The notes under the pieces were generated by a model. That model saw only the letters and a list, made by a program, of their open reading frames with translations. It did not search any database and was not told the DNA's origin. Shown here in pieces: positions 1 to 64,000 of a stretch of 64,000 bases of DNA. Positions within the stretch are counted from its first letter, which is position 1, and every line of letters begins with the position of its first letter. The position numbers and the translations under genes are program-made. The DNA is from Prochlorococcus sp. AG-409-J16 (lineage in GTDB: Bacteria; Cyanobacteriota; Cyanobacteriia; PCC-6307; Cyanobiaceae). The DNA lies in NCBI GenBank assembly GCA_003215655.1, contig QCKB01000001.1, forward strand, positions 62,001 to 126,000. The letters are read 5' to 3'.

Positions 1-21
1 TATTCTACAACATAATTAAGT

Positions 22-543
22 TCACCATATTCCAAGGTTGCATCCAGCATAGTGAGCAATAATTCCACAAGAAACAGACAAATTGAGACTTCTTACACCA
101 TTCTCACCATCCTTATTTGCTTTAAGAGGCATTGGTATTGTAGTAATTTTGTCGCATCTATTTCTTATTGCATCTGGTAATCCGTTGTCTTCTCTACCAA
201 ATAATAAGACATCATTCAACATAAATTCTGTCTGTGAAAGTTGACTACCTCCATAACTACTACAACCGATTATTCTTTGATTATCACTTAAACTATTTTC
301 AAAGCTATTAAAATCATCAAATAAGGATAGCTTTACATATTGCCAGTAATCTAATCCTGCTCTTTTTAAATATCTATCATCTAAACTAAATCCTAAAGGT
401 TTAATAAGTGCTAGTTTGATACCTAGTGCAGCACATGTCCTAGCTATATTTCCTGTGTTAGGAGGAATCTGAGGTTCAAAGAGCGCTATTGTTAAACGAA
501 CGTCCTTAGAATTATAATATACTGGATTTCTAATATTATTCAT
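22..543 (-). CDS. trmL: tRNA (cytidine/uridine-2'-O-)-methyltransferase, TrmL (SpoU/SPOUT) family
   Basis: The product is a 173-residue SPOUT-fold methyltransferase that should methylate the 2'-OH of the wobble nucleotide (position 34) in certain leucine tRNAs using SAM. The family signature EPQIPPNTGNIARTCA lies near residues 23-38. The C-terminal knot motifs are also present: LFGREDNGLP, then IPM and a final SLNLSVSCGIIAHY stretch. TrmL proteins are usually about 155 residues, so the first 16 residues here are a short extension and the true start could be slightly downstream. The ATG overlaps the end of cobU by 8 bp, which suggests co-transcription. The family assignment is secure; the exact tRNA substrate is inferred. 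Confidence 0.9.
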   Translation of the reverse strand: MNNIRNPVYYNSKDVRLTIALFEPQIPPNTGNIARTCAALGIKLALIKPLGFSLDDRYLKRAGLDYWQYVKLSLFDDFNSFENSLSDNQRIIGCSSYGGSQLSQTEFMLNDVLLFGREDNGLPDAIRNRCDKITTIPMPLKANKDGENGVRSLNLSVSCGIIAHYAGCNLGIW

Positions 544-1108
544 ATATCTGATTACTAAAAAGCTTAATATTGATTACTTTGCCGTGGATGGCAAGCCAAC
601 TATTATTTGAAATATCCTCTAGTAAAAAAGATAATTCTCCTAATCTATCTCTAAAAATATTTCCTATCCTAGATGAAGGTACAACTCCCCAGCCAGTTTC
701 TTCTATTACAATTACTATTAACGATTTATAATTTTGAACAAAGTTAATAAAAATTTTTAATTTCTTCTGCCATTGATCATGATTTAGATCTAAATATTCT
801 ACGACAATTCCTCCAAGAGAATCAATTAAAATAACATCATCTCTCTTCTTTAGATCATTTATCAAATCGATAAAGTCCTTATAGTTGTGATACAGTCTCC
901 AATCCTTAGGCCTACGCTCTTTATGAATTTTAATTCTCTCTTCTAAATTTAAATCTGTTATATCTTCTTTAAGGGTAGCTATATATGAAACATTTTTGTA
1001 TTTAGATACGAGTTTTTCAGCTATAACACTCTTTCCACTTTTAGTGGGCCCTGAGATAATAGTCAATCCTTTTTTTTTCTTAGGAGCGTCTTGATTTAGA
1101 TCCGGCAT
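536..1108 (-). CDS. cobU: Adenosylcobinamide kinase / adenosylcobinamide-phosphate guanylyltransferase
   Basis: This bifunctional enzyme phosphorylates adenosylcobinamide and transfers GMP to it, activating the corrin for attachment of the lower ligand in late cobalamin synthesis. The P-loop reads GPTKSGKS instead of the common GGxRSGKS. The segment RIKIHKERRPKDW carries the histidine that aligns with the guanylylated His of characterised CobU. An EETGWGVVP stretch corresponds to the NEVGxGIVP motif. The reading frame is open to 1168, but the first ATG giving a normal N-terminus is at 1108 (MPDLNQ). The longer version would start inside an AT-rich palindrome, so I chose 1108. About 190 residues is normal for the family. 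Confidence 0.88.
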   Translation of the reverse strand: MPDLNQDAPKKKKGLTIISGPTKSGKSVIAEKLVSKYKNVSYIATLKEDITDLNLEERIKIHKERRPKDWRLYHNYKDFIDLINDLKKRDDVILIDSLGGIVVEYLDLNHDQWQKKLKIFINFVQNYKSLIVIVIEETGWGVVPSSRIGNIFRDRLGELSFLLEDISNNSWLAIHGKVINIKLFSNQIYE

Positions 1109-1145
1109 AAAGCCTTTGCTTTTATATGCGTTATTCAGTATAATA

Positions 1146-1172
1146 ATATATGCATATAGTATATGCATATAT
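1146..1172. repeat. Perfect AT-rich inverted repeat between cobU and the CCB gene
   Basis: Two 12-base arms, ATATATGCATAT and ATATGCATATAT, are exact reverse complements separated by the three bases AGT. The element lies between the divergent genes cobU (start 1108) and the CCB2/CCB4-family gene (start 1261), where promoters for both are expected. It could be an operator for a dimeric regulator, a cruciform, or a chance product of AT-rich sequence. No regulator can be named from the sequence. Confidence 0.5.
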
Positions 1173-1260
1173 TAGATTAGATTTTCTTAATTATTTAATG
1201 GTACACATCCAAGAACTACACTCAACATATTTTACTAAGACTAATTAACTTAACTAAGAC

Positions 1261-1890
1261 ATGTCACTCCCAGCACGAATTACATTTCTTTCAGGAATCT
1301 TAGTATTATTACTTTCCTTGATAAATGTAATAACTACTAATGAATTTAGTCCTAGTTTAGATAGAGCCGAAATCCTAGCTGCAATATCAGGTGTAGGTTT
1401 TATGCTTGTATCTGTTCTTTGGTCGAGAGCTAATCCTTTAAAAGCAAATAATAAAAAATTAGAAGGAGAGGAGGGCTTTATTCTAGATCAAAATTTAATT
1501 AATTCTATTTCTAAGGAAATTGCTTGGGGGAGTTATCAATTTTTAACAGCTACACCTGCAGCATCTTTATTAATATTTTGGAAGGGTAAAACAATACTTA
1601 AGAGAGGTATTATTAATAAAGATATATTTAAACTAGGTCCAATATCTCAGAAGTCTATAAGAGATAAGAAACTTATCTCTCTTGTTAATACAAATATGTT
1701 TCCTGGAAGCTACGAATTTGACTCTTTGGTTAAGGATCTACCAGCTGTAATGGTATATCCATTGGGAAGTGAAGGAGTTGTAATTATAGGTGGTTTATCT
1801 GAACGTTGCTTTAGTAAATCAGACGAAAAGTGGTTTACTGGATGGTGTGATAAATTAAACGATGAGTTATCAAATAAGGATTTTATCTAA
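1261..1890 (+). CDS. Cofactor assembly of complex C subunit B, CCB2/CCB4 family
   Basis: The 209-residue protein matches the cyanobacterial family related to chloroplast CCB2/CCB4. In algae and plants these attach haem c(i) covalently to cytochrome b6 on the stromal side of the thylakoid membrane. Two hydrophobic segments near residues 5-25 and 37-55 form a membrane hairpin. A soluble domain follows, containing the conserved GSYQFLTATPAASLLIFW and a late VMVYPLGSEGVVIIGG stretch. Its 3' end overlaps the end of lptC by 8 bp in convergent orientation. The role in b6f assembly is transferred from the eukaryotic homologues. Confidence 0.75.
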   Translation: MSLPARITFLSGILVLLLSLINVITTNEFSPSLDRAEILAAISGVGFMLVSVLWSRANPLKANNKKLEGEEGFILDQNLINSISKEIAWGSYQFLTATPAASLLIFWKGKTILKRGIINKDIFKLGPISQKSIRDKKLISLVNTNMFPGSYEFDSLVKDLPAVMVYPLGSEGVVIIGGLSERCFSKSDEKWFTGWCDKLNDELSNKDFI

Positions 1891-2527
1891 TATATTCTGC
1901 TTTTCCTATAGCTAATAGTTTTTCATTAATAATATCCCAACTACATGTTCTTGCTTTAATAAGTTGATCATTTTGATAGATTATACAATTGTCAATTTTT
2001 ATATTTCCTATTAACGTATTTCCTCTTATATTATTACCTTTAATACTTATCGAATTTGATTCTACAGATTGATTACTTCTTGATATTGATTTGCTCTTGA
2101 AGTAACCATTATTAAGAGTCCAATGTCCGTTATTAGGTATCCAATTTAATTCATCTCCAAATATTATGAAATTTTCAATGCTGTTAACCTGAGAAATTCT
2201 CACATTTCCTGATAAATAAACCTTAGAACCATTGTTATAGATAATTCCCAGGTTAGATTTAATATTAAGGGAAGGTTTATCTCCAGTAAATATTATCGCC
2301 TCTGGTTTCTTCGTCCTAACTATTTTATTACCATCTTCATAGGTTGCTTCGGGTGACGTAAGCTCCCAGTCTTTAGAGCCATCTATCTTATTATGAGTAA
2401 TGTTTAACACGTGAAACTTATAATCTTGGGGTTGATTATTTATTTCTAAATTTCTAATTGTACATCTGCCTATAAGGAATATAAGAATAAAGAAGGTAAA
2501 TGCTTTGTGATTGATTATAGGTTTCAT
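1883..2527 (-). CDS. lptC: LPS export periplasmic protein, LptC-like
   Basis: The 214-residue protein has one N-terminal hydrophobic segment (residues 9-21) followed by a polar, beta-rich region with repeated strands such as GDKPSLNIKSNLGIIYNNG and VYLSGNVRI. This is typical of LptC, a membrane-anchored bridge component that passes lipopolysaccharide from LptBFG to LptA. The segment LIGRC at residues 18-22 resembles a lipobox, but Arg at -1 to the Cys is atypical, so simple membrane anchoring is more likely. It lies 3 bp downstream of metG in the same direction. Sequence conservation of LptC is low, which limits certainty. Confidence 0.72.
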   Translation of the reverse strand: MKPIINHKAFTFFILIFLIGRCTIRNLEINNQPQDYKFHVLNITHNKIDGSKDWELTSPEATYEDGNKIVRTKKPEAIIFTGDKPSLNIKSNLGIIYNNGSKVYLSGNVRISQVNSIENFIIFGDELNWIPNNGHWTLNNGYFKSKSISRSNQSVESNSISIKGNNIRGNTLIGNIKIDNCIIYQNDQLIKARTCSWDIINEKLLAIGKAEYIR

Positions 2528-2530
2528 CTT

Positions 2531-4057
2531 CTATTCTATTTTAGGTATTACAGGATTAGGTTCTGGGAGATCTGAGCCTGGTTTTAGAATTCCCCATACT
2601 AAATAATTGGACCATTGCTTTGGATTTACTTCACCTAATTGGCTTAATATTCTATTACTTAGCTCAGGAACTAGTGGATTTAATAACATTCCGACTATTC
2701 TAATAGCTTCTAATACAGAATATAATTCTAATGCTACATTTTCTTCATTACCTGGTTGCTTAATTAACTTCCAGGGTGCAATTTCATTTAGATGAATATT
2801 GGAAAAGGTGGCAAGTTCGAGTATTGATTGAGCTGCAAGCTGAAAATTAAGTTCTGGAATAGCTTCAAGATATGTACTAATAGTATCTTCTGCCTTTGAT
2901 CTAATTGGATGGGAATTAGATGTTTGAGTAATTTCTTTTGGTATTTTATTATTAAACCATTTCCTTGTCATACTAGAGGTTCTATTAAGTAAATTTCCAA
3001 TTGTATTTGATAAGTCATTATTTATTATATCTATAAATCTTTTATGTTGAAAATCACCATCACTTCCAAACTTTATATCCTTAAGTAAATACCAGCGAAT
3101 TGCATCATTACCATAATTAGAAAATAAGTCTATAGGATCAATTGTATTTCCTGTCGATTTACCCATCTTCTCTCCTTCTAATGTTAGGAAGCCATGTCCA
3201 AATAGTTTGCTTGGTAGCGGTAAATTAGCAGATAGAAGTATTGCTGGCCAGTAAATTGCGTGAAAACGAAGAATATCCTTTCCTATAACATGAAGGGATG
3301 CTGGCCATCCAAATTGCTCTATAGAATTAATACAAATTTCTTCATCCTTATTATAAAGTGCTGACAAGTATCCAAGTAAGGCATCAAACCATACGTAGAA
3401 TGTGTGATCTTTATGATCTGGTACAGGTATGCCCCATGTAAGATTTATTCGAGAGATAGAGAAATCCTTTAATCCTTTATTTACGAAATTAATAATTTCA
3501 TTTTGACGAGCCCTGGGGTAAATAAAATTATCTGTATTCACTAATTCTTCAATCTGAGTTTGATATTTTGATAGTCTAAAAAATAAATTTTCTTCGTCTC
3601 TCCACTCAAGATCTCTCTTATGGATAGGACATTGCTTTGTATCCTTTGTATCTATTCCATCCTTGTATTCCTCACATCCAACACAATACCAACCCTTCTG
3701 ACGGCTCATATATATATCATCTGATTGTTTGACCCTTTCATATATTTGATGTACAAGATTAGTATGCTTCTGAGAGGTAGTCCGTATAAATTTATCATAT
3801 CTAATTTGATATAATTTCCATAAATCTAAATATTTAATAGATGTTTGATCACAATGTTCCTGTGGACTTACATTATTAGATTCTGCTGTACGTTGTATTT
3901 TTTGTCCATGTTCATCTACTCCTGTAATAAAGATAACATCCTCTCCCTGTAGTCTCATAAACCTAGCCAGTGCATCGCAAGCAATTGTGGTGTATGTACT
4001 ACCTAGATGAGGTTTATCATTTACATAATATAAGGGTGTAGTAAGGGTAAATGTCAT
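2531..4057 (-). CDS. metG: Methionyl-tRNA synthetase
   Basis: This class I aminoacyl-tRNA synthetase charges tRNA-Met with methionine. The HIGH-type motif is KPHLGSTY near the N-terminus. The zinc-knuckle cysteines are in CVGCEEYKDG and the linked QCPIH. The KMSKS-type loop is EKMGKSTGN, and the anticodon-binding helical domain follows. The protein has about 508 residues and lacks the C-terminal tRNA-binding (EMAPII-like) extension of E. coli MetG. The frame can be extended to a TTG at 4066, but the ATG at 4055-4057 (MTFTLTTPLYYVND) fits the family. It leaves 1 bp between the RNase gene and metG, which points to tight coupling. Confidence 0.96.
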   Translation of the reverse strand: MTFTLTTPLYYVNDKPHLGSTYTTIACDALARFMRLQGEDVIFITGVDEHGQKIQRTAESNNVSPQEHCDQTSIKYLDLWKLYQIRYDKFIRTTSQKHTNLVHQIYERVKQSDDIYMSRQKGWYCVGCEEYKDGIDTKDTKQCPIHKRDLEWRDEENLFFRLSKYQTQIEELVNTDNFIYPRARQNEIINFVNKGLKDFSISRINLTWGIPVPDHKDHTFYVWFDALLGYLSALYNKDEEICINSIEQFGWPASLHVIGKDILRFHAIYWPAILLSANLPLPSKLFGHGFLTLEGEKMGKSTGNTIDPIDLFSNYGNDAIRWYLLKDIKFGSDGDFQHKRFIDIINNDLSNTIGNLLNRTSSMTRKWFNNKIPKEITQTSNSHPIRSKAEDTISTYLEAIPELNFQLAAQSILELATFSNIHLNEIAPWKLIKQPGNEENVALELYSVLEAIRIVGMLLNPLVPELSNRILSQLGEVNPKQWSNYLVWGILKPGSDLPEPNPVIPKIE

Positions 4058-4058
4058 A

Positions 4059-5396
4059 TTATTCAAATGCTATAAGTGTGAATTGATTTTCATTTGTATT
4101 CGTGTTTTTTATTCGAATTTTGACTTTTGAGCCATTTTTTATATTTTCATTTGATTTTAACTTCATCGGTAAGTCCATAGCTATTTCAGTTATATGAATT
4201 AAAGCTATATTGTAGTCTGCTCTTAGCCATATTAAAAATAATCCATTCAATGTCGTTCCTTCATTATCTTTTAACCATTTCTGAAGACAATCTTCTCTAT
4301 TTTGATTGCATATACTAATGGCATTTCTTGAACTTTTATCAGTTTCTCTGAGTATTTGATCAATTTCATTTTCGTTTAACGGTTGCTTATTGTTCTTTAC
4401 TAATAAAATTTGATGGTGTGTCAATAAATCCGTATACCTTCTTATCGGAGAAGTAACTTGAACATACTTATCCAATCCTAGACTAAAATGTTCTTTTGGC
4501 TTTGTACATATTACTCCCTTACGTAATCTTTTTTTGATTGCTGCATTTCGAACAGGTCCGTATTCTAATTTTGAAAGTTCTTCATTAGATGGCAAATTTG
4601 TTTTTGCTTGTGCCCTATATGGGATAAAGAGATCATTATCTGAGGCAAATTGAGCAACTACTGAGCCCATAAGTATCATTGCTTCACTTATCATTCTCCT
4701 TGATTTTGAGGGTTCTGTAATTTTGATTGTAGCCTTTTGATTCTCTATTAGGAATTTACCTTGAGGTTGTTCAAGTACAACGGCTCCTCGTCTTACTCTC
4801 CAATCAGTTCGATGTACAAGCATCTTAGATAATATCGAGAGTTCTGCTTCCTCAATAGGTTCTAGTTCAATTAGCTCCTCTGCTTCTTCATATGTCAGTT
4901 GATAGTTAGGTTTTATCCAGCTATATGTCAGAGAGTTTGATGTTATATCTCCATATTCGTTAAGTGTGACTGAAGCACTAAGTGCTGGACATATGGTTTT
5001 AGACTTAAGACTCAGGTGATTTTGGACGATTACATCAGGGAGCATAGGCCTAATGGATTCAGCAAGGTAGAGGGTAGAAAAACGTTTCCTAGCCTCTAGG
5101 TCTATTGGGCTATTAACTGATATAAGGCTTGCTACGTCAGCAATATGAATCCAGATAACAGGATCTCTTTTACTTAAGTCTATAGATATAGCATCGTCAA
5201 GATCTTCTGTTTCTTGACTATCAATTGTATAAGTCTTCAGTTTTGTTAAGTCAACTCTGCGATTAGAATTGCATAATTCACGCTTAGTACTTTTAATTAT
5301 ATTTTGTATTTGTGTTTCTATAGAATTATCTAAATTAGATAATTCTATATTAGTGTTTACAAAATCGTTCTTTAAATAATACTTATCTATAGGCAT
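4059..5396 (-). CDS. rnb: Exoribonuclease II / RNase R family (RNB domain), short form
   Basis: The 445-residue protein carries the RNB catalytic core of 3'-to-5' exoribonucleases. TIDSQETEDLDDAISIDL with DPVIWIHIADVA contains the cluster of aspartates that bind the two Mg2+ ions. The later YVQVTSPIRRYTDLLTHHQ segment is the conserved RNB signature. The N-terminal cold-shock domains of E. coli RNase II (644 residues) are essentially missing, and only a short S1-like tail remains at residues 395-445. It lies between rpsR and metG in a co-directional run, and metG begins 1 bp after its stop codon. Picocyanobacterial copies of this enzyme are often short, so I treat it as intact. Confidence 0.88.
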   Translation of the reverse strand: MPIDKYYLKNDFVNTNIELSNLDNSIETQIQNIIKSTKRELCNSNRRVDLTKLKTYTIDSQETEDLDDAISIDLSKRDPVIWIHIADVASLISVNSPIDLEARKRFSTLYLAESIRPMLPDVIVQNHLSLKSKTICPALSASVTLNEYGDITSNSLTYSWIKPNYQLTYEEAEELIELEPIEEAELSILSKMLVHRTDWRVRRGAVVLEQPQGKFLIENQKATIKITEPSKSRRMISEAMILMGSVVAQFASDNDLFIPYRAQAKTNLPSNEELSKLEYGPVRNAAIKKRLRKGVICTKPKEHFSLGLDKYVQVTSPIRRYTDLLTHHQILLVKNNKQPLNENEIDQILRETDKSSRNAISICNQNREDCLQKWLKDNEGTTLNGLFLIWLRADYNIALIHITEIAMDLPMKLKSNENIKNGSKVKIRIKNTNTNENQFTLIAFE

Positions 5397-5425
5397 CTAT
5401 ATTATTAACTATATATACCAAATTT

Positions 5426-5647
5426 TTAACCTTCTGGGTTAACGAATGGTAATAGAGCTATTATTCTGGCTCTCTTAACAGCGTTAGTTAGGTCTCTTTG
5501 CTGTTTAGCTGTAAGGCCTGTAAGCCTTCTAGGAAGAATTTTGCCTCGATCTGTTATGAATTTTTTCAGGAGATCTACATCCTTATAATCTATTGGTTCA
5601 CCAGGTTTAATAGGTGAAAGGCGTTTTTTGAAAAAGGAACTTGACAT
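5426..5647 (-). CDS. rpsR: 30S ribosomal protein S18
   Basis: The 73-residue basic protein is a full-length S18 with the typical core [22 protein letters not shown] and [27 protein letters not shown]18 sits on the platform of the small subunit next to S6. It follows rpmG by 35 bp on the same strand and precedes the RNase gene by 29 bp, so rpmG, rpsR, rnb, metG and lptC probably form one transcription unit. The rpmG-rpsR pairing is widely conserved in cyanobacteria and plastids. Confidence 0.98.
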
Positions 5648-5682
5648 GACTAGAAATTAATTAGTTGAAATTGACAAACAAA

Positions 5683-5877
5683 TCATTTGATTTCTTTATG
5701 GGAAGTTGATTTGTTGCAATGTTGGCAGAATTTCTTGATCTCCAGCCGTTCGGTGGTGTTCCGTCGGTTCTTCTCTGTTGTGTAACGTGACACTCCAGGA
5801 GAACGTTTGGCGGGATTGGACCGGCATTCAGTGCACTCAAGAGTGATCACTATCCGGACGCCCTTGTTTTTTGCCAT
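5683..5877 (-). CDS. rpmG: 50S ribosomal protein L33
   Basis: The 64-residue protein is a cyanobacterial/plastid-type L33. It has the zinc-ribbon cysteines in LECTECR and KKFCQHCNK and the conserved [20 protein letters not shown] region. It is the first gene of the leftward run rpmG-rpsR-rnb-metG-lptC. Its upstream region holds a strong inverted repeat at 5931-5962 and the divergent pheT start. Confidence 0.98.
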
Positions 5878-5930
5878 AAAGGACGTTTCGCCGCTTATGC
5901 GAAGTCTGTAGGAACTAAGATCTTACAAGC

Positions 5931-5962
5931 AAGCATGCCCTTCTAGAAAGAAAGGCATGCTT
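5931..5962. promoter_or_regulatory. Inverted repeat in the rpmG/pheT divergent intergenic region
   Basis: The arms AAGCATGCC and GGCATGCTT are perfect 9-base complements around a 14-base loop. The element sits 31 bp upstream of the pheT ATG and 53 bp upstream of the rpmG ATG. No T-run follows, so it is not a standard intrinsic terminator on either strand. As RNA it would fold in the leader of whichever transcript includes it; as DNA it could be an operator. Its position between a ribosomal protein run and a tRNA synthetase suggests regulation, but that is inference. Confidence 0.5.
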
Positions 5963-5993
5963 ATTAAGCTCTACTGCTTTAGAAAGCTGACTA

Positions 5994-8495
5994 ATGAAGG
6001 TCCCAGTTTCCTGGTTAAAGGAATTAGTACCAATAACTCAAACAGTTGAGGATATTGGTGAAAGCCTTTCTATGGCTGGATTTGAAGTCGAAGGAATCGA
6101 TGATTTATCAACAAATGCCAAAGGTGTATTAGTTGGCCAGGTTAAAGAATGCTCTTCGCACCCTAATGCCGATAAATTGAGCGTCTGTTTGGTAAATATT
6201 GCACCAGGCAAAGATTTACAGATAGTATGTGGAGCTCCAAATGTTCGGAAAGGTATACATGTCGCAGTAGCCACAGTGGGCTGCGAACTTAATGCTATAA
6301 ACCTAAAAATAAAGGAAACTCAACTCCGTGGCGTATTAAGTCAAGGAATGATCTGCTCATTAAATGAATTAGGTATTGAAGGTAAAACAAATGGAATAGC
6401 AATATTGGAAGAAATCTCATCAAAAGAATTAGTCCCTGGAGCTTCTGTTATTGAATTATTAGATCTAGATGATCAGATCCTCGACCTTGCTATCACAGCA
6501 AACAGACCAGATGGAATGTCCATGGTTGGCATAGCGCAAGAAGTTTCTGCCCTTACAAGCATTAAGTTAAAAATCCCACATATAGAAAATAATGATAAAT
6601 ATAAAGAGTTAGAAACCAATATCGATAGTATTAATAAGATGAAAGAAGGGGGTATCTATTCCATAACATCAATAGAAGGAATTGATTGTAATAAGCCAAC
6701 ACCACCCATAATTAAAAATAGACTGCAGAAATGTGGTATAAACTCATTGAATATCATAGTAGATATCACAAATTATATAATGATGGAACAAGGGCAACCA
6801 CTCCATGCATTTGACAACGAAGCGTTAGAGAGAATAACCAAAAAACCAATTAGAGCAGAAGACTTTGGATTAAGACAAGCTAATGAAGCAGAGACGATTA
6901 ATACACTTGATGGTAAGGAAGTTAAGCTCTCTAATGAAGTACTAGTTGTAACCTGTCATAACACCCCAATTGCTATAGCAGGTGTTATTGGTAGTAAAGA
7001 AAGTGCAGTAACCTCCAATACAAAAAAAGTATGGTTAGAATCTGCTGTATTTACTCAAAAAGCAGTAAGACAAAGTTCTCGATTGGTTGGTTTGAGGACA
7101 GAAGCTAGTAGCAGATTCGAGAAAGGTATCCCTATTCAAAATACTCTGAGAGCATCTAAAAGGGCTATAGATTTGATTAATGAACAATTTGGATCTACAA
7201 AAATAATTACATATGCTACAAAGACAACTATAGAAGAAGAAGCAACGGTAACACTTAGAAGAAACGCTATACATAAACTACTAGGGCCTATAGAAAATCA
7301 CAACAAAAAACCTGAACTAGATATTTCAAATCAATATAATAAATTAGATTATGAAGTTAATGAAGAAGAATCATATATCACAGATAAACAAATCGAAGAC
7401 ATATTGATATCACTTGGATGTTCTATAAAGCAGAAAGAAACTGGTTGGGATGTTTACATACCCTTTAATAGACAAAGTGATTTGTTAAGAGAGGTCGACT
7501 TAATAGAAGAAGTAGCAAGATTAATAGGATATAATCTATTTCAATCAAGGCTTCCTGACCCATTAGACCCTGGTGGACTATCCCCAAAACAGCAATGTGA
7601 GAGAAAATTAAGGCAATCATTAGCTCAATCAGGTCTTCAAGAAGTAACAACGTCATCTCTAGTTGGTCCAAATGTAGAAAGCTCTCGCGTGGCTATTAAG
7701 AATCCATTGCTTGTTGAAACTAGCCACCTAAGAACTAATTTATATGAAGAACATCTAAGAATTTGTCAACGGAATATAAAGGCTTTTCAGTCGGGGTGTT
7801 GGATATATGAAATTGGTAAATCCTATATACAACAAAAGACTGGTATCAAAGAAGTAAATAATCTATCTGGTGTTATATGTGGTGAACGTAGACTCGAACA
7901 ATGGTCATCATCTGGCAAATTAAAACCTCTTGATTATTATGAAGCTAGAGGCCTACTCGAGAGAACATTTAGATATCTAAATATAGAGGTAAAAGACTTA
8001 CCGATGAAGGATAGTATTAATCTTCATCCTGGTAGGGCCGCACAACTACATATAGAAGGTAAAAATAGTGGATCCTTTGGGCAACTACATCCAGCAATTG
8101 CTGATGAAATGCAATTACCTAGGTCTACATATATATATGAATTGAACTTAGATCAATTAGTAAATGCATCAATAAGACCTAATAAATTAAATCCGCTCTT
8201 CAAATCATTCACAACACTGCCACCAATGGAAAGAGATATTGCTATACAATTGCCGATTAATATTTCTTGCTCTGAAGTTCTAAATAAAATTAAAAAATCA
8301 GGTAAACCATTACTAGAAAAAGTGAGCCTAATAGATAAATTTAAATCGAGTGAATTAGGAGAAGATAACTGTAGTCTTACATTTAGGTTGACATTCAGAT
8401 CAACAGAAAAAACATTAAACGAAGCATCTATATTACCTATACAAGAGAAAATATTGAATGACCTTATTACAACATATGGAGCAAAACAACGTTAA
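5994..8495 (+). CDS. pheT: Phenylalanyl-tRNA synthetase beta subunit
   Basis: The 833-residue protein is the large subunit of the alpha2-beta2 PheRS. An EMAPII-like tRNA-binding domain (GVLVGQVKECSSHPNADKLSVC) begins near residue 43. The B3/B4 editing domain follows, with LNIIVDITNYIMMEQGQPLHAFD near residues 252-274. The central B5 domain contains LIEEVARLIGYN. The C-terminal FDX-ACB anticodon domain includes FKSFTTLPPMERDIAIQLP. The length is normal. The gene is separate from pheS, which is not in the window. Its stop codon overlaps the convergent rlmD stop by 4 bp. Confidence 0.97.
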   Translation: MKVPVSWLKELVPITQTVEDIGESLSMAGFEVEGIDDLSTNAKGVLVGQVKECSSHPNADKLSVCLVNIAPGKDLQIVCGAPNVRKGIHVAVATVGCELNAINLKIKETQLRGVLSQGMICSLNELGIEGKTNGIAILEEISSKELVPGASVIELLDLDDQILDLAITANRPDGMSMVGIAQEVSALTSIKLKIPHIENNDKYKELETNIDSINKMKEGGIYSITSIEGIDCNKPTPPIIKNRLQKCGINSLNIIVDITNYIMMEQGQPLHAFDNEALERITKKPIRAEDFGLRQANEAETINTLDGKEVKLSNEVLVVTCHNTPIAIAGVIGSKESAVTSNTKKVWLESAVFTQKAVRQSSRLVGLRTEASSRFEKGIPIQNTLRASKRAIDLINEQFGSTKIITYATKTTIEEEATVTLRRNAIHKLLGPIENHNKKPELDISNQYNKLDYEVNEEESYITDKQIEDILISLGCSIKQKETGWDVYIPFNRQSDLLREVDLIEEVARLIGYNLFQSRLPDPLDPGGLSPKQQCERKLRQSLAQSGLQEVTTSSLVGPNVESSRVAIKNPLLVETSHLRTNLYEEHLRICQRNIKAFQSGCWIYEIGKSYIQQKTGIKEVNNLSGVICGERRLEQWSSSGKLKPLDYYEARGLLERTFRYLNIEVKDLPMKDSINLHPGRAAQLHIEGKNSGSFGQLHPAIADEMQLPRSTYIYELNLDQLVNASIRPNKLNPLFKSFTTLPPMERDIAIQLPINISCSEVLNKIKKSGKPLLEKVSLIDKFKSSELGEDNCSLTFRLTFRSTEKTLNEASILPIQEKILNDLITTYGAKQR

Positions 8496-9865
8496 GCATT
8501 ATATTCTAGAAGAACCAAGGTTTCCAAATGAGTAGTTTGGGGAAAGAATTCGATAGGAATAATGCGCACAATACGATAATAATTCCTTGAATTTACTATT
8601 ATATTTAAATCTCTAGCTAGAGTAGCTTTATCACAACTGAGATATGCAATTAATTTTGGTTTAATTTCGAGTATAGAGTCTATAATTTCTTTATCTAATC
8701 CTTTCCGCGGCGGATCAACAACTAATGCATCACATTCTGATAGTTTTTCCTTTAAAATATTTTTTACATCAGTACAATAAAACTGTGTCTGTATTCCATT
8801 ATTCTTTGAGTTTTGCTTGGCAATTTCTATAGATGACTTATTAATATCTATACCTGTGACTTTAATGCCACAGTTTGCTATTGGAAGTGAAATAGAACCT
8901 ATACCACAATAGCAATCTAGCAAACTTTTAATGTTATTTTTTACTAACCAATCTCTAATAATAATTACTACCTTTTCAGCCTCTTTTGTATTTATCTGGA
9001 AAAAAGAAGTTGATGTTATTCTTAGAGTAAGTTCACAAAATATTTCCTCTAGGTAAGGGTTACCATATAAGCTTATGGTTTTGGGACCTAATATTATATT
9101 ATTTCGTTGCTGCTGAATATTTACAGAAACTCCTGTTATGGTATCAAAGGTATTGTAGAGTTCTGAAGATAATTCATTTAATTTACTATAATTAAGAGAA
9201 CTAGATACAAATGTAACTAGACTTGATTCCATTGTTGAAGTACGTATTATTACATGCCTTAGGCCTTCACTATCAGAAGTCTCTGAATATATTGGAATCT
9301 CTAATAAGCTAATTTTATCTCTTATGAAAGGTATAATATAGTTTATCTGAGTTATAAGAACTGGACAACTGTATAAATTAACTATTTGGTGAGTTCCATA
9401 TTTATAGTAACCAAATTTTATTACTCCATCATTTGATTTTGACACCGGTATAATCGCTTTATTTCGGTAGCCCATTTGATTACTTGGACTATAAATAATT
9501 TGATCTACTTCATGTTTTATGTTTCCTATTCGTTTGAGACTATCATCTAATTGCTTAAGTTTAATGTCACGTTGAAAATCTTCTGTGCAATGCTGAAGAT
9601 TACAACCACCACATTTACTTGCAATAATACATGGCTCATTTCTTCTATATTTACTAGTCTCTTTAATTTCTTGAACTGAAGCTAACCATTGTGAGCCAAT
9701 TCTACGTATAAACATTATTTCTGCGGTCTCTCCTGGCAATAAGCCAGGTAATACCAAAACCCAATTATTCCACCTCGCCAATCCGCGACCTTGCTTGTCA
9801 AGGTCATGGCAAATGACTTGGGCCTTATTGCCTGGCCTAGGTTTATCTAGAGTCTTTGGCTGCAT
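8492..9865 (-). CDS. rlmD: 23S rRNA (uracil-5-)-methyltransferase, RlmD/RumA type
   Basis: The 457-residue class I SAM methyltransferase makes m5U in 23S rRNA; whether the target is U1939 or another site is not shown. An N-terminal TRAM domain (residues 10-65) is followed by iron-sulfur cysteines in CIIASKCGGCNLQHC. The methyltransferase core has SLLDCYCGIGSISLP as the SAM motif, VVDPPRKGLD and the catalytic-cysteine motif LSCDKATLARDL. RlmD and related RumA paralogues are hard to separate by sequence alone, so the gene symbol is the less certain part. Confidence 0.88.
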   Translation of the reverse strand: MQPKTLDKPRPGNKAQVICHDLDKQGRGLARWNNWVLVLPGLLPGETAEIMFIRRIGSQWLASVQEIKETSKYRRNEPCIIASKCGGCNLQHCTEDFQRDIKLKQLDDSLKRIGNIKHEVDQIIYSPSNQMGYRNKAIIPVSKSNDGVIKFGYYKYGTHQIVNLYSCPVLITQINYIIPFIRDKISLLEIPIYSETSDSEGLRHVIIRTSTMESSLVTFVSSSLNYSKLNELSSELYNTFDTITGVSVNIQQQRNNIILGPKTISLYGNPYLEEIFCELTLRITSTSFFQINTKEAEKVVIIIRDWLVKNNIKSLLDCYCGIGSISLPIANCGIKVTGIDINKSSIEIAKQNSKNNGIQTQFYCTDVKNILKEKLSECDALVVDPPRKGLDKEIIDSILEIKPKLIAYLSCDKATLARDLNIIVNSRNYYRIVRIIPIEFFPQTTHLETLVLLEYNA

Positions 9866-10513
9866 TCAAAAAATTATAATTCCGTTAGCTTAAAGAAGTC
9901 AGAAAAATGTGTATCACTAGTCTTACTACAGACTCATGGAGAGTCTACTAATGCGACTCGCGTAAGAAGATTGATAGCAAGTCTCGTTTGGATTCTAAAT
10001 ATATCTTTTCAAGAATGTTCTGAGGGGATTATTTAAAGCTCATATTTATTAGGACTCAGTAAGGCCCATATGAATTAGGAAGTAAAAATCTAATCTTACC
10101 TTTCTCGTCTAGGACCCAGAACTAGTCTAATTATATGTTTAACATGAGACTGTTGATAAAGCTTTCGGAAGTAACTATTTGGCTTTTTGTTTGGATTTAA
10201 TACTTTTAGCTTAGCGTAACTGTCTATATAGCAGGTACTCAAACCTCGAAACATAGATTGCAACTAGCGCCTAAAGGTTTAAAAAAGTTCTGGACAATCA
10301 CTGGACAATAAGCCGCTAAAACTTATGGATTAAATGACGATATGCATGACCCAAGAGAACTCTCATGGAGTGCAAATTAAATTAAAGAAAAAATGCTTTA
10401 AAAATAGTAATTCGATTTTTGTTTTCCTATTAAATTAAATCCTGACTCCTACTTCGAAGAATAGGGATTTAGCTTGTAATTTCTACCTGAGGTCTTGACA
10501 TGGTTGGTCCTAT
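9866..10513. other. Gene-free AT-rich stretch
   Basis: No convincing coding region is visible on either strand in about 650 bases between rlmD and the decayed J-domain copy. The sequence is broken by frequent stops. One short open stretch on the plus strand near 10261-10310 reads QLAPKGLKKFWTITGQ, and after a TAA it continues to 10377 as AAKTYGLNDDMHDPRELSW; this could be a gene remnant but cannot be identified. The segment 10105-10190 faintly resembles the 3' flank of the J-domain gene (a CTAGTCTA block followed by CATGAGACT), which may mark an older duplication. No tRNA, terminator or clear promoter was seen. Confidence 0.5.
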
Positions 10514-10755
10514 AAATCTCACCTAAGACCTACAATTAGTCTTAAAATAATTCTAGAATTAGAAAGATAAGACTAGTTCTTCTAAAAATGTTCTGAAAGT
10601 GATTGGCAAGCTGCGTTGATTAGTCTCATTGAATCCTTTGAACCTCCAGAGTGGAGATGTTGGAACATGCCTATTGATCAATATGCTAAACATATTTTCA
10701 TTCAAGGTTAATTTGGCGCCTGCAATAGTTTGTAAATCTAGCAATTGAAAAGGTG
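10514..10755 (-). pseudogene. Degenerate tandem copy of the 3' end of the downstream-located RHH/J-domain gene
   Basis: This block repeats, with many substitutions, the last ~60 codons and about 50 bases of 3' flank of the gene at 10836-11885. The shift is constant at about 263-266 bp. Matching landmarks are CATTGAATCC (10627 versus 10893), TTCAAGGTTAATTTGG followed by GC(A/G)CCTGCAATAGTT, and AATTAGTCT in the 3' flank (10534 versus 10797). In the copy, an LxTIAGAKLTL peptide is still readable. After that the frame is shifted, the HPD motif of the J domain is lost and an early stop appears where the real gene reads ELYRQKN. It is a dead partial head-to-tail duplication. Confidence 0.8.
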
Positions 10756-10835
10756 AACTAATTCTTGCTGTCTTAGTTATCTCCCATAAGACGCGTAATT
10801 AGTCTATTGATGATTCTTAGGTTATATGCATGAGA

Positions 10836-11885
10836 CTAATTTTTTTGCCTGTAAAGTTCTTTAAGCAATTGGTATGCTTCGTTGATTCGTCGCATTGAAT
10901 CCGTTGAGCCTCCGGCGTCAGGATGTTGGGACATTGCTTTTGATTTATATGCTGAGCGTATTTTCTTCAAGGTTAATTTGGCACCTGCAATAGTTGGTAA
11001 GTCGAGTAATTGAAGAGCTCCATGCACAGTCATTGTCGACTCAAGTGTTTGAAATGATGTCACGTTTTTACTTCTTCTAAATCGATTAACGAAACGTCTA
11101 ATCAAGGTGGGGATTCTATCTGGCAAACTTCTAGTAGCAAATGGATCTTCTAATACACCTGCTATAACAATTACTCTTTCAAATGAAGGTGATTCTTGAG
11201 ACCATGCTGGACAATATTGTTTCATATATCTATTAGCCTCAGTCCACGTAAATGTTCGTCCATCTGTCTCATTAATATGTATCCATATATCCCTAGCTAG
11301 CCATGTCATTGCAGCCTCAATCACTGTTTCTCCAGGCTCTTGTCCATATAGTGATTGCCAGTGCTTTTTTGCTGTATCTATACTTTCCTTTATATGAATA
11401 CTGCTAACAGTTGTTACTAGAGGCTGTGCTTCCGAGCTTTGATTAAATTGTTTGTTACCTAGACTTTCTCTTAGACTTACTGTATTTCTTCTTACGAAGC
11501 CTGGTAAATTGATTCCAGGCTTTGTAGTTGGAGCAGAATACTTCTCATTCTGCAATTCTTCTAAGTTAGGATTTCCTTGACCTAAGGAAATACCACTATC
11601 ATTTGCCTTGCTGATTAATACTAATGCTGTAGTTTCATCATAAAATGATTTATCTAAATTTGATTTATCCTCTTTTTTGTTATCTATTAACTGTGTATTA
11701 TCTAGATCTGATATTTTTTCATCATCGCTATCTTCCCCTTCTAGAATAACCTCTAGCAATCTTCTTAGCACAGCACCTCTTGCTCTTAGACCCCATTCCT
11801 TTTTTAATTGGTCAAACTTTTCAATTAAATGATTTGGCAAATCAACCGATATCCTTCGAGTTCCTTCTATGTCAGAGGATTTCAC
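10836..11885 (-). CDS. Ribbon-helix-helix-like / J-domain fusion protein
   Basis: The 349-residue protein starts with RRISVDLPNHLIEKFDQLKKEWG and ARGAVLRRLLEVIL (residues 9-48), the layout of a ribbon-helix-helix DNA-binding segment. A low-complexity acidic linker (50-150) and a globular middle region (165-270, with WLARDIWIHINETDGRTFTWTEANRYM) follow. It ends in a minimal J domain (about 295-349) with KIRSAYKSKAMSQHPDAGG and RRINEAYQLLKELY, so the HPD motif that stimulates DnaK ATPase is intact. No Gly/Phe or zinc region is present, so this is a class C J protein. The start is GTG. It may bring a DnaK partner to DNA or to a repressor complex; that role is inferred. Confidence 0.7.
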   Translation of the reverse strand: MKSSDIEGTRRISVDLPNHLIEKFDQLKKEWGLRARGAVLRRLLEVILEGEDSDDEKISDLDNTQLIDNKKEDKSNLDKSFYDETTALVLISKANDSGISLGQGNPNLEELQNEKYSAPTTKPGINLPGFVRRNTVSLRESLGNKQFNQSSEAQPLVTTVSSIHIKESIDTAKKHWQSLYGQEPGETVIEAAMTWLARDIWIHINETDGRTFTWTEANRYMKQYCPAWSQESPSFERVIVIAGVLEDPFATRSLPDRIPTLIRRFVNRFRRSKNVTSFQTLESTMTVHGALQLLDLPTIAGAKLTLKKIRSAYKSKAMSQHPDAGGSTDSMRRINEAYQLLKELYRQKN

Positions 11886-12136
11886 TGACAGGTCCTAATA
11901 TATGTATGAGTATAGTACACCAATTTCAAATTTCCCATAACAGCCCATATAGATGAAATAGATAGAGCTATAAACATACTTGATAAATTTTTATTGGTGT
12001 AATAATAGGAACATTGATATTATATTTGTTAATGCTACTGTAAAAAAAAAAAATATTTTAGGACGATTTTATTCTATTGTAATTACCTCCTTACTCGCAC
12101 TATTACGCTTTATGCGCCAAAATAGTACTAATCATA

Positions 12137-12325
12137 ATGAAATCCATGGGACAGTACTGTTCTCCATATTCAGATTCCAAATCTAGAAAAGAGCGTTTTC
12201 AAAAACGAAAACTTGGAATTCTTGAATATTATCGAGACTCCCTCGAAAGGCGCTTATCAGCAATTAATGCCTCAATAAAAACTCTAAAGCAACAAATGGA
12301 AAAGTCCGAGATTCATGACTCATAA
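12137..12325 (+). CDS. Small basic coiled-coil-like hypothetical protein
   Basis: The 62-residue ORF encodes a lysine/arginine-rich N-terminal half (SDSKSRKERFQKRKLG) followed by a helix likely to form a coiled coil (ILEYYRDSLERRLSAINASIKTLKQQME). There is no membrane segment. An alternative start at codon 4 (MGQYCSP, base 12146) is equally possible. Its codon use and helix pattern look like those of a real small protein, and it ends 16 bp before the convergent Ap4A phosphorylase gene. I do not recognise a named family. Function unknown. Confidence 0.55.
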   Translation: MKSMGQYCSPYSDSKSRKERFQKRKLGILEYYRDSLERRLSAINASIKTLKQQMEKSEIHDS

Positions 12326-12341
12326 GTCTATTAGAAACCCA

Positions 12342-13178
12342 TTAAATAGGATCAACCACTTCACTTAATAGGTTCTCAACGCCTCTTTTAATTAAAATAT
12401 CCATGTCTGACTTACTAGTTGCCAATATATAACCAGCGAATCCTAAAGCATTAATACTAAAGCCATTACAGATTTCTTTTTTTCTTCTTACAAGGCAAAT
12501 CCAATCCCTACATATTAATAGATTGTATGCAATCACTGGCTTTATATTTTTATTAGGTATACCTACATTAGATTCTAAGCATAATGATAAATATTGCTCA
12601 AATAGTTCTAATGAATTATTAGTGGACTTTTCTCTTCTTTTAACAAAGCAACTCTTTGATATTTTATTAGTTCTGTTACTTGTCGTAGAAATACTTTTGA
12701 ACCAATCATCTCTAGGACAAGAAATAGATCCTTTCTTTCTTCTAAGTAGTTGTAAATGCCTATGTGGCTGACTAGCACCAGCATTACTACTGCTATTGAA
12801 AAACCATAATCCTGTCGTGTCATTATCTACTGTAATGAGTGATCTAAAATCGTTAATATCCAACCAACCATTCTGCGGTTCCCAATTCCTTGTAACCAAT
12901 AGCATGTGTCCTTTCTGCACTGGATATTTGTTAAGTATTAGGCCGTGGGAATCATTTATCATTGATATTTGCAATCTAAGATCCCATGGTAGAAAGGGAT
13001 TAACAACTGGTCCTACTGCTTTCTGACGAATTGGCAATTCACCAATTAGTTTTCTTATCACAAATTGATTGTCATCAACTTCTGTAAGTATTTCTGTTGG
13101 TAATGGTATTAATGCCCCAGATTTAAGAGCCTTTTCTGATTGATCAAGAGCATGTTTCCAGTAGTGTTCCCTGATCAC
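12342..13178 (-). CDS. ATP adenylyltransferase (Ap4A phosphorylase)-like, HIT superfamily
   Basis: The 278-residue protein resembles Apa1/Apa2-type Ap4A phosphorylases, which cleave diadenosine tetraphosphate with phosphate to ATP and ADP. The HIT-like catalytic triad region is GASQPHRHLQLL near residues 134-145. Upstream, HGLILNKYPVQKGHMLLVTRNWEPQNGWL is a typical core strand region. The C-terminal half is the adenylyltransferase tail (AYNLLICRDWICLVRR). The start codon is GTG at 13178. The length matches the cyanobacterial family. Its role in turning over the stress nucleotide Ap4A is inferred from the family. Confidence 0.82.
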   Translation of the reverse strand: MIREHYWKHALDQSEKALKSGALIPLPTEILTEVDDNQFVIRKLIGELPIRQKAVGPVVNPFLPWDLRLQISMINDSHGLILNKYPVQKGHMLLVTRNWEPQNGWLDINDFRSLITVDNDTTGLWFFNSSSNAGASQPHRHLQLLRRKKGSISCPRDDWFKSISTTSNRTNKISKSCFVKRREKSTNNSLELFEQYLSLCLESNVGIPNKNIKPVIAYNLLICRDWICLVRRKKEICNGFSINALGFAGYILATSKSDMDILIKRGVENLLSEVVDPI

Positions 13179-13339
13179 TAGAACCAGCCTTTACGTAAAC
13201 ATGCATATTAAATATATATTATAAGCCTCAAAACTCATATAAGTTTTATCTACTTACTATCAATAATCAAGACCAAGCGGTTTATTGGCTTAATTTATTC
13301 AACTAACCTATCAAACCTAGCAATCCTTTGACGTAACCA

Positions 13340-13636
13340 TTTCTATTTGGGCCTCTGAGACCCCAAAAACCTAAATTGGCTCCCCTTAAGCCTGTTCCAT
13401 GGTTTAACCCCCCTCTGAAGGCTTCTACTGGCCAATTGATCGTTCGGGCAAGTCGCCATCTTTTTTTTTATCCGATGTATTTGGAGAAGATCTTGCTCTT
13501 TTGCCTGAAAAACCTCTTATTGACGATTGATCAGGACTTTGAAGCTATTGCCTTAGACATACCATCATATGAGATAGACCAAACGGACATGAAAAACTTT
13601 GGTCTTCTTGAGCAAAAATTTTTGAGGATGAATTAA
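13340..13636 (+). pseudogene. Frame-disrupted small ORF (two compensating frameshifts suspected)
   Basis: One frame is open from 13339 to 13636 (TTG at 13376), and its two ends look coding (LAPLKPVPWFNPP; DFEAIALDIPSYEIDQTDMKNFG). Between about 13414 and 13527 another frame looks far better: it reads SEGFYWPIDRSGKSPSFFLS then DVFGEDLALLPEKPLIDD, with typical codons for this genome, and stops at 13528-13530. The first switch falls in a run of six C at 13408-13413, where one more C would join the ends. The second lies near 13520. This fits a small gene with two compensating indels or sequence errors at homopolymers. I do not recognise the family. Confidence 0.4.
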
Positions 13637-13715
13637 TTAATTTGTTAAAAGAATAAAATAAATCAATATTTGACTCGAACCTAGAAAAAGTCAATCACTC
13701 AAAGGGTTCTTGAGG

Positions 13716-13724
13716 TTATCCACA
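13716..13724. other. Single consensus DnaA-box-like site
   Basis: TTATCCACA matches the DnaA-box consensus exactly. It stands in the 194-bp gap between the frame-disrupted ORF and the 76-residue gene. No cluster of boxes and no neighbouring dnaA or dnaN gene is present, so it is not an origin by itself. It may be a chance match or a DnaA titration/regulatory site. Confidence 0.25.
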
Positions 13725-13830
13725 AGCGGATTCTGCTCTTGGATTCACAAACTAGTGCCACATTATTATCAAAAGAGGTTGACGAATGCAGGGGGGCAGG
13801 AGTTAAACGTCAGTGAGTTATGAATCCTAA

Positions 13831-14061
13831 ATGGATTGGGAGTTTACTGAAGACGCAGCGTTCCTCGCACTCTGCGATGCCTTTCGCGAAAGTGGAGAAA
13901 CATCTGCTATCGAGTTCTTAGCAAATGGGGAAGGAGCCTTTCACTTCCAGGAATTGACACAGAATGCAGCTGGGGAAGGACTCGACCTCAGTGACTCTGA
14001 TTTTCTTGATGAGTTTCAGCAAGACGTGATCGATACTATGGAGACTCTTTGCAAGGACTAA
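13831..14061 (+). CDS. Small acidic hypothetical protein
   Basis: The 76-residue protein is strongly acidic (MDWEFTEDAAFLALCDAFRE at the start, LDLSDSDFLDEFQQDVIDTMETLCKD at the end), with two cysteines and no membrane segment. The GC content and codon use are higher than in most neighbours, as is usual for conserved, well-expressed genes in such genomes. I do not recognise a named family. It is followed by about 110 bases and then the convergent end of metH. It is probably a conserved picocyanobacterial protein of unknown function. Confidence 0.7.
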   Translation: MDWEFTEDAAFLALCDAFRESGETSAIEFLANGEGAFHFQELTQNAAGEGLDLSDSDFLDEFQQDVIDTMETLCKD

Positions 14062-14177
14062 TTAAATAAATTGTTCATTAGTAATTCAGTAAGCTGGTCC
14101 TTAAGGGATTTATAGATGCCTGTGAAAAGAGGGATTAGACAAATAGTTCTTTATACAAATTTCAGGATTAATTAAAT

Positions 14178-17100
14178 TCAAGCGCTAAAGTATTTAGCTT
14201 TACTATGTAAAGCTATTATTGCTGTTGTACTTTGTTCAGGATGAAGCTGATCGCTATTATCGATGTACAAACCTATTCTTTTAGTATCCAACCAATCGAT
14301 TTGTTTAGCTGAATCAGAAACATTTGGGCAGGCAGGATATCCAAAAGAGAACCTAGATCCTCTATACCTTTGTGCAAGTATATCTTTTAAATTTTTTGGT
14401 TCTATAGATTCAAAACCACATTCCTTTCTTATTCGAGCATGTGTCCATTCTGCCAAAGCCTCAGCTAATTGAACTGCTATTCCATGGAAATATAGGTAAT
14501 CTGAATATTCATCATTCTCAAATAATCTCTGAGCGAATAGACTGGCTTTTTCTCCCATTGTTACTGCCTGCATAGGAAGAATATCAGTTGGCTGATCATT
14601 ATCTAAATCAATAAAATAATCAGATATGCAATATCGGTTATTTGATTTTTGACGAGGGAATGAAAATGAACCTATTTTATTATTTTTTTCAGATGGTGAA
14701 AATATATCTAAACTATTCCCGTTTCTTCCACATGGAAAATATCCATAAACTAAGGAAGGTTCCAATAATTGATCAGATAGAATTCTAGATATCCATTTCT
14801 GCAAGATTGGTTCAGCTTTATTAGCAATCAAATCAGTGTAATCTTCTTTAGATTGATCCTTCGATCTACGAAACTGCCACTGACCAGTGAATAAAGCATT
14901 TTTATCTAAATAATATAGTAGATCATTAAAGGGAATTGCTGTTGAAAGAAGAAGGGATGTGCCTAAGAATGGAGGTTGAATAATATTTTCTTGTTGTATA
15001 GCCTGAGATCTAAAATTATCTTCAATTGGTCTAGATAATAACTTCTTTTGCTGAGATTGACTATCCAACTTGATATCGTTATTTTTCGTATTTTCTCCAC
15101 CTAGGGTTAAATTTGGTGGTTTGTCTCCAGTAAATCCATCTAAATCGTTCCAAGTTCCATTAATTTTTGCCTCCATATATGAATCCATAAATCGTAAATC
15201 TGTAAAAGCATCCTTTCCATACAAAACCTTTCCATTATAGACATTGCTACAATCCTGATTAACAAATTTAGGAGTTAATGCTGCACCTCCAAGAATAACA
15301 GGGACTGTAATTCCAGCTTGGTTGAAAGCTGATAAATTGTCTTTCATAAATGCTGTAGATTTAACTAATAATCCACTCATTGCTATGCAATCTGCCTGGT
15401 GTAACTCCTGGGCTTTTATGATTGATTCAACATCTTGCTTAATACCTAGATTAATAACATCATATCCATTATTTGATAAAATTATATCTACTAGATTCTT
15501 ACCAATATCATGAACATCTCCTTTTACTGTTGCTATAAGAAATTTTGCCTTTTTTCTATTGATCTCATCATTTTTCTCCATGAATGGCTCTAAATATGAC
15601 ACTGCACTTTTCATCGTTTCTGCTGATTGAAGTACAAAAGGTAATTGCATTTGACCAGAACCGAACAGTTCGCCCACTACTTTCATACCTGCTAATAGAT
15701 AATTATTAATAATTTCTATTGGTTTATATTTTTTCATAGCTTTCTCTAAGCTTTCATCCAAACCTATTCTTTCTCCATCGATTATATGTTGTTTAAGTCT
15801 TTCTTCTAAAGTTAAATCAGAAAGCCTTCCCTGTGTATTTCTACTATCTTTGGCAGTAATACCTTCAAAACAATTTGTTAGTTTAGTTAAAGGATCATAT
15901 TTACAAAGGCCATCCTCAAATAATCTATTATCAAAAATCAAATCTCTACAGATCTTCTGATGTTTTTCATCTATTCTATTTAGTGGCAGTATCTTTGAAG
16001 GTGAGACTATTGCTGAATCCAATCCAACTTGGGAACATTCATGCATGAATACTGAATTAAGTGCAATTCTAGCTGCTGGGTTTAAACCAAAACTTATATT
16101 TGATATTCCTAACATAATATGAACTCCTTTAAGTTTGGCTCTAATCATTTTTATTGCTTCTATGGTTGATGAAGCATTAGCTCTATCTTCCTCTATGCCT
16201 GTAGAGATTGGTAAAGCTAAGGGATCATAGAAAATTTCATTAGCAGGTATCCCATAATTCAATGCGTCAAGATATGCTCTTTCAGCGATTTTAAATTTAT
16301 GTTCTGATGATCTAGCCATTCCGTTTTCATCGATAGTTCCAATAACTATTCCTGCTCCATATAATTTTGCCAGATTTAATACCTTATAAAAACGTTCTTC
16401 ACCATCTTCATAATTAGTAGAATTCAAAATACATTTTCCTCCATATACCTTTAATCCACTCTCCATCTTCTGCCAGTCGGTAGAATCTAGTACAAGTGGT
16501 ATATCTACATTAGTTACTAATCTAGAGACTAATTCCTTCATATCCTTTTCTCCATCTCGTCCAACATAATCGACATTGACATCGATTAAGTGTGCATTTT
16601 CCTTAATTTGTTCCTTAGCCAAAGAAATCAAACCATCCCAATTTTCTGAATTTAATAATTCTCGAGTTTTCCTTGAACCACTAGCATTTAATCTTTCTCC
16701 AATTATTAATAAAGAAGTATCTTGGTTATAAGGTGTCGAATTATATATTGAAGCGGCTGACTCCATTAATCGGTAATTTACTTTTTCGGAGGGTCGATGA
16801 TAATTTTCTCGAACTTTAGGTTTTAATTCACTAGAAATCTCAGATAGGGATTTTATATGATCTGGCGTTGTTCCACAACAGCCGCCTATAATCTTGACTC
16901 CTAAATCCTCTACAAAATGACTAAGATGTATTTTTAACTCTATAGGTGTAAGTCGGTAATGCGCGGTTCCCCCTATATTTTCTGGTAATCCAGCATTTGG
17001 AATACAACTAATAATAAATGGTGAATTCTCTGACAGATATTTAATATGTGGTTTCATCTGTTGTGGTCCTGTTGCACAATTCAGGCCTAGAATATCAATA

Positions 17101-17762
17101 TTAAAAGGCTCTAATATTGTAACTACAGCAGAAATATCAGTACCAAGTAACATGGTGCCTGTGGTTTCTATTGTCACTGAAACCATGACTGGCTTATGTA
17201 TACTCTTTGAATGCATTGCTGAATTTACACCTTGCAATGCTGCTTTTATTTGAAGTATATCTTGGCATGTTTCAATTATAAAAAGATCGATGCCTCCATC
17301 TATTAAGCCTTCAGCCTGTCTAAAAAAAGAATCCTTAAGATTATCAAATGATATATGCCCTAAACTTGGTAATTTTGTTGTTGGTCCTAATGAACCGGCC
17401 ACAAACCGTGGCTTTTTATCATTTGAATATTTATCTGCTTCGTATTTAGCTAACTCAGAAGCAAGTTTATTAATCTCGTATGTTTTCTCTTCTATACCAT
17501 ATTCTGCCAATACAATTGGATTTGCTCCAAATGTATTAGTTTCTATTACATCAGCTCCTGATTCAAGAAATGATTGATGTATATCTCTAAGTATGTCTGG
17601 CCTTGTATAAATTAAATTTTCATTGCATCCCTCTAGATTTTTGCCACCAAAGTCATTTGCATCAAGGTCAAAGTTCTGAATGGATGTACCAGTAGCTCCA
17701 TCAAAAACAAGAACAGGAGAATCCTTATCTCTAATTAATTCAAGTAATTTGGATGATGTCAT
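14178..17762 (-). CDS. metH: Cobalamin-dependent methionine synthase
   Basis: The 1194-residue enzyme transfers a methyl group from methyltetrahydrofolate to homocysteine through methylcobalamin. Domain order is complete. The homocysteine domain has zinc ligands in GLNCATGP (~229) and GGCCGTTP (~295-296). The pterin domain has [16 protein letters not shown] (~355-370). The cap is at ~650-740. The B12 domain has [10 protein letters not shown], with the cobalt-ligand His at ~751, plus GGAALTP. The SAM-activation domain ends with [15 protein letters not shown]. Apart from its own 5' leader it stands alone. No cobalamin riboswitch signature is visible in the 90 bases between metH and ilvE. Its presence makes the cell B12-requiring, consistent with cobU and cobN nearby. 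Confidence 0.97.
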
Positions 17763-17852
17763 AATAAATTAAGGCTATGTAAATTCTTCTTTTTATTTAA
17801 TTTGAATCCTGGTAATGAATAGTAGTTAGTAATTTCTTTCATACTATTAATT

Positions 17853-18764
17853 TTATAAAGATATCCGTGTAATCCAATTTTCATATTCTGGGTCCCTGCC
17901 TTCTGTGATATTTAGAAGTTTTGACCTTAGTGCTTCCATTATTGGTCTTTCTTGAGACAGAGTAGTTGATTCTAACTTCCTTATCGGTGTTATTTTTGCA
18001 GCAGTTCCAGTAAGGAATACTTCGTCGGCTATAAATAATTCAGTTTTATCTACTGGCCTTTCAATAACTGATATACCAATATTTTTTGCTATTTCAATAA
18101 CACTAGCCCTAGTTATTCCTTCAAGGATATCCTGATCAACTCCTGGGGTTATCAATCTCCCATCTCTAACAATAAAAAGGTTCATTCCACTAGCTTCAGA
18201 TACCTTTCCTTGGGTATTTAGTAGTAAGGCTTCATCAAAGCCACTTTTTACAGCTTCTGTCTTGGCCAATGAACTTGTGATATAGGCACCACTAATTTTT
18301 CCTCTTAAAGGTAAAGAACGGTCTTCTTGTCGAGTCCAACTGCTTATACGACAACTAACACCATCTGGAGATAAATAGTCACCTAGTTCTAGACCATAAA
18401 TCAAAAAGTCTGTCTCTATATCATGAAGACGTGGTGCGATTCCCAGATCGCTTGTATATACAAAGGGTCTAAGATAGATAGGGCAATTTGGTTGATTAGC
18501 CTTTAAAACAAGTCCTAAGGCCTCTAAGACCGACTCTTCTCTAAGTTCAGCTAAAAGTAGCTTTGCACTCTGGCAAAGGCGACTGGCATGCCTATCGGCT
18601 CTAAAGAGCAGCATTGAACCACTGCTACTAGGGTCCGGTATAGCCCTCATCCCTCCAAATGCAGCTGTGCCGTAATGAAGGGCATGAGTTGCAATAGAAA
18701 CCTTTGCCTCATTAAAAGGTACACATTTGCCTTTAAACCAAGCGTATGGGAGAAACTTGTGCAT
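17853..18764 (-). CDS. ilvE: Branched-chain amino acid aminotransferase
   Basis: The 303-residue fold-type IV PLP enzyme makes valine, leucine and isoleucine from their 2-oxo acids with glutamate as donor. Signatures include HYGTAAFGGMRA near residue 30, the PLP-lysine region GAYITSSLAKTEAVKSGFDEALLL, and SEASGMNLFIV with the later EVFLTGTAAKITPI. The length is typical. The gene diverges from cobN, leaving 78 bp between starts where both promoters must sit. Related 4-amino-4-deoxychorismate lyases share the fold, but the length and motifs fit IlvE better. Confidence 0.93.
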   Translation of the reverse strand: MHKFLPYAWFKGKCVPFNEAKVSIATHALHYGTAAFGGMRAIPDPSSSGSMLLFRADRHASRLCQSAKLLLAELREESVLEALGLVLKANQPNCPIYLRPFVYTSDLGIAPRLHDIETDFLIYGLELGDYLSPDGVSCRISSWTRQEDRSLPLRGKISGAYITSSLAKTEAVKSGFDEALLLNTQGKVSEASGMNLFIVRDGRLITPGVDQDILEGITRASVIEIAKNIGISVIERPVDKTELFIADEVFLTGTAAKITPIRKLESTTLSQERPIMEALRSKLLNITEGRDPEYENWITRISL

Positions 18765-18842
18765 TTAACTAATTTGGCTGTGGTGACCAAAAATTGCAAA
18801 TAGCTTGCCCATGTCCATCATTGCTCCTTTTGAAATTGACAG

Positions 18843-21800
18843 ATGCATCGCCTTGTAAGTATTCCTGGGGTTGACTCATCAGAGAATATATCTCTGGTGG
18901 AACAACCAGAAGCACCTATTCTGCTTCTTTCTAGTGCTGCAAGCGATATTGCAACACTCTCGAAGACATTAGGTCAAAAAAAATTCTCAAACTGGAAAAA
19001 CCTAATAAGGGCCCTCTGCTTATCAGCAATAGATCATCCTGCTCAAATTGACCATTATTTAAGCACTACGGCATCTAGTTCAAAGATAATTCTCATAAGG
19101 CTCTTAGGCGGCAGAGGACATTGGAGCTATGGGCTAGAACAACTCATTATTTGGGCTAATGCTGCCAAAGATAGAAACCTAATAATACTTTCTGGGACTA
19201 AAGAGCATGAAGAGGAACTCCATAGTATTAGCAACATAGACAACTCATTGGTTGATCATATGGCCATACTATTTAGAGAGGGAGGAATAAGTAATATAGA
19301 AAATTTATTATATATATTAGAAAATATATATAATAAAAGACAAATAAATATAGATAAATTAAACGTTAATAGGTTACCTGATCCTAGCCCATGGGATTGG
19401 CGTAATGATAAGGGAGCAAAAGTAGGTATATTATTTTATAGATCTCTTCTTCAGTCTGGTGACATAGATTTCCCAAAAGAAGTATTAAGGAAGTTTAGAG
19501 ACAGATTAATTTGCCCTAGAGCTATATGGGTTAGCAGTCTTCGTGAACGTAAAATTCAAAATCGAGTCATAGGACTTTTGGAAAAAGAGAAGGTGGAGCT
19601 TGTAATTACTGCAACTGCTTTTGCTTCAATTCAATTTGGGGAAGATTCAAGTTCTCCAATATGGGATAAACTTAATTTACCTTTAATACAACTGATAACA
19701 TCATCTAGTACTAAAAATGCATGGGAAAAAAGTTCAATAGGTCTTAAGCCTATAGATCTAACATTGCAAATAGCTCTTCCTGAGCTTGATGGGAGAATCA
19801 CAGGTTTACCAGGAGCATTCAAATCTGTTAAGGATGAAAATTCTTATTTATCTACAAAAATTCAACATTTAGTCCCATATAGTGAAGGAATAGATTGGGT
19901 AATCAATCACTCAAAGTCTTGGATAAGACTTAGACATACAGAACCTAAAGATTTAAAATTGTCAATTGTAATTGCAAACTATCCAATTAGGAATGGAAGA
20001 GTTGGTAATGGAGTAGGACTTGATACTCCAGAAAGCGTCTATTTGATTCTTAAAGAGCTAGAAAAGCTTGGTGTAACAATGAATAGTAAGATATTGCCTA
20101 AAAACTCACAATTACTTGTTGAAACTTTACTTAAACAAAGAACCAATGATCCACTAAGTCTTTCAAAAGAACCTTTGACATATATATCCCTTTCTTCTTA
20201 TCTAGATTGGTGGGATACTTTGTCCGATAAAGTTAGAAAACCTATAGTTGAAAGATGGGGAGAGCCCTCCGAAGCAATTGATCTGGAAAAGAAAGGATTT
20301 TCTATTCATGGAGTTAGATATGGTAATTTGACATTACTTATTCAACCAAGTAGAGGATATGATTCAGATAATTTTGATGATCTTCATTGTCCCGATTTAC
20401 CACCTCCACATCGATATTTAGCTCAATATTTGTGGATGAGAGAATTCGAGAAGATAAACCTGATAATTAATGTAGGCAAGCATGGAAGTGCTGAGTGGTT
20501 GCCTGGCAAAGGAGTTGGTCTAAGCCATAATTGCTATCCACAAGTAGTACATAACCACATACCAATTATTTATCCATTTATTGTAAATGATCCAGGAGAA
20601 GGAACACAAGCCAAAAGAAGAGGTCAAGCTATAATAATTGATCATTTGACACCTCCACTAGGAAGAGCAGAACTCCACGGAGATTTACTTAATCTGGAAA
20701 ATTTGATAGATGAATATTTTGAGGTAATTCAATTGGGCGGAGAGAGATTAGAAGCAATAAGGCAGCTTCTAATAAGAAAATTGAATGATATGAATTGGCC
20801 AGGAATAGACAAACATAAGGGCATTGATAATTGTACAGATCGAGATATTGATACTTATATAATTAAAACAGCTGGTTATTTATGTGAAATAAAGGAATCA
20901 CAAATTAGAACTGGTTTGCATATCTTTGGACAAACTCCTAGTGATGATCGAATTATTGAATTTATACTTTGTATAGCAAGATCACCATCAATCAATTCTC
21001 CTGGTATAACGCAAGTATTAGCTGATTTAATGAATTTTAGCTTCGATCCATTATCAGATGATGAACATACTAGCTTAGATACTAATGATAGGATTATATT
21101 AAGTCAACATAACATTAAATCCAAACCAATAGTTGGTGATTTAGTTTGTTGGTTAGAATTTCAAGCGTTAATAGTAATTAAATACATATATTCTAAATAT
21201 AATAGTAGAGATACTAATAATTTTGACCTATCTAGTCTCAACATTAATATAAAGAATTGGCTTTTATATCAAGTAGATAGTAAAATAGTTCAGAGAATAG
21301 AAAAAAGAATTATACCATGTTTGTTATCATCATCTTACAAAGAAATATATTCACTAATTAATGCTATCAAAGGCAATAGAGTTGAGTCAGGCCCTTCTGG
21401 CGCTCCAACAAGGGGAAGATTGGATACATTGCCAACAGGAAGAAATTTCTATTCCTTAGACTTAAGAAGTGTTCCTACAGAAGCCGCATGGCTTGTTGGT
21501 CGACAAAGCGCTGAAAGGTTATTAGATCTTTTCTTACTGGAGGAAGGTGAACACCTTAAAAGTATCGCGGTATCAGTATGGGGAACTTCAACTATGAGGA
21601 ATGGAGGAGAAGACATCGCACAACTTCTAGCCTTACTGGGAGTCAGGCCTGTTTGGGATGGATCTAATAGAAGAGTAATTGATCTAGAAATTATCCCGTT
21701 AAACCAATTAAAAAGGCCAAGAGTAGATGTAACACTAAGAATATCAGGATTATTTAGAGATGCCTTTCCTCATCTAATATCTATAGTTAACCGAGCACAG

Positions 21801-22595
21801 AATTTAATAGCAAACTCTAATGAACCGCATGAAATGAACCCTCTAGCTAAATTGAAAAGTGAAGGTAATTATAAGGGGAAAATATATGGTTCAGCACCTG
21901 GAGCCTATGGTGCTGGACTTCAAGCCCTTATAGATAGTGGTTCTTGGGAAAATAGATCTGATCTAGGAGAAGCTTACCTATCCTGGAGTAAATGGAAATA
22001 TGATGGAACTCATGAACCTAAAGAAGACAAGAAAGGTTTAGAAGAAACTCTTGGAACTATTCAGGCAATCATCCATAATCAAGACAATAGAGAACATGAC
22101 ATATTAGATTCAGATGATTATTACCAATTTCAAGGTGGTTTATCAGCAGCGGTAGAAAAAATATCAGGCAAACAAGCCAAATTAATGTTTGGTGATCATT
22201 CTAGGTTTCAACGGCCTAGGGTTTATCCACTAGAGAAAGAATTGGATAAATTGATAAGAAGTAGGTTAACTAATCCAAAGTGGATAGAAGGAATGAAAAG
22301 ACATGGATTTAAAGGTGCTTTCGAGCTAGGAGCAAGCATCGATTACCTTTTTGCTTATGATGCAACCACTGGGAAAGTGCCAGATTGGGCATATAGTTCG
22401 ATTAATAATTCATGGCTAAATAGCAAGTCAACATATAATTTTCTTAAATCCAAAAATCCATGGGTATTAAAGGATATAGCGGAAAGACTACTTGAGGCTC
22501 ATAATAGAGGATTATGGAAAACTGCTATTAATGATGACATAAATAAGCTTAAGGATACAGTTATCGAAATAGAAGGATTAATTGAGACAAGATAG
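18843..22595 (+). CDS. cobN: Cobaltochelatase large subunit CobN
   Basis: The 1250-residue protein belongs to the CobN/ChlH family, the porphyrinoid-binding subunit of ATP-dependent metal chelatases. Markers are INVGKHGSAEWLPGKGVGLSHNCYP (~545-570), the VNDPGEGTQAKRRGQAIIIDHLTPP stretch, and VWGTSTMRNGGEDIAQLLALLGVRPVWD near 910. CobN inserts Co2+ into hydrogenobyrinic acid diamide in the aerobic B12 route. Cyanobacteria generally lack CobS/CobT, so ChlI/ChlD may act as the ATPase partners; this is inference. The ChlH paralogue is at 35343-39368. The start is ATG, and ilvE diverges upstream. Confidence 0.93.
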   Translation: MHRLVSIPGVDSSENISLVEQPEAPILLLSSAASDIATLSKTLGQKKFSNWKNLIRALCLSAIDHPAQIDHYLSTTASSSKIILIRLLGGRGHWSYGLEQLIIWANAAKDRNLIILSGTKEHEEELHSISNIDNSLVDHMAILFREGGISNIENLLYILENIYNKRQINIDKLNVNRLPDPSPWDWRNDKGAKVGILFYRSLLQSGDIDFPKEVLRKFRDRLICPRAIWVSSLRERKIQNRVIGLLEKEKVELVITATAFASIQFGEDSSSPIWDKLNLPLIQLITSSSTKNAWEKSSIGLKPIDLTLQIALPELDGRITGLPGAFKSVKDENSYLSTKIQHLVPYSEGIDWVINHSKSWIRLRHTEPKDLKLSIVIANYPIRNGRVGNGVGLDTPESVYLILKELEKLGVTMNSKILPKNSQLLVETLLKQRTNDPLSLSKEPLTYISLSSYLDWWDTLSDKVRKPIVERWGEPSEAIDLEKKGFSIHGVRYGNLTLLIQPSRGYDSDNFDDLHCPDLPPPHRYLAQYLWMREFEKINLIINVGKHGSAEWLPGKGVGLSHNCYPQVVHNHIPIIYPFIVNDPGEGTQAKRRGQAIIIDHLTPPLGRAELHGDLLNLENLIDEYFEVIQLGGERLEAIRQLLIRKLNDMNWPGIDKHKGIDNCTDRDIDTYIIKTAGYLCEIKESQIRTGLHIFGQTPSDDRIIEFILCIARSPSINSPGITQVLADLMNFSFDPLSDDEHTSLDTNDRIILSQHNIKSKPIVGDLVCWLEFQALIVIKYIYSKYNSRDTNNFDLSSLNINIKNWLLYQVDSKIVQRIEKRIIPCLLSSSYKEIYSLINAIKGNRVESGPSGAPTRGRLDTLPTGRNFYSLDLRSVPTEAAWLVGRQSAERLLDLFLLEEGEHLKSIAVSVWGTSTMRNGGEDIAQLLALLGVRPVWDGSNRRVIDLEIIPLNQLKRPRVDVTLRISGLFRDAFPHLISIVNRAQNLIANSNEPHEMNPLAKLKSEGNYKGKIYGSAPGAYGAGLQALIDSGSWENRSDLGEAYLSWSKWKYDGTHEPKEDKKGLEETLGTIQAIIHNQDNREHDILDSDDYYQFQGGLSAAVEKISGKQAKLMFGDHSRFQRPRVYPLEKELDKLIRSRLTNPKWIEGMKRHGFKGAFELGASIDYLFAYDATTGKVPDWAYSSINNSWLNSKSTYNFLKSKNPWVLKDIAERLLEAHNRGLWKTAINDDINKLKDTVIEIEGLIETR

Positions 22596-22619
22596 TCTTT
22601 GAATCAATAACTTATAGGT

Positions 22620-23099
22620 TTATTTAAATTTAATCTTATGATTCGATATATAGATTATAAATTTAGAACCTATTTCCAAATTATTAATCCTATGGGATAA
22701 GACTTCTATCATTTGTTCAGATTGATGATGTAATAGTTTTGTATTAGGAGAGGGTTTGTAAATCATAGATTTAAGTGGTCTAGTTGTACCATTACAAATA
22801 ATGGTGATATTCCAAAACGAAAAATCCTCAGGTTGATGAAAATTGGTCCATGAGACATTATTGAAGGAATAGTCAGGATTGATTAACTCAAACGTTTTGT
22901 TATGAACAAAGAGATTAAGTGTTCCATTCCAAAAACAACCTAAATCAAGACCTAGTTTCTTAAAAAATGGCTTCTGTATTTCAATTGATCCTCTTGGATA
23001 AGGTGATTGTCTAGAAATCCCTGATGCTATTCCATGTCCTGATACTAAAGTCGCATCTAATTTAATAAGTTCAAGATTTTGAGGCACTTTAATGAACAA
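22620..23099 (-). CDS. Hypothetical protein with an N-terminal SGHGIASG motif
   Basis: The 159-residue soluble protein contains SGHGIASGISRQSPYPRGSI followed by EIQKPFFKKLGLDLGCFWNGTLNLFV. The remaining ~100 residues are mostly beta strands and polar loops (FSFWNITIICNGTTRPLKSMIY). The pattern of a glycine-rich loop, a Pro-Arg-Gly segment and an FxGTLNL strand is reminiscent of the CTP-dependent riboflavin-kinase fold, but I would not assign that function. The frame opens at a TTG and no clear ribosome binding site precedes it. It lies tail-to-tail with cobN (24 bp gap), downstream of terC. Confidence 0.6.
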   Translation of the reverse strand: MFIKVPQNLELIKLDATLVSGHGIASGISRQSPYPRGSIEIQKPFFKKLGLDLGCFWNGTLNLFVHNKTFELINPDYSFNNVSWTNFHQPEDFSFWNITIICNGTTRPLKSMIYKPSPNTKLLHHQSEQMIEVLSHRINNLEIGSKFIIYISNHKIKFK

Positions 23100-23118
23100 A
23101 TTAACTTACAATTAGATT

Positions 23119-23832
23119 CTAAGAACTTGTATTCTTTTCTGAAAAACCCCATATAAATAATATTGTTATTATTACAAATATTAACCATTCAGGGATAGAA
23201 AGATTGGGTGAGATCAATTGGATTAATAGCTTTATTCCTACTAAACCAATAGCAATATAACCTGCAGATTCAAGATTATTAAAAATGTTTAACCATCTTA
23301 TAAATAGACCAGAAGTTAATCTTAAAGCTATAACTCCAATCAATGCACCTATTACAACCAATAGGAACTGGTCGCTAATTGCTACGGCTGCAGCAACACT
23401 ATCTATAGAAAAAGCTAAATCTGTAATAGATAACAAAATAACCGTTCTAAGAAGACTGAAAGAAATTTGATCTTGTTGATTCCCTGAAGTTGTTGTATCT
23501 ATAGAACTATTACTATAGAAAATTTTATTAATAGAAAGACTTAGTAAATATAAACCTGCTATAAGTTGGATAGGCCAAAACTTTAGTACCCATTTTGCTG
23601 TAAGTATTAGTATTACTCTTAAGATTAATGCTATTGAGATACCTATATTTAAGGCTATTCTTTGAGTATCTTCATCTTTCTGCTGCCTAGCTATAGCTGC
23701 TAGAGCTACAGCATTATCAGCTGAGAGTACTAGTTCTAAGGCTACTAGGACAGGTAATAGAGGAGCCAATTCCACCCATCGGTCTACCCCATCAAGTAAC
23801 GGGGTTAAAGAAGTTAATGACGCAGAGTCCAT
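23119..23832 (-). CDS. TerC family integral membrane protein
   Basis: The 237-residue protein has about seven hydrophobic segments. It shows the TerC signatures LELVLSADNAVALAAIARQ near residue 31 and ITDLAFSIDSVAAAVAISDQ near residue 136, each with membrane-embedded acidic residues. The family includes tellurite-resistance TerC and manganese-export Alx/MeeF-type proteins, and plant TerC is needed for thylakoid formation. In cyanobacteria a role in metal homeostasis or membrane-protein insertion is likely, but this sequence does not settle it. It lies 20 bp from the start of the hypothetical gene in the same direction. Confidence 0.88.
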   Translation of the reverse strand: MDSASLTSLTPLLDGVDRWVELAPLLPVLVALELVLSADNAVALAAIARQQKDEDTQRIALNIGISIALILRVILILTAKWVLKFWPIQLIAGLYLLSLSINKIFYSNSSIDTTTSGNQQDQISFSLLRTVILLSITDLAFSIDSVAAAVAISDQFLLVVIGALIGVIALRLTSGLFIRWLNIFNNLESAGYIAIGLVGIKLLIQLISPNLSIPEWLIFVIITILFIWGFSEKNTSS

Positions 23833-23930
23833 TAAATCATGATTGAATTACTATCATAAAGGCTCTACTCATCATTATTCAGATGATTACTAGTAAATCT
23901 CCCTATTAACACAGATAAAATCCCTCAGTC

Positions 23931-24668
23931 ATGAACTTCCAGTCTGAACTTTGTCACATAGAAGATAAACGAGTAGTGGTTCGTGTAACTGCATGGAATG
24001 GAAATACTTTGATAGAGAGCTCATTAGGTGAAGCTGGGACAGCAGAAGTTGCTGAAGATAGAGCTATAGAGAGGTTGAAGAAGCGTCTTGGCCTAATAAG
24101 TAAAAATACAGAAGGAACACAACCAGAAATAAAAATGTCAACCAATCAGTCAGGAATTAATACGTCAAAGGTACCGGTTAGGCAAGTTAAAAAGAGTGAT
24201 CCTCTCGAGCATGCTACTGAGGACAAGAAGGAAAATAAGAAAGGAGAAGAAATTTCAACAAACAAAGTTCCTGTCGATTGGAGTGATGAACTTGCTGAAA
24301 TTGATTTCGAAATAAATAGAATTGGATGGGATAGAAGTCAGGAAATTATTTACCTTAAAAGATGCCTTGGTTATTCGAACAGAAACAAAATAATAAATTA
24401 CACAGAGTTAAAATTATTTATAAGCCTATTAAAGAATATAGAACAAGGTATAGAACCTACTAAAGCCATAATACCAGATCAAAGGACAAAATTAATGAAT
24501 CAGTGTGATCAACTGCTTACAGAACTTGGATGGGATACAGAACAGGCAATTAGTGAGCTGGAGAGTCAAATGAAAGTAAAGAGTAGAACGATCCTGAGTG
24601 ATGAGGATTTACTCAAGTTCAATATGCACCTAGAGCAAAATATTATAGAATCTAGTTCATCCAATTAA
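23931..24668 (+). CDS. Hypothetical protein with a dsRBD-like N-terminus and two C-terminal repeats
   Basis: The 245-residue protein begins with a compact alpha/beta segment (VVVRVTAWNGNTLIESSLGEAG, then AEDRAIERLKKRLG) resembling a small RNA-binding-like domain. A charged linker (60-115) follows. The C-terminal half contains a duplicated helical unit: INRIGWDRSQEIIYLKRCLG with YTELKLFISLLKN, then LTELGWDTEQAISELESQMK with DEDLLKFNMHLEQ. There is no signal peptide or membrane segment. It is 45 bp upstream of mfd on the same strand and could be co-transcribed with it. Function unknown; a nucleic-acid link is only suggested. Confidence 0.7.
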   Translation: MNFQSELCHIEDKRVVVRVTAWNGNTLIESSLGEAGTAEVAEDRAIERLKKRLGLISKNTEGTQPEIKMSTNQSGINTSKVPVRQVKKSDPLEHATEDKKENKKGEEISTNKVPVDWSDELAEIDFEINRIGWDRSQEIIYLKRCLGYSNRNKIINYTELKLFISLLKNIEQGIEPTKAIIPDQRTKLMNQCDQLLTELGWDTEQAISELESQMKVKSRTILSDEDLLKFNMHLEQNIIESSSSN

Positions 24669-24713
24669 TCAATAAGATGCTAATGGATACATTTAACTTG
24701 TAATTGAACAATT

Positions 24714-27700
24714 ATGACTCTATCATCACTCGTTAATCAAATAAAAGAAAGCAATCTCACTTCACAACTTATTGAACGAATAACAAGAACAGATAGGTTA
24801 GTTATACAAGGTGGAAATAGAACATCACGAGCCCTGATAACTACAGCCTTGGCTAAAAAGAATAGTAAAAATATTTTAGTAGTTGTGCCAACAATGGAAG
24901 AAGCTACCAGATGGTATTCAATATTAGAATCATTAGGATGGACTAAAGCATATATATATCCTACAAGCGAAGCATCACCCTACGAAAAGATAGAACCTAC
25001 ATCAGAAATAACCTGGGGACAACTTAACGTCTTAAGTGATCTTTTAATAGATTCAAATAATAATGATATTGCAATTGTAGCTACAGAAAGAGCTCTACAA
25101 CCTCATCTTCCGCCTAAGCATGTGTTAATAGAAAAATGCATGAAACTAGAGATTGGAATGCAAGTAAATATAGAAGATCTTTCAATTTTATTAACAGAGT
25201 TAGGTTATAAAAAATCAAATACAACAGATCAAGAAGGATACTGGAGTAGAAGAGGAGATATTATTGACATTTATCCTGTTAGTTGTGAATTACCTATAAG
25301 GCTAGAACTTTTTGGAGATGAAATAGATAAACTGAAAGAATATGATCCAATCACTCAACGATCGCTTGATTCAATTAAAACACAATGGATAACTCCTACA
25401 GGGATAAGTCCACTAATAGCACTTGAATTAAAGGAATCAAAAACCCAACTACCAAATACGTTTATTACTAAGGAAGAGATAAATGATATTAACGACGGTA
25501 AAATTCCAGAAGGAATAAGGAGATTATTACCATTTGCTTGGAATAATCCAAGTTCACTATTGGAATATATCTCACATAGTTTCTATGTAATAACTGAAGA
25601 AAGCTCACAAGGTATTGCTCATGGTAGACAATGGTATGAACATGTACAAGAACATTTCGATGAAATTTATAATCCAGGTAAAAAGACCGATTCTAGCCAA
25701 TCAGTATATCCATACTTACTACACAAAGATGTGGAAGAATGCTACACAGAAATCCAAAGATTAGAAGGTTTCGACCTAAAAGAACTTACAAGTACAAGTT
25801 CAGATGAAAATGTCTTTAATATTGCATCAGAACCGCCTAAAATATATCCTAATCAATTCGGAAATCTAAGTGAAATAATCAAGAAACATCAAAAAGTTAA
25901 ATTTTCCACCTATATCTACTCAGCTCAACCAAGTAGATCAGTTGCATTACTTGAAGAACATGATTGTGTAAGCAAATTCATAGTTAATCCAAATGATTTC
26001 CAATCAATCAATTCTTTGACAGCAGAATATACACCTGTGGCTCTTAAGGCAGCCGGTGGTTCATATATTGAAGGGTTTATTCTTTCAGCCTGGAATATAC
26101 TCCTTATAACTGACAAGGAATTTTTTGGCCAACAATCTCTAGAAACAACAGGTTATATAAGAAGAAGAAAAAGGTCTACGAGTAAGACTATCGATCCAAA
26201 AAAGGTTTTACCAGGAGACTTCGTAGTACATAGAAATCATGGAATAGGTAAATTTATAAAAATTGAAAAGTTTAACATTAGTGGTGATTCTAGAGATTAC
26301 CTAGTCGTTGAATATTTGGATGGGACATTACGAGTTGCAGCAGATCAACTTGGAAGCTTAGCTAGATATAGAGGTACTAGTGATTCACCACCTAAAATGA
26401 ATCGTATGGGTGGAAAATCGTGGAACAATTCAAAAGAAAGAGTTCGTAAGATACTAAAAAAAGTAGCATTAGATCTGGTGTCACTTTATGCCGAGAGACA
26501 AAATAGTAAAGGCTTCTCATTCCCACCAGATGGTCCATGGCAAAATGAATTAGAGGATTCATTTGCATATGAACCAACACCAGATCAGATTAAAGCTATT
26601 AGAGACGTTAAGCTAGATATGGAGAATAACTCTCCAATGGATAGACTTGTTTGTGGAGACGTAGGGTTTGGAAAGACAGAGGTAGCGATAAGAGCAATCT
26701 TTAAAGCTATAACAGCTGGGAAGCAAATTGCTTTATTAACACCCACAACTATATTAGCTCAACAACATTGGAGAACACTTGCAGATAGATTCGCTCCTTA
26801 TCCAATTAAAGTTGAACTATTAAACCGCTTTAAGACTCAGAAAGAAAAATCTAAAATATTAGATGGACTTATAAAAGGAACCACAGATGCAGTCGTTGGA
26901 ACTCATCAACTATTAAGTAATAAAGTCAAATTTAATAATTTAGGATTATTAGTAGTTGATGAAGAACAAAGATTTGGCGTAAACCAAAAAGAAAAAATTA
27001 AATCAATAAGAATGAATATTGATGTACTAACTCTATCTGCAACTCCTATACCTAGAACTCTTCACATGTCTCTCTCCGGAGTTAGAGAGATGAGCTTAAT
27101 AACAACACCTCCACCTGCTAGACGTTCTATTAAAACCCATATTTCTCCTCTGGACGATGAAGTCATTAGGAGTGCTGTAAAACAAGAATTAGATAGGGGT
27201 GGTCAAGTTTTTTATGTAGTACCTAGAATTGAAAATATCGAAAAGGTTGCAGATAGGCTAAAAGTAATGATACCTAATATAAATCTGATAATAGCGCATG
27301 GTCAAATGGATGAAGGAGAATTAGAGAAATCTATGGTCTCGTTTAACTCTGGCTTGGGAGATATAATGCTATGTACAACTATTATAGAAAGTGGCCTTGA
27401 TATACCAAAAGTTAACACAATTATCATTGAGAATGCCCAGAATTTTGGTTTATCACAGCTATACCAATTAAGAGGTCGAGTAGGTAGAAGCGGTATTCAG
27501 GCTCATGCTTGGCTTTTCTATCCAAGTGAATTACCATTATCAGATACGGCTAGGCGAAGACTTAGAGCAATTCAAGAGTTTGCCCAACTTGGAAGTGGTT
27601 TTCAACTTGCAATGAGAGATATGGAAATTAGGGGGGTAGGTAATTTATTAGGAATTGAGCAAAGTGGACAAATGGAAACAATAGGATTTGATTTATATAT

Positions 27701-28289
27701 GGAAATGCTTCAGGAAGCAATTTCTGATGTTCAAGGGCAAAATATACCAACCGTAGATGATACACAAATAGATATCCCAATTAATGCGTTTATTCCAGGA
27801 GATTGGATAACAGACTCAGAAGAAAAGATATCAGCTTATAGAGCAGCTGCAGACTGTCTTTCCACAAATGAATTGTTAGAACTAGCAATTCTTTGGAAGG
27901 ATAGATATGGAACTCTTCCACAAGCTGTTGAAGCACTACTTCAGATCATGAAACTTAAGTTGATAGCAAAGAAATGTGGCTTTTCAAGAATTAGCTCTGA
28001 CAAAGCAAATATCATTCTAGAAACCCCTATGGAAGAGCCTGCATTTAAAATTCTAAAAGAGGGTCTACCAAACCATTTAAGAGGACGGCTAATTTACAAA
28101 TCTACTAATCCAATGAAAGCTAATATTATTGCCAGAGGCCTAGGAATTCTCTCACATGATAAACAATTAGAACAATTAATGGAATGGATAAATCTAATGG
28201 CAGAACAAATTCCTGATAATAATGGGATTAGTAAGAATCAAAGAGAAATAATATTCGACAAGAAAAATGATAAAGTAATCAAAGTATAA
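24714..28289 (+). CDS. mfd: Transcription-repair coupling factor
   Basis: The 1191-residue SF2 translocase removes RNA polymerase stalled at lesions and recruits UvrA. The N-terminal UvrB-like domains (1-330) are followed by the RNA polymerase-interacting domain around LPGDFVVHRNHGIGKFIKIEKF (~498). The helicase motor has Walker A CGDVGFGKTEVA (~645), the DEEQ box VVDEEQRFG, SATPIPRTLHMSLSGVREM and the LYQLRGRVGRSG motif VI (~920). The C-terminal domain 7 completes the usual length. It probably follows the uncharacterised gene upstream in one transcript. Confidence 0.97.
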   Translation: MTLSSLVNQIKESNLTSQLIERITRTDRLVIQGGNRTSRALITTALAKKNSKNILVVVPTMEEATRWYSILESLGWTKAYIYPTSEASPYEKIEPTSEITWGQLNVLSDLLIDSNNNDIAIVATERALQPHLPPKHVLIEKCMKLEIGMQVNIEDLSILLTELGYKKSNTTDQEGYWSRRGDIIDIYPVSCELPIRLELFGDEIDKLKEYDPITQRSLDSIKTQWITPTGISPLIALELKESKTQLPNTFITKEEINDINDGKIPEGIRRLLPFAWNNPSSLLEYISHSFYVITEESSQGIAHGRQWYEHVQEHFDEIYNPGKKTDSSQSVYPYLLHKDVEECYTEIQRLEGFDLKELTSTSSDENVFNIASEPPKIYPNQFGNLSEIIKKHQKVKFSTYIYSAQPSRSVALLEEHDCVSKFIVNPNDFQSINSLTAEYTPVALKAAGGSYIEGFILSAWNILLITDKEFFGQQSLETTGYIRRRKRSTSKTIDPKKVLPGDFVVHRNHGIGKFIKIEKFNISGDSRDYLVVEYLDGTLRVAADQLGSLARYRGTSDSPPKMNRMGGKSWNNSKERVRKILKKVALDLVSLYAERQNSKGFSFPPDGPWQNELEDSFAYEPTPDQIKAIRDVKLDMENNSPMDRLVCGDVGFGKTEVAIRAIFKAITAGKQIALLTPTTILAQQHWRTLADRFAPYPIKVELLNRFKTQKEKSKILDGLIKGTTDAVVGTHQLLSNKVKFNNLGLLVVDEEQRFGVNQKEKIKSIRMNIDVLTLSATPIPRTLHMSLSGVREMSLITTPPPARRSIKTHISPLDDEVIRSAVKQELDRGGQVFYVVPRIENIEKVADRLKVMIPNINLIIAHGQMDEGELEKSMVSFNSGLGDIMLCTTIIESGLDIPKVNTIIIENAQNFGLSQLYQLRGRVGRSGIQAHAWLFYPSELPLSDTARRRLRAIQEFAQLGSGFQLAMRDMEIRGVGNLLGIEQSGQMETIGFDLYMEMLQEAISDVQGQNIPTVDDTQIDIPINAFIPGDWITDSEEKISAYRAAADCLSTNELLELAILWKDRYGTLPQAVEALLQIMKLKLIAKKCGFSRISSDKANIILETPMEEPAFKILKEGLPNHLRGRLIYKSTNPMKANIIARGLGILSHDKQLEQLMEWINLMAEQIPDNNGISKNQREIIFDKKNDKVIKV

Positions 28290-28344
28290 TTTATCATTTT
28301 ATTAGTTGGCAAGTTAGTTTGTTTATTTATTTTTAGTTGTTAAA

Positions 28345-28665
28345 TTAGACACCTGCACTTTCTATGAGCTTTGTTAGTTTATCTCTAAAATCTCCTTTTT
28401 GCATACCCCCCTTTAGTTCCCCTAAAAGCTTATACTCTCCATCTGGTTCAGTTACCAAAAGATATGTTGGCCAACCTATTCCTTGCTTGTCTGGATATTT
28501 TTCAAGCAATATGTGCCTATACTTTCGATACATTTGAACGTCCTGCATCTTTACATCTATAAATTGACAATTAAGCTCCTCTGTTACTTTAGAATCATAG
28601 TGACTCATCCTATGGCAAGTACCACAATCTTCTGAGCTAAATTTAATTAGACTTAGGGTAGGCAA
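28345..28665 (-). CDS. Thioredoxin-like protein with CGTC active site
   Basis: The 106-residue single-domain protein has the redox motif CGTC at residues 14-17 (SSEDCGTCHRM) and the cis-proline region GIGWPTYLLV, so it has the thioredoxin fold. The start has to be the TTG at 28665, because the first ATG (MSHYDSK) would cut off the active site. CGTC rather than CGPC is typical of a subset of cyanobacterial thioredoxin-like proteins. It has no signal peptide, so it should be cytosolic. It may act as a disulfide reductase or in redox signalling; the partner is unknown. Confidence 0.82.
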   Translation of the reverse strand: MPTLSLIKFSSEDCGTCHRMSHYDSKVTEELNCQFIDVKMQDVQMYRKYRHILLEKYPDKQGIGWPTYLLVTEPDGEYKLLGELKGGMQKGDFRDKLTKLIESAGV

Positions 28666-28767
28666 AATTTCTTGAAGTGTAAATATTTATTATACTACAT
28701 TATACTAGAATTATCAACAACATCATCCAAATAAAAATTTATCATTAGAACATGTAGATTTAGATTA

Positions 28768-29409
28768 CTACTTAGAAGCAATAACACAAAAGAAAGGGTC
28801 ATTTTTAAGTCCAATAAAATCAAAGAAAAAATTAGAATTACCCTGCATGAATTTCTGTATGTTAGTCCAGGAATTTGAACTAAGTATCCTTTCAATATAT
28901 AGCAATCTGCCTATATCATTTGTTTCTGACCAAACATAAGGTGTTTTGTTCCAAAAGGCTCTATCAGAAAAGGATACTATTATTTCGCCACCTTTTTTTG
29001 TTATTCTATAAAGTTCTTTGGTTAATGTTTCTGGATATTGTAAATATTGCCAACCTGCAACTATCATTATAGTGTCTATAGATTCTGATGATAGAGGTAT
29101 TTCCTGTGAATGATTTAGATTTTGCACCCAATATTCATCCATTCGAGTATTTGATTGTAATTCTTTTTCATTAAGGCCATGGATTATAACCTTCTCAAAA
29201 TGGTATTCTGGCGGAAGATGGCTAGTCCAACTACTCATTAGATCAAGAATCACCGAGGATTTCTTTAATCTCTCTCGATACATATTAGTTAATCTTTTTC
29301 TAAAGTATGAGTCTAAATGGTAGACATAACGTGGTTGTGAATAAAAAAGCTCATCATTACTGTCATCTAACTTACGTCGTAAAGAATCTTCTAGGAAATA
29401 AGAACACAT
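28768..29409 (-). CDS. Class I SAM-methyltransferase-like protein with a degenerate motif I
   Basis: The 213-residue protein has the order of a Rossmann methyltransferase: SSVILDLMSSWTSHLPPEY (motif I position), VIIHGLNEKEL, then ESIDTIMIVAGWQYLQYPETL, and RITKKGGEIIVSFSDR as the post-motif strand. The glycine-rich DxGxG loop of motif I is replaced by DLMSSW, which has no glycine. Whether it still binds SAM is therefore open. Relatives in cyanobacteria and plants share a DLMSSW-like sequence, so this looks like a family trait rather than decay. Function unknown. Confidence 0.7.
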   Translation of the reverse strand: MCSYFLEDSLRRKLDDSNDELFYSQPRYVYHLDSYFRKRLTNMYRERLKKSSVILDLMSSWTSHLPPEYHFEKVIIHGLNEKELQSNTRMDEYWVQNLNHSQEIPLSSESIDTIMIVAGWQYLQYPETLTKELYRITKKGGEIIVSFSDRAFWNKTPYVWSETNDIGRLLYIERILSSNSWTNIQKFMQGNSNFFFDFIGLKNDPFFCVIASK

Positions 29410-29457
29410 AAGTAGTTTGAAACTATGCTTAGATTAATATATAATTAATGAAAATAA

Positions 29458-29838
29458 CTATAGGTCTTTCGCTTGTCCTAAACCTATAGCTGCTCCTCCG
29501 AATATAAAGCCTAGAGCAGTTAATGGTGTAAGTAAATGATTTTCATCTTCAATTGGAAGAAGAATTGCAATATTTAGCAAACCTATAATAGAAGAGATAA
29601 AATAAATAAGGCTAGATATCATAATTATTAATCTCGCTAGTTTTATATTTACTCCTTGTTTACATATTATATTAATCATCGAGTTTGTTCCAAGTAGTAA
29701 ACAAAGAAAGATAAAGGCAAGTGCTAGGCATAGAAATATCCAGAGAACAGAATTAGAATTAAAAAGATTCCACAATGTATACAAGGAGCATGAGAATGTA
29801 AGCCATTTTGTTAACTCAAAAAAGGAAATTCTATTCAA
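29458..29838 (-). CDS. Small integral membrane protein, four predicted spans
   Basis: The 126-residue protein has hydrophobic segments near residues 12-28, 30-50, 68-93 and 103-120, with short polar loops. The frame opens at a TTG (29838), and a GAGG sequence 9 bases upstream supports it. I recognise no motif. The protein ends with GFIFGGAAIGLGQAKDL, a glycine-rich last span. Its neighbours are the methyltransferase-like gene and another small membrane protein, all leftward, but with about 50-110 bp gaps. Function unknown. Confidence 0.6.
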   Translation of the reverse strand: MNRISFFELTKWLTFSCSLYTLWNLFNSNSVLWIFLCLALAFIFLCLLLGTNSMINIICKQGVNIKLARLIIMISSLIYFISSIIGLLNIAILLPIEDENHLLTPLTALGFIFGGAAIGLGQAKDL

Positions 29839-29945
29839 AGTAATATCCTCTATTAAATTGATTTATATATTATAGTCACATTTTTTCTGTAGATAGTATA
29901 TTGACTTTTTTTTAATAAACTTCTTTACTATAAGAGATAATTATT

Positions 29946-30314
29946 TCAAATTCTCTTTGAGGAATTATAAGCCTTAAGTATGATCTTAGTAAACCTCAAA
30001 AGTGCGCCTAAAATCAAAACCATACCGAACAACGCTAACGCAACAATCAGAATACCTATACCAATTGATAGTAAAGCAGATAAAGCCTGAGCAATTCCTT
30101 TTAAAAGTTCTCCAAGACTAGAAATAAGTATTGATTTAGCATAAAGCCTTTGTGGCAACCAGTTGAGGTAAGAAATTATACAAGAACCAACAGTTAGCAT
30201 TAAGAGGGCTTCTACCAACTGACGCCATAAAGGTATTAATTTTCTTCGTTTCGAATCACTAAATACTTTTCGAGTTAGTTTAGATCTCTTGGTTTTTCTA
30301 CCTAGATTTGTCAT
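29946..30314 (-). CDS. Small membrane protein with a basic N-terminus
   Basis: The 122-residue protein starts with a very basic tail (RKTKRSKLTRKVFSDSKRRK) and then has two hydrophobic regions, near 32-52 and 76-112. The positive tail should stay in the cytoplasm. The second region (LGELLKGIAQALSALLSIGIGILIVALALFGMVLILGALL in the protein, described only by position here) is long enough for a hairpin. No known domain is visible. It lies 69 bp after the DUF4335 gene on the same strand. Confidence 0.6.
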   Translation of the reverse strand: MTNLGRKTKRSKLTRKVFSDSKRRKLIPLWRQLVEALLMLTVGSCIISYLNWLPQRLYAKSILISSLGELLKGIAQALSALLSIGIGILIVALALFGMVLILGALLRFTKIILKAYNSSKRI

Positions 30315-30382
30315 AAGGAACGTTCTATGGCATTTTGAGTAAACAGGCTCTTATTCTGGCCCCTCTACTCTAATAGTCAATA

Positions 30383-30982
30383 TTAGGAAGACTCACTAAT
30401 TTGTTCCTTTGGATCAGTTGGGATGATTGACTCCTCAGGAACCGGAACAACAATCCCAAGCACCATAATCAATACAAAAGAAAGTACACCTAGAAATGGT
30501 GTAGCAAAATTCTTTAGTTTTGATGCTTTAGCTGATCTCTCTTGTCTAGATAAAGGTTCATTTCTAGGAAGTTGCCAATAAACCTTAACTCTGGGGTCTA
30601 ATCTTAATGAATCAAGGCACCTAACTAAGTCGGCAAGTTCCGAGTCATCAAGTAGAAGCTTCATTGGCTCAATATTAACTTGACTACTTCTAAGGATTAG
30701 TTGGTGCTTACCATTATTTTGTGAAATACTTACAGGACTAGTCTCACCACCAAAGCTCTTATTAATACCAGACAGACAATAACGAGAGTATTGCATTACA
30801 ACTAGCATAAGAGACTTAAGATGTTCTAATTTACCTTCTAATTCTGTAGTACCTATTAATTCAAGTCTCCATAATGAAAGAATTCCCAATTGCTGATCAT
30901 TATGACCTTGAGAATAATCAGGTAACCCTTCTATATGAAGACGAGCACAAGATTCTTCGTAAACGAAGTTCAGTTTAAGCAT
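30383..30982 (-). CDS. DUF4335 family protein
   Basis: The 199-residue protein matches the cyanobacterial DUF4335 family. The N-terminal half contains SCARLHIEGLPD and ILSLWRLELIG, then a helical HLKSLMLVVMQYSRYCLS. A single hydrophobic segment (FLGVLSFVLIMVLGIVVPVP) near residues 165-184 anchors its C-terminus in a membrane. It is separated by only 8 bp from a DUF3038 gene upstream. The pairing of DUF3038 and DUF4335 genes is a recurrent cyanobacterial arrangement, so the two products probably work together. Biochemical function is unknown. Confidence 0.82.
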   Translation of the reverse strand: MLKLNFVYEESCARLHIEGLPDYSQGHNDQQLGILSLWRLELIGTTELEGKLEHLKSLMLVVMQYSRYCLSGINKSFGGETSPVSISQNNGKHQLILRSSQVNIEPMKLLLDDSELADLVRCLDSLRLDPRVKVYWQLPRNEPLSRQERSAKASKLKNFATPFLGVLSFVLIMVLGIVVPVPEESIIPTDPKEQISESS

Positions 30983-30990
30983 TTAATCAC

Positions 30991-31590
30991 CTATAAGAAT
31001 GTCGGATCTAGCAAACTTGCTCTAAGACGATCTTCACCTCCAGATCCTGATGAAAGTGCAAGAGTAAAAACTAGTTGTCTTAAGTGAATATTTTGTTTGT
31101 CTAAATGTAAAAGATTATGTACACCGGCTCTACGAGGATTCATTCGTTCTTCAATTAATTCTGATAAGCGTGTTTTTAAAAGATTCCATCTCTCCGAAGA
31201 TAAATCTTCTGGCTCATTTGAAGACAATAATTGATGAAGCAAAGGATATAAACGTTCTGACATAGAGCAAAGCAACTTAATTAAGGCATCAGTGTCACTA
31301 GAAGTAGGTTGTCCTCTTCTTGTGGTCTTCCTTAATGGGTTATAACAGCGTAATTTCCAAATCTCAACTCTATTAGGTAGCTGCTCCTTTAGCCCCATTT
31401 GCTCAGCTGCCCAAATCATCGCCTCTCCACTATTCAAATCCAAAGCCTCGATTATTAACAAGAGGATATCTAGACGTTGCAAGCCTTTCCTATCTAGAAG
31501 AGCTCCAGAAGGTTTTTTAAATTCAGGATTAATATCCCTATTTATGGAATCCATCACCTTGAATTCAGATTTTTCTATTAAGTCGCTCAT
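30991..31590 (-). CDS. DUF3038 family protein
   Basis: The 199-residue, mainly helical, soluble protein matches DUF3038. Typical stretches are LDILLLIIEALDLNSGEAMIW near residue 40 and LIKLLCSMSERLYPLLHQLL near residue 104. A C-terminal region reads LRQLVFTLALSSGSGGEDRLR followed by ASLLDPTF. It is the first gene of the two-gene unit with DUF4335. It diverges from apt, with 93 bp between the starts. Function unknown; conservation across cyanobacteria suggests a photosynthetic or membrane-related housekeeping role, which is inference. Confidence 0.82.
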   Translation of the reverse strand: MSDLIEKSEFKVMDSINRDINPEFKKPSGALLDRKGLQRLDILLLIIEALDLNSGEAMIWAAEQMGLKEQLPNRVEIWKLRCYNPLRKTTRRGQPTSSDTDALIKLLCSMSERLYPLLHQLLSSNEPEDLSSERWNLLKTRLSELIEERMNPRRAGVHNLLHLDKQNIHLRQLVFTLALSSGSGGEDRLRASLLDPTFL

Positions 31591-31683
31591 GTCTGAGATG
31601 ATGACAGGGAGAAGGGAATAAAGTCATTAGGGGTGGAATAGTTTTAAGAAGGGCACAAGTACCTACAAAAACCTATCAAAACC

Positions 31684-32202
31684 GTGGATCTAACCAAATA
31701 CGTAAGAGAAATTCCAGATTTCCCCAAAGAGGGCATTCTTTTTCGAGACATAAGTCCATTGCTCCGACATCCTCCAGCATGGGAGTTTGTATTGCACCAC
31801 CTTGATGCTTTTGCCCTTAAATGCAAGGCAGATGTTGTTGTGGGAATAGAAGCTAGAGGGTTCATCGTTGGCGGCGCCCTTGCTTTTAAGAGAGGAATTG
31901 GTTTTGTTCCTCTAAGAAAACCAGGGAAATTGCCAGGTAAAGTTTATGAGGTCAGCTATTCACTTGAATATGGAACTGACAGATTAGAAATGCTTCAAGA
32001 TAGCCTTCAGAGAGATCAGAAAGTACTTATTGTCGATGATCTTCTTGCTACAGGTGGAACTGTAAATGCTGCAATTGAATTAGTCCAAAAGGCAGACGTA
32101 GAAATTGTAGGCTGTGCTTTTATTGTAGAACTATTTGGTTTAGGTGGTCGAAGAAAGATACCTAACGAATTCCCTGTAGAGACGCTTATAAACTACGAAT
32201 GA
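31684..32202 (+). CDS. apt: Adenine phosphoribosyltransferase
   Basis: The 172-residue enzyme salvages adenine to AMP with PRPP. The N-terminal [21 protein letters not shown] is family-typical. [16 protein letters not shown] forms the adenine-site region, and the PRPP-binding loop is [17 protein letters not shown] (~116-132). The start is GTG (31684), which gives the usual N-terminus. Its 3' end overlaps the convergent DUF2949 gene by 10 bp. Confidence 0.96.
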
Positions 32203-32405
32203 TCCATTTCCCAATCAAGAACTTTTTGATATTGCTCTAAGCTTAGAAGTCCAAAACTCCATAAAACTATAGGTAGAGGTGCTTGTTCTAGATGAGCTTG
32301 CTTAAGACCAAGCTTTAAAGATTCATCAGTCAATCCAAGCTTCTGTTGGAGGAATCGGGTTAGAGAAGTAGAAGCTTGAGGTTGTGGATGACTTGAGTAA
32401 ACCAA
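32193..32405 (-). CDS. DUF2949 family small protein
   Basis: The 70-residue protein has the DUF2949 pattern [20 protein letters not shown] followed by [25 protein letters not shown]. This motif is abundant in cyanobacteria and predicts a small helical domain of unknown function. It ends within apt (10 bp convergent overlap) and lies upstream of, and in the same direction as, nothing obviously related. No transmembrane segment or metal site is visible. Confidence 0.8.
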
Positions 32406-32429
32406 AATGAAAATAATTAATTACAACTA

Positions 32430-33605
32430 TTATGAACGAAAATTCAAAATTGTCATTGGACCATCAGTCATCATTTTAAGAATGAGTCTCCGAAAAGTAC
32501 TCGAAGCTCTAAGGAGATTAAATCCAAATCTCCTAATCAACAATAAATAGTAATTATCATTAGAGAATAATCTTACAAGAAGATCCGTAATTAAACCAAC
32601 AAGTGCTATATCAAGTATTCTTTTGTATCTATATTTATATGAAATTTGATTTATTTTATTTGGACTAAATCCTGCTCTTTCGAAGAGGGAAATTATGACC
32701 TCAATATCTCTAATACATAGATTTAAGCCCTGTCCTCCAATAGGGTGGCAGGAATGACAGGAGTCACCTACTAATAAGATCGAATCACTTCCAAAGGTTT
32801 TAGAGAGAGATAGTTTAAGTGGAAAACATTTCGGATTATCTACTACATAATCAGGTTCAATTCCTTCGGGTAATATAGAAGCAAGAGAATCTAAAAATGA
32901 AGATTTTGATAAGAGCAACCGTTCTAAACATTTGGGATAGGGTGCACTCCAAACGACTTGAAATACATCTTTTCCCATTGGAAGTAGTGCTAAAGGGCCT
33001 TCCTTCCTAAAGATCTCATATGCAGTATTTTTATTGGCTCCCCTAATGAGAACTTTGGCAGTTAAGCAGCCCTGTTTATAACTATTCGACCATATTCCTA
33101 TATTAAGTGATTTTCTAGTTTGGGAAGATGGTCCATCAGCTGCTATCACAAATGCTGAATTATAGTCTGAGGTAGAAAATGAGCTGTTTAAATATAATTC
33201 AATATTATTATCACTAATTATCCTATCTATTAAAATACTCATCAAGTCAGCATGGTCAATAATCCATCCTACAGATTTGTAGATAGAGTTTTGAATAGAA
33301 AGATCATCTTTATTTAAAACTAGCGGTTTACAAGAGCTAATGTCTTCTATTCTTAAATAATCAAATGAATTGGTCTTTAAAACTATTTGATTCCATAATC
33401 CAACTTTCTGTAGAATCCTTCTCGTGGAATGCGTAATTGCATATCCACGGCTTCTGGAAAGAATTTGATCCTTTGTCAAAAGGTCATATACCTCTGCCTT
33501 AAATCCAATTTCTGAAAGTCCTATAGCCAGCATAGAACCAATAGGACCGCATCCAATAACTTTTATTGGATGCTTATATGTTATTTTTGCAGATTTGCTA
33601 GACAA
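32430..33605 (-). CDS. FAD-dependent monooxygenase, UbiH/UbiF-like
   Basis: The 391-residue flavoprotein has the GxGxxG dinucleotide loop VIGCGPIGSMLAIGLSEIGF (~16-35). The late FAD motif GDSCHSCHPIGGQGLNLCIRD near residues 284-304 replaces the usual GDAAH with GDSCH. A middle DG-motif equivalent is VIAADGPSSQTRKSL. The family hydroxylates aromatic rings, for example in plastoquinone or ubiquinone synthesis; the substrate here is not determined. The start codon may lie a few residues downstream. It is leftward, between DUF2949 and the membrane protein gene, with about 100 bp on the far side. Confidence 0.83.
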   Translation of the reverse strand: MSSKSAKITYKHPIKVIGCGPIGSMLAIGLSEIGFKAEVYDLLTKDQILSRSRGYAITHSTRRILQKVGLWNQIVLKTNSFDYLRIEDISSCKPLVLNKDDLSIQNSIYKSVGWIIDHADLMSILIDRIISDNNIELYLNSSFSTSDYNSAFVIAADGPSSQTRKSLNIGIWSNSYKQGCLTAKVLIRGANKNTAYEIFRKEGPLALLPMGKDVFQVVWSAPYPKCLERLLLSKSSFLDSLASILPEGIEPDYVVDNPKCFPLKLSLSKTFGSDSILLVGDSCHSCHPIGGQGLNLCIRDIEVIISLFERAGFSPNKINQISYKYRYKRILDIALVGLITDLLVRLFSNDNYYLLLIRRFGFNLLRASSTFRRLILKMMTDGPMTILNFRS

Positions 33606-33704
33606 ACGAGGTAAGAATCTTTAGTTGAATAGGTGATCTAAATTTAATTTGATCTATGATTTCTATGGAAACGACATAAATATTTTTAGTAGTTAGCACT
33701 AAGC

Positions 33705-34364
33705 TTATTTCTCTCTGGGACTAGATAGCAACCGTTGACAGATTTCTTCAAAAGCAGGTCTAAGTAGAAAAGGGTATTCGCCTATCCAAATTCTTTGTTT
33801 TGGAATCCATGCGTCACTTAGAGCTGAAATTCTGTTGAAATCATTACGTTCACTAAAGGCCAAGCAACAAACTTTTGTACCCGGACGAATAATCTGGTGT
33901 TTCTTTTCCATTGGAAAACGAATTTGTCCTAAATAACCATCTTCATCTTCTAATTCCAATATCATCCAAGTACGTCTATTTTCTATAAGTTCAAGCTCTC
34001 CTCGCTCATTTGCCTGTTCATGACTATCCTCAACTCTTTCTCGTGTAAATAGGTTTGTGATTTGGCCATAAAACAAAGCTGAACATGAGTACTTTCTTAA
34101 TTCTGAGTTCCTTCTACCGGCTTCAACTATTGGTCCCCAGAGTATGTACAGAAGAAATGCTACTCCGATGATTAGCCAAATTGAATAAAAGCGGCTTGCA
34201 ACTTGGTTTTGACTAATTAAAAGGGTTATGACCCCACCAATTGAGGAGATAAGAACTCTTTGAAGAATTTTTCTTGGATTTCCTAATGCAGACCTAAACT
34301 GATTGCCTGTAGCAACAGCTGGTATTAGCTTATCAAGATCTGCTGGGCGTAAAGGAATCAACAT
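33705..34364 (-). CDS. Conserved hypothetical protein with two N-terminal membrane segments
   Basis: The 219-residue protein has hydrophobic stretches near residues 36-50 (ISSIGGVITLLISQN) and 58-78 (SIWLIIGVAFLLYILWGPIV). The ~140 residues after them form a soluble domain with several beta strands (RTWMILELEDEDGYLGQIRF, and GTKVCCLAFSERNDFNRISALSD). It looks like a membrane-anchored cytoplasmic domain. It is 13 bp after dapB on the same strand, so the two may be co-transcribed. I do not recognise a named domain. Confidence 0.65.
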   Translation of the reverse strand: MLIPLRPADLDKLIPAVATGNQFRSALGNPRKILQRVLISSIGGVITLLISQNQVASRFYSIWLIIGVAFLLYILWGPIVEAGRRNSELRKYSCSALFYGQITNLFTRERVEDSHEQANERGELELIENRRTWMILELEDEDGYLGQIRFPMEKKHQIIRPGTKVCCLAFSERNDFNRISALSDAWIPKQRIWIGEYPFLLRPAFEEICQRLLSSPREK

Positions 34365-34377
34365 ATTAATCGGATTT

Positions 34378-35232
34378 TTAAATCAACCTCTCAAGGCCAT
34401 AAACAAGTCCCTCAAGGTTACGAACCTTACGCACAGCAATCAAAACTCCTGGCATATAGGCAGAACGATCAATTGTGTCATGTCTAAGGGTATATGTCTC
34501 ACCATTTGAACCAAACATGACTTCTTGATGAGCAACTAATCCAGGAAGACGAATCGAGTGGAGCCTTAAGCCACTTTCTCTTAGACCACCTCTCGAACAG
34601 CTAAGTGATTCTTCTTCTTTAACGTCAGAATGATTAAAAGATTTGCCTAGGTCCTCGATTATCTCAGCAGTTTTTATACACGTTCCACTCGGAGCATCTG
34701 CCTTTTGATTGTGATGGAGTTCCGTAAGCTCAGCATGATCATAAAAACTTGCTGCTGCTGCTGCTGCTTGTTGAAGCAGAACCATTCCTATGGAGAAGTT
34801 TGGTATTACAGCGCTACCAATACAAGCTTTCTCCGCAAAAACAGATAAGTCTTTTAACTGATCAGACGATAATCCTGTTGTCCCAATAACTGGGTGAACC
34901 CCATAAGCAATTGCGGCTCTGGTGTGTTCATAAACGACAGAGGGATGAGTGAAATCAACCAAAACCGAACCTTGACCAGGTCCTAAATCACGAACTTGTT
35001 GACTAGCCATACAAAGACAAGCTTCTAAATCAGATGTCAAAGAAACTCCCATAGGACCAAGTCCAAGCTCTATGCCTACATCCAATCCTTCCTTGCCTGG
35101 GGTTGTATCCACTGCTCCTACTAACTGGCAATCGGAAGCCATAGCAATTGATTTGACAACCTCAGCACCCATACGACCTAAGGCGCCAGCTACAACTAAA
35201 GAGATTGAACTGTTCTTTGATTTCATTGTCAT
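34378..35232 (-). CDS. dapB: 4-hydroxy-tetrahydrodipicolinate reductase
   Basis: The 284-residue enzyme catalyses the NAD(P)H-dependent step after DapA in lysine and meso-diaminopimelate synthesis. The nucleotide-binding loop [15 protein letters not shown] lies near residues 14-28. The catalytic signature [20 protein letters not shown] (~170-189) contains the active-site His and Lys. VIGTTGLS precedes it. The gene diverges from chlH, leaving 110 bp between the starts, a likely dual promoter region. Confidence 0.97.
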
Positions 35233-35342
35233 TTGTTGGTTTTAAAGAAACCTATTAAAAAAAATCGTGTAACACCAGAGCTCCCACACACGCATTACGC
35301 GGCTGTCACTCGTAGGCTTAGTGAAAATACTCAGATTAAAAG

Positions 35343-38300
35343 GTGTTTACGCAGGTACGTTCATCCAACCGCAGAGTTTCACCAGCAGAAGGGCATTCCC
35401 ACAAATCAGTAATGAAAGCTGTTTATGTGGTCTTAGAGCCCCAATACCAAAATGCATTGACTCAAGCAGCTAAAGGACTCAATGCCAAAAATGGTGAACT
35501 AGGTATAGAACTTAGTGGATATTTAATAGAAGAGCTAAGAAATTCAGATAATTATGAAGACTTCAAATCTGACATCGAATCCGCAGATGTATTCATTGCT
35601 TCTTTAATTTTCATAGAGGACCTTGCACAAAAGGTAGTAGAAGCAGTAGCCCCACATAGAGAAAAGTTAAAAGCTGCTGTTGTATTTCCTTCCATGCCGG
35701 AAGTTATGCGACTAAATAAACTTGGAACATTTTCTATGGCTCAACTTGGACAAAGTAATAGTGCCATAGCAAATTTCATGAAGAAAAGGAAGGAATCTGG
35801 TGGTACAGGATTCCAAGATGCGATGCTCAAATTATTAAATACTCTACCCTCCATACTCAAATACTTACCGGTAGATAAGGCACAAGATGCAAGGTGTTTT
35901 ATGCTTAGCTTCCAGTATTGGCTAGGTGGCACGCCAGATAATCTTAGAAATCTATTCTTAATGATTGCAGATAAATATGTATTTCCAGTAACTGAAGGAG
36001 AACAAAGGCCCGAATTAAAAGTAGCTGAACCAGAAATATTTCCAGATCTAGGAATATGGCACCCTTTAGCTAGTAATATGTTTGAAGATATAAAAGAATA
36101 TCTAAATTGGACAGAAAGTAGAAAGGATCTATCTGCTAAAGCCCAAAAAGGTCCTTTAATTGGACTTGTCTTACAAAGAAGTCACATCGTTACAGGAGAT
36201 GATGCTCATTATGTTGCTGTAATTCAAGAGCTTGAGTACCGGGGAGCACGTGTTCTTCCAATCTTTTGTGGAGGTCTTGACTTTTCTAAACCAGTAAATG
36301 CATTTTTCTATGACCCACTTAATCAAGAGGTTCCGCTTGTTGATGGAGTTGTTTCACTAACAGGCTTTGCGCTTGTTGGTGGTCCTGCCAGACAGGATCA
36401 TCCTAAAGCTATTGAATCTCTAAAAAGGCTAAATAGACCGTACATGGTTGCACTTCCATTGGTATTCCAAACAACTCAAGAATGGGAAGGAAGTGACCTC
36501 GGTCTTCATCCAGTTCAAGTAGCACTACAAATAGCAATACCAGAACTTGATGGAGCTATAGAACCAATTGTTCTTTCAGGAAGAGACGATGCAACCGGTA
36601 AAGCCCATACTCTTCAAGATCGTGTTGATGCAATAGCTGAAAGAGCAATTAGATGGTCATCCTTAAGAATTAAAAGCAGAAAAGACAAAAAACTTGCTAT
36701 TACAATCTTTAGTTTTCCACCTGACAAAGGAAATGTTGGAACAGCAGCATATTTAGATGTTTTTGGTTCTATTTATAGGGTACTTGAAGAGATGAAAGCT
36801 AAAGGTTACTTGATCAAAGATTTACCAAAAAGCCCCAAACTGCTAATGGAGTCATTAATAAATGATCCTGAAGCATTACAAGGGGCACCGGAACTATCCA
36901 TAGCTCATCGTATGTCAGTTAAAGAGTATGAAAGTCTTACTCCTTATTCAGACAGACTTGAAGAGAACTGGGGGAAACCTCCTGGAAATTTAAATAGTGA
37001 TGGTCAAAATCTATTAATATATGGAAGACATTTTGGGAACGTATTTGTAGGAGTACAGCCAACATTTGGTTATGAAGGTGACCCTATGCGGCTCCTTTAT
37101 TCAAGAAGTGCAAGCCCCCATCATGGTTTTGCAGCTTATTACACATATTTAGAAAAAGTATGGCAAGCCGATGCTGTACTCCACTTCGGAACCCATGGAT
37201 CACTTGAGTTTATGCCTGGTAAGCAAATGGGCATGAGTGAGAATTGTTATCCTGATTCACTTATTGGAGGATTACCAAATCTTTATTACTACGCTGCTAA
37301 TAACCCTTCTGAAGCAACTATTGCTAAGAGGCGTGGCTATGCATCAACAATCAGCTATCTAACACCTCCAGCTGAAAATGCAGGACTTTATAAAGGCCTA
37401 AAAGAGTTAGGAGAGCTAGTTGGTTCATATCAGCAACTAAGAGAAAGTAGCAGAGGTGTACAAATAGTTAATGCCATTATAGAAACATCAAGAAAATGCA
37501 ATCTAGATCAGGATGTCGACCTTCCTAATGAAGATGCATCTTCACTTGATTTAGATAAGCGAGATTCAATTGTAGGGTCGGTATATAAACAATTAATGGA
37601 AATAGAAAGTCGCTTACTTCCATGTGGATTACATACAATTGGAATGCCTCCAACGGCTGAGGAGGCAATTGCGACTTTGGTTAGTATTGCAGCATTAGAA
37701 AGAGAAGATGAAAACCTACGTTCCTTACCAGGCCTGCTTGCCGAATCTAAGGGAAAAGATATACAAGATATCTATAAAGGAAATAACAACGGAATTCTTC
37801 AAGACGTTGAATTAAATAAAATAATCACGGAAACATCTAGAGAAGCTGTAGCAGCATTAGTTCTTAATTTAACAGACAAAGATGGCAGAGTATCTATGAA
37901 ACAGAACCTTGGTGGAATATTAATTAAATTATTAACGAAGATTGGTTTTAATTTTCCATCTCCATGGCAAAGAGCTTGTAATAAAAATGGTTTCAAGACA
38001 ATAGATATAGCTTCTTTAGATAAATTATTTGAATATCTAAACTTCTGTCTCAAGCAAATATGTGCCGACAAAGAAATGGAAAGTCTTCTTAAGGCATTAG
38101 ATGGAGACTATGTACTACCTGGCCCAGGAGGAGATCCAATACGTAATCCTGGAGTTTTACCAAGTGGAAAAAATATACATGCACTAGATCCTCAATCAAT
38201 ACCTACCACTGCTGCGGTTGCTGCAGCAAAAGTTGTAGTTGACAAACTTATAGAAAGGCAAAAAGAAGAACAAGGAGGTTGGCCTGAAACAATAGCCTGT

Positions 38301-39368
38301 GTTTTATGGGGAACCGATAATATAAAAACATATGGAGAATCGCTTGCTCAGATACTTTGGTTTATAGGTGTAAGACCAAAACCTGATTCTGTCGGTAGAG
38401 TAAATAAACTTGAATTAATTCCTTTAGAAGAGTTAGGTCGACCACGTATAGATGTTGTAGTTAATTGTTCTGGAGTATTCAGGGATTTGTTCATAAACCA
38501 AATGGCACTAATTGACCAAGGAGTCAAACTTGCAGCTGAAGCAGATGAACCATCTGATCAAAATTTCGTTCGCAAGCACTCATTAGAACAAGCAGCATCG
38601 CAAGGAGTAAGTCTTAGAGAAGCAGCAAGTCGTGTCTTCTCTAATTCAAGTGGAAGTTATAGCTCTAATGTTAATTTGGCAGTAGAGAATTCCACTTGGG
38701 AAGAAGAAGGTGAACTCCAAGAAATGTACTTATCAAGAAAGACATTTGCATTTAATGCAGACAATCCCGGTGAGATGAATCAAAACAGAGAAGTTTTTGA
38801 ATCTGTCATGAAAACAGCAGATGTAACCTTTCAAAATCTAGACTCTTCAGAAATATCTCTTACAGACGTCAGTCATTATTTCGATTCAGACCCAACTAAA
38901 TTAATAAAAAACCTAAGACAAGATGGCAAAGAACCAAGTAGCTATATAGCAGATACAACAACTGCAAATGCTCAAGTTAGGTCATTAAGTGAAACAATCC
39001 GACTCGATTCCAGAACAAAATTACTTAATCCTAAATGGTACGAAGGAATGTTGAATTCTGGCTATGAAGGTGTAAGAGAAGTTTCAAACAGACTTAACTA
39101 TACTTTGGGCTGGAGTGCAACCAGTGGACAAGTAGATAATTTTGTATACGAAGAATCAAATGAGACGTTTATAAATGATCCTGAGATGCGAAAAAGATTA
39201 ATGGAGCTAAATCCCCATAGCTTTAGGAGAATTGTTGGAACTTTGCTAGAAGTTAATGGCCGCGGTTATTGGGAAACCTCAGAAGAAAATATTGAACAGC
39301 TTAGAGAACTATACCAAGAAGTAGAAGATAGAATAGAAGGTGTTACCAATGATAAGAAAGAAACATAA
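35343..39368 (+). CDS. chlH: Magnesium chelatase subunit H
   Basis: The 1341-residue porphyrin-binding subunit inserts Mg2+ into protoporphyrin IX together with ChlI and ChlD, committing it to chlorophyll synthesis. The start is GTG at 35343, which gives the usual cyanobacterial N-terminus ([20 protein letters not shown]). Core motifs are [26 protein letters not shown] near residue 616, the [19 protein letters not shown] stretch, and [30 protein letters not shown] near residue 985. It is the paralogue of CobN at 18843-22595. It diverges from dapB. Its own transcription probably starts within the 110-bp gap. Confidence 0.98.
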
Positions 39369-39392
39369 ACAGTTATTTGTTAAATAATATAT

Positions 39393-40211
39393 TCAAGAAA
39401 TTGCTTCTAGCATAGAAGAAAACTTAGACATAGCTTCAACATCATGCACTCTTAACAAAGAGGCTTTAGCTTGAAAGCATCTAGATGCTACAGCTAATGT
39501 TCCTACTAATCTACATTTAGGATCCGGTTCATTCAAAATATCTCCTATAAATCGTTTACGGGATGGACCGATAAGAACAGGGTATTTACTTGATGTAAAT
39601 ACTTCTAATTTTCTAATTAGTAAAAGGTTTTGCTCAGTCGTCTTTGCAAAACCGATCCCAGGATCCCAAATTATATTAGTAGGGCTAACACCCTTTTTTA
39701 TTGCTGCTCTGGTTAATAATTCTAATTCATTATATACATCATGAACAACATTTTGATAGTCTATTAATCTATCCATACTATTACTATCACCACGACTATG
39801 CATAATAATATATGGACATTTTGCCTTCGAAACTATAGATAGCATTTCAGGATCTCGCCTTCCGCCAGTTACATCATTAATCCAATTAGCACCTAAATCC
39901 AAAGCCACCTTTGCTACAGATGAGAGAAAAGTATCAACAGATATTATTAAATCTGGATAGTTAAAACGTATTAATTTTAATGCTGGCATTAGTCTTCTAA
40001 TTTCCTCATTCGCACCAACCTCCTTAGCTCCTGGTCTTGTACTTTGTGCACCAAGGTCTATTACATGTGCTCCATTCCTAATAAGTTCAGTTGCCTTCAA
40101 TAAAGCATCATTTGGGTCAAGACATAATCCACCATCACTAAAAGAGTCTGGAGTTATATTTACTATACCCATTAATAATGTTTTATCGCCCCAACCTTTG
40201 GGCCACTTCAT
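39393..40211 (-). CDS. folP: Dihydropteroate synthase
   Basis: The 272-residue TIM-barrel enzyme joins p-aminobenzoate to hydroxymethyldihydropterin in folate synthesis. GIVNITPDSFSDGG (~16-29), IDLGAQSTRPGA (~50-61), VSVDTF and WINDVTGG mark the pterin and pABA sites. PVLIGPSRKRFIG near residue 217 is the late conserved loop. Folate made here also feeds MetH. Only 1 bp separates its ATG from the stop of tpiA, so tpiA and folP are likely co-transcribed. Confidence 0.97.
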   Translation of the reverse strand: MKWPKGWGDKTLLMGIVNITPDSFSDGGLCLDPNDALLKATELIRNGAHVIDLGAQSTRPGAKEVGANEEIRRLMPALKLIRFNYPDLIISVDTFLSSVAKVALDLGANWINDVTGGRRDPEMLSIVSKAKCPYIIMHSRGDSNSMDRLIDYQNVVHDVYNELELLTRAAIKKGVSPTNIIWDPGIGFAKTTEQNLLLIRKLEVFTSSKYPVLIGPSRKRFIGDILNEPDPKCRLVGTLAVASRCFQAKASLLRVHDVEAMSKFSSMLEAIS

Positions 40212-40212
40212 T

Positions 40213-40944
40213 CTAGAAAGAATTGAAATTTGCTATACGAGCAAAGCTCTCAGGTTCTAGAGACGCTCCTCCCACCAGAACACCGTCAATTTCTTCCATA
40301 TTCATAATTTCATCAATATTTGAGGGTTTTACTGATCCACCATATTGAATAATCAAATCTTTAAACCCAACCCAACCTCTAATTAATCCACAAATTCGAT
40401 TTGCCTCCTCAGCTTCACATGTTTTGCCAGTACCTATAGCCCATATAGGTTCATACGCTACAACTAAACGTGAAGGTTCTATTCCCTCTAATCCCTGTTC
40501 TACCTGTCTTCTAATAACTCTTTCTGCCTCTCCACGCTCTCTTTGCTCATCAGTTTCACCAACGCAAACAATTGGGATTAAATCGTGTAACTGAGCTGAT
40601 CTGGCACGCTTGTTTATCTGTTCATCACTTTCACTGAAGTATTTACGAGGTTCACTGTGTCCAACAATTGCATATTTCACTTGATGCTCAAGGAGCATCA
40701 ATGGTGAAACTTCTGCTGTAAAGGCCCCTTCATCCTCCCAATGAACGTTTTGACTGGATAATTCAAGCCGACTTCCTTGTATTGCTTCTGAAATAGTTGA
40801 AATAGCAGTAAATGGAGGAGCAATGACAATATGCCGGTCATTAGGAGTGCCATTAATCAAAGGCAAAAAGGATGCCATGAAGTCCCTAGAACGGGCACAT
40901 GTCATGTGCATCTTCCAATTACCAGCTATTACCGGTTTTCGCAC
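40213..40944 (-). CDS. tpiA: Triosephosphate isomerase
   Basis: The 243-residue TIM barrel interconverts dihydroxyacetone phosphate and glyceraldehyde 3-phosphate in the Calvin cycle and glycolysis. The active-site residues are visible: the lysine in NWKMHM, the histidine in [15 protein letters not shown] and the glutamate in [14 protein letters not shown]. The phosphate loop is [10 protein letters not shown], followed by GVLVGGASL. The start is GTG (40944). It lies 47 bp after the S4-domain gene and 1 bp before folP on the same strand, so the three may form one transcript. Confidence 0.98.
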
Positions 40945-40991
40945 GGTTAGGACCTCAGTAAGTCTTTGATGAACAACATAGGCTCTTGAGC

Positions 40992-41180
40992 TTAGAGACT
41001 ATCGTCAGACACAACAAGCTCTATGGAACCAAAACGTACAACGTCTCCTGACATTAGATTTGTTCCTCGCTTAGTCTGAATAGATCCATTTAGATGGACC
41101 TGGCCTGTTTGAATCATTTGCTTGGCTTCCCCACCAGTAGAGACCAAACCTTTCCATTTCAAAAATTGATCTAACTTCAT
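40992..41180 (-). CDS. S4 RNA-binding domain protein
   Basis: The 62-residue protein is a stand-alone S4 fold: [21 protein letters not shown] then [26 protein letters not shown], as in YbcJ/YaaA-type small S4 proteins. Such proteins bind structured RNA, often rRNA or a stalled ribosome. The precise target here is unknown. It is the first gene of the leftward run with tpiA and folP, and diverges from the ABC transporter gene (36 bp between starts). Confidence 0.9.
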
Positions 41181-41216
41181 TGAATAAAATTATTAGGAGG
41201 TTAAAGCCCGTAAGTA

Positions 41217-42962
41217 ATGCAAAGAAAGACGAAAACTAGTTTTTTGGAATTAGTTCCTTTATTACATCCTCATATTAGAAGATTGGGATGGGGTATTTTG
41301 TTCATGGTCATATATGTATCTTGTTGGCCTGTTTTAGCTTGGCTAGCAGGACAGCTCATACCATCTATAGGAGAAGGAAATCTTACTAAAGTTTTCAATG
41401 TAGTATCTATATCATTATTAGTATTCTTAATTCAAAAAGTAGCTCAATTCCTTCAAGATATTCTATTAGCTGCACCTGCATTGAGAGTTAGCCAAGAACT
41501 ACGAAAACAATTATTTTTTAAATTACAAAGATTAGAACTTAGTTCTCTGGAGAAACTTTCATCAGGAGATATTACATACCGTCTTACAGAGGATGCAGAT
41601 AGAGTAGGAGAGGTTGTTTATAAGACAATACAAGATACTACACCTAGTTTAATGCAATTAATAGCTGTCTTTGGTTATATGCTTTGGTTAGATATAAATC
41701 TATCAATAGCAACAGTACTTTTGACACCATTAGTTGCGATATTAGTAAGTATGTTTGGATCAAAAGTTCTTAAAGCAGCAGAAAACAGTCAGAAACAAGT
41801 TAGTGATCTGGCAGCTCTAATAGTAGAAGCCATTCAGGGTATTCCTTTGGTTAGAGCATATGCAGCAGAGCGTTGGCTGGAAGATAGGTTTGAAGAAGAA
41901 ATTAATTTACATCGGGAAGCCAAGTATAAAAACCTAAGTCTATTAGCACTGCAACATCCAGTTGTTGGTTTTATAGAAGCTGCAGGAATTCTTGCAGTCC
42001 TAATAATAGGAGCCGTAAGAATAAAGACTGGAGAGCTTAATACAGAAGGATTTAGTAGTTATGTAGCAGCCCTACTAATGCTAATTGATCCAATAAGTCA
42101 CCTCACCTCAAACTTTAATGAGTTAAAACAAGGTCAGGCATCCTTAGAAAGATTAAAAGAAATAGAAAATCGTCCCAAGGAGCCCCTCGATTTAAAAAAT
42201 CCAACATCAATTGGTAGAATAGAAGGACATATAGAATTTAAAAATATATCCTTTTCATATAAAGAAGGCTTACCTGTTATAAATAATCTTTCATTAAAAA
42301 TAAAAGCAGGTGAAGTGGTAGCACTCGTCGGAAGTTCTGGAGCAGGAAAAAGTACATTATTCTCTCTACTTCTAAGGTTTTATACTACTAATAAAGGTAT
42401 AATATTATTAGATGGTAACGATATAAATACAATAAAATCTAAAGAGATGAGAAGACAGATTGGCTTAGTACCACAACAAATAAATATGTTTTCCGGCTCA
42501 ATAGCTGAAGCTATAAGAATAGGAAGGAAATTATCAGATTCAGAAATAATTGAGGCCGCAAAAATTGCTAATGCCCATGAATTCATAATGAAGCTGCCAC
42601 AAGGATATTCAACACTTTTACAAGAAAGAGGAACAAACTTATCAGGAGGACAACTTCAACGAATAGCTATTGCTAGGGCAGTTTTAGGTAACCCTTCCTT
42701 ACTTTTACTAGACGAAGCAACTAGCGCGTTAGATGCTGAAGCAGAAGCATCCGTTCAGGTTGGCTTAAAGCAGGCTATGAAAAATAGAACAGTTATTATC
42801 ATTGCTCATAGATTAGCAACAGTTCAGGAGGCAGATTTAATAGTTGTTATGCATAACGGAACAATTATAGATTCTGGTACACATAATGATTTATTAAGAC
42901 GAGAAGGTGCCTATAAAGAACTCTGCGAACGTCAAATGATTAAGGACTTTCCAACCAATTGA
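41217..42962 (+). CDS. ABC exporter, fused membrane and ATPase domains
   Basis: The 581-residue protein is a half-size ABC exporter that would act as a dimer. Six membrane helices occupy residues 1-310. The nucleotide-binding domain has Walker A GSSGAGKST (~371), signature LSGGQLQRIAIARAVLG (~472), Walker B SLLLLDEATSALD and the switch histidine in IIIAHRLATVQ. Related proteins are MsbA and multidrug or lipid exporters. Substrate is not determinable. The start is ATG at 41217 after a GGAGG-like sequence (TTAGGAGG ends at 41202). Confidence 0.9.
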   Translation: MQRKTKTSFLELVPLLHPHIRRLGWGILFMVIYVSCWPVLAWLAGQLIPSIGEGNLTKVFNVVSISLLVFLIQKVAQFLQDILLAAPALRVSQELRKQLFFKLQRLELSSLEKLSSGDITYRLTEDADRVGEVVYKTIQDTTPSLMQLIAVFGYMLWLDINLSIATVLLTPLVAILVSMFGSKVLKAAENSQKQVSDLAALIVEAIQGIPLVRAYAAERWLEDRFEEEINLHREAKYKNLSLLALQHPVVGFIEAAGILAVLIIGAVRIKTGELNTEGFSSYVAALLMLIDPISHLTSNFNELKQGQASLERLKEIENRPKEPLDLKNPTSIGRIEGHIEFKNISFSYKEGLPVINNLSLKIKAGEVVALVGSSGAGKSTLFSLLLRFYTTNKGIILLDGNDINTIKSKEMRRQIGLVPQQINMFSGSIAEAIRIGRKLSDSEIIEAAKIANAHEFIMKLPQGYSTLLQERGTNLSGGQLQRIAIARAVLGNPSLLLLDEATSALDAEAEASVQVGLKQAMKNRTVIIIAHRLATVQEADLIVVMHNGTIIDSGTHNDLLRREGAYKELCERQMIKDFPTN

Positions 42963-43055
42963 AAACTAGTGTGTTATAAAAAATAATTCAAAAAGTTTTA
43001 ATAGATATTTATAGCTTTAGATATTAATCTTAAACAGTAAGACCTCTCGAATTCA

Positions 43056-43283
43056 ATGACTGAAACAAAAGGGCCAAAGAATGATCCCATTCTAACATTT
43101 GAAGGAAAACGTTATTCTCTCAATGAACTTCCAAATGAACTAAAGGATTTGGTGAGGGGGCTACAAGTTGCCGATACTCAACTAAGGATGCATGAAGACA
43201 CTCTAAAAATACTTTCCTTAGGAAGGCAATCTCTAGCAATGCAATTAAATGAGAAACTTAGCAAGATAAAGCCTATTGATTAA
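43056..43283 (+). CDS. DUF6447 family small protein
   Basis: The 75-residue protein reads DPILTFEGKRYSLNELPNEL then VRGLQVADTQLRMHEDTLKI, matching a small cyanobacterial and phage-associated family labelled DUF6447. It appears helical and soluble. It is 93 bp after the ABC exporter and convergent with the AGCS symporter. Its function is unknown. Confidence 0.7.
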   Translation: MTETKGPKNDPILTFEGKRYSLNELPNELKDLVRGLQVADTQLRMHEDTLKILSLGRQSLAMQLNEKLSKIKPID

Positions 43284-43296
43284 TAGATATCTATAT

Positions 43297-44697
43297 TTAT
43301 TCTTTAAATCCTTCGAAATTATATTCTCTAGTTAGCTTAATAACTGTACCAGAAAGAAGAATTAAAGCTATTAAATTAGGCAATGCCATTAGTCCGTTCA
43401 ATGTATCTGCAACACCCCATACAATTCCTCGGTTTCCTGCTATTGAGCCTATTACTACTACAGAAACCCATAACAATCTAAATGGCAGAATAGACTTAAC
43501 TCCAAAAAGATATTCCGAGCATCTTTCTCCATAAAAACTCCATCCAAGAACAGTAGTAAATGCGAATACCACCAATGCTAAAGTTACAACCCAACCACTA
43601 CCCGCCAATGCACTATTAAATGCTGATATAGATAAGTTTGATCCAGATTCACCAGAAAGATAAGATCCAGTAACTATTATAACAAGGGCTGTCATTGTAC
43701 AAATAACCAATGTATCTATAAATGTTCCTAACATTGCAATTGTACCTTGTCTCACTGGGTCATTTGTATTAGCAGCAGCATGTGCGATAGGAGCACTCCC
43801 TAAGCCTGCCTCATTTGAAAATATTCCTCTTTTAAATCCCATAAGTACTACTTGAGCAAAGGTTCCTCCTACAGCTGCTTTTCCTGTAAAAGCATTAGTA
43901 AATATCAGAGAAAATGCTGCAGGTATTTCATTAATAGTGGTAAAAAGAATAGTCAAACAGGCTCCAACATAAAGTATTGCCATAATTGGAACAATTGCTG
44001 AAGCTGCTTTGGCTATTCTTTCAACTCCTCCAATAATCACACTAAATACAAGACTCCCCAAAAGAATTCCTGTAAATAATCTTGGTATACCAACTGTTTG
44101 CAGTGCACTAGAAACTTCAAAACATTGAACCCCATTTCCAATACCAAAACCTGCAAAAATCCCAAAGAAAGCAAACAATCCTCCCATCCATTTCCAATTA
44201 GGACCTAGACCATTACGTATGTAATACATTGGACCGCCTACATATTTCCCCAATGAATCAACTTCTCTGAAATGAACAGCCAATACAGCTTCAGAGTATT
44301 TAGTAGCAATTCCAAATAGTGCAATTATCCACATCCAAAAAACAGCCCCTGGCCCCCCAACTGCTATTGCAGCTGCAACACCTGCAATATTTCCAGTGCC
44401 TATAGTCGCAGAAAGTGATGTCATTAATGCTTGAAAGGGGCTGATATCCCCGGATTTATGACCAGTAGAAGGTTGGTCAGTAAGAAGCATCCGAATACCA
44501 AATGGCAAACGAGTTAATGGCATAAAGCCAAGGCCAAACATTAAAAGCACGCCTGTAAGGGATATAAGAGCAATAGTTGGCCAACCCCAAGCAAATGAAT
44601 TAATAGGGGAGTTAATTGATTTAACTATTTTCTCGATATTTGATGATAAAGCAGCTATTAAAGTAGGGGAAGCAAAATGACTTGTCAGAAAGATCAC
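43297..44697 (-). CDS. Alanine or glycine:cation symporter, AGCS family
   Basis: The 466-residue protein has about 10-11 membrane spans and the AGCS core: SPFQALMTSLSATIGTGNIAGVAAAI near residue 86, VFWMWIIALFGIATKYSEAVLAV, and FSNEAGLGSAPIAHAAA near residue 293. AGCS carriers use Na+ to import small neutral amino acids, chiefly alanine and glycine. The start codon is GTG at 44697. The substrate is inferred from the family. It forms part of the window's amino-acid uptake set with the Aap transporter. Confidence 0.93.
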   Translation of the reverse strand: MIFLTSHFASPTLIAALSSNIEKIVKSINSPINSFAWGWPTIALISLTGVLLMFGLGFMPLTRLPFGIRMLLTDQPSTGHKSGDISPFQALMTSLSATIGTGNIAGVAAAIAVGGPGAVFWMWIIALFGIATKYSEAVLAVHFREVDSLGKYVGGPMYYIRNGLGPNWKWMGGLFAFFGIFAGFGIGNGVQCFEVSSALQTVGIPRLFTGILLGSLVFSVIIGGVERIAKAASAIVPIMAILYVGACLTILFTTINEIPAAFSLIFTNAFTGKAAVGGTFAQVVLMGFKRGIFSNEAGLGSAPIAHAAANTNDPVRQGTIAMLGTFIDTLVICTMTALVIIVTGSYLSGESGSNLSISAFNSALAGSGWVVTLALVVFAFTTVLGWSFYGERCSEYLFGVKSILPFRLLWVSVVVIGSIAGNRGIVWGVADTLNGLMALPNLIALILLSGTVIKLTREYNFEGFKE

Positions 44698-44757
44698 TGT
44701 CTAGATAGAATATTAAAAATATCTTCTCACATTAAAGATAAAAAGGCAACAATGAAG

Positions 44758-45438
44758 TTAGATATTTTCTAAGTTATAAAATTTATATGTTTCTATATCA
44801 CCTGAGTCTTTATTAATAACGTTCTTATTGATTATCCTTTCAGAGAGGACCAAATCATCAGAATTACTAAGCTTTTCAAAGTTATCTTTGTATGATTTCA
44901 AAGGACCTAAATCAAGTCGACTTGAAGGGTCCTTATATTGACTTGTATATTCGTGACCTAAATACCCAGAATTAGTTTTTACAATACTGTTAGTATAGAC
45001 AACCACTATCTTATTATGAATTGTTCGTTCAACCTTCGTAATTACATTATCTTTTATTCTATAGTGATCTTGTGAATTCATATTTTCTAATAAAATCTTT
45101 TTGCCATATTCATTTTCATCCCCGAATTTGAATATTTTATTTCCGTGAATATCATCAAAGCTTCTTCTAACTCTATGAATTGCAAATTCGAATAACTGAG
45201 ATTGAATTAACTTTACAATATCTAAATCCTGTAGGCCTATTATTATAGGTTTAAAATCATTTGATATTGAGAATATACCAGTATATATATTAGTGCCAAT
45301 GCAATAATCACATTTACCTTTATAGCCTCTAAAGTTAGAAGACCATGTATAACGATTTTGATATGCTGATCGAAACTCCTTTGGGCAATCTATTCCTTTT
45401 GTTGGTAATAGATTGCTTGATTTAATGATATTGAACAT
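44758..45438 (-). CDS. DUF3386 family protein
   Basis: The protein has FRSAYQNRYTWSSNFRGYKG near its start, AIHRVRRSFDDIHGNKIFKFGDE in the middle, and YRIKDNVITKVERTIHNKIVVVY then a glycine/tyrosine-rich GYLGHEYTSQYKDP, which match DUF3386. The frame is open to 45477, overlapping carB's end. The ATG at 45436-45438 (MFNIIKSSNLLP) avoids the overlap and is preferred. Its function is unknown; homologues are frequent in cyanobacteria. It lies immediately downstream of carB on the same strand. Confidence 0.78.
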   Translation of the reverse strand: MFNIIKSSNLLPTKGIDCPKEFRSAYQNRYTWSSNFRGYKGKCDYCIGTNIYTGIFSISNDFKPIIIGLQDLDIVKLIQSQLFEFAIHRVRRSFDDIHGNKIFKFGDENEYGKKILLENMNSQDHYRIKDNVITKVERTIHNKIVVVYTNSIVKTNSGYLGHEYTSQYKDPSSRLDLGPLKSYKDNFEKLSNSDDLVLSERIINKNVINKDSGDIETYKFYNLENI

Positions 45439-45451
45439 TTTGAATTCGAAC

Positions 45452-48400
45452 TTAATGATGAATATCTTGTAATGCACAAATGGTTATCTTTTCTTTCTGC
45501 AATGAAGATATGGCCTCTACAGCTGCACGAGCTCCAGCGATTGTCGTAACAGTAGGTACAGAATAATCAAGAGTGGCTTTTCTAATATAGGCATCATCAT
45601 ATGCAGCTTGTCTTCCGATTGGTGTATTGATGACGAGTTGAATTTGACCTGATCTTATTAAATCCTCAATGTTTGGTCGACCTTCGTGAACCTTTAATAC
45701 CTTCTGAACCTTTAATCCTGCTTCAATTAAGATAATTGATGTTCCAGATGTAGCTGTTAAATTAAAACCTAAATCAAGTAGTTTAATAGCTATTGGCAAA
45801 AGAGAGGGTTTATCACGATCATGTATAGATATAAATACAGTTCCATTTACAGGTAAGGCATCTCCAGCTGCTAATTCTGATTTTGCATAAGCCATTCCAA
45901 AGCTTCTTGCTGATCCCATTACTTCACCAGTAGACCTCATTTCAGGACCTAAAACACTATCAGCACCAGGGAATCTTTTAAATGGCAAAACTGCTTCTTT
46001 AATCGATTGCAGAGGGGGGATTGGATCTTTTGTAAGTCCTATTGATTTTAATGTATTACCTGTCATTAAACTTGTAGCTATTTTTGCTAAAGGTATCCCT
46101 GTGGCTTTAGAAACAAAAGGGACTGTTCTTGAAGCTCTCGGATTGGCTTCAATTATATATACTTCTTCTTGTCCATTATCATTTTTTTGAACTGCAAATT
46201 GAAGGTTTATTAGACCTATTACTTTTAATTCCCTTGCCAAGGAAATACTCCATTCCTTTATTAATTCGAGGGATTTGGAACTTAATGTAATTGAAGGAAT
46301 ACAACATGCTGAATCCCCAGAATGTATTCCAGCTGGTTCAATATGCTCCATTAAGCCTCCTATAACTACCATGCCCTCTCTATCGCAAAGAGCATCAACA
46401 TCTACTTCAACAGCATTTTGAAGATATTGATCTATCAAAACAGGGTGATCAGGTTCTACTTGGATAGCTTCTGACATATACCTATTTAGCTCAATCTCAT
46501 CAAATACTACTTCCATTGCCCTTCCCCCTAATACATAAGAGGGGCGAACAACAACAGGGTACGATATTTTCGAAGCTATTTTTCTTGCATCTTTGTCAGT
46601 ACGTGCAAGCCCATTCCTTGGTTGCCTGATATTTAACTTACGTAGAATAGTTTCAAATTGCTCTCTATCTTCTGCTAGGTCTATTGATTTCGGAGATGTT
46701 CCTAAAATCCTAGTCTCAAAGTCTTTTCTCTTAGATATTTCAAGAAAGTTAAGAAGTGGTAATGAAAGCTTTAAAGGAGTTTGTCCACCAAACTGTACTA
46801 TTATTCCAAACGGTTTTTCGACTTCAATTACATTTAAAATATCCTCTAATGTAAGTGGTTCAAAGTACAAAGTATCACTGGTATCATAATCTGTCGATAC
46901 TGTTTCAGGATTACTATTTATCATTATTGTAGAAAATCCTTCTTCTTGGGAGGAAAATGATGCATGACAACAACAATAATCAAATTCTATTCCCTGACCT
47001 ATTCTATTTGGACCTCCTCCAAGGATTATTATCTTTCTTTTTTTCTCGATGTTTACTTCTGATTGTTTATCCGCGTCTTCAATTTCTCCATGTATATTTA
47101 TATTTTTGAGTGGTCTTTCATATGTTGAGTAATGATATGGAGTAACAGAAGCAAACTCTGCGGCACATGTGTCAACTGTTTTAAATACAGGTAAAACATT
47201 TAACTTAGTCCTCCTATTACGAACTTCTAATTCACTTGAATTTAATGACCAGGCAATTTGCTTATCTGAGTAACCATATTGCTTTAAAATGAATAGAGAT
47301 TCTTTGTCTAGATCCTTTAGTTTTCGATTTTTTAAATATGTCAATTCAATATCAATAAGTTTTCTAAGTTTTGATATAAACCATGGGTCAATATTACTAA
47401 GTGAATTAATTTTTTTGTCTGACATTCCCTCCATCATTGCGGTACGAATTGCAATTATCCTTTCTGGAGAAGGCGTTCTTAGGCTTCTCTCAATTTCCGA
47501 TAAATCAAATTTTTCTTCTGGACGATCACATCCCCAACCGGAATATCCGATTTCTAGAGATCTAAAGGCCTTTTGAAATGACTCCTCAAAGTTTCTACCT
47601 ATCGCCATTGTTTCGCCTACTGACTTCATAGAAGTTGTCAAAGTATTAGAAGAGCCTCTAAACTTTTCAAATGCAAAGCGCGGTAATTTAGTAACTACAT
47701 AATCAATTGTTGGCTCAAAACATGCTGGTGTTTTACCTGTTATATCATTAATAATTTCATCTAATGTATAACCTATTGCTAACAAGGCGGCGATCTTAGC
47801 TATTGGGAAACCAGTTGCCTTACTTGCTAATGCTGAAGACCTACTTACTCTGGGGTTCATCTCTATAACAATGACTTCACCATCAGTAGGGTTTACAGCA
47901 AACTGAATATTGCTTCCTCCAGTTGCTACTCCAATCTCTCTAATAATGGCTATAGATTGATCGCGAAGTCTTTGAAATTCGCGGTCAGTTAATGTTTGAG
48001 CCGGTGCAACTGTAATTGAATCTCCTGTATGAACTCCCATTGGGTCTAAGTTTTCAATGCTACAAACAATTACTACATTGTCAGCAAGGTCACGCATAAC
48101 TTCAAGTTCAAATTCCTTCCAACCTATTAATGACTTCTCTATAAGAATTTGCGATACTGGACTTGCTTCTAATCCGCTTTTGCAAATTGCCAAATATTCC
48201 TCATAATTATAAGCAATACCTCCCCCACTTCCACCAAGAGTAAAAGCTGGCCTAATAATTCTAGGAAAAGTATTTATTTCGGTACCAACAATATCTGCCT
48301 CTTCTAGGTTTGAGGCAATTCCAGATGGACATACATTTACATTTATTTTTTCCATTGCCTTTTTAAACAAAAGCCGGTCTTCTGCTTTACGGATAGCTGA

Positions 48401-48760
48401 AAGATCAGCTCCAATTAGTTCAACTCCAAATTGCTCAAGGGTTCCATCTTCAGAGAGCTCAACAGCAAGGTTTAAAGCTGTTTGGCCTCCCATTGTGGGT
48501 AGAAGCGAATCTGGCTTTTCAATTTCAATTACACGTTTAACTACTTCAGCTGTTAAGGGCTCTACATAAGTTCTATCAGCCATATCAGGGTCAGTCATAA
48601 TTGAGGCTGGATTGGAATTGACCAAAACAACCTCGAGCCCCTCAGATCTCAGAGCTTTACAAGCCTGAGTACCTGAATAATCAAATTCACAGGCTTGGCC
48701 GATGACGATCGGACCAGACCCAAGAAGCAAAATTCTTTTTAGGTCATTTCTCCGGGGCAT
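45452..48760 (-). CDS. carB: Carbamoyl-phosphate synthase large subunit
   Basis: The 1102-residue protein is the duplicated ATP-grasp subunit that makes carbamoyl phosphate for arginine and pyrimidines. The first half starts with [22 protein letters not shown]. The second half repeats this with [21 protein letters not shown] near residue 575. The MGS-like regulatory domain ([20 protein letters not shown]) occupies the last ~140 residues. The length and domain order are normal. The small subunit carA is not in the window. No arginine- or pyrimidine-dependent regulator site is evident upstream. Confidence 0.98.
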
Positions 48761-48882
48761 AGGGGTTATATAAATTGCCTATTTGACCTAGCTTCCCACG
48801 TAGCTGTATAGAAACAGAAGTGAGGAATTATCAACATAGTCAATTCTTCCCGCTAGTTTGTTGTTTATGTGAGGTTTAAACC

Positions 48883-49518
48883 ATGAGCGAACTCCAGCGC
48901 CTAAAAGGGTTGCTGCCACCAGAAAATCAAAGCTGGGTGTTCGTGGAGGCAGCTGCTGCTGTAGATCCTCCTCTTATTACCCTTGAAGAAATAGGTCAAG
49001 ACGAGGTTGAGATCCAAGTAGATCTCGAAAAATGGGAACAATTTGCTATTGACCATCGCAATCTCCTTTTTTGGCATGAGGTTGGACGTGTTCAAAACGA
49101 CACGATTCCTAGAGATGGATGGGAAATGGCAGCTCTTGCGATAGGGCTAGGTGGAGCTATTGGTGAACTTTGGGTACAAGATGGTCTTTTGCTTTTAATG
49201 GCATTAGGACTTTCTGGTTTTGCTGGATATCGACTTTATTTAAAAAATAATTCAGAAAAAAGACTTCAAGATGCCATAGCAGCTGATGAAAGAGCTATTG
49301 ACCTTGCTTGTCGATTCAATTACAGCGTGCCCAATGCTTACAAAAGCCTAGGAGGCGCTCTAAAAGAGTTAATAGAGCAATCACGAAAGAAAAAGAAAAG
49401 AAGCTTCTACGAAGACCGCTTAGAAGCTCTTCGTAAAAGCGCAGGACGTGCTCGGGCTGAAATGGCAGAACAAGAAGGATCTAGAGAATCAGTTTCTAGT
49501 GAAAACGTTTATGGATAG
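48883..49518 (+). CDS. DUF3318 family protein
   Basis: The 211-residue protein matches the cyanobacterial DUF3318 family. It has the N-terminal LKGLLPPENQSWVFVEAAAAVDP and VEIQVDLEKWEQFAIDHRNLLFWHEVGR stretches, two hydrophobic segments (~85-120) and a basic helical tail containing RKKKKRSFYEDRLEALRKSAG. It overlaps rsfS by 8 bp at its end (ATGGATAG), so the two genes are translationally coupled. The shared operon with a ribosome factor may hint at a translation-related or membrane role; that is inference. Confidence 0.82.
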   Translation: MSELQRLKGLLPPENQSWVFVEAAAAVDPPLITLEEIGQDEVEIQVDLEKWEQFAIDHRNLLFWHEVGRVQNDTIPRDGWEMAALAIGLGGAIGELWVQDGLLLLMALGLSGFAGYRLYLKNNSEKRLQDAIAADERAIDLACRFNYSVPNAYKSLGGALKELIEQSRKKKKRSFYEDRLEALRKSAGRARAEMAEQEGSRESVSSENVYG

Positions 49519-49867
49519 CGCAAAGCTTGCAGAAATAGCTGCTGAGGCTTGCGATGATAGAAAAGCAACCAAAATTCAATTAATTAAAGTTGAAGAAGTA
49601 TCAAGTCTCGCAGATTGGTTGGTTATTGCAGGGGGGCTTTCAGATGTTCAGGTAAAAGCGATTGCGAATTCCGTGGAAGAAAAGCTAGAACAAGAAGCCA
49701 ATCGTTACCCTCTTAGAAAAGAAGGTTTAAATCAGGGCAAATGGGCTCTCCTAGACTATGGAGAATTAATAGTTCATATACTCCAACCAGAAGAAAGAAG
49801 TTACTACGATTTAGAAGCGTTTTGGAGCAACGGAGAGATATTTGAATTCAAGACACCTCAACTATAA
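49511..49867 (+). CDS. rsfS: Ribosomal silencing factor RsfS
   Basis: The 118-residue protein binds ribosomal protein L14 and blocks subunit joining when nutrients are low. It has the YbeB/Iojap motifs KIQLIKVEEVSSLADWLVIAGG and WALLDYGELIVHILQPEERSYYDLEAFW. The open frame extends to 49448, but the ATG at 49511 gives the normal N-terminus and the 8-bp overlap with the DUF3318 gene. It precedes the CGLD27 gene by 7 bp. Confidence 0.95.
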   Translation: MDSAKLAEIAAEACDDRKATKIQLIKVEEVSSLADWLVIAGGLSDVQVKAIANSVEEKLEQEANRYPLRKEGLNQGKWALLDYGELIVHILQPEERSYYDLEAFWSNGEIFEFKTPQL

Positions 49868-49874
49868 AAATCCA

Positions 49875-50357
49875 ATGGAATCAAAACTTACTTGTCCAGT
49901 TCCAGTTGACCAAATACCAAGGAATGAATACTTAAGCATGTGTAATTCCTGGTTCTTTAAATGGCCAAAATCTAATAGCAAGAAATTATTTATATCCTTA
50001 TTAAATAGTTGGCTAACTATCCTTCCAATTTTTTTATTAATCGCTTATGGAAATTTCAACCCTTCCAGAAATCATATTATAGTATTATTAAACACTGGAA
50101 TAATCAGTTTAATATTCCCACTATTACTTACTATAAGATTATGGATAGGCTGGAAATACATTCACAGAAGACTAATTGCAGATAATATTGAATATGAAGA
50201 GACAGGATGGTATGACGGTATGATCTGGAAAAAGCCAATAGCTTGGAAAGAGCAAGATCTTCTTATAGCTCAATATCAAGTCAACCCCATTCTCTTAACA
50301 ATAAGAAAATCAATGATTATTATTTCCATCGCTATTTTTATAGGTCAGATCTTATGA
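49875..50357 (+). CDS. CGLD27-like family membrane protein
   Basis: The 160-residue protein matches CGLD27 (conserved in the green lineage and diatoms; DUF1230). Signatures are CPVPVDQIPRNEY and WKYIHRRLIADNIEYEETGW with YDGMIWKKP. Hydrophobic segments at about residues 40-55, 65-90 and 140-158 put it in a membrane, presumably thylakoid or inner membrane. CGLD27 has been linked to iron status in algae and plants; its role here is inferred. The ATG at 49875 is preferred over the upstream one because it avoids rsfS. Confidence 0.82.
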   Translation: MESKLTCPVPVDQIPRNEYLSMCNSWFFKWPKSNSKKLFISLLNSWLTILPIFLLIAYGNFNPSRNHIIVLLNTGIISLIFPLLLTIRLWIGWKYIHRRLIADNIEYEETGWYDGMIWKKPIAWKEQDLLIAQYQVNPILLTIRKSMIIISIAIFIGQIL

Positions 50358-50402
50358 TTAGAATAAAATTATCATCAAATAGTTTTAAATATTTTGTTTG
50401 AC

Positions 50403-51362
50403 ATGGAAATACCTAATAGACTAAGCAGTCAACCTTTTGAGGTCGAACTTAAGCGAAGCTCTTCACCAGAATCTCTTCACAGAGTACATGCAGTTATATG
50501 TGATAGCAAAGGAAGAGTTCTAATGAAATCAGGAAAATCAGATTACGAAACATTTATCCGATCATCTCAGAAGCCATTTCAGGCTCTGCCATTTATCAGC
50601 AGTGGTGCAGCAGATCAAATGAATTGTGGAGATAGAGGAATTGCAATATCTTGTTCATCACATTCAGGAGAAGCCTCACATGCAAGAGAAGCATTTAGAA
50701 TTTTATGGAACGCAAAGGTTGATGTAGATAAGCTCCAATGCCCTATTCCTAAAAATTGCACAAGCCCATTGGAACATAATTGTTCAGGGAAACATGCTGC
50801 ATTTCTTGCAACATGTAAAAAAATGGGATGGCCAATTGATACTTATCTAAAAGGAGATCATCCTCTCCAAATAGAGATAGTTAGAAGAATTGCTGATCTT
50901 CTTAGCTTACCAGTTGATGAATTAATATCAGCTCGAGATGACTGTGGTGCCCCTACACTTAGGCTCCAGTTATCTCAAATGGCATTACTTTATGCTCATT
51001 TAGCTGGATCTAAGATTGCTGAGTTAGAGAAAGTAAGCAGATCTATAATTTCACATCCAGAACTAATAGCAGGTAACAATAAGTTTGATACTGAATTAAT
51101 AAAACGCTCTCATGGTCAACTTGTAAGCAAAGGTGGAGCTGAAGGTATTCAATGCATAAGCAAGGTAGGAGAAGGTATGGGAATAGCGATAAAAGTAGAG
51201 GATGGATCAAAAAGAGCAAAACATGCTGTAGCTCTTCACCTCCTAAGACAGCTTGAATGGCTTACCCCAACAGCACTACAAGAGCTTGAAGAAAAAATCC
51301 TAATGGTCTCTCCTGGAGTAGAACTTCAAGTCAATGGAGAGCTCCGTTTCCAGGAACGCTAA
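50403..51362 (+). CDS. Asparaginase, Rhizobium etli ReAV-like family
   Basis: The protein of about 319 residues belongs to the asparaginase family distinct from E. coli AnsA/AnsB and the Ntn-hydrolase types. RSSQKPFQALPFISSGAAD near residue 42 and HNCSGKHAAFLATCKKMGWP near residue 120 are diagnostic. CSGKHA and DDCGAPTLRL hold the Cys/Lys residues proposed as the metal site in the R. etli enzyme. It should deaminate asparagine to aspartate and ammonia. The frame extends to a TTG at 50394, but the ATG at 50403 is the more likely start. Confidence 0.88.
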   Translation: MEIPNRLSSQPFEVELKRSSSPESLHRVHAVICDSKGRVLMKSGKSDYETFIRSSQKPFQALPFISSGAADQMNCGDRGIAISCSSHSGEASHAREAFRILWNAKVDVDKLQCPIPKNCTSPLEHNCSGKHAAFLATCKKMGWPIDTYLKGDHPLQIEIVRRIADLLSLPVDELISARDDCGAPTLRLQLSQMALLYAHLAGSKIAELEKVSRSIISHPELIAGNNKFDTELIKRSHGQLVSKGGAEGIQCISKVGEGMGIAIKVEDGSKRAKHAVALHLLRQLEWLTPTALQELEEKILMVSPGVELQVNGELRFQER

Positions 51363-51409
51363 TAGAAAGCGCAATTTAAAGACCTGTAGATGTATTATAA
51401 AAGGAACAA

Positions 51410-51486
<77 letters not shown>

Positions 51487-51492
51487 ATTATT

Positions 51493-51517
51493 GCCTCGGT
51501 TTTCCGAGGCTTTTTTT
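51493..51517 (+). terminator. Rho-independent terminator of tRNA-fMet
   Basis: A perfect 7-bp hairpin, GCCTCGG and CCGAGGC around a TTTT loop, is followed by seven T. It lies 6 bases after the tRNA CCA end. It is the clearest intrinsic terminator in the window. Confidence 0.93.
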
Positions 51518-51763
51518 ATAGTTTATAAGTAGTATCAAGATATGAATTTAAAATAAGAAGGGAAAATATTATATACATGATGAATAACAACAGTATTTAC
51601 TTAATTAATACGTCTATATATTAGCAATAGTTGATATCGTTCATATAATCAGAAAATAACTCTGTTTAATATAAATAAATTTATACTGATACTTCGTTTA
51701 AAACAAGAAAATGTTAAAAACTATATAGCGATAGTGTAGATTAGAAATAGAAATCCAACGACC

Positions 51764-53419
51764 GTGACATCGCATCCTTATGAAGCAATTGTAGTTGGGT
51801 CTGGTGCAACAGGGGGAATGGCTGCTTTAACTCTTGCAGAAAGTGGTGTTCGTGTTTTAGTTGTAGAAGCCGGACCAATGTACACGCCTGAAGAGGCATA
51901 TGGATCTGAACCCTTAAATACCGCAAGGCGTTTAAAAAATATTATTACTGGAGAAAAGAGAATACAAGCAAATCATCCTGGGTTTTGGAAAAACAATCCA
52001 CTGCTATATATGAATGAGATAGAAAATCCATATATAACAAATAAAGATGAACCATTTATCTGGACACAAGGAAGACAAGTTGGAGGACGAAGCCTGACTT
52101 GGGGAGGTATTACACTTCGACTTTCAGAGAATGACTTCAAGCAGACCAATAGTGATGGAGGAGGGCCAAATTGGCCTATACAATACAAAGACCTTGAATC
52201 TCATTACTCCAGAATAGAAAGTGTTTTACAAGTTCATGGAAATAAAGATAATTTGAACGAAGTACCAGATGGCGAATATATCGATCCTTTACCATTTAAC
52301 TCTGATGAGAAAAAATTTATACAAACAGTCAAACAAAGAGTTAACTGTCCAATAATCCACTCGAGAGGTTTTGGAGCTAGAGAAACAAAAGTAAAATCGG
52401 AATGGCCAAAGTCGAGTAGTCTTGGTAGTACTTTAAAAAAGGCTATTAAAACAGGAAAAGTTGAAATTTTACCAAATCATATCGTACAGAATATCCTATT
52501 TGAAAGAGATTTAGAATCGGCCTCTGGAGTTATCACAATAAATAGAATTAATGGTCAAAGAAAAGAATTAAAAGCAAGTTTAATTGTGATTTGTACTTCA
52601 ACAATACAAACAATAAAACTACTACTTAATTCTAAAGAAGGGCAACAAGAAAGAGGTTTTATAGAACCTTCAGGATTATTGGGTAAGAATTTAATGGATC
52701 ATGTATCTACTTGTAGATTCTTCACAATAGAAAAACAAAAAGACTCTGAACAAAATGTTTCTTCTGAAAATGAAAAATATTTATCTGGAGCTGGTAGTTT
52801 TCTTATACCATATGGCACATCAATACATACAGGAGAAAAAAATGATTTCGTAGGAGGTTATGGATTATGGGGATGTATAAATCGTTTTGAACCGCCAGAT
52901 TACCTAAAGAAATATCCAGATAAATCTACAGGTTTTCTTATTGGACATGGCGAGGTTTTACCAAATACTAAAAACCAAATAACTCTTTCAAATAATAAAG
53001 ATAAGTGGGGCATTCCAATTCCTAAAATAAAATTCAAATGGAGAAATAATGAAAAAAATATGATCAGACATATGCAGAAAAACATGAAGGAAATTATTTC
53101 AGCTTCTGGTGGAGATATACATCCAATAAGTGAAATAATTAACCTTCCTTGTGTAAAAGTATTAACTGATACTTCGTATGCTTTTTCTGAAGATTCTCCT
53201 CCTCCTGGTTATTACATACACGAAGTTGGTGGTGCGCCTATGGGAAATAGTGAAGAATTAAGTGTGGTAGATAAATGGAACAGGCTTTGGAGATGTTCCA
53301 ATGTGCTCATTGTAGACGGAGCCTGTTGGCCTACTTCATCATGGCAAAGTCCTACCTTAACAATGATGGCGATAACTCGAAGGGCCTGTATAAACGCCTT
53401 TAACCCTCAGAACGAGTAA
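51764..53419 (+). CDS. GMC-family FAD-dependent oxidoreductase
   Basis: The 551-residue flavoprotein has the N-terminal FAD loop VVGSGATGGMAALTLAESGVRVLVVEAG. The GMC signature region is GRQVGGRSLTWGGITLRLS, near residue 112. The C-terminal catalytic part contains HEVGGAPMGNSEELSVVD, with HEVGGAPMG in place of the common HxxGTxxMG, and later WPTSSWQSPTLTMMAI. Substrates of the family range from glucose and choline to other alcohols; this one is unknown. The start is GTG (51764). The 246 bases upstream of the start, after the tRNA terminator, hold no gene. Confidence 0.86.
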   Translation: MTSHPYEAIVVGSGATGGMAALTLAESGVRVLVVEAGPMYTPEEAYGSEPLNTARRLKNIITGEKRIQANHPGFWKNNPLLYMNEIENPYITNKDEPFIWTQGRQVGGRSLTWGGITLRLSENDFKQTNSDGGGPNWPIQYKDLESHYSRIESVLQVHGNKDNLNEVPDGEYIDPLPFNSDEKKFIQTVKQRVNCPIIHSRGFGARETKVKSEWPKSSSLGSTLKKAIKTGKVEILPNHIVQNILFERDLESASGVITINRINGQRKELKASLIVICTSTIQTIKLLLNSKEGQQERGFIEPSGLLGKNLMDHVSTCRFFTIEKQKDSEQNVSSENEKYLSGAGSFLIPYGTSIHTGEKNDFVGGYGLWGCINRFEPPDYLKKYPDKSTGFLIGHGEVLPNTKNQITLSNNKDKWGIPIPKIKFKWRNNEKNMIRHMQKNMKEIISASGGDIHPISEIINLPCVKVLTDTSYAFSEDSPPPGYYIHEVGGAPMGNSEELSVVDKWNRLWRCSNVLIVDGACWPTSSWQSPTLTMMAITRRACINAFNPQNE

Positions 53420-53678
53420 AGAGGTCATTTAGGTAGATTTCAGTAACAGCTCTATCATCACAGCCATTTTGGAATAAGAAATTTGCCAACGCTGAACTGA
53501 TAACTTCGAATTGATCCCACTTTGGGTTTGATCCCATGAAATCCTTCATTGCATTGTAAAGAACCTCTGGTATCTCCGCCTCTAGGCTCACCAAAGCACG
53601 AGAAGCTGAATTTATAGAGCGTTTCTCCAATGAGTCTGAGCAAGTTTCTGAATTAGGTTGCAATGGGTTGAGGTCCAT
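53400..53678 (-). CDS. DUF2811 family small protein
   Basis: The protein of about 92 residues carries VSLEAEIPEVLYNAMKDFMG then PKWDQFEVISSALANFLFQNG and CDDRAVTEIYLNDLF, the pattern of DUF2811, a cyanobacterial family of unknown function. The first ATG (53678) is preferred to the adjacent TTG. Its end overlaps the GMC gene by 20 bp convergently. An N-terminal extension of about 30 residues is present before the conserved core, so the real start may be further in. Confidence 0.75.
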   Translation of the reverse strand: MDLNPLQPNSETCSDSLEKRSINSASRALVSLEAEIPEVLYNAMKDFMGSNPKWDQFEVISSALANFLFQNGCDDRAVTEIYLNDLFTRSEG

Positions 53679-53681
53679 CAA

Positions 53682-54096
53682 GTTTTATTTGTTGAGTTGA
53701 TTCATGAGACAAGTAAGCAACATGAATGGGGTTTAAGTCAAAGAAGGAATTGATTTACAAATATATTTCGAGACCACTCAAGACTCATTGCCAGCACTAC
53801 AAAAAAACAATGACCAACTAATGCCACAGTAGATTTCCAAAAGATCCACTGACATGTCAAGTGATCAAAAGTACAAAGTGAAGAAAACCGCTTATTTCCA
53901 CCAGAACCAAATTAAATCCTAATTAATAGTGGAAAAGTCTCTTGGTTCTGTGGAAAAACCTTGGGAAAAACTAAAATGATTGAATGATTAGAAAAACTCA
54001 TCTAAAAAGAGTCTCGTAAGACACGCTGAGAAAGAGACAAATGAGTCTGGCATTTAACCATTATTTCTTTAGATTTATGTGTTAAAAGAAATTGAT
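53682..54096. other. Gene-free region with an inverted repeat
   Basis: This 415-base gap between the DUF2811 and CbiX-like genes has no convincing ORF. It holds a long inverted repeat: TTTCCACCAGAACCAA at 53896-53911 and TTGGTTCTGTGGAAA at 53942-53956, complementary over 15 positions with one bulged base and a 30-base AT-rich loop. The second arm overlaps TGTGGAAAA, the reverse complement of TTTTCCACA, a DnaA-box form reported in cyanobacteria. No T-run follows the hairpin. It may be a protein-binding site, an RNA structure or a remnant. Confidence 0.45.
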
Positions 54097-55143
54097 CTAA
54101 TTTAGGCTTGAAGGTCCTAATGGATGATCTGAATTCGGATAGGGGAAATGTTCATGACTATGAATATTGTGATGATGATGGATTAGTTTCTCTGGCTTTT
54201 CTTGATCCTGGCACTCTTCAGTACATTCATTTTCGCAAAGATCACAGCTAGCAGTTAAGCCCTCAACATGATGATGATGACTAACCTGAGCAAGTCCTGC
54301 CTCCTTCTCAAAACCAAGTAAAGGTGATCTGTATTTACATAAAGAACAATTCATAGAATTATCTCCATTAAAAGCCTGGTATATTCTCTCTAGAAATGTA
54401 CTTACAACAAGTGGGTGGTTACCTAAATAATTAGCAAAAATAAATTCTATATCAGGATTAGAATTAGCAACGATATTAGTTTGATTTTTAATTCGACTAA
54501 CCAAAACTCCTGAAAAAAGAAAATAAGGTAAAACAATAATTCGTTTAAAGCCTAATTTAACTATATGTCTTAACCCTGGTTCAACCAAGGGAAATGTTAC
54601 TCCTGAATATAGAGATTCGCCCCAACCAAAACCAAATGATTCAACTAAAATCCTTGATATTTTCGATATATTTGAATTAGCATCTGGATCTGAAGAACCT
54701 CTACCTACGACTACTAGTAGCGTATCTGAGTTTGATTTTATTGCTTTATCCTTGACTGATTCAGTGATCCTTGCACCTGCTGCACTAATCATAGAATTAT
54801 TAATACCTAATTCACTTCCATAATCAATAATCAAACCAGTTTTAGCTGAATATTTTTTTAATACCGATGGAATATCATTCTTGACATGGCCTGCCGCAAA
54901 TAACATAGCTGGGATTGCTATAACTCTTTTAACACCTTTATCTCTAAGTTTGTCGAGACCATCAGTGATAATTGGAATAGCAAATTCAAGATATCCATAT
55001 TCAATAGGAATATTAGGAAGTAGCCGTCTAATTGAATCTACAAGTTCTGCAAACTCTTTTACAGCTAGTCTGTTACGACTTCCATGGCCACATATAAGAA
55101 TACCTATATCAGTATCCAAGTGTTTTAAAAGAGCTCTATCCAC
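54097..55143 (-). CDS. Tandem-domain CbiX/SirB-type chelatase with Cys/His-rich tail
   Basis: The 348-residue protein has two CbiX domains. The first begins ILICGHGSRNRLAVKEFAEL and includes MLFAAGHVKNDIP with the metal-binding His. The second starts LLVVVGRGSSDPDANSNISK and ends before residue 270. The C-terminal ~70 residues are a metal-rich tail: CSLCKYR, then HHHHVEG, CDLCENECTEEC, HHHHNIHSHEHF. The family inserts Co2+ or Fe2+ into sirohydrochlorin for B12 or siroheme. In this window it accompanies cobU, cobN and metH. The tail may store or sense cobalt, nickel or zinc; that is inference. The start is GTG. Confidence 0.83.
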   Translation of the reverse strand: MDRALLKHLDTDIGILICGHGSRNRLAVKEFAELVDSIRRLLPNIPIEYGYLEFAIPIITDGLDKLRDKGVKRVIAIPAMLFAAGHVKNDIPSVLKKYSAKTGLIIDYGSELGINNSMISAAGARITESVKDKAIKSNSDTLLVVVGRGSSDPDANSNISKISRILVESFGFGWGESLYSGVTFPLVEPGLRHIVKLGFKRIIVLPYFLFSGVLVSRIKNQTNIVANSNPDIEFIFANYLGNHPLVVSTFLERIYQAFNGDNSMNCSLCKYRSPLLGFEKEAGLAQVSHHHHVEGLTASCDLCENECTEECQDQEKPEKLIHHHHNIHSHEHFPYPNSDHPLGPSSLN

Positions 55144-55260
55144 AACGAGATCTCATACATAAAAACAATTTAAAGAACTTTGTAGAAACGATCAATTTCG
55201 TTAGTCTAAGTTAGTGCTAAATAAAGAAAAATTCACCCTCTTATCCCAATTCCAAACAAT

Positions 55261-56505
55261 ATGGCTCAGGACGCCAATGCTGCAGGAGTCCTTGATAAAG
55301 TCAATTTGAATATTAAGAGCCTCTATCAAAATGACAAAGGAATAAAGAAACCTTTACTTATATGTAGCGGAGGAACATCAAGTCGCTGTGCCGCGGAAGG
55401 ACACTGGACACTAGATCTACGAAAGAACTATAAAGACTTTCAATACAACAATAAGACTAAGCTCCTTCAACTAGGTGCGGGTAATACCATGGGTACATTA
55501 ATAGAAAAATTAGCCAAACATCAAAGAGCATTCCCTATAGGCCTATCAGGTCAAACTGGAATGGGATATATTTTAACTGGAGGTATAAGTCCCTTAAGTA
55601 GAAGCCAGGGATTAGCTATTGACCAAATAATCAAAATAAAAGGCTTTTTAACTAATGGGAATTGGATTGATATAGAAAAGCCAGGAGAGAACACGACAAA
55701 AGAAAATATGAAGCTATGGAAAGGACTTTGTGGAGCAGCTCCATTCCTAGGAATTATTACCCAAGTTACTTTACTAACAAACGAAATTAGGAAAATTTGT
55801 GTCTGGACAGCGAAAGTAGACAAATACCAATTAATAGACTTAATACAAAAAGCTGAAAAATTCCCTCAAACAACTAGTTTACAATGGATTTGGAAGGACG
55901 ATATATTTATATATATTGTAAGTATAGATGGAGATGAAGATGCTTTTGATTCTATCGAGAATGAAATTCTAAGCATAGTTAAAAATGAAGATATCGAAAA
56001 GGTAAATATAAATGGACTTCATGAAGCTCCACCCTTTAATATAAAAGGAAAAGATAAGATGAATGCACATAAGTATACAGAGGTAATAGGCTTATTAGGT
56101 CCCTATTGGGATCAGTCAACATCAGAACTAATAACCTCTATCGAGATACTTATTAAAGAAAGGCCTGATCCAGATTGTTATATAGCATCACAACAATTAG
56201 GAGGTATGACACGCAGTATAAATAAAGAAACAAATTCATTTATCCATAGAAATGCTGAGTGGAAACCTTGGATTTCAACTAGTTGGCAACCAGGAAACAA
56301 TATTGCAAGAAAACAGAGCTTATATTGGGCAGAAAGAACGTGGAAGACTCTTTCTGCCAGATGTCCTTGGATACACTTGGCCCAAATGCATCCTCACCTT
56401 TCTTGGCATAGAGAAGAGTTAACCGCAGCCTTCGGAGAATGGCTACCTGACCTACAGCAATTAAAGTCGCATTGCGACCCTTACGGCATCCTGCCACCTC
56501 TTTAA
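55261..56505 (+). CDS. FAD-binding oxidoreductase (FAD_binding_4, glycolate-oxidase-like)
   Basis: The 414-residue protein has the PCMH-type FAD fold. ICSGGTSSRCAAEGHWTLDLRK begins near residue 35, LGAGNTMGTLIEKLAKH near 72 and SGQTGMGYILTGGISPLSRSQG near 95. The C-terminal half (residues 180-400) forms the substrate domain. Relatives oxidise 2-hydroxy acids, alcohols or sugars, but the substrate here is not evident. It precedes sulP by 25 bp on the same strand, so the two could be co-transcribed. Confidence 0.78.
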   Translation: MAQDANAAGVLDKVNLNIKSLYQNDKGIKKPLLICSGGTSSRCAAEGHWTLDLRKNYKDFQYNNKTKLLQLGAGNTMGTLIEKLAKHQRAFPIGLSGQTGMGYILTGGISPLSRSQGLAIDQIIKIKGFLTNGNWIDIEKPGENTTKENMKLWKGLCGAAPFLGIITQVTLLTNEIRKICVWTAKVDKYQLIDLIQKAEKFPQTTSLQWIWKDDIFIYIVSIDGDEDAFDSIENEILSIVKNEDIEKVNINGLHEAPPFNIKGKDKMNAHKYTEVIGLLGPYWDQSTSELITSIEILIKERPDPDCYIASQQLGGMTRSINKETNSFIHRNAEWKPWISTSWQPGNNIARKQSLYWAERTWKTLSARCPWIHLAQMHPHLSWHREELTAAFGEWLPDLQQLKSHCDPYGILPPL

Positions 56506-56530
56506 CTAAAAGATCTATAAGGAATTTTTT

Positions 56531-58105
56531 ATGCTCTCCACAACAAGTGATCAGATAAATAATCAATGGTTTAGCAACCCTCGCAAAGACCTCCTTTCTG
56601 GTTTAGTCGTCGCCTTCGCAATGATTCCAGAAGCTATTGCTTTCTCAGGTATTGCTGGAGTTGACCCTCAGGTTGGATTATTCGGTGCATTTTGCCTATC
56701 AATAACAATTGCAATTGTTGGAGGTCGAATGGGAATGATTACCTCTGCAACAGGATCTACAGCATTGTTAATGACAGGGCTAGTGGCAACAGGCAATGCA
56801 AGGGGCCCAGGACTTGGACTTTCATACTTAATTGCAGCCGGCTTATTAACAGGGTTTTTTCAAATACTTTGGGGATACTTACGTCTTGCATATCAAATGA
56901 GGTTTGTTCCTCAGGGTGTTTTGAGTGGTTTTGTTAATGCACTTGCTCTTTTAATTTTTCAAGCACAATTACCACAATTAGGACTTCATGCTAATAATCA
57001 TGGTGCTGGAGTAATTGATCATGGAAAGCAATTGCTTCCCGTTGGATACCAAATACCAATAGTTTGGCTATTAGTTATTATAGGTCTAATTATAATTTAT
57101 GGACTGCCAAGAATAACCAAAATACTACCCTCTCAATTAGTTGCAATAGCTGTACTTACACTAATTACGATTGGTCTTGATTTACATATTCCTACAGTTC
57201 AAGATTTAGGGAGACTACCTTCAGGTCTACCAAGTTTATCAATACCCTTCGGTCAAATAACAGATGGGAAAGTTCCTTTTAATCTAGAGACCCTAGGAAT
57301 AATACTTCCAACCTCTCTTGCTATTTCATTAGTTGGTCTAATGGAAACATTTTTAACACAGGATATATTAGATGACTTAACTGACAGTAATTCAAATAAG
57401 AATACAGAAGCAAGAGGACAAGGTATAGCAAACGTTGTGTCCTCATTATTTGGAGGTATGGCTGGCTGCGCACTTGTTGGACAATCTGTAATGAATACAG
57501 AAAATGGAGGAAAAACAAGACTTTCAACATTGTTTTCAGGAGTCAGCTTACTTCTTATGATTCTTCTAGGTAGAGGACTACTAGGACGTATACCAATGGC
57601 TGCTTTGGTATCTGTAATGATTGCAATAGCAATAAGTACTGCAGATATTCAAGGGATAAAGAGCTTGGCTAAAATCCCTAAGAGTGATACAGCAGTTATG
57701 GTCGTCACATTTGCAGTTACGATGTTAACTACACCACACAATCTTGCACTTGGTGTTCTTGCAGGTGTTGCCGTAGCAGGAATATTATTTAGCCGAAAGG
57801 TGGCAAAGGTAATAAAAGTTACACCGAAAGAAGTTTCCTCTAATGAAACACATTATATAGTTGACGGACAACTATTTTTTGTAAGCAAAGTCTATTTTAT
57901 ACAGGGTTTTGATGTCCATAACCATCCAGAAAAAGTAACTATCGATATGGAGAATGCTCATATATGGGACCAAAGTGGCGTAGGTGCATTAAACCAAATA
58001 ATTCGCAAGTTAAAGCAAGGAGGGTCAGAAGTAACAGTTAAAGGTCTAAATGAAGAGAGCCTTGATTTGTTTAAAAGGATTGGAGGAGAATTAAAACTAC
58101 ATTAA
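56531..58105 (+). CDS. SulP family anion transporter (sulfate/bicarbonate)
   Basis: The 524-residue protein has about 10-12 membrane segments and the SulP motif [28 protein letters not shown] at residues 23-50. A cytoplasmic STAS domain occupies the last ~100 residues ([26 protein letters not shown]). Cyanobacterial SulP members include BicA, a Na+-dependent bicarbonate pump, and sulfate carriers. Picocyanobacterial genomes use SulP proteins as candidate bicarbonate importers, but substrate cannot be fixed from sequence alone. Confidence 0.88.
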
Positions 58106-58232
58106 ACAATCAATAAGTATGATTTAATTACACAATATCTAATTTCCAAAAAATAATAATTATAAACAAAATGAATATCATTTAAAATAGATTGTAAATA
58201 TCTGAGAGAATATCTAGAGCAAGTTCATACAA

Positions 58233-59282
58233 ATGCTAAAGAGACTGATTACTGGTCTAACAACTCTGGCAATGCTAACTAGTGGTTGTGCAACCATGCA
58301 GAGCAGCCGTTCTTCACGGTTAGATCTAATCAAAAAAAGAGGAGTCCTAGTATGCGGAGTCAGTGGAAAAATACCAGGGTTTAGCTATCTAAACACTCAA
58401 GGTAAATACGAAGGTTTAGATGTAGATATCTGCAAAGCTGTAGCATCCGCAATATTAGAAGACCCTAATAAAGTTCAATATAGGCCACTGACAGCTCCTG
58501 AACGTTTTACTGCATTAAAAACTGGAGAAATAGATATTCTCTCAAGAAATACTACTTTTAATCTAAGTAGAGATTCAATACAAGGAAATGGAGTAACATT
58601 TGCACCCGTTATATTTCATGATGGGCAAGGGATAATGGTTAGTAAGGCTAGTCAAATAAAAAATATAAATGATCTAAGATCAAGAAATATATGTGTAGGA
58701 TCAGGTACAACAACAGAACAAAACCTTAATGACACCTTTCAAGAAAATGGTATCCGGTATACCCCAATAAAATACCAAGACCTAAATCAAGTTGTTGCAG
58801 GTTATTTAAGTGGAAGATGTTCTGCAATGACATCTGACAGGTCACAGCTTGCGGCTGCTCGATCAAGTTTTAGCAATCCAGATAGACATATAATTCTAGA
58901 AGAAGTGCTTAGCAAAGAACCATTAGCTCCAGCTTCTATTGGTGGTGATCAAAAACTATCTGATGCTCTAAGATGGGTAATATATACCCTAATAGCTACG
59001 GATGAATTTGGAATTAACTCCAGAAATATTGATACTAAATTAGCTATAGCAAAATCAAATCCGAATTTAAGTTCCTTAAGACGTTTGTTAGGGGTTGATG
59101 GAGAACTTGGTAACAAAATTGGGATCTCAAATAATTTTGTAGTAAACATTGTAAAAAGCACAGGTAACTATTCTGAAATATATAATCGACATCTAGGACC
59201 AGGAAGCAATGTAGAAATCCCAAGAGGATTAAATCACACATATAAAAATGGCGGACTTCTAATTTCTCCACCATTTAAATAA
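58233..59282 (+). CDS. aapJ: Polar amino-acid ABC transporter substrate-binding lipoprotein, AapJ/YhdW-like
   Basis: The 349-residue protein has a lipoprotein signal with lipobox LTSGC (Cys at about residue 19), so it is exported and anchored. The mature part is a type 2 periplasmic-binding protein: RGVLVCGVSGKIPGFSYLN, GLDVDICKAVASAILEDPNKV, PLTAPERFTALKTGEIDIL and GDQKLSDALRWVIYTLIATDEFGI. It should bind polar or general L-amino acids. Its TAA overlaps the ATG of the next gene by one base (TAATG). It is the first of a four-gene operon. Confidence 0.92.
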   Translation: MLKRLITGLTTLAMLTSGCATMQSSRSSRLDLIKKRGVLVCGVSGKIPGFSYLNTQGKYEGLDVDICKAVASAILEDPNKVQYRPLTAPERFTALKTGEIDILSRNTTFNLSRDSIQGNGVTFAPVIFHDGQGIMVSKASQIKNINDLRSRNICVGSGTTTEQNLNDTFQENGIRYTPIKYQDLNQVVAGYLSGRCSAMTSDRSQLAAARSSFSNPDRHIILEEVLSKEPLAPASIGGDQKLSDALRWVIYTLIATDEFGINSRNIDTKLAIAKSNPNLSSLRRLLGVDGELGNKIGISNNFVVNIVKSTGNYSEIYNRHLGPGSNVEIPRGLNHTYKNGGLLISPPFK

Positions 59283-60181
59283 TGTTTTTTTCTAAAAAGT
59301 TAATCCTGCAATTTTTCTCTACAATTTTTATAACACTAGTTTTTTTTATACTATTAAACAATTTAATCATTAACCTATTTCGAACAGACATGATGTTTGA
59401 TCTAGGTTGGCTAAATCAACCATCGGGCTTTGCTCTCAGTGAAAATTCTTTGCCTTACAATCCTACTAACAGTTATTTATGGACATTATTAGTTGGACTA
59501 TCTAATAGCTTAAAAGTAATCTTCTTCGGACTAATCCTTTCAACAATTATAGGAGTGATTGCTGGAGCTTCAAGATTTAGTAGCAATAAATTAATTCGAA
59601 TATTATCAAGCTATTATGTAATCGTGATTAGACAAATCCCATTACTATTACAACTATTATTCTGGTACTTTGTTGCTTTTCTGAATTTATCTAATACACC
59701 TCTATCAATACTGGGAAACATATTAACAATATCGAATCAAGGGGTCAGATTATTAGGAATAGATATATCTGTAGAGTTCAGTGCTCTATTAATTGGATTG
59801 ACAATATTCACTGGTGCCTCCATAGCCGAGGTGGTAAGAGGTGGAATCAATTCAGTATCAATCGGACAATGGGAGGCTTTTAGAAGCTTAGGTATTAAAG
59901 ATTCATTAGGCATGAAACGTATCGTGATTCCGCAGGCGCTGCCAGCAATTCTCCCTGGATTAACAAGTCAATATCTAAATCTCGCAAAGAATAGTACCCT
60001 TGCAATTGCAGTTGGCTATCCTGATATATATGCTATTAGTGATACAACAATCACTCAGACAGGTAGAGCAATTGAAGGGTTTACCATACTACTTATAATC
60101 TTCTTAATATTGAATCTGATAATAAGTTTTGCTATGGAAGTGTTAAATAAGATCATACTAAGCAAAGTATACAAATATTAA
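59282..60181 (+). CDS. aapQ: Amino-acid ABC transporter permease 1, AapQ-like
   Basis: The 299-residue inner-membrane protein has about six hydrophobic segments and the binding-protein-dependent transport domain. The EAA-type coupling loop reads EAFRSLGIKDSLGMKRIVIPQALPAILPGLTSQY near residues 198-230. An N-terminal segment ending in SLKVIFFGLILSTIIGVIAGASRFSS starts the permease fold. It is translationally coupled to the binding-protein gene and 8 bp upstream of the second permease. Confidence 0.93.
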   Translation: MFFSKKLILQFFSTIFITLVFFILLNNLIINLFRTDMMFDLGWLNQPSGFALSENSLPYNPTNSYLWTLLVGLSNSLKVIFFGLILSTIIGVIAGASRFSSNKLIRILSSYYVIVIRQIPLLLQLLFWYFVAFLNLSNTPLSILGNILTISNQGVRLLGIDISVEFSALLIGLTIFTGASIAEVVRGGINSVSIGQWEAFRSLGIKDSLGMKRIVIPQALPAILPGLTSQYLNLAKNSTLAIAVGYPDIYAISDTTITQTGRAIEGFTILLIIFLILNLIISFAMEVLNKIILSKVYKY

Positions 60182-60189
60182 GGGATAAG

Positions 60190-61281
60190 ATGAATTTACT
60201 TAAAAAGAACAATTCCCAAAAAGATATAAACCTAAAGCATTTAACTACTAGCTCAACTAATTCATTACCACAAAAAATAAACCCCTTTAATATCAGAATA
60301 CTTACGCGAGATTTTTTCTCAAATCCGCTTGATACAACATTAACAGTAGCACTTATATTTATATCAATACTTGGTTCAGTAAATATATTAGAATGGCTAA
60401 TATATAAAGCCAATTGGAATATAGTAACAAAAAATATAAATCTATTTATAGTTGGCAGTTATCCTAAGGAGTATTCATGGAGACCTATTAGCTGGTTATT
60501 AATTATATTAATTATTTCGATAACAACCTTATACACGAATCTATTTAAATCTAGAAGGTATCTGATTTGGATAATAATAATACCTCTTGGAATATATCTT
60601 CATTCTGGTGGTCTAGGATTAAAGCCCTTACCAACTGACATTTGGGGTGGGCTATCATTAACCTTAATACTCACATTATCAAGCGGTGCAATTGCCTTTC
60701 CTCTAGGTATATTATTAGCCCTTGGCAAGCAAAGTGAAATAACATTAGTTAGATTTGTATGCAAAATATATATAGAAGTAATTAGATCATTACCCTTAAT
60801 AGCAGTACTATTTTTCGGTCAACTACTAATTCCATTATTTTTGCCTATGGAGGTAGAGATAAATAGAGTTTCAAGAGCAGTTTTAGCCTTTGCCATTTTT
60901 GCCGCTTCCTATATAGCTGAGGACATCAGAGGTGGCCTTCAGGCAATTCCAAAGACACAATGTGAAGCTGCAGAAGCTTTAGGATTAAGTAAAAGACAAA
61001 TATTCTTCCAAATTCTTTTGCCTCAATCGATAAGAACAGCATTACCTTCTCTAACAAATCAAGCAATTGGTTTACTTCAAAATACAAGCCTTATGGCAAT
61101 CCTGGGTCTTGTAGAATTGTTAGGTATAAGTAGAAGCTTGCTAGCTAACCCAGAATTCATAGGTCTATATCTTGAGACATATGTCTGGTTAGCATTTATT
61201 TATTGGATAATTTGTAGCATAATGTCACTCCTTGCAAAAAAACTCGAGAATGAATTACGTATTAACCAAGCAAAGGAATAA
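60190..61281 (+). CDS. aapM: Amino-acid ABC transporter permease 2, AapM-like
   Basis: The 363-residue partner permease has a longer N-terminal region with extra hydrophobic segments (55-75, 102-118, 124-140), as in AapM/YhdY. The conserved coupling loop is AAEALGLSKRQIFFQILLPQSIRTALPSLTNQ near residue 258. AapQ and AapM form the heterodimeric channel. It ends 2 bp before the ATP-binding gene. Confidence 0.93.
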   Translation: MNLLKKNNSQKDINLKHLTTSSTNSLPQKINPFNIRILTRDFFSNPLDTTLTVALIFISILGSVNILEWLIYKANWNIVTKNINLFIVGSYPKEYSWRPISWLLIILIISITTLYTNLFKSRRYLIWIIIIPLGIYLHSGGLGLKPLPTDIWGGLSLTLILTLSSGAIAFPLGILLALGKQSEITLVRFVCKIYIEVIRSLPLIAVLFFGQLLIPLFLPMEVEINRVSRAVLAFAIFAASYIAEDIRGGLQAIPKTQCEAAEALGLSKRQIFFQILLPQSIRTALPSLTNQAIGLLQNTSLMAILGLVELLGISRSLLANPEFIGLYLETYVWLAFIYWIICSIMSLLAKKLENELRINQAKE

Positions 61282-61283
61282 CA

Positions 61284-62027
61284 ATGGAAACTATAATTAC
61301 TGCAAGTAAACTAAGTAAATCATATTCATTAGGAGTGAAAGCACTTAATGAAGTAGACCTTTCAGTGTTTAGCGGAGAGGTTGTTGTCCTCATGGGACCT
61401 TCGGGATCTGGAAAGAGCACGCTTATAAGAACCTTTAATGGTTTAGAAAATATTGATACAGGAGAATTAGAAGTACTTGGTGTCAGATTAGGTTCTTTTG
61501 CAACAGAAAAAAATATATTAAGAGTGAGGAAAAAGGTTGGCATGGTGTTCCAACAATTTAATCTCTTTCCACATTTATCTATACTAGAAAATGTAACTTT
61601 GGCTCAAATTAAAGTCCAAAAGGTTAACAAGGAAAAAGCCGAAGCAAAAGCTATGAATTTATTAAAAAAAATGGGAATAGTAGAACAGGCAAATAAATAT
61701 CCCAATCAATTAAGTGGAGGGCAGCAACAAAGAGTGGCGATAGTAAGAGCACTAGCTTTGGAACCTACCCTGATGCTTTTTGATGAGCCAACCAGTGCTT
61801 TAGATCCAGAGAGAATTAAAGAAGTACTTGATGCAATGAGAGATCTAGCAAAACAAGGTATGACTATGGTTGTAGTAACTCACGAAATAGGTTTCGCAAG
61901 AGAAGTTGCAGACAGAGTGGTTTTTATGGATAAAGGCAAAATTATCGAAGAATCTGATCCCAAATCGTTTTTTACAGCTGCTAAAGAAGAAAGAAGTAGG
62001 AAGTTCCTGAATCAAATGATGCAGTAA
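61284..62027 (+). CDS. aapP: Amino-acid ABC transporter ATP-binding protein, AapP-like
   Basis: The 247-residue protein is the ATPase subunit. Walker A is GPSGSGKST (~36-44), the Q-loop QQFNLFPHLS follows near 88, the signature LSGGQQQRVAIVRALALEP lies near 142-160, Walker B is TLMLFDEPTSALDPE, and the switch is VVVTHEIGFAREVADR. The set aapJ-aapQ-aapM-aapP is complete and closely packed, so the system is likely functional for organic nitrogen uptake. Confidence 0.95.
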   Translation: METIITASKLSKSYSLGVKALNEVDLSVFSGEVVVLMGPSGSGKSTLIRTFNGLENIDTGELEVLGVRLGSFATEKNILRVRKKVGMVFQQFNLFPHLSILENVTLAQIKVQKVNKEKAEAKAMNLLKKMGIVEQANKYPNQLSGGQQQRVAIVRALALEPTLMLFDEPTSALDPERIKEVLDAMRDLAKQGMTMVVVTHEIGFAREVADRVVFMDKGKIIEESDPKSFFTAAKEERSRKFLNQMMQ

Positions 62028-62040
62028 CAAATAGCAAACC

Positions 62041-62240
62041 CCCTCCAGAGCCTAATATCAATAGGTATTTATAACCAGCCAAGCCAAGATTCTAAGGGAT
62101 TGCGGAGGTCAGGGATAGCCTTCTATGGGCATTCCTCCACGAAAAGACGATTAGTCATAAAAATCAAATGACATTTTTGGGTAAAAATAATTAGCTTCGT
62201 CTGTACGCGTTATACTCCCGGAAGCAACCGAGTTACAAGT
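62041..62240 (+). promoter_or_regulatory. Structured leader/promoter region upstream of the 93-residue gene
   Basis: The 213-base gap after aapP contains a nested hairpin at about 62105-62139. The outer arms are GGAGG and CCTCC, and an inner stem pairs ATAG with CTAT around CCTT. No T-run follows. A TATACT hexamer at 62211-62216 could be a -10 promoter element about 25 bases before the ATG at 62241. This could be a leader RNA, a small RNA gene or a promoter region; sequence alone does not decide. Confidence 0.35.
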
Positions 62241-62522
62241 ATGGCTTACGGTCAAACAGCTGTGCTAGTTGGTGGACTTGTCCACGTTCCAATAGTTATT
62301 GCCATTTTAGGTTTCTTCAACAATGTCACTGGCAAGCGACATCGTGCCGAAATGGCTCTAAAAGCTGCTGAAGAACAGAAGCAAAGAGCTATTAAAGAAG
62401 CAGAAGACAAAGCAAAAGCAAAAGCAGATGCAGAAGCAAAGGCAAAAGCCAAAAGAGATGCAGATGCAGCAAAAAAGGCTGAAGAATTAAAGAATCAACA
62501 GAAAGATCAAGAGAACGGCTGA
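62241..62522 (+). CDS. Small membrane-anchored protein with a long charged Ala/Lys helix
   Basis: The 93-residue protein has one hydrophobic segment at residues 6-28 (AVLVGGLVHVPIVIAILGFF) and then a low-complexity, heptad-like helical tail rich in Ala, Lys, Glu and Asp (repeated KAKADAEAKAKAKRDADAAK). The tail resembles TolA-like stalks. The repeats could expand or contract, so length may vary between strains. A -10-like TATACT precedes it. Function unknown; a membrane-tethered coiled coil is the most that can be said. Confidence 0.7.
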   Translation: MAYGQTAVLVGGLVHVPIVIAILGFFNNVTGKRHRAEMALKAAEEQKQRAIKEAEDKAKAKADAEAKAKAKRDADAAKKAEELKNQQKDQENG

Positions 62523-62559
62523 TTAAAAAATCATAATTACAACATGAATATAAATTTGA

Positions 62560-63129
62560 TTATATAAAACGCCTAAAGGTAAGGTTAATCCTTTCACCTA
62601 CAAGATTTCTTCTTTTAGGTAAGCAATGAAGCCAAGTATCCTGGCAGCCTATATTCATAATAAGCAAATCACCATTATTAAGTAAAATTTTTTCTTTATC
62701 TGAATTTTTTTTATTTTTAAAGATAAAATCTCTTGATACTCCTAAAGACAAAGAAGTAATTGGTTTTGATGAATCTAATTCTGGTTCATTATCTGAATGC
62801 CATCCCATATGATCATTTCCATCCCTATATCTATTAAGAAGGATTCCATTATATTCAACTCCAGAAACTACATTAACTCTTTCCAATAAAGGTAAAATCC
62901 AGATTGGTATACCAAAAGAATCATGTTTGAACCCACTATATGAATAATTAATTTCCGGCCTAGCAATAAATGAGGTCAGCCTAGGAACTGCATATTGTTT
63001 TCCATAAACCTTAACTAAGGGGCTATCCCATTTGACCCTGGCAAGGAAAATATTAAACCAATAATCAGCCTCCTTCTCACAAAGCCATTCCGGATATATT
63101 TTATAAGGTACAAATAATGATTCTTTCAT
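62560..63129 (-). CDS. AlkB-like Fe(II)/2-oxoglutarate dioxygenase
   Basis: The 189-residue protein has the AlkB fold. The first iron ligands are H111 and D113 in HMGWHSDNE, and the second His is H168 in DTWLHCLPKR. The 2-oxoglutarate-binding arginines are in the final RINLTFR. YGKQYAVPRLTSFI near residue 42 fits AlkB homologues 2/3 that repair 1-methyladenine and 3-methylcytosine. The product would reverse alkyl lesions in DNA or RNA. It lies 38 bp after the small membrane gene, convergently. Confidence 0.87.
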   Translation of the reverse strand: MKESLFVPYKIYPEWLCEKEADYWFNIFLARVKWDSPLVKVYGKQYAVPRLTSFIARPEINYSYSGFKHDSFGIPIWILPLLERVNVVSGVEYNGILLNRYRDGNDHMGWHSDNEPELDSSKPITSLSLGVSRDFIFKNKKNSDKEKILLNNGDLLIMNIGCQDTWLHCLPKRRNLVGERINLTFRRFI

Positions 63130-63268
63130 TTATTCGATTTCACTAAATAATTCCATACTATTATCGAACAATTTATATACTATAGAAAATATTATTAGAA
63201 TTTTTAGTTATTTAAAATCAAATAATAAAGGATATTCATTATTTATATATAAATTGAACAAAGTTGAA

Positions 63269-64000
63269 TTAATTTGAGAGGCTAACTCGTTGGTAACAAA
63301 ACCAAAGCCATTGTTGAAAGAGAAGGTTTCGATGAGAACGCCAAGATGTTTGTGGGTTTTCTGAATCGAAATTATCAGGAGGTTTAACATCTCCACGAAT
63401 TTTGTCTCTTTCCATTTCTGACAAAATCCTACCAGCATTATATTCAGGATGTCCAAGATGCATTAATTGCCTCTGATCGGTAGTTTCAAAAATTGTATAT
63501 CCAACTTTCTCACCATGAGCTAATAATCTTAATCTTCCTTGTCTTTGTGCTGCCTCCATTTCATTATCGAGAAGTCCTGCATGTCTGCTTTGAGGACAGC
63601 TAAATTGATCATCTTGTGTCCCCATCAATGGATGTCCGGGTACAAGACTTCTTAAAGGAAATACACCAAATAACTTCTGATTGAATTTATGCTTATTAAC
63701 TCCCTCTAAATATGCAAGTGCAAAACCAGCCCAACATAAACCAAGAGTACTCGCACATAATCCACGTGCTTCCTTAATTAATTCAACTAATTCATTCCAA
63801 TAATATACCTCTTCAAACTCTATATCCTCTAATGGGGCTCCTGTGATGATAAGTCCATCTAAAGGTTGTGGAGACATAGCTTCCTCCCAATTAACATAAA
63901 GAGATTCAAGATGAGATATATCCCAAGTCTTATAGGTATGACTTTTTAATTTAATCCATATAGGCTCTATCTGTAGAGGTGAAAGTCCAAGAGGATGTAA
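63269..64000 (-). CDS. metA: Homoserine O-acyltransferase, MetA family (5' end cut by window edge)
   Basis: The open frame continues without a stop from the stop near 63269 to base 64000, adding 41 codons (HPLGLSPLQIEPIWIKLKSH and onward) before the apparent ATG at 63877. That internal Met is therefore not the start; the gene begins beyond the window. DGLIITGAPLEDIEFEEVYYW is the conserved MetA core, LGLCWAGFALAY holds the nucleophilic Cys, and HLGHPEYNAGR carries the catalytic His and Glu. The family acylates homoserine with succinyl- or acetyl-CoA, the first step of methionine synthesis, and so feeds MetH. Confidence 0.93.
   Translation of the reverse strand, partial: LHPLGLSPLQIEPIWIKLKSHTYKTWDISHLESLYVNWEEAMSPQPLDGLIITGAPLEDIEFEEVYYWNELVELIKEARGLCASTLGLCWAGFALAYLEGVNKHKFNQKLFGVFPLRSLVPGHPLMGTQDDQFSCPQSRHAGLLDNEMEAAQRQGRLRLLAHGEKVGYTIFETTDQRQLMHLGHPEYNAGRILSEMERDKIRGDVKPPDNFDSENPQTSWRSHRNLLFQQWLWFCYQRVSLSN

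Follow-up and report, generated by a model that had tools for sequence, protein, structure and literature searches.

The window, a stretch of 64,000 nucleotides from Prochlorococcus sp. AG-409-J16, carries a gene for a protein with RHH and J domains (the RHH/J gene), a spacer downstream of it (9866-10835) and, on the spacer's other side, a further reading frame; the same gene order is seen in many relatives (Table 1). The RHH/J gene is conserved across the picocyanobacterial family, and the alignment of 33 orthologs revealed that the HPD motif and several residues of the RHH segment are invariant. Pfam analysis gave DnaJ at 1.7e-5, with a score of 25.3 that falls below the curated cut-off of 27.8, and a weak match to RHH_1. 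The predicted structure of the protein (mean pLDDT 72.7) contains a J domain. Fold comparison against the PDB placed residues 285-349 among J domains, the best match (Z 10.9) being to one chain of the Tim14-Tim16 complex, with 64 residues superposed at an rmsd of 1.7, while the N-terminus returned only weak RHH-type rows. On the predicted fold, the parent gene encodes a J domain, with HPD placed in a J fold, and a decayed copy of its tail, lying in the spacer, has lost this motif.

Table 1. Features of the RHH/J locus, with positions counted from the first nucleotide of the window
Feature	Position	Strand	Basis or remarks
Flanking ORF, presumably a RumA/TrmA-type RNA methyltransferase gene	8492..9865	-	across the spacer from the RHH/J gene
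Conserved palindrome, candidate dif, GAGTACCTGCTATATAGACAGTTACGC	10214..10240	-	conservation, copy number, terminus position, skew flip
Decayed tandem copy	10516..10753	-	frameshifted, HPD lost, mismatches without codon-position bias
Hairpin copy in decayed unit	10534..10578	.	stem 11 bp, one G-U
Junction between copies	10754..10778	.	alignable to neither flank: 8/25 matches each way
Parent unit of duplication	10779..11018	-	last 61 codons of RHH/J gene and 57 nt of 3' flank
3'-flank hairpin AATTAGTCT...AGACTAATT	10797..10841	.	stem 9 bp; overlaps RHH/J stop codon; T run next on + strand
RHH (N-terminal) and J-domain (C-terminal) protein gene, intact, 349 aa	10836..11885	-	ORF, Pfam, ortholog alignment, predicted fold

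The parent unit and its copy are two direct blocks, arranged head to tail and in register. Their gapped local alignment scored 177, whereas Markov-shuffled controls (n=300) averaged 21 and never exceeded 30; ungapped stretches of 113 nt and 57 nt are 77% and 86% identical, respectively. Between the blocks the shift is 263 bp where they cover the 3' flank and widens to 265-267 bp over the coding part, the variation reflecting small indels, and the landmarks CATTGAATCC, TTCAAGGTTAATTTGG and AATTAGTCT are present in both. These values bear out the earlier note, which had recognised a decaying head-to-tail duplication of the gene's 3' end with a constant shift of about 263-266 bp and had proposed the alignment of the two blocks as a check. 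That note had also spoken of repeated duplication; this description is wrong, since no third copy is detectable in 9866-10515 (scores of 20-23, inside the shuffled range) and the whole-genome search found this pair of blocks as the sole occurrence, leaving one event. An insertion associated with a tRNA was also considered and rejected, the sole tRNA of the 64-kb window being at 51 kb.

The state of the copy was elucidated by comparing it with the gene codon by codon. Mismatches amount to 8/60, 14/60 and 14/59 at codon positions 1, 2 and 3, respectively, and the copy bears two +1 insertions (10700 and 10589) and lacks four bases that correspond to 10845-10848 of the gene. The HPD motif of the gene (CATCCTGAC) corresponds to CATCTCCAC in the copy and reads HLH in the aligned frame, so that the HPD loss and frameshift noticed earlier are both confirmed. 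The even spread of mismatches over codon positions, together with the indels and the loss of HPD, indicates a copy free of coding constraint. Stops are present in all three frames of its strand. A 61-aa ORF in the copy was examined as a possible member of a known family, and Pfam gave no match. The distal copy duplicates the tail of a conserved gene in decayed, non-coding form, and the duplication by itself probably has no function.

The duplicated unit includes a hairpin at the end of the gene, and as a strict pattern this hairpin occurs in the genome only in these two copies, which rules out a dispersed AGTCT hairpin family. The gene-end hairpin and the seven T next to it (10797-10846) could, judging from the letters, terminate a transcript of the plus strand. 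It may therefore be asked whether the distal copy has been retained as a regulatory element, so that its hairpin or a plus-strand transcript would provide the parent gene with an antisense RNA or a terminator. Preservation of the stem in both copies could mean a retained role in RNA function or termination, and the uniqueness of the hairpin and the T run after it on the plus strand fit such a role. However, a hairpin common to both copies is expected anyway because the whole unit was copied, and the element is missing from relatives. The spacer gave no Rfam match to a known RNA, no promoter-like site was found on its plus strand, and its promoter-like sites are overall fewer than in shuffled sequence. 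A regulatory copy is accordingly very improbable, and of the earlier suggestion of an antisense source the T-run hairpin is the sole favouring feature. As a separate observation, AGTCT/AGACT is enriched about 5-fold in the spacer 9866-10835 (10 occurrences against 1.9 expected from the window rate), in part through the hairpin arms.

Comparison of copy number among relatives, which had also been proposed in advance, was carried out on about 70 Prochlorococcus and Synechococcus loci orthologous to this one; the tail copy is absent from them, each locus having one tail. The closest available orthologs share only ~58% protein identity, so that the duplication can be dated and placed on a lineage only coarsely. 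An independent argument is provided by the spacing between the RHH/J stop codon and the conserved palindrome, which is 595 nt in this genome and has a median of 348 nt over 48 distinct sites in relatives (337 by another measure). Subtraction of one 263-nt unit leaves 332 nt, the usual spacing of the relatives, which do not have the extra 263 nt; this dates the duplication, again coarsely, to the lineage of this genome. A recombination hot spot, as proposed in the earlier note, finds no further instance, as no other genome examined carries a duplication here, and the context of a terminus and candidate site is suggestive at most.

These observations are best explained by a single tandem duplication of ~263 bp in this genome's lineage, by which the last 61 codons and the 3' flank of the RHH/J gene would have been copied head to tail into the downstream spacer. 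The intact gene would have stayed whole, and the distal copy, as evident from its indels and mismatches, decayed without coding constraint. The abrupt end of homology inside the RHH/J gene, at ~11018, could instead suggest that the whole gene was once duplicated in tandem and that a later deletion removed the 5' part of the duplicate, and remnants of the RHH/J gene do exist in one relative (G242). Against this, one 263-bp unit accounts for the distance between gene and palindrome with nothing left over, and the spacer shows no further gene fragment, which makes a once-complete duplicate improbable; the spacing suggests that the distal copy was incomplete from the outset. The tail duplication most likely came about through replication slippage or illegitimate recombination, and microhomology at the junction is not visible because the junction is too eroded. 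The duplication is an ordinary event. It resembles the tandem-duplicated partial pseudogenes of bacteria in being a head-to-tail partial copy with a broken frame, free of coding constraint and confined to one lineage, and it shows no essential difference from them, apart from its notable position at the terminus beside a candidate dif.

The palindrome lies ~0.28-0.3 kb from the duplicate in the same spacer. DNA comparison of the spacer with relatives gave a match of 25-31 nt at ~310-320 nt downstream of the RHH/J gene, and in the ortholog flanks an inverted repeat recurs almost universally, its spacer being of constant length; nearly all relatives carry it ~350 nt past the end of the gene. Its consensus is GCRTAMCTGY-N7-RCAGKTAYGC, with arms of 10 nt and a centre of 7 nt; it may also be written with 9-nt arms, as GCRTAMCTG-N9-CAGKTAYGC, in which the spacer invariably begins with a pyrimidine and ends with a purine. 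The geometry is fixed across 48 distinct sites, 35 of them perfect palindromes, and the site of this genome pairs at 7/9 arm positions. At ≤1 mismatch the pattern is matched by 198 of the 400 family genomes, mostly once each, and a reversed control pattern gave near zero. The g18 genomes examined fail the consensus because their arms, at the same place, read near AGTACTG/CAGTACT. It was observed at these g18 loci (L175-L203) that both arms have changed together while place and spacer are kept, which suggests co-evolution with a binding protein. The palindrome is probably no RNA hairpin, a reading disfavoured by its fixed 9-nt loop, by mismatched arms in this and other genomes, and by the lack of a T run.

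Exceptions to the single copy are some g79 genomes with 2-4 matches and a few others with 2. The extra g79 palindromes examined are away from the RHH/J locus and sit in what look like genomic islands; in G195 they are found at C1:1025.8, 1036.6 and 1046.0 kb (L204/L205), roughly 10 kb apart, and in G237 at C23:17,614 (L206). In these two genomes ~430-450 nt separate the secondary palindromes from genes whose products have 538 and 536 aa, respectively. The 538-aa product scores above the Phage_integrase (PF00589) cut-off, and the 536-aa product, which has no Phage_integrase match, aligns with it by eye along its length. The nearness of the secondary palindromes to integrase-like genes supports a role of the palindrome in recombination.

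The position of the locus was evaluated in seven complete genomes, in all of which the site or gene is separated from dnaN by 0.44-0.51 of the chromosome, near the antipode. The fractions are 0.506 (G010), 0.466 (G034), 0.485 (G024), 0.481 (G031), 0.489 (G003), 0.488 (G009) and 0.445 (G023); these genomes are related and share synteny, and the values are therefore not independent. In this genome and in G010 the keto skew reverses sign no more than ~8 kb from the site. In the former it passes from +0.032 to -0.031, and its cumulative curve peaks at 80.1 kb of contig 1, where the site lies at 72.2 kb; in the latter it passes from +0.028 to -0.044, with the maximum at ~877 kb and the site at 885 kb. 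GC skew gave no clear switch. A g18 genome of 1,657,990 bp, the length of the MED4 chromosome, has its RHH/J gene at 829.6-830.6 kb and the candidate site at ~829.2 kb. The ter of MED4 is placed at 826-832 kb, and the DNA of Prochlorococcus vesicles is reported to peak around there (PMC10913375).

One PF00589 match each was found in this genome, G010 and G031. In this genome it lies at G000:C1:426335-426757 (L117), with orthologs in the relatives examined, and belongs to a divergent tyrosine recombinase of ~390 aa with the R-K-R-GH-Y residues as expected. The protein is weakly similar to the XerA, XerS and XerD models, far below their equivalog cut-offs. The site and this protein correspond to what is looked for in a dif: arms of 10 nt around a 7-nt centre, close to the ~11-bp arms and 6-8 bp centre of known sites; essentially one copy per chromosome in most matching genomes; a terminus position, at 0.44-0.51 from dnaN and with the keto-skew flip; and a host Xer-type tyrosine recombinase, represented by one divergent protein. 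The candidate arms GCRTAMCTG/CAGKTAYGC have no known likeness to those of E. coli dif. The palindrome shares with the dif sites of XerCD, XerH and XerS an inverted repeat of ~28 bp with a short centre, located at the terminus and the switch in skew and as a rule occurring once in a chromosome. It differs from them in that its arms are often perfectly symmetric, with a centre of 7 nt if the arms are taken as 10 nt, that one clear tyrosine recombinase gene is present (this genome, G010 and G031), and that the RHH/J gene invariably adjoins it, an arrangement not required of a plain dif.

This last difference raises the possibility that the palindrome is instead an operator or centromere-like site for the neighbouring RHH domain, gene and site forming one terminus module. 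The gene lies ≤1.5 kb from 35 of the 37 family sites examined, the other two loci being cut by a contig end, and a functional link is therefore possible. Binding to inverted repeats is common among RHH proteins, and Ter of E. coli is organised by one of them, MatP; this general habit and precedent lend further weight to such a module. The likeness to MatP/matS lies in an RHH protein gene and a palindrome tied to the terminus; the differences are that the candidate is usually one site per genome, not many, and that the RHH protein here bears a J domain. However, in G242 (g18, 100% complete; L209) the RHH/J gene at C1:880.1-880.6 kb is a pseudogene, with an internal deletion and only stop-bearing fragments left, whereas the palindrome at 880,986 is intact and better than most, an argument, from this one genome, against the site being there on the gene's behalf. 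Moreover, the secondary palindromes of the two g79 genomes adjoin integrase-like genes and not RHH/J. A binding site of the RHH/J protein is the chief alternative to dif and, on this evidence, rather unlikely. The dif reading is favoured with some confidence: the palindrome would be a previously unrecognised dif of Prochlorococcus and marine Synechococcus, a symmetric site of 27-29 bp acted on by the single divergent Xer-like recombinase, with related sites near integrase genes in islands of some genomes.

A survey of 2011 predicted dif in none of five cyanobacteria (PMC3025954), a paper of 2019 likewise reported no dif predicted in cyanobacteria (PMC6416890), and nothing on dif is found in PMC11753881 or PMC5101192. 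With no dif predicted for cyanobacteria in this published work, the palindrome becomes a testable candidate, a picocyanobacterial dif in a phylum that has had none predicted; the literature covered is that under open licence, and an earlier description elsewhere is possible. Taken together, it is quite likely that the locus records a single, lineage-specific duplication of a gene tail, since decayed, at the replication terminus and beside a palindrome that is most likely dif and on which one Xer-like tyrosine recombinase would act. In itself the duplication is of little consequence, and the valuable by-product of the analysis is the adjacent palindrome: since its sequence is defined, the recombinase single and the locus named, these abundant phototrophs allow dimer resolution to be tested directly.
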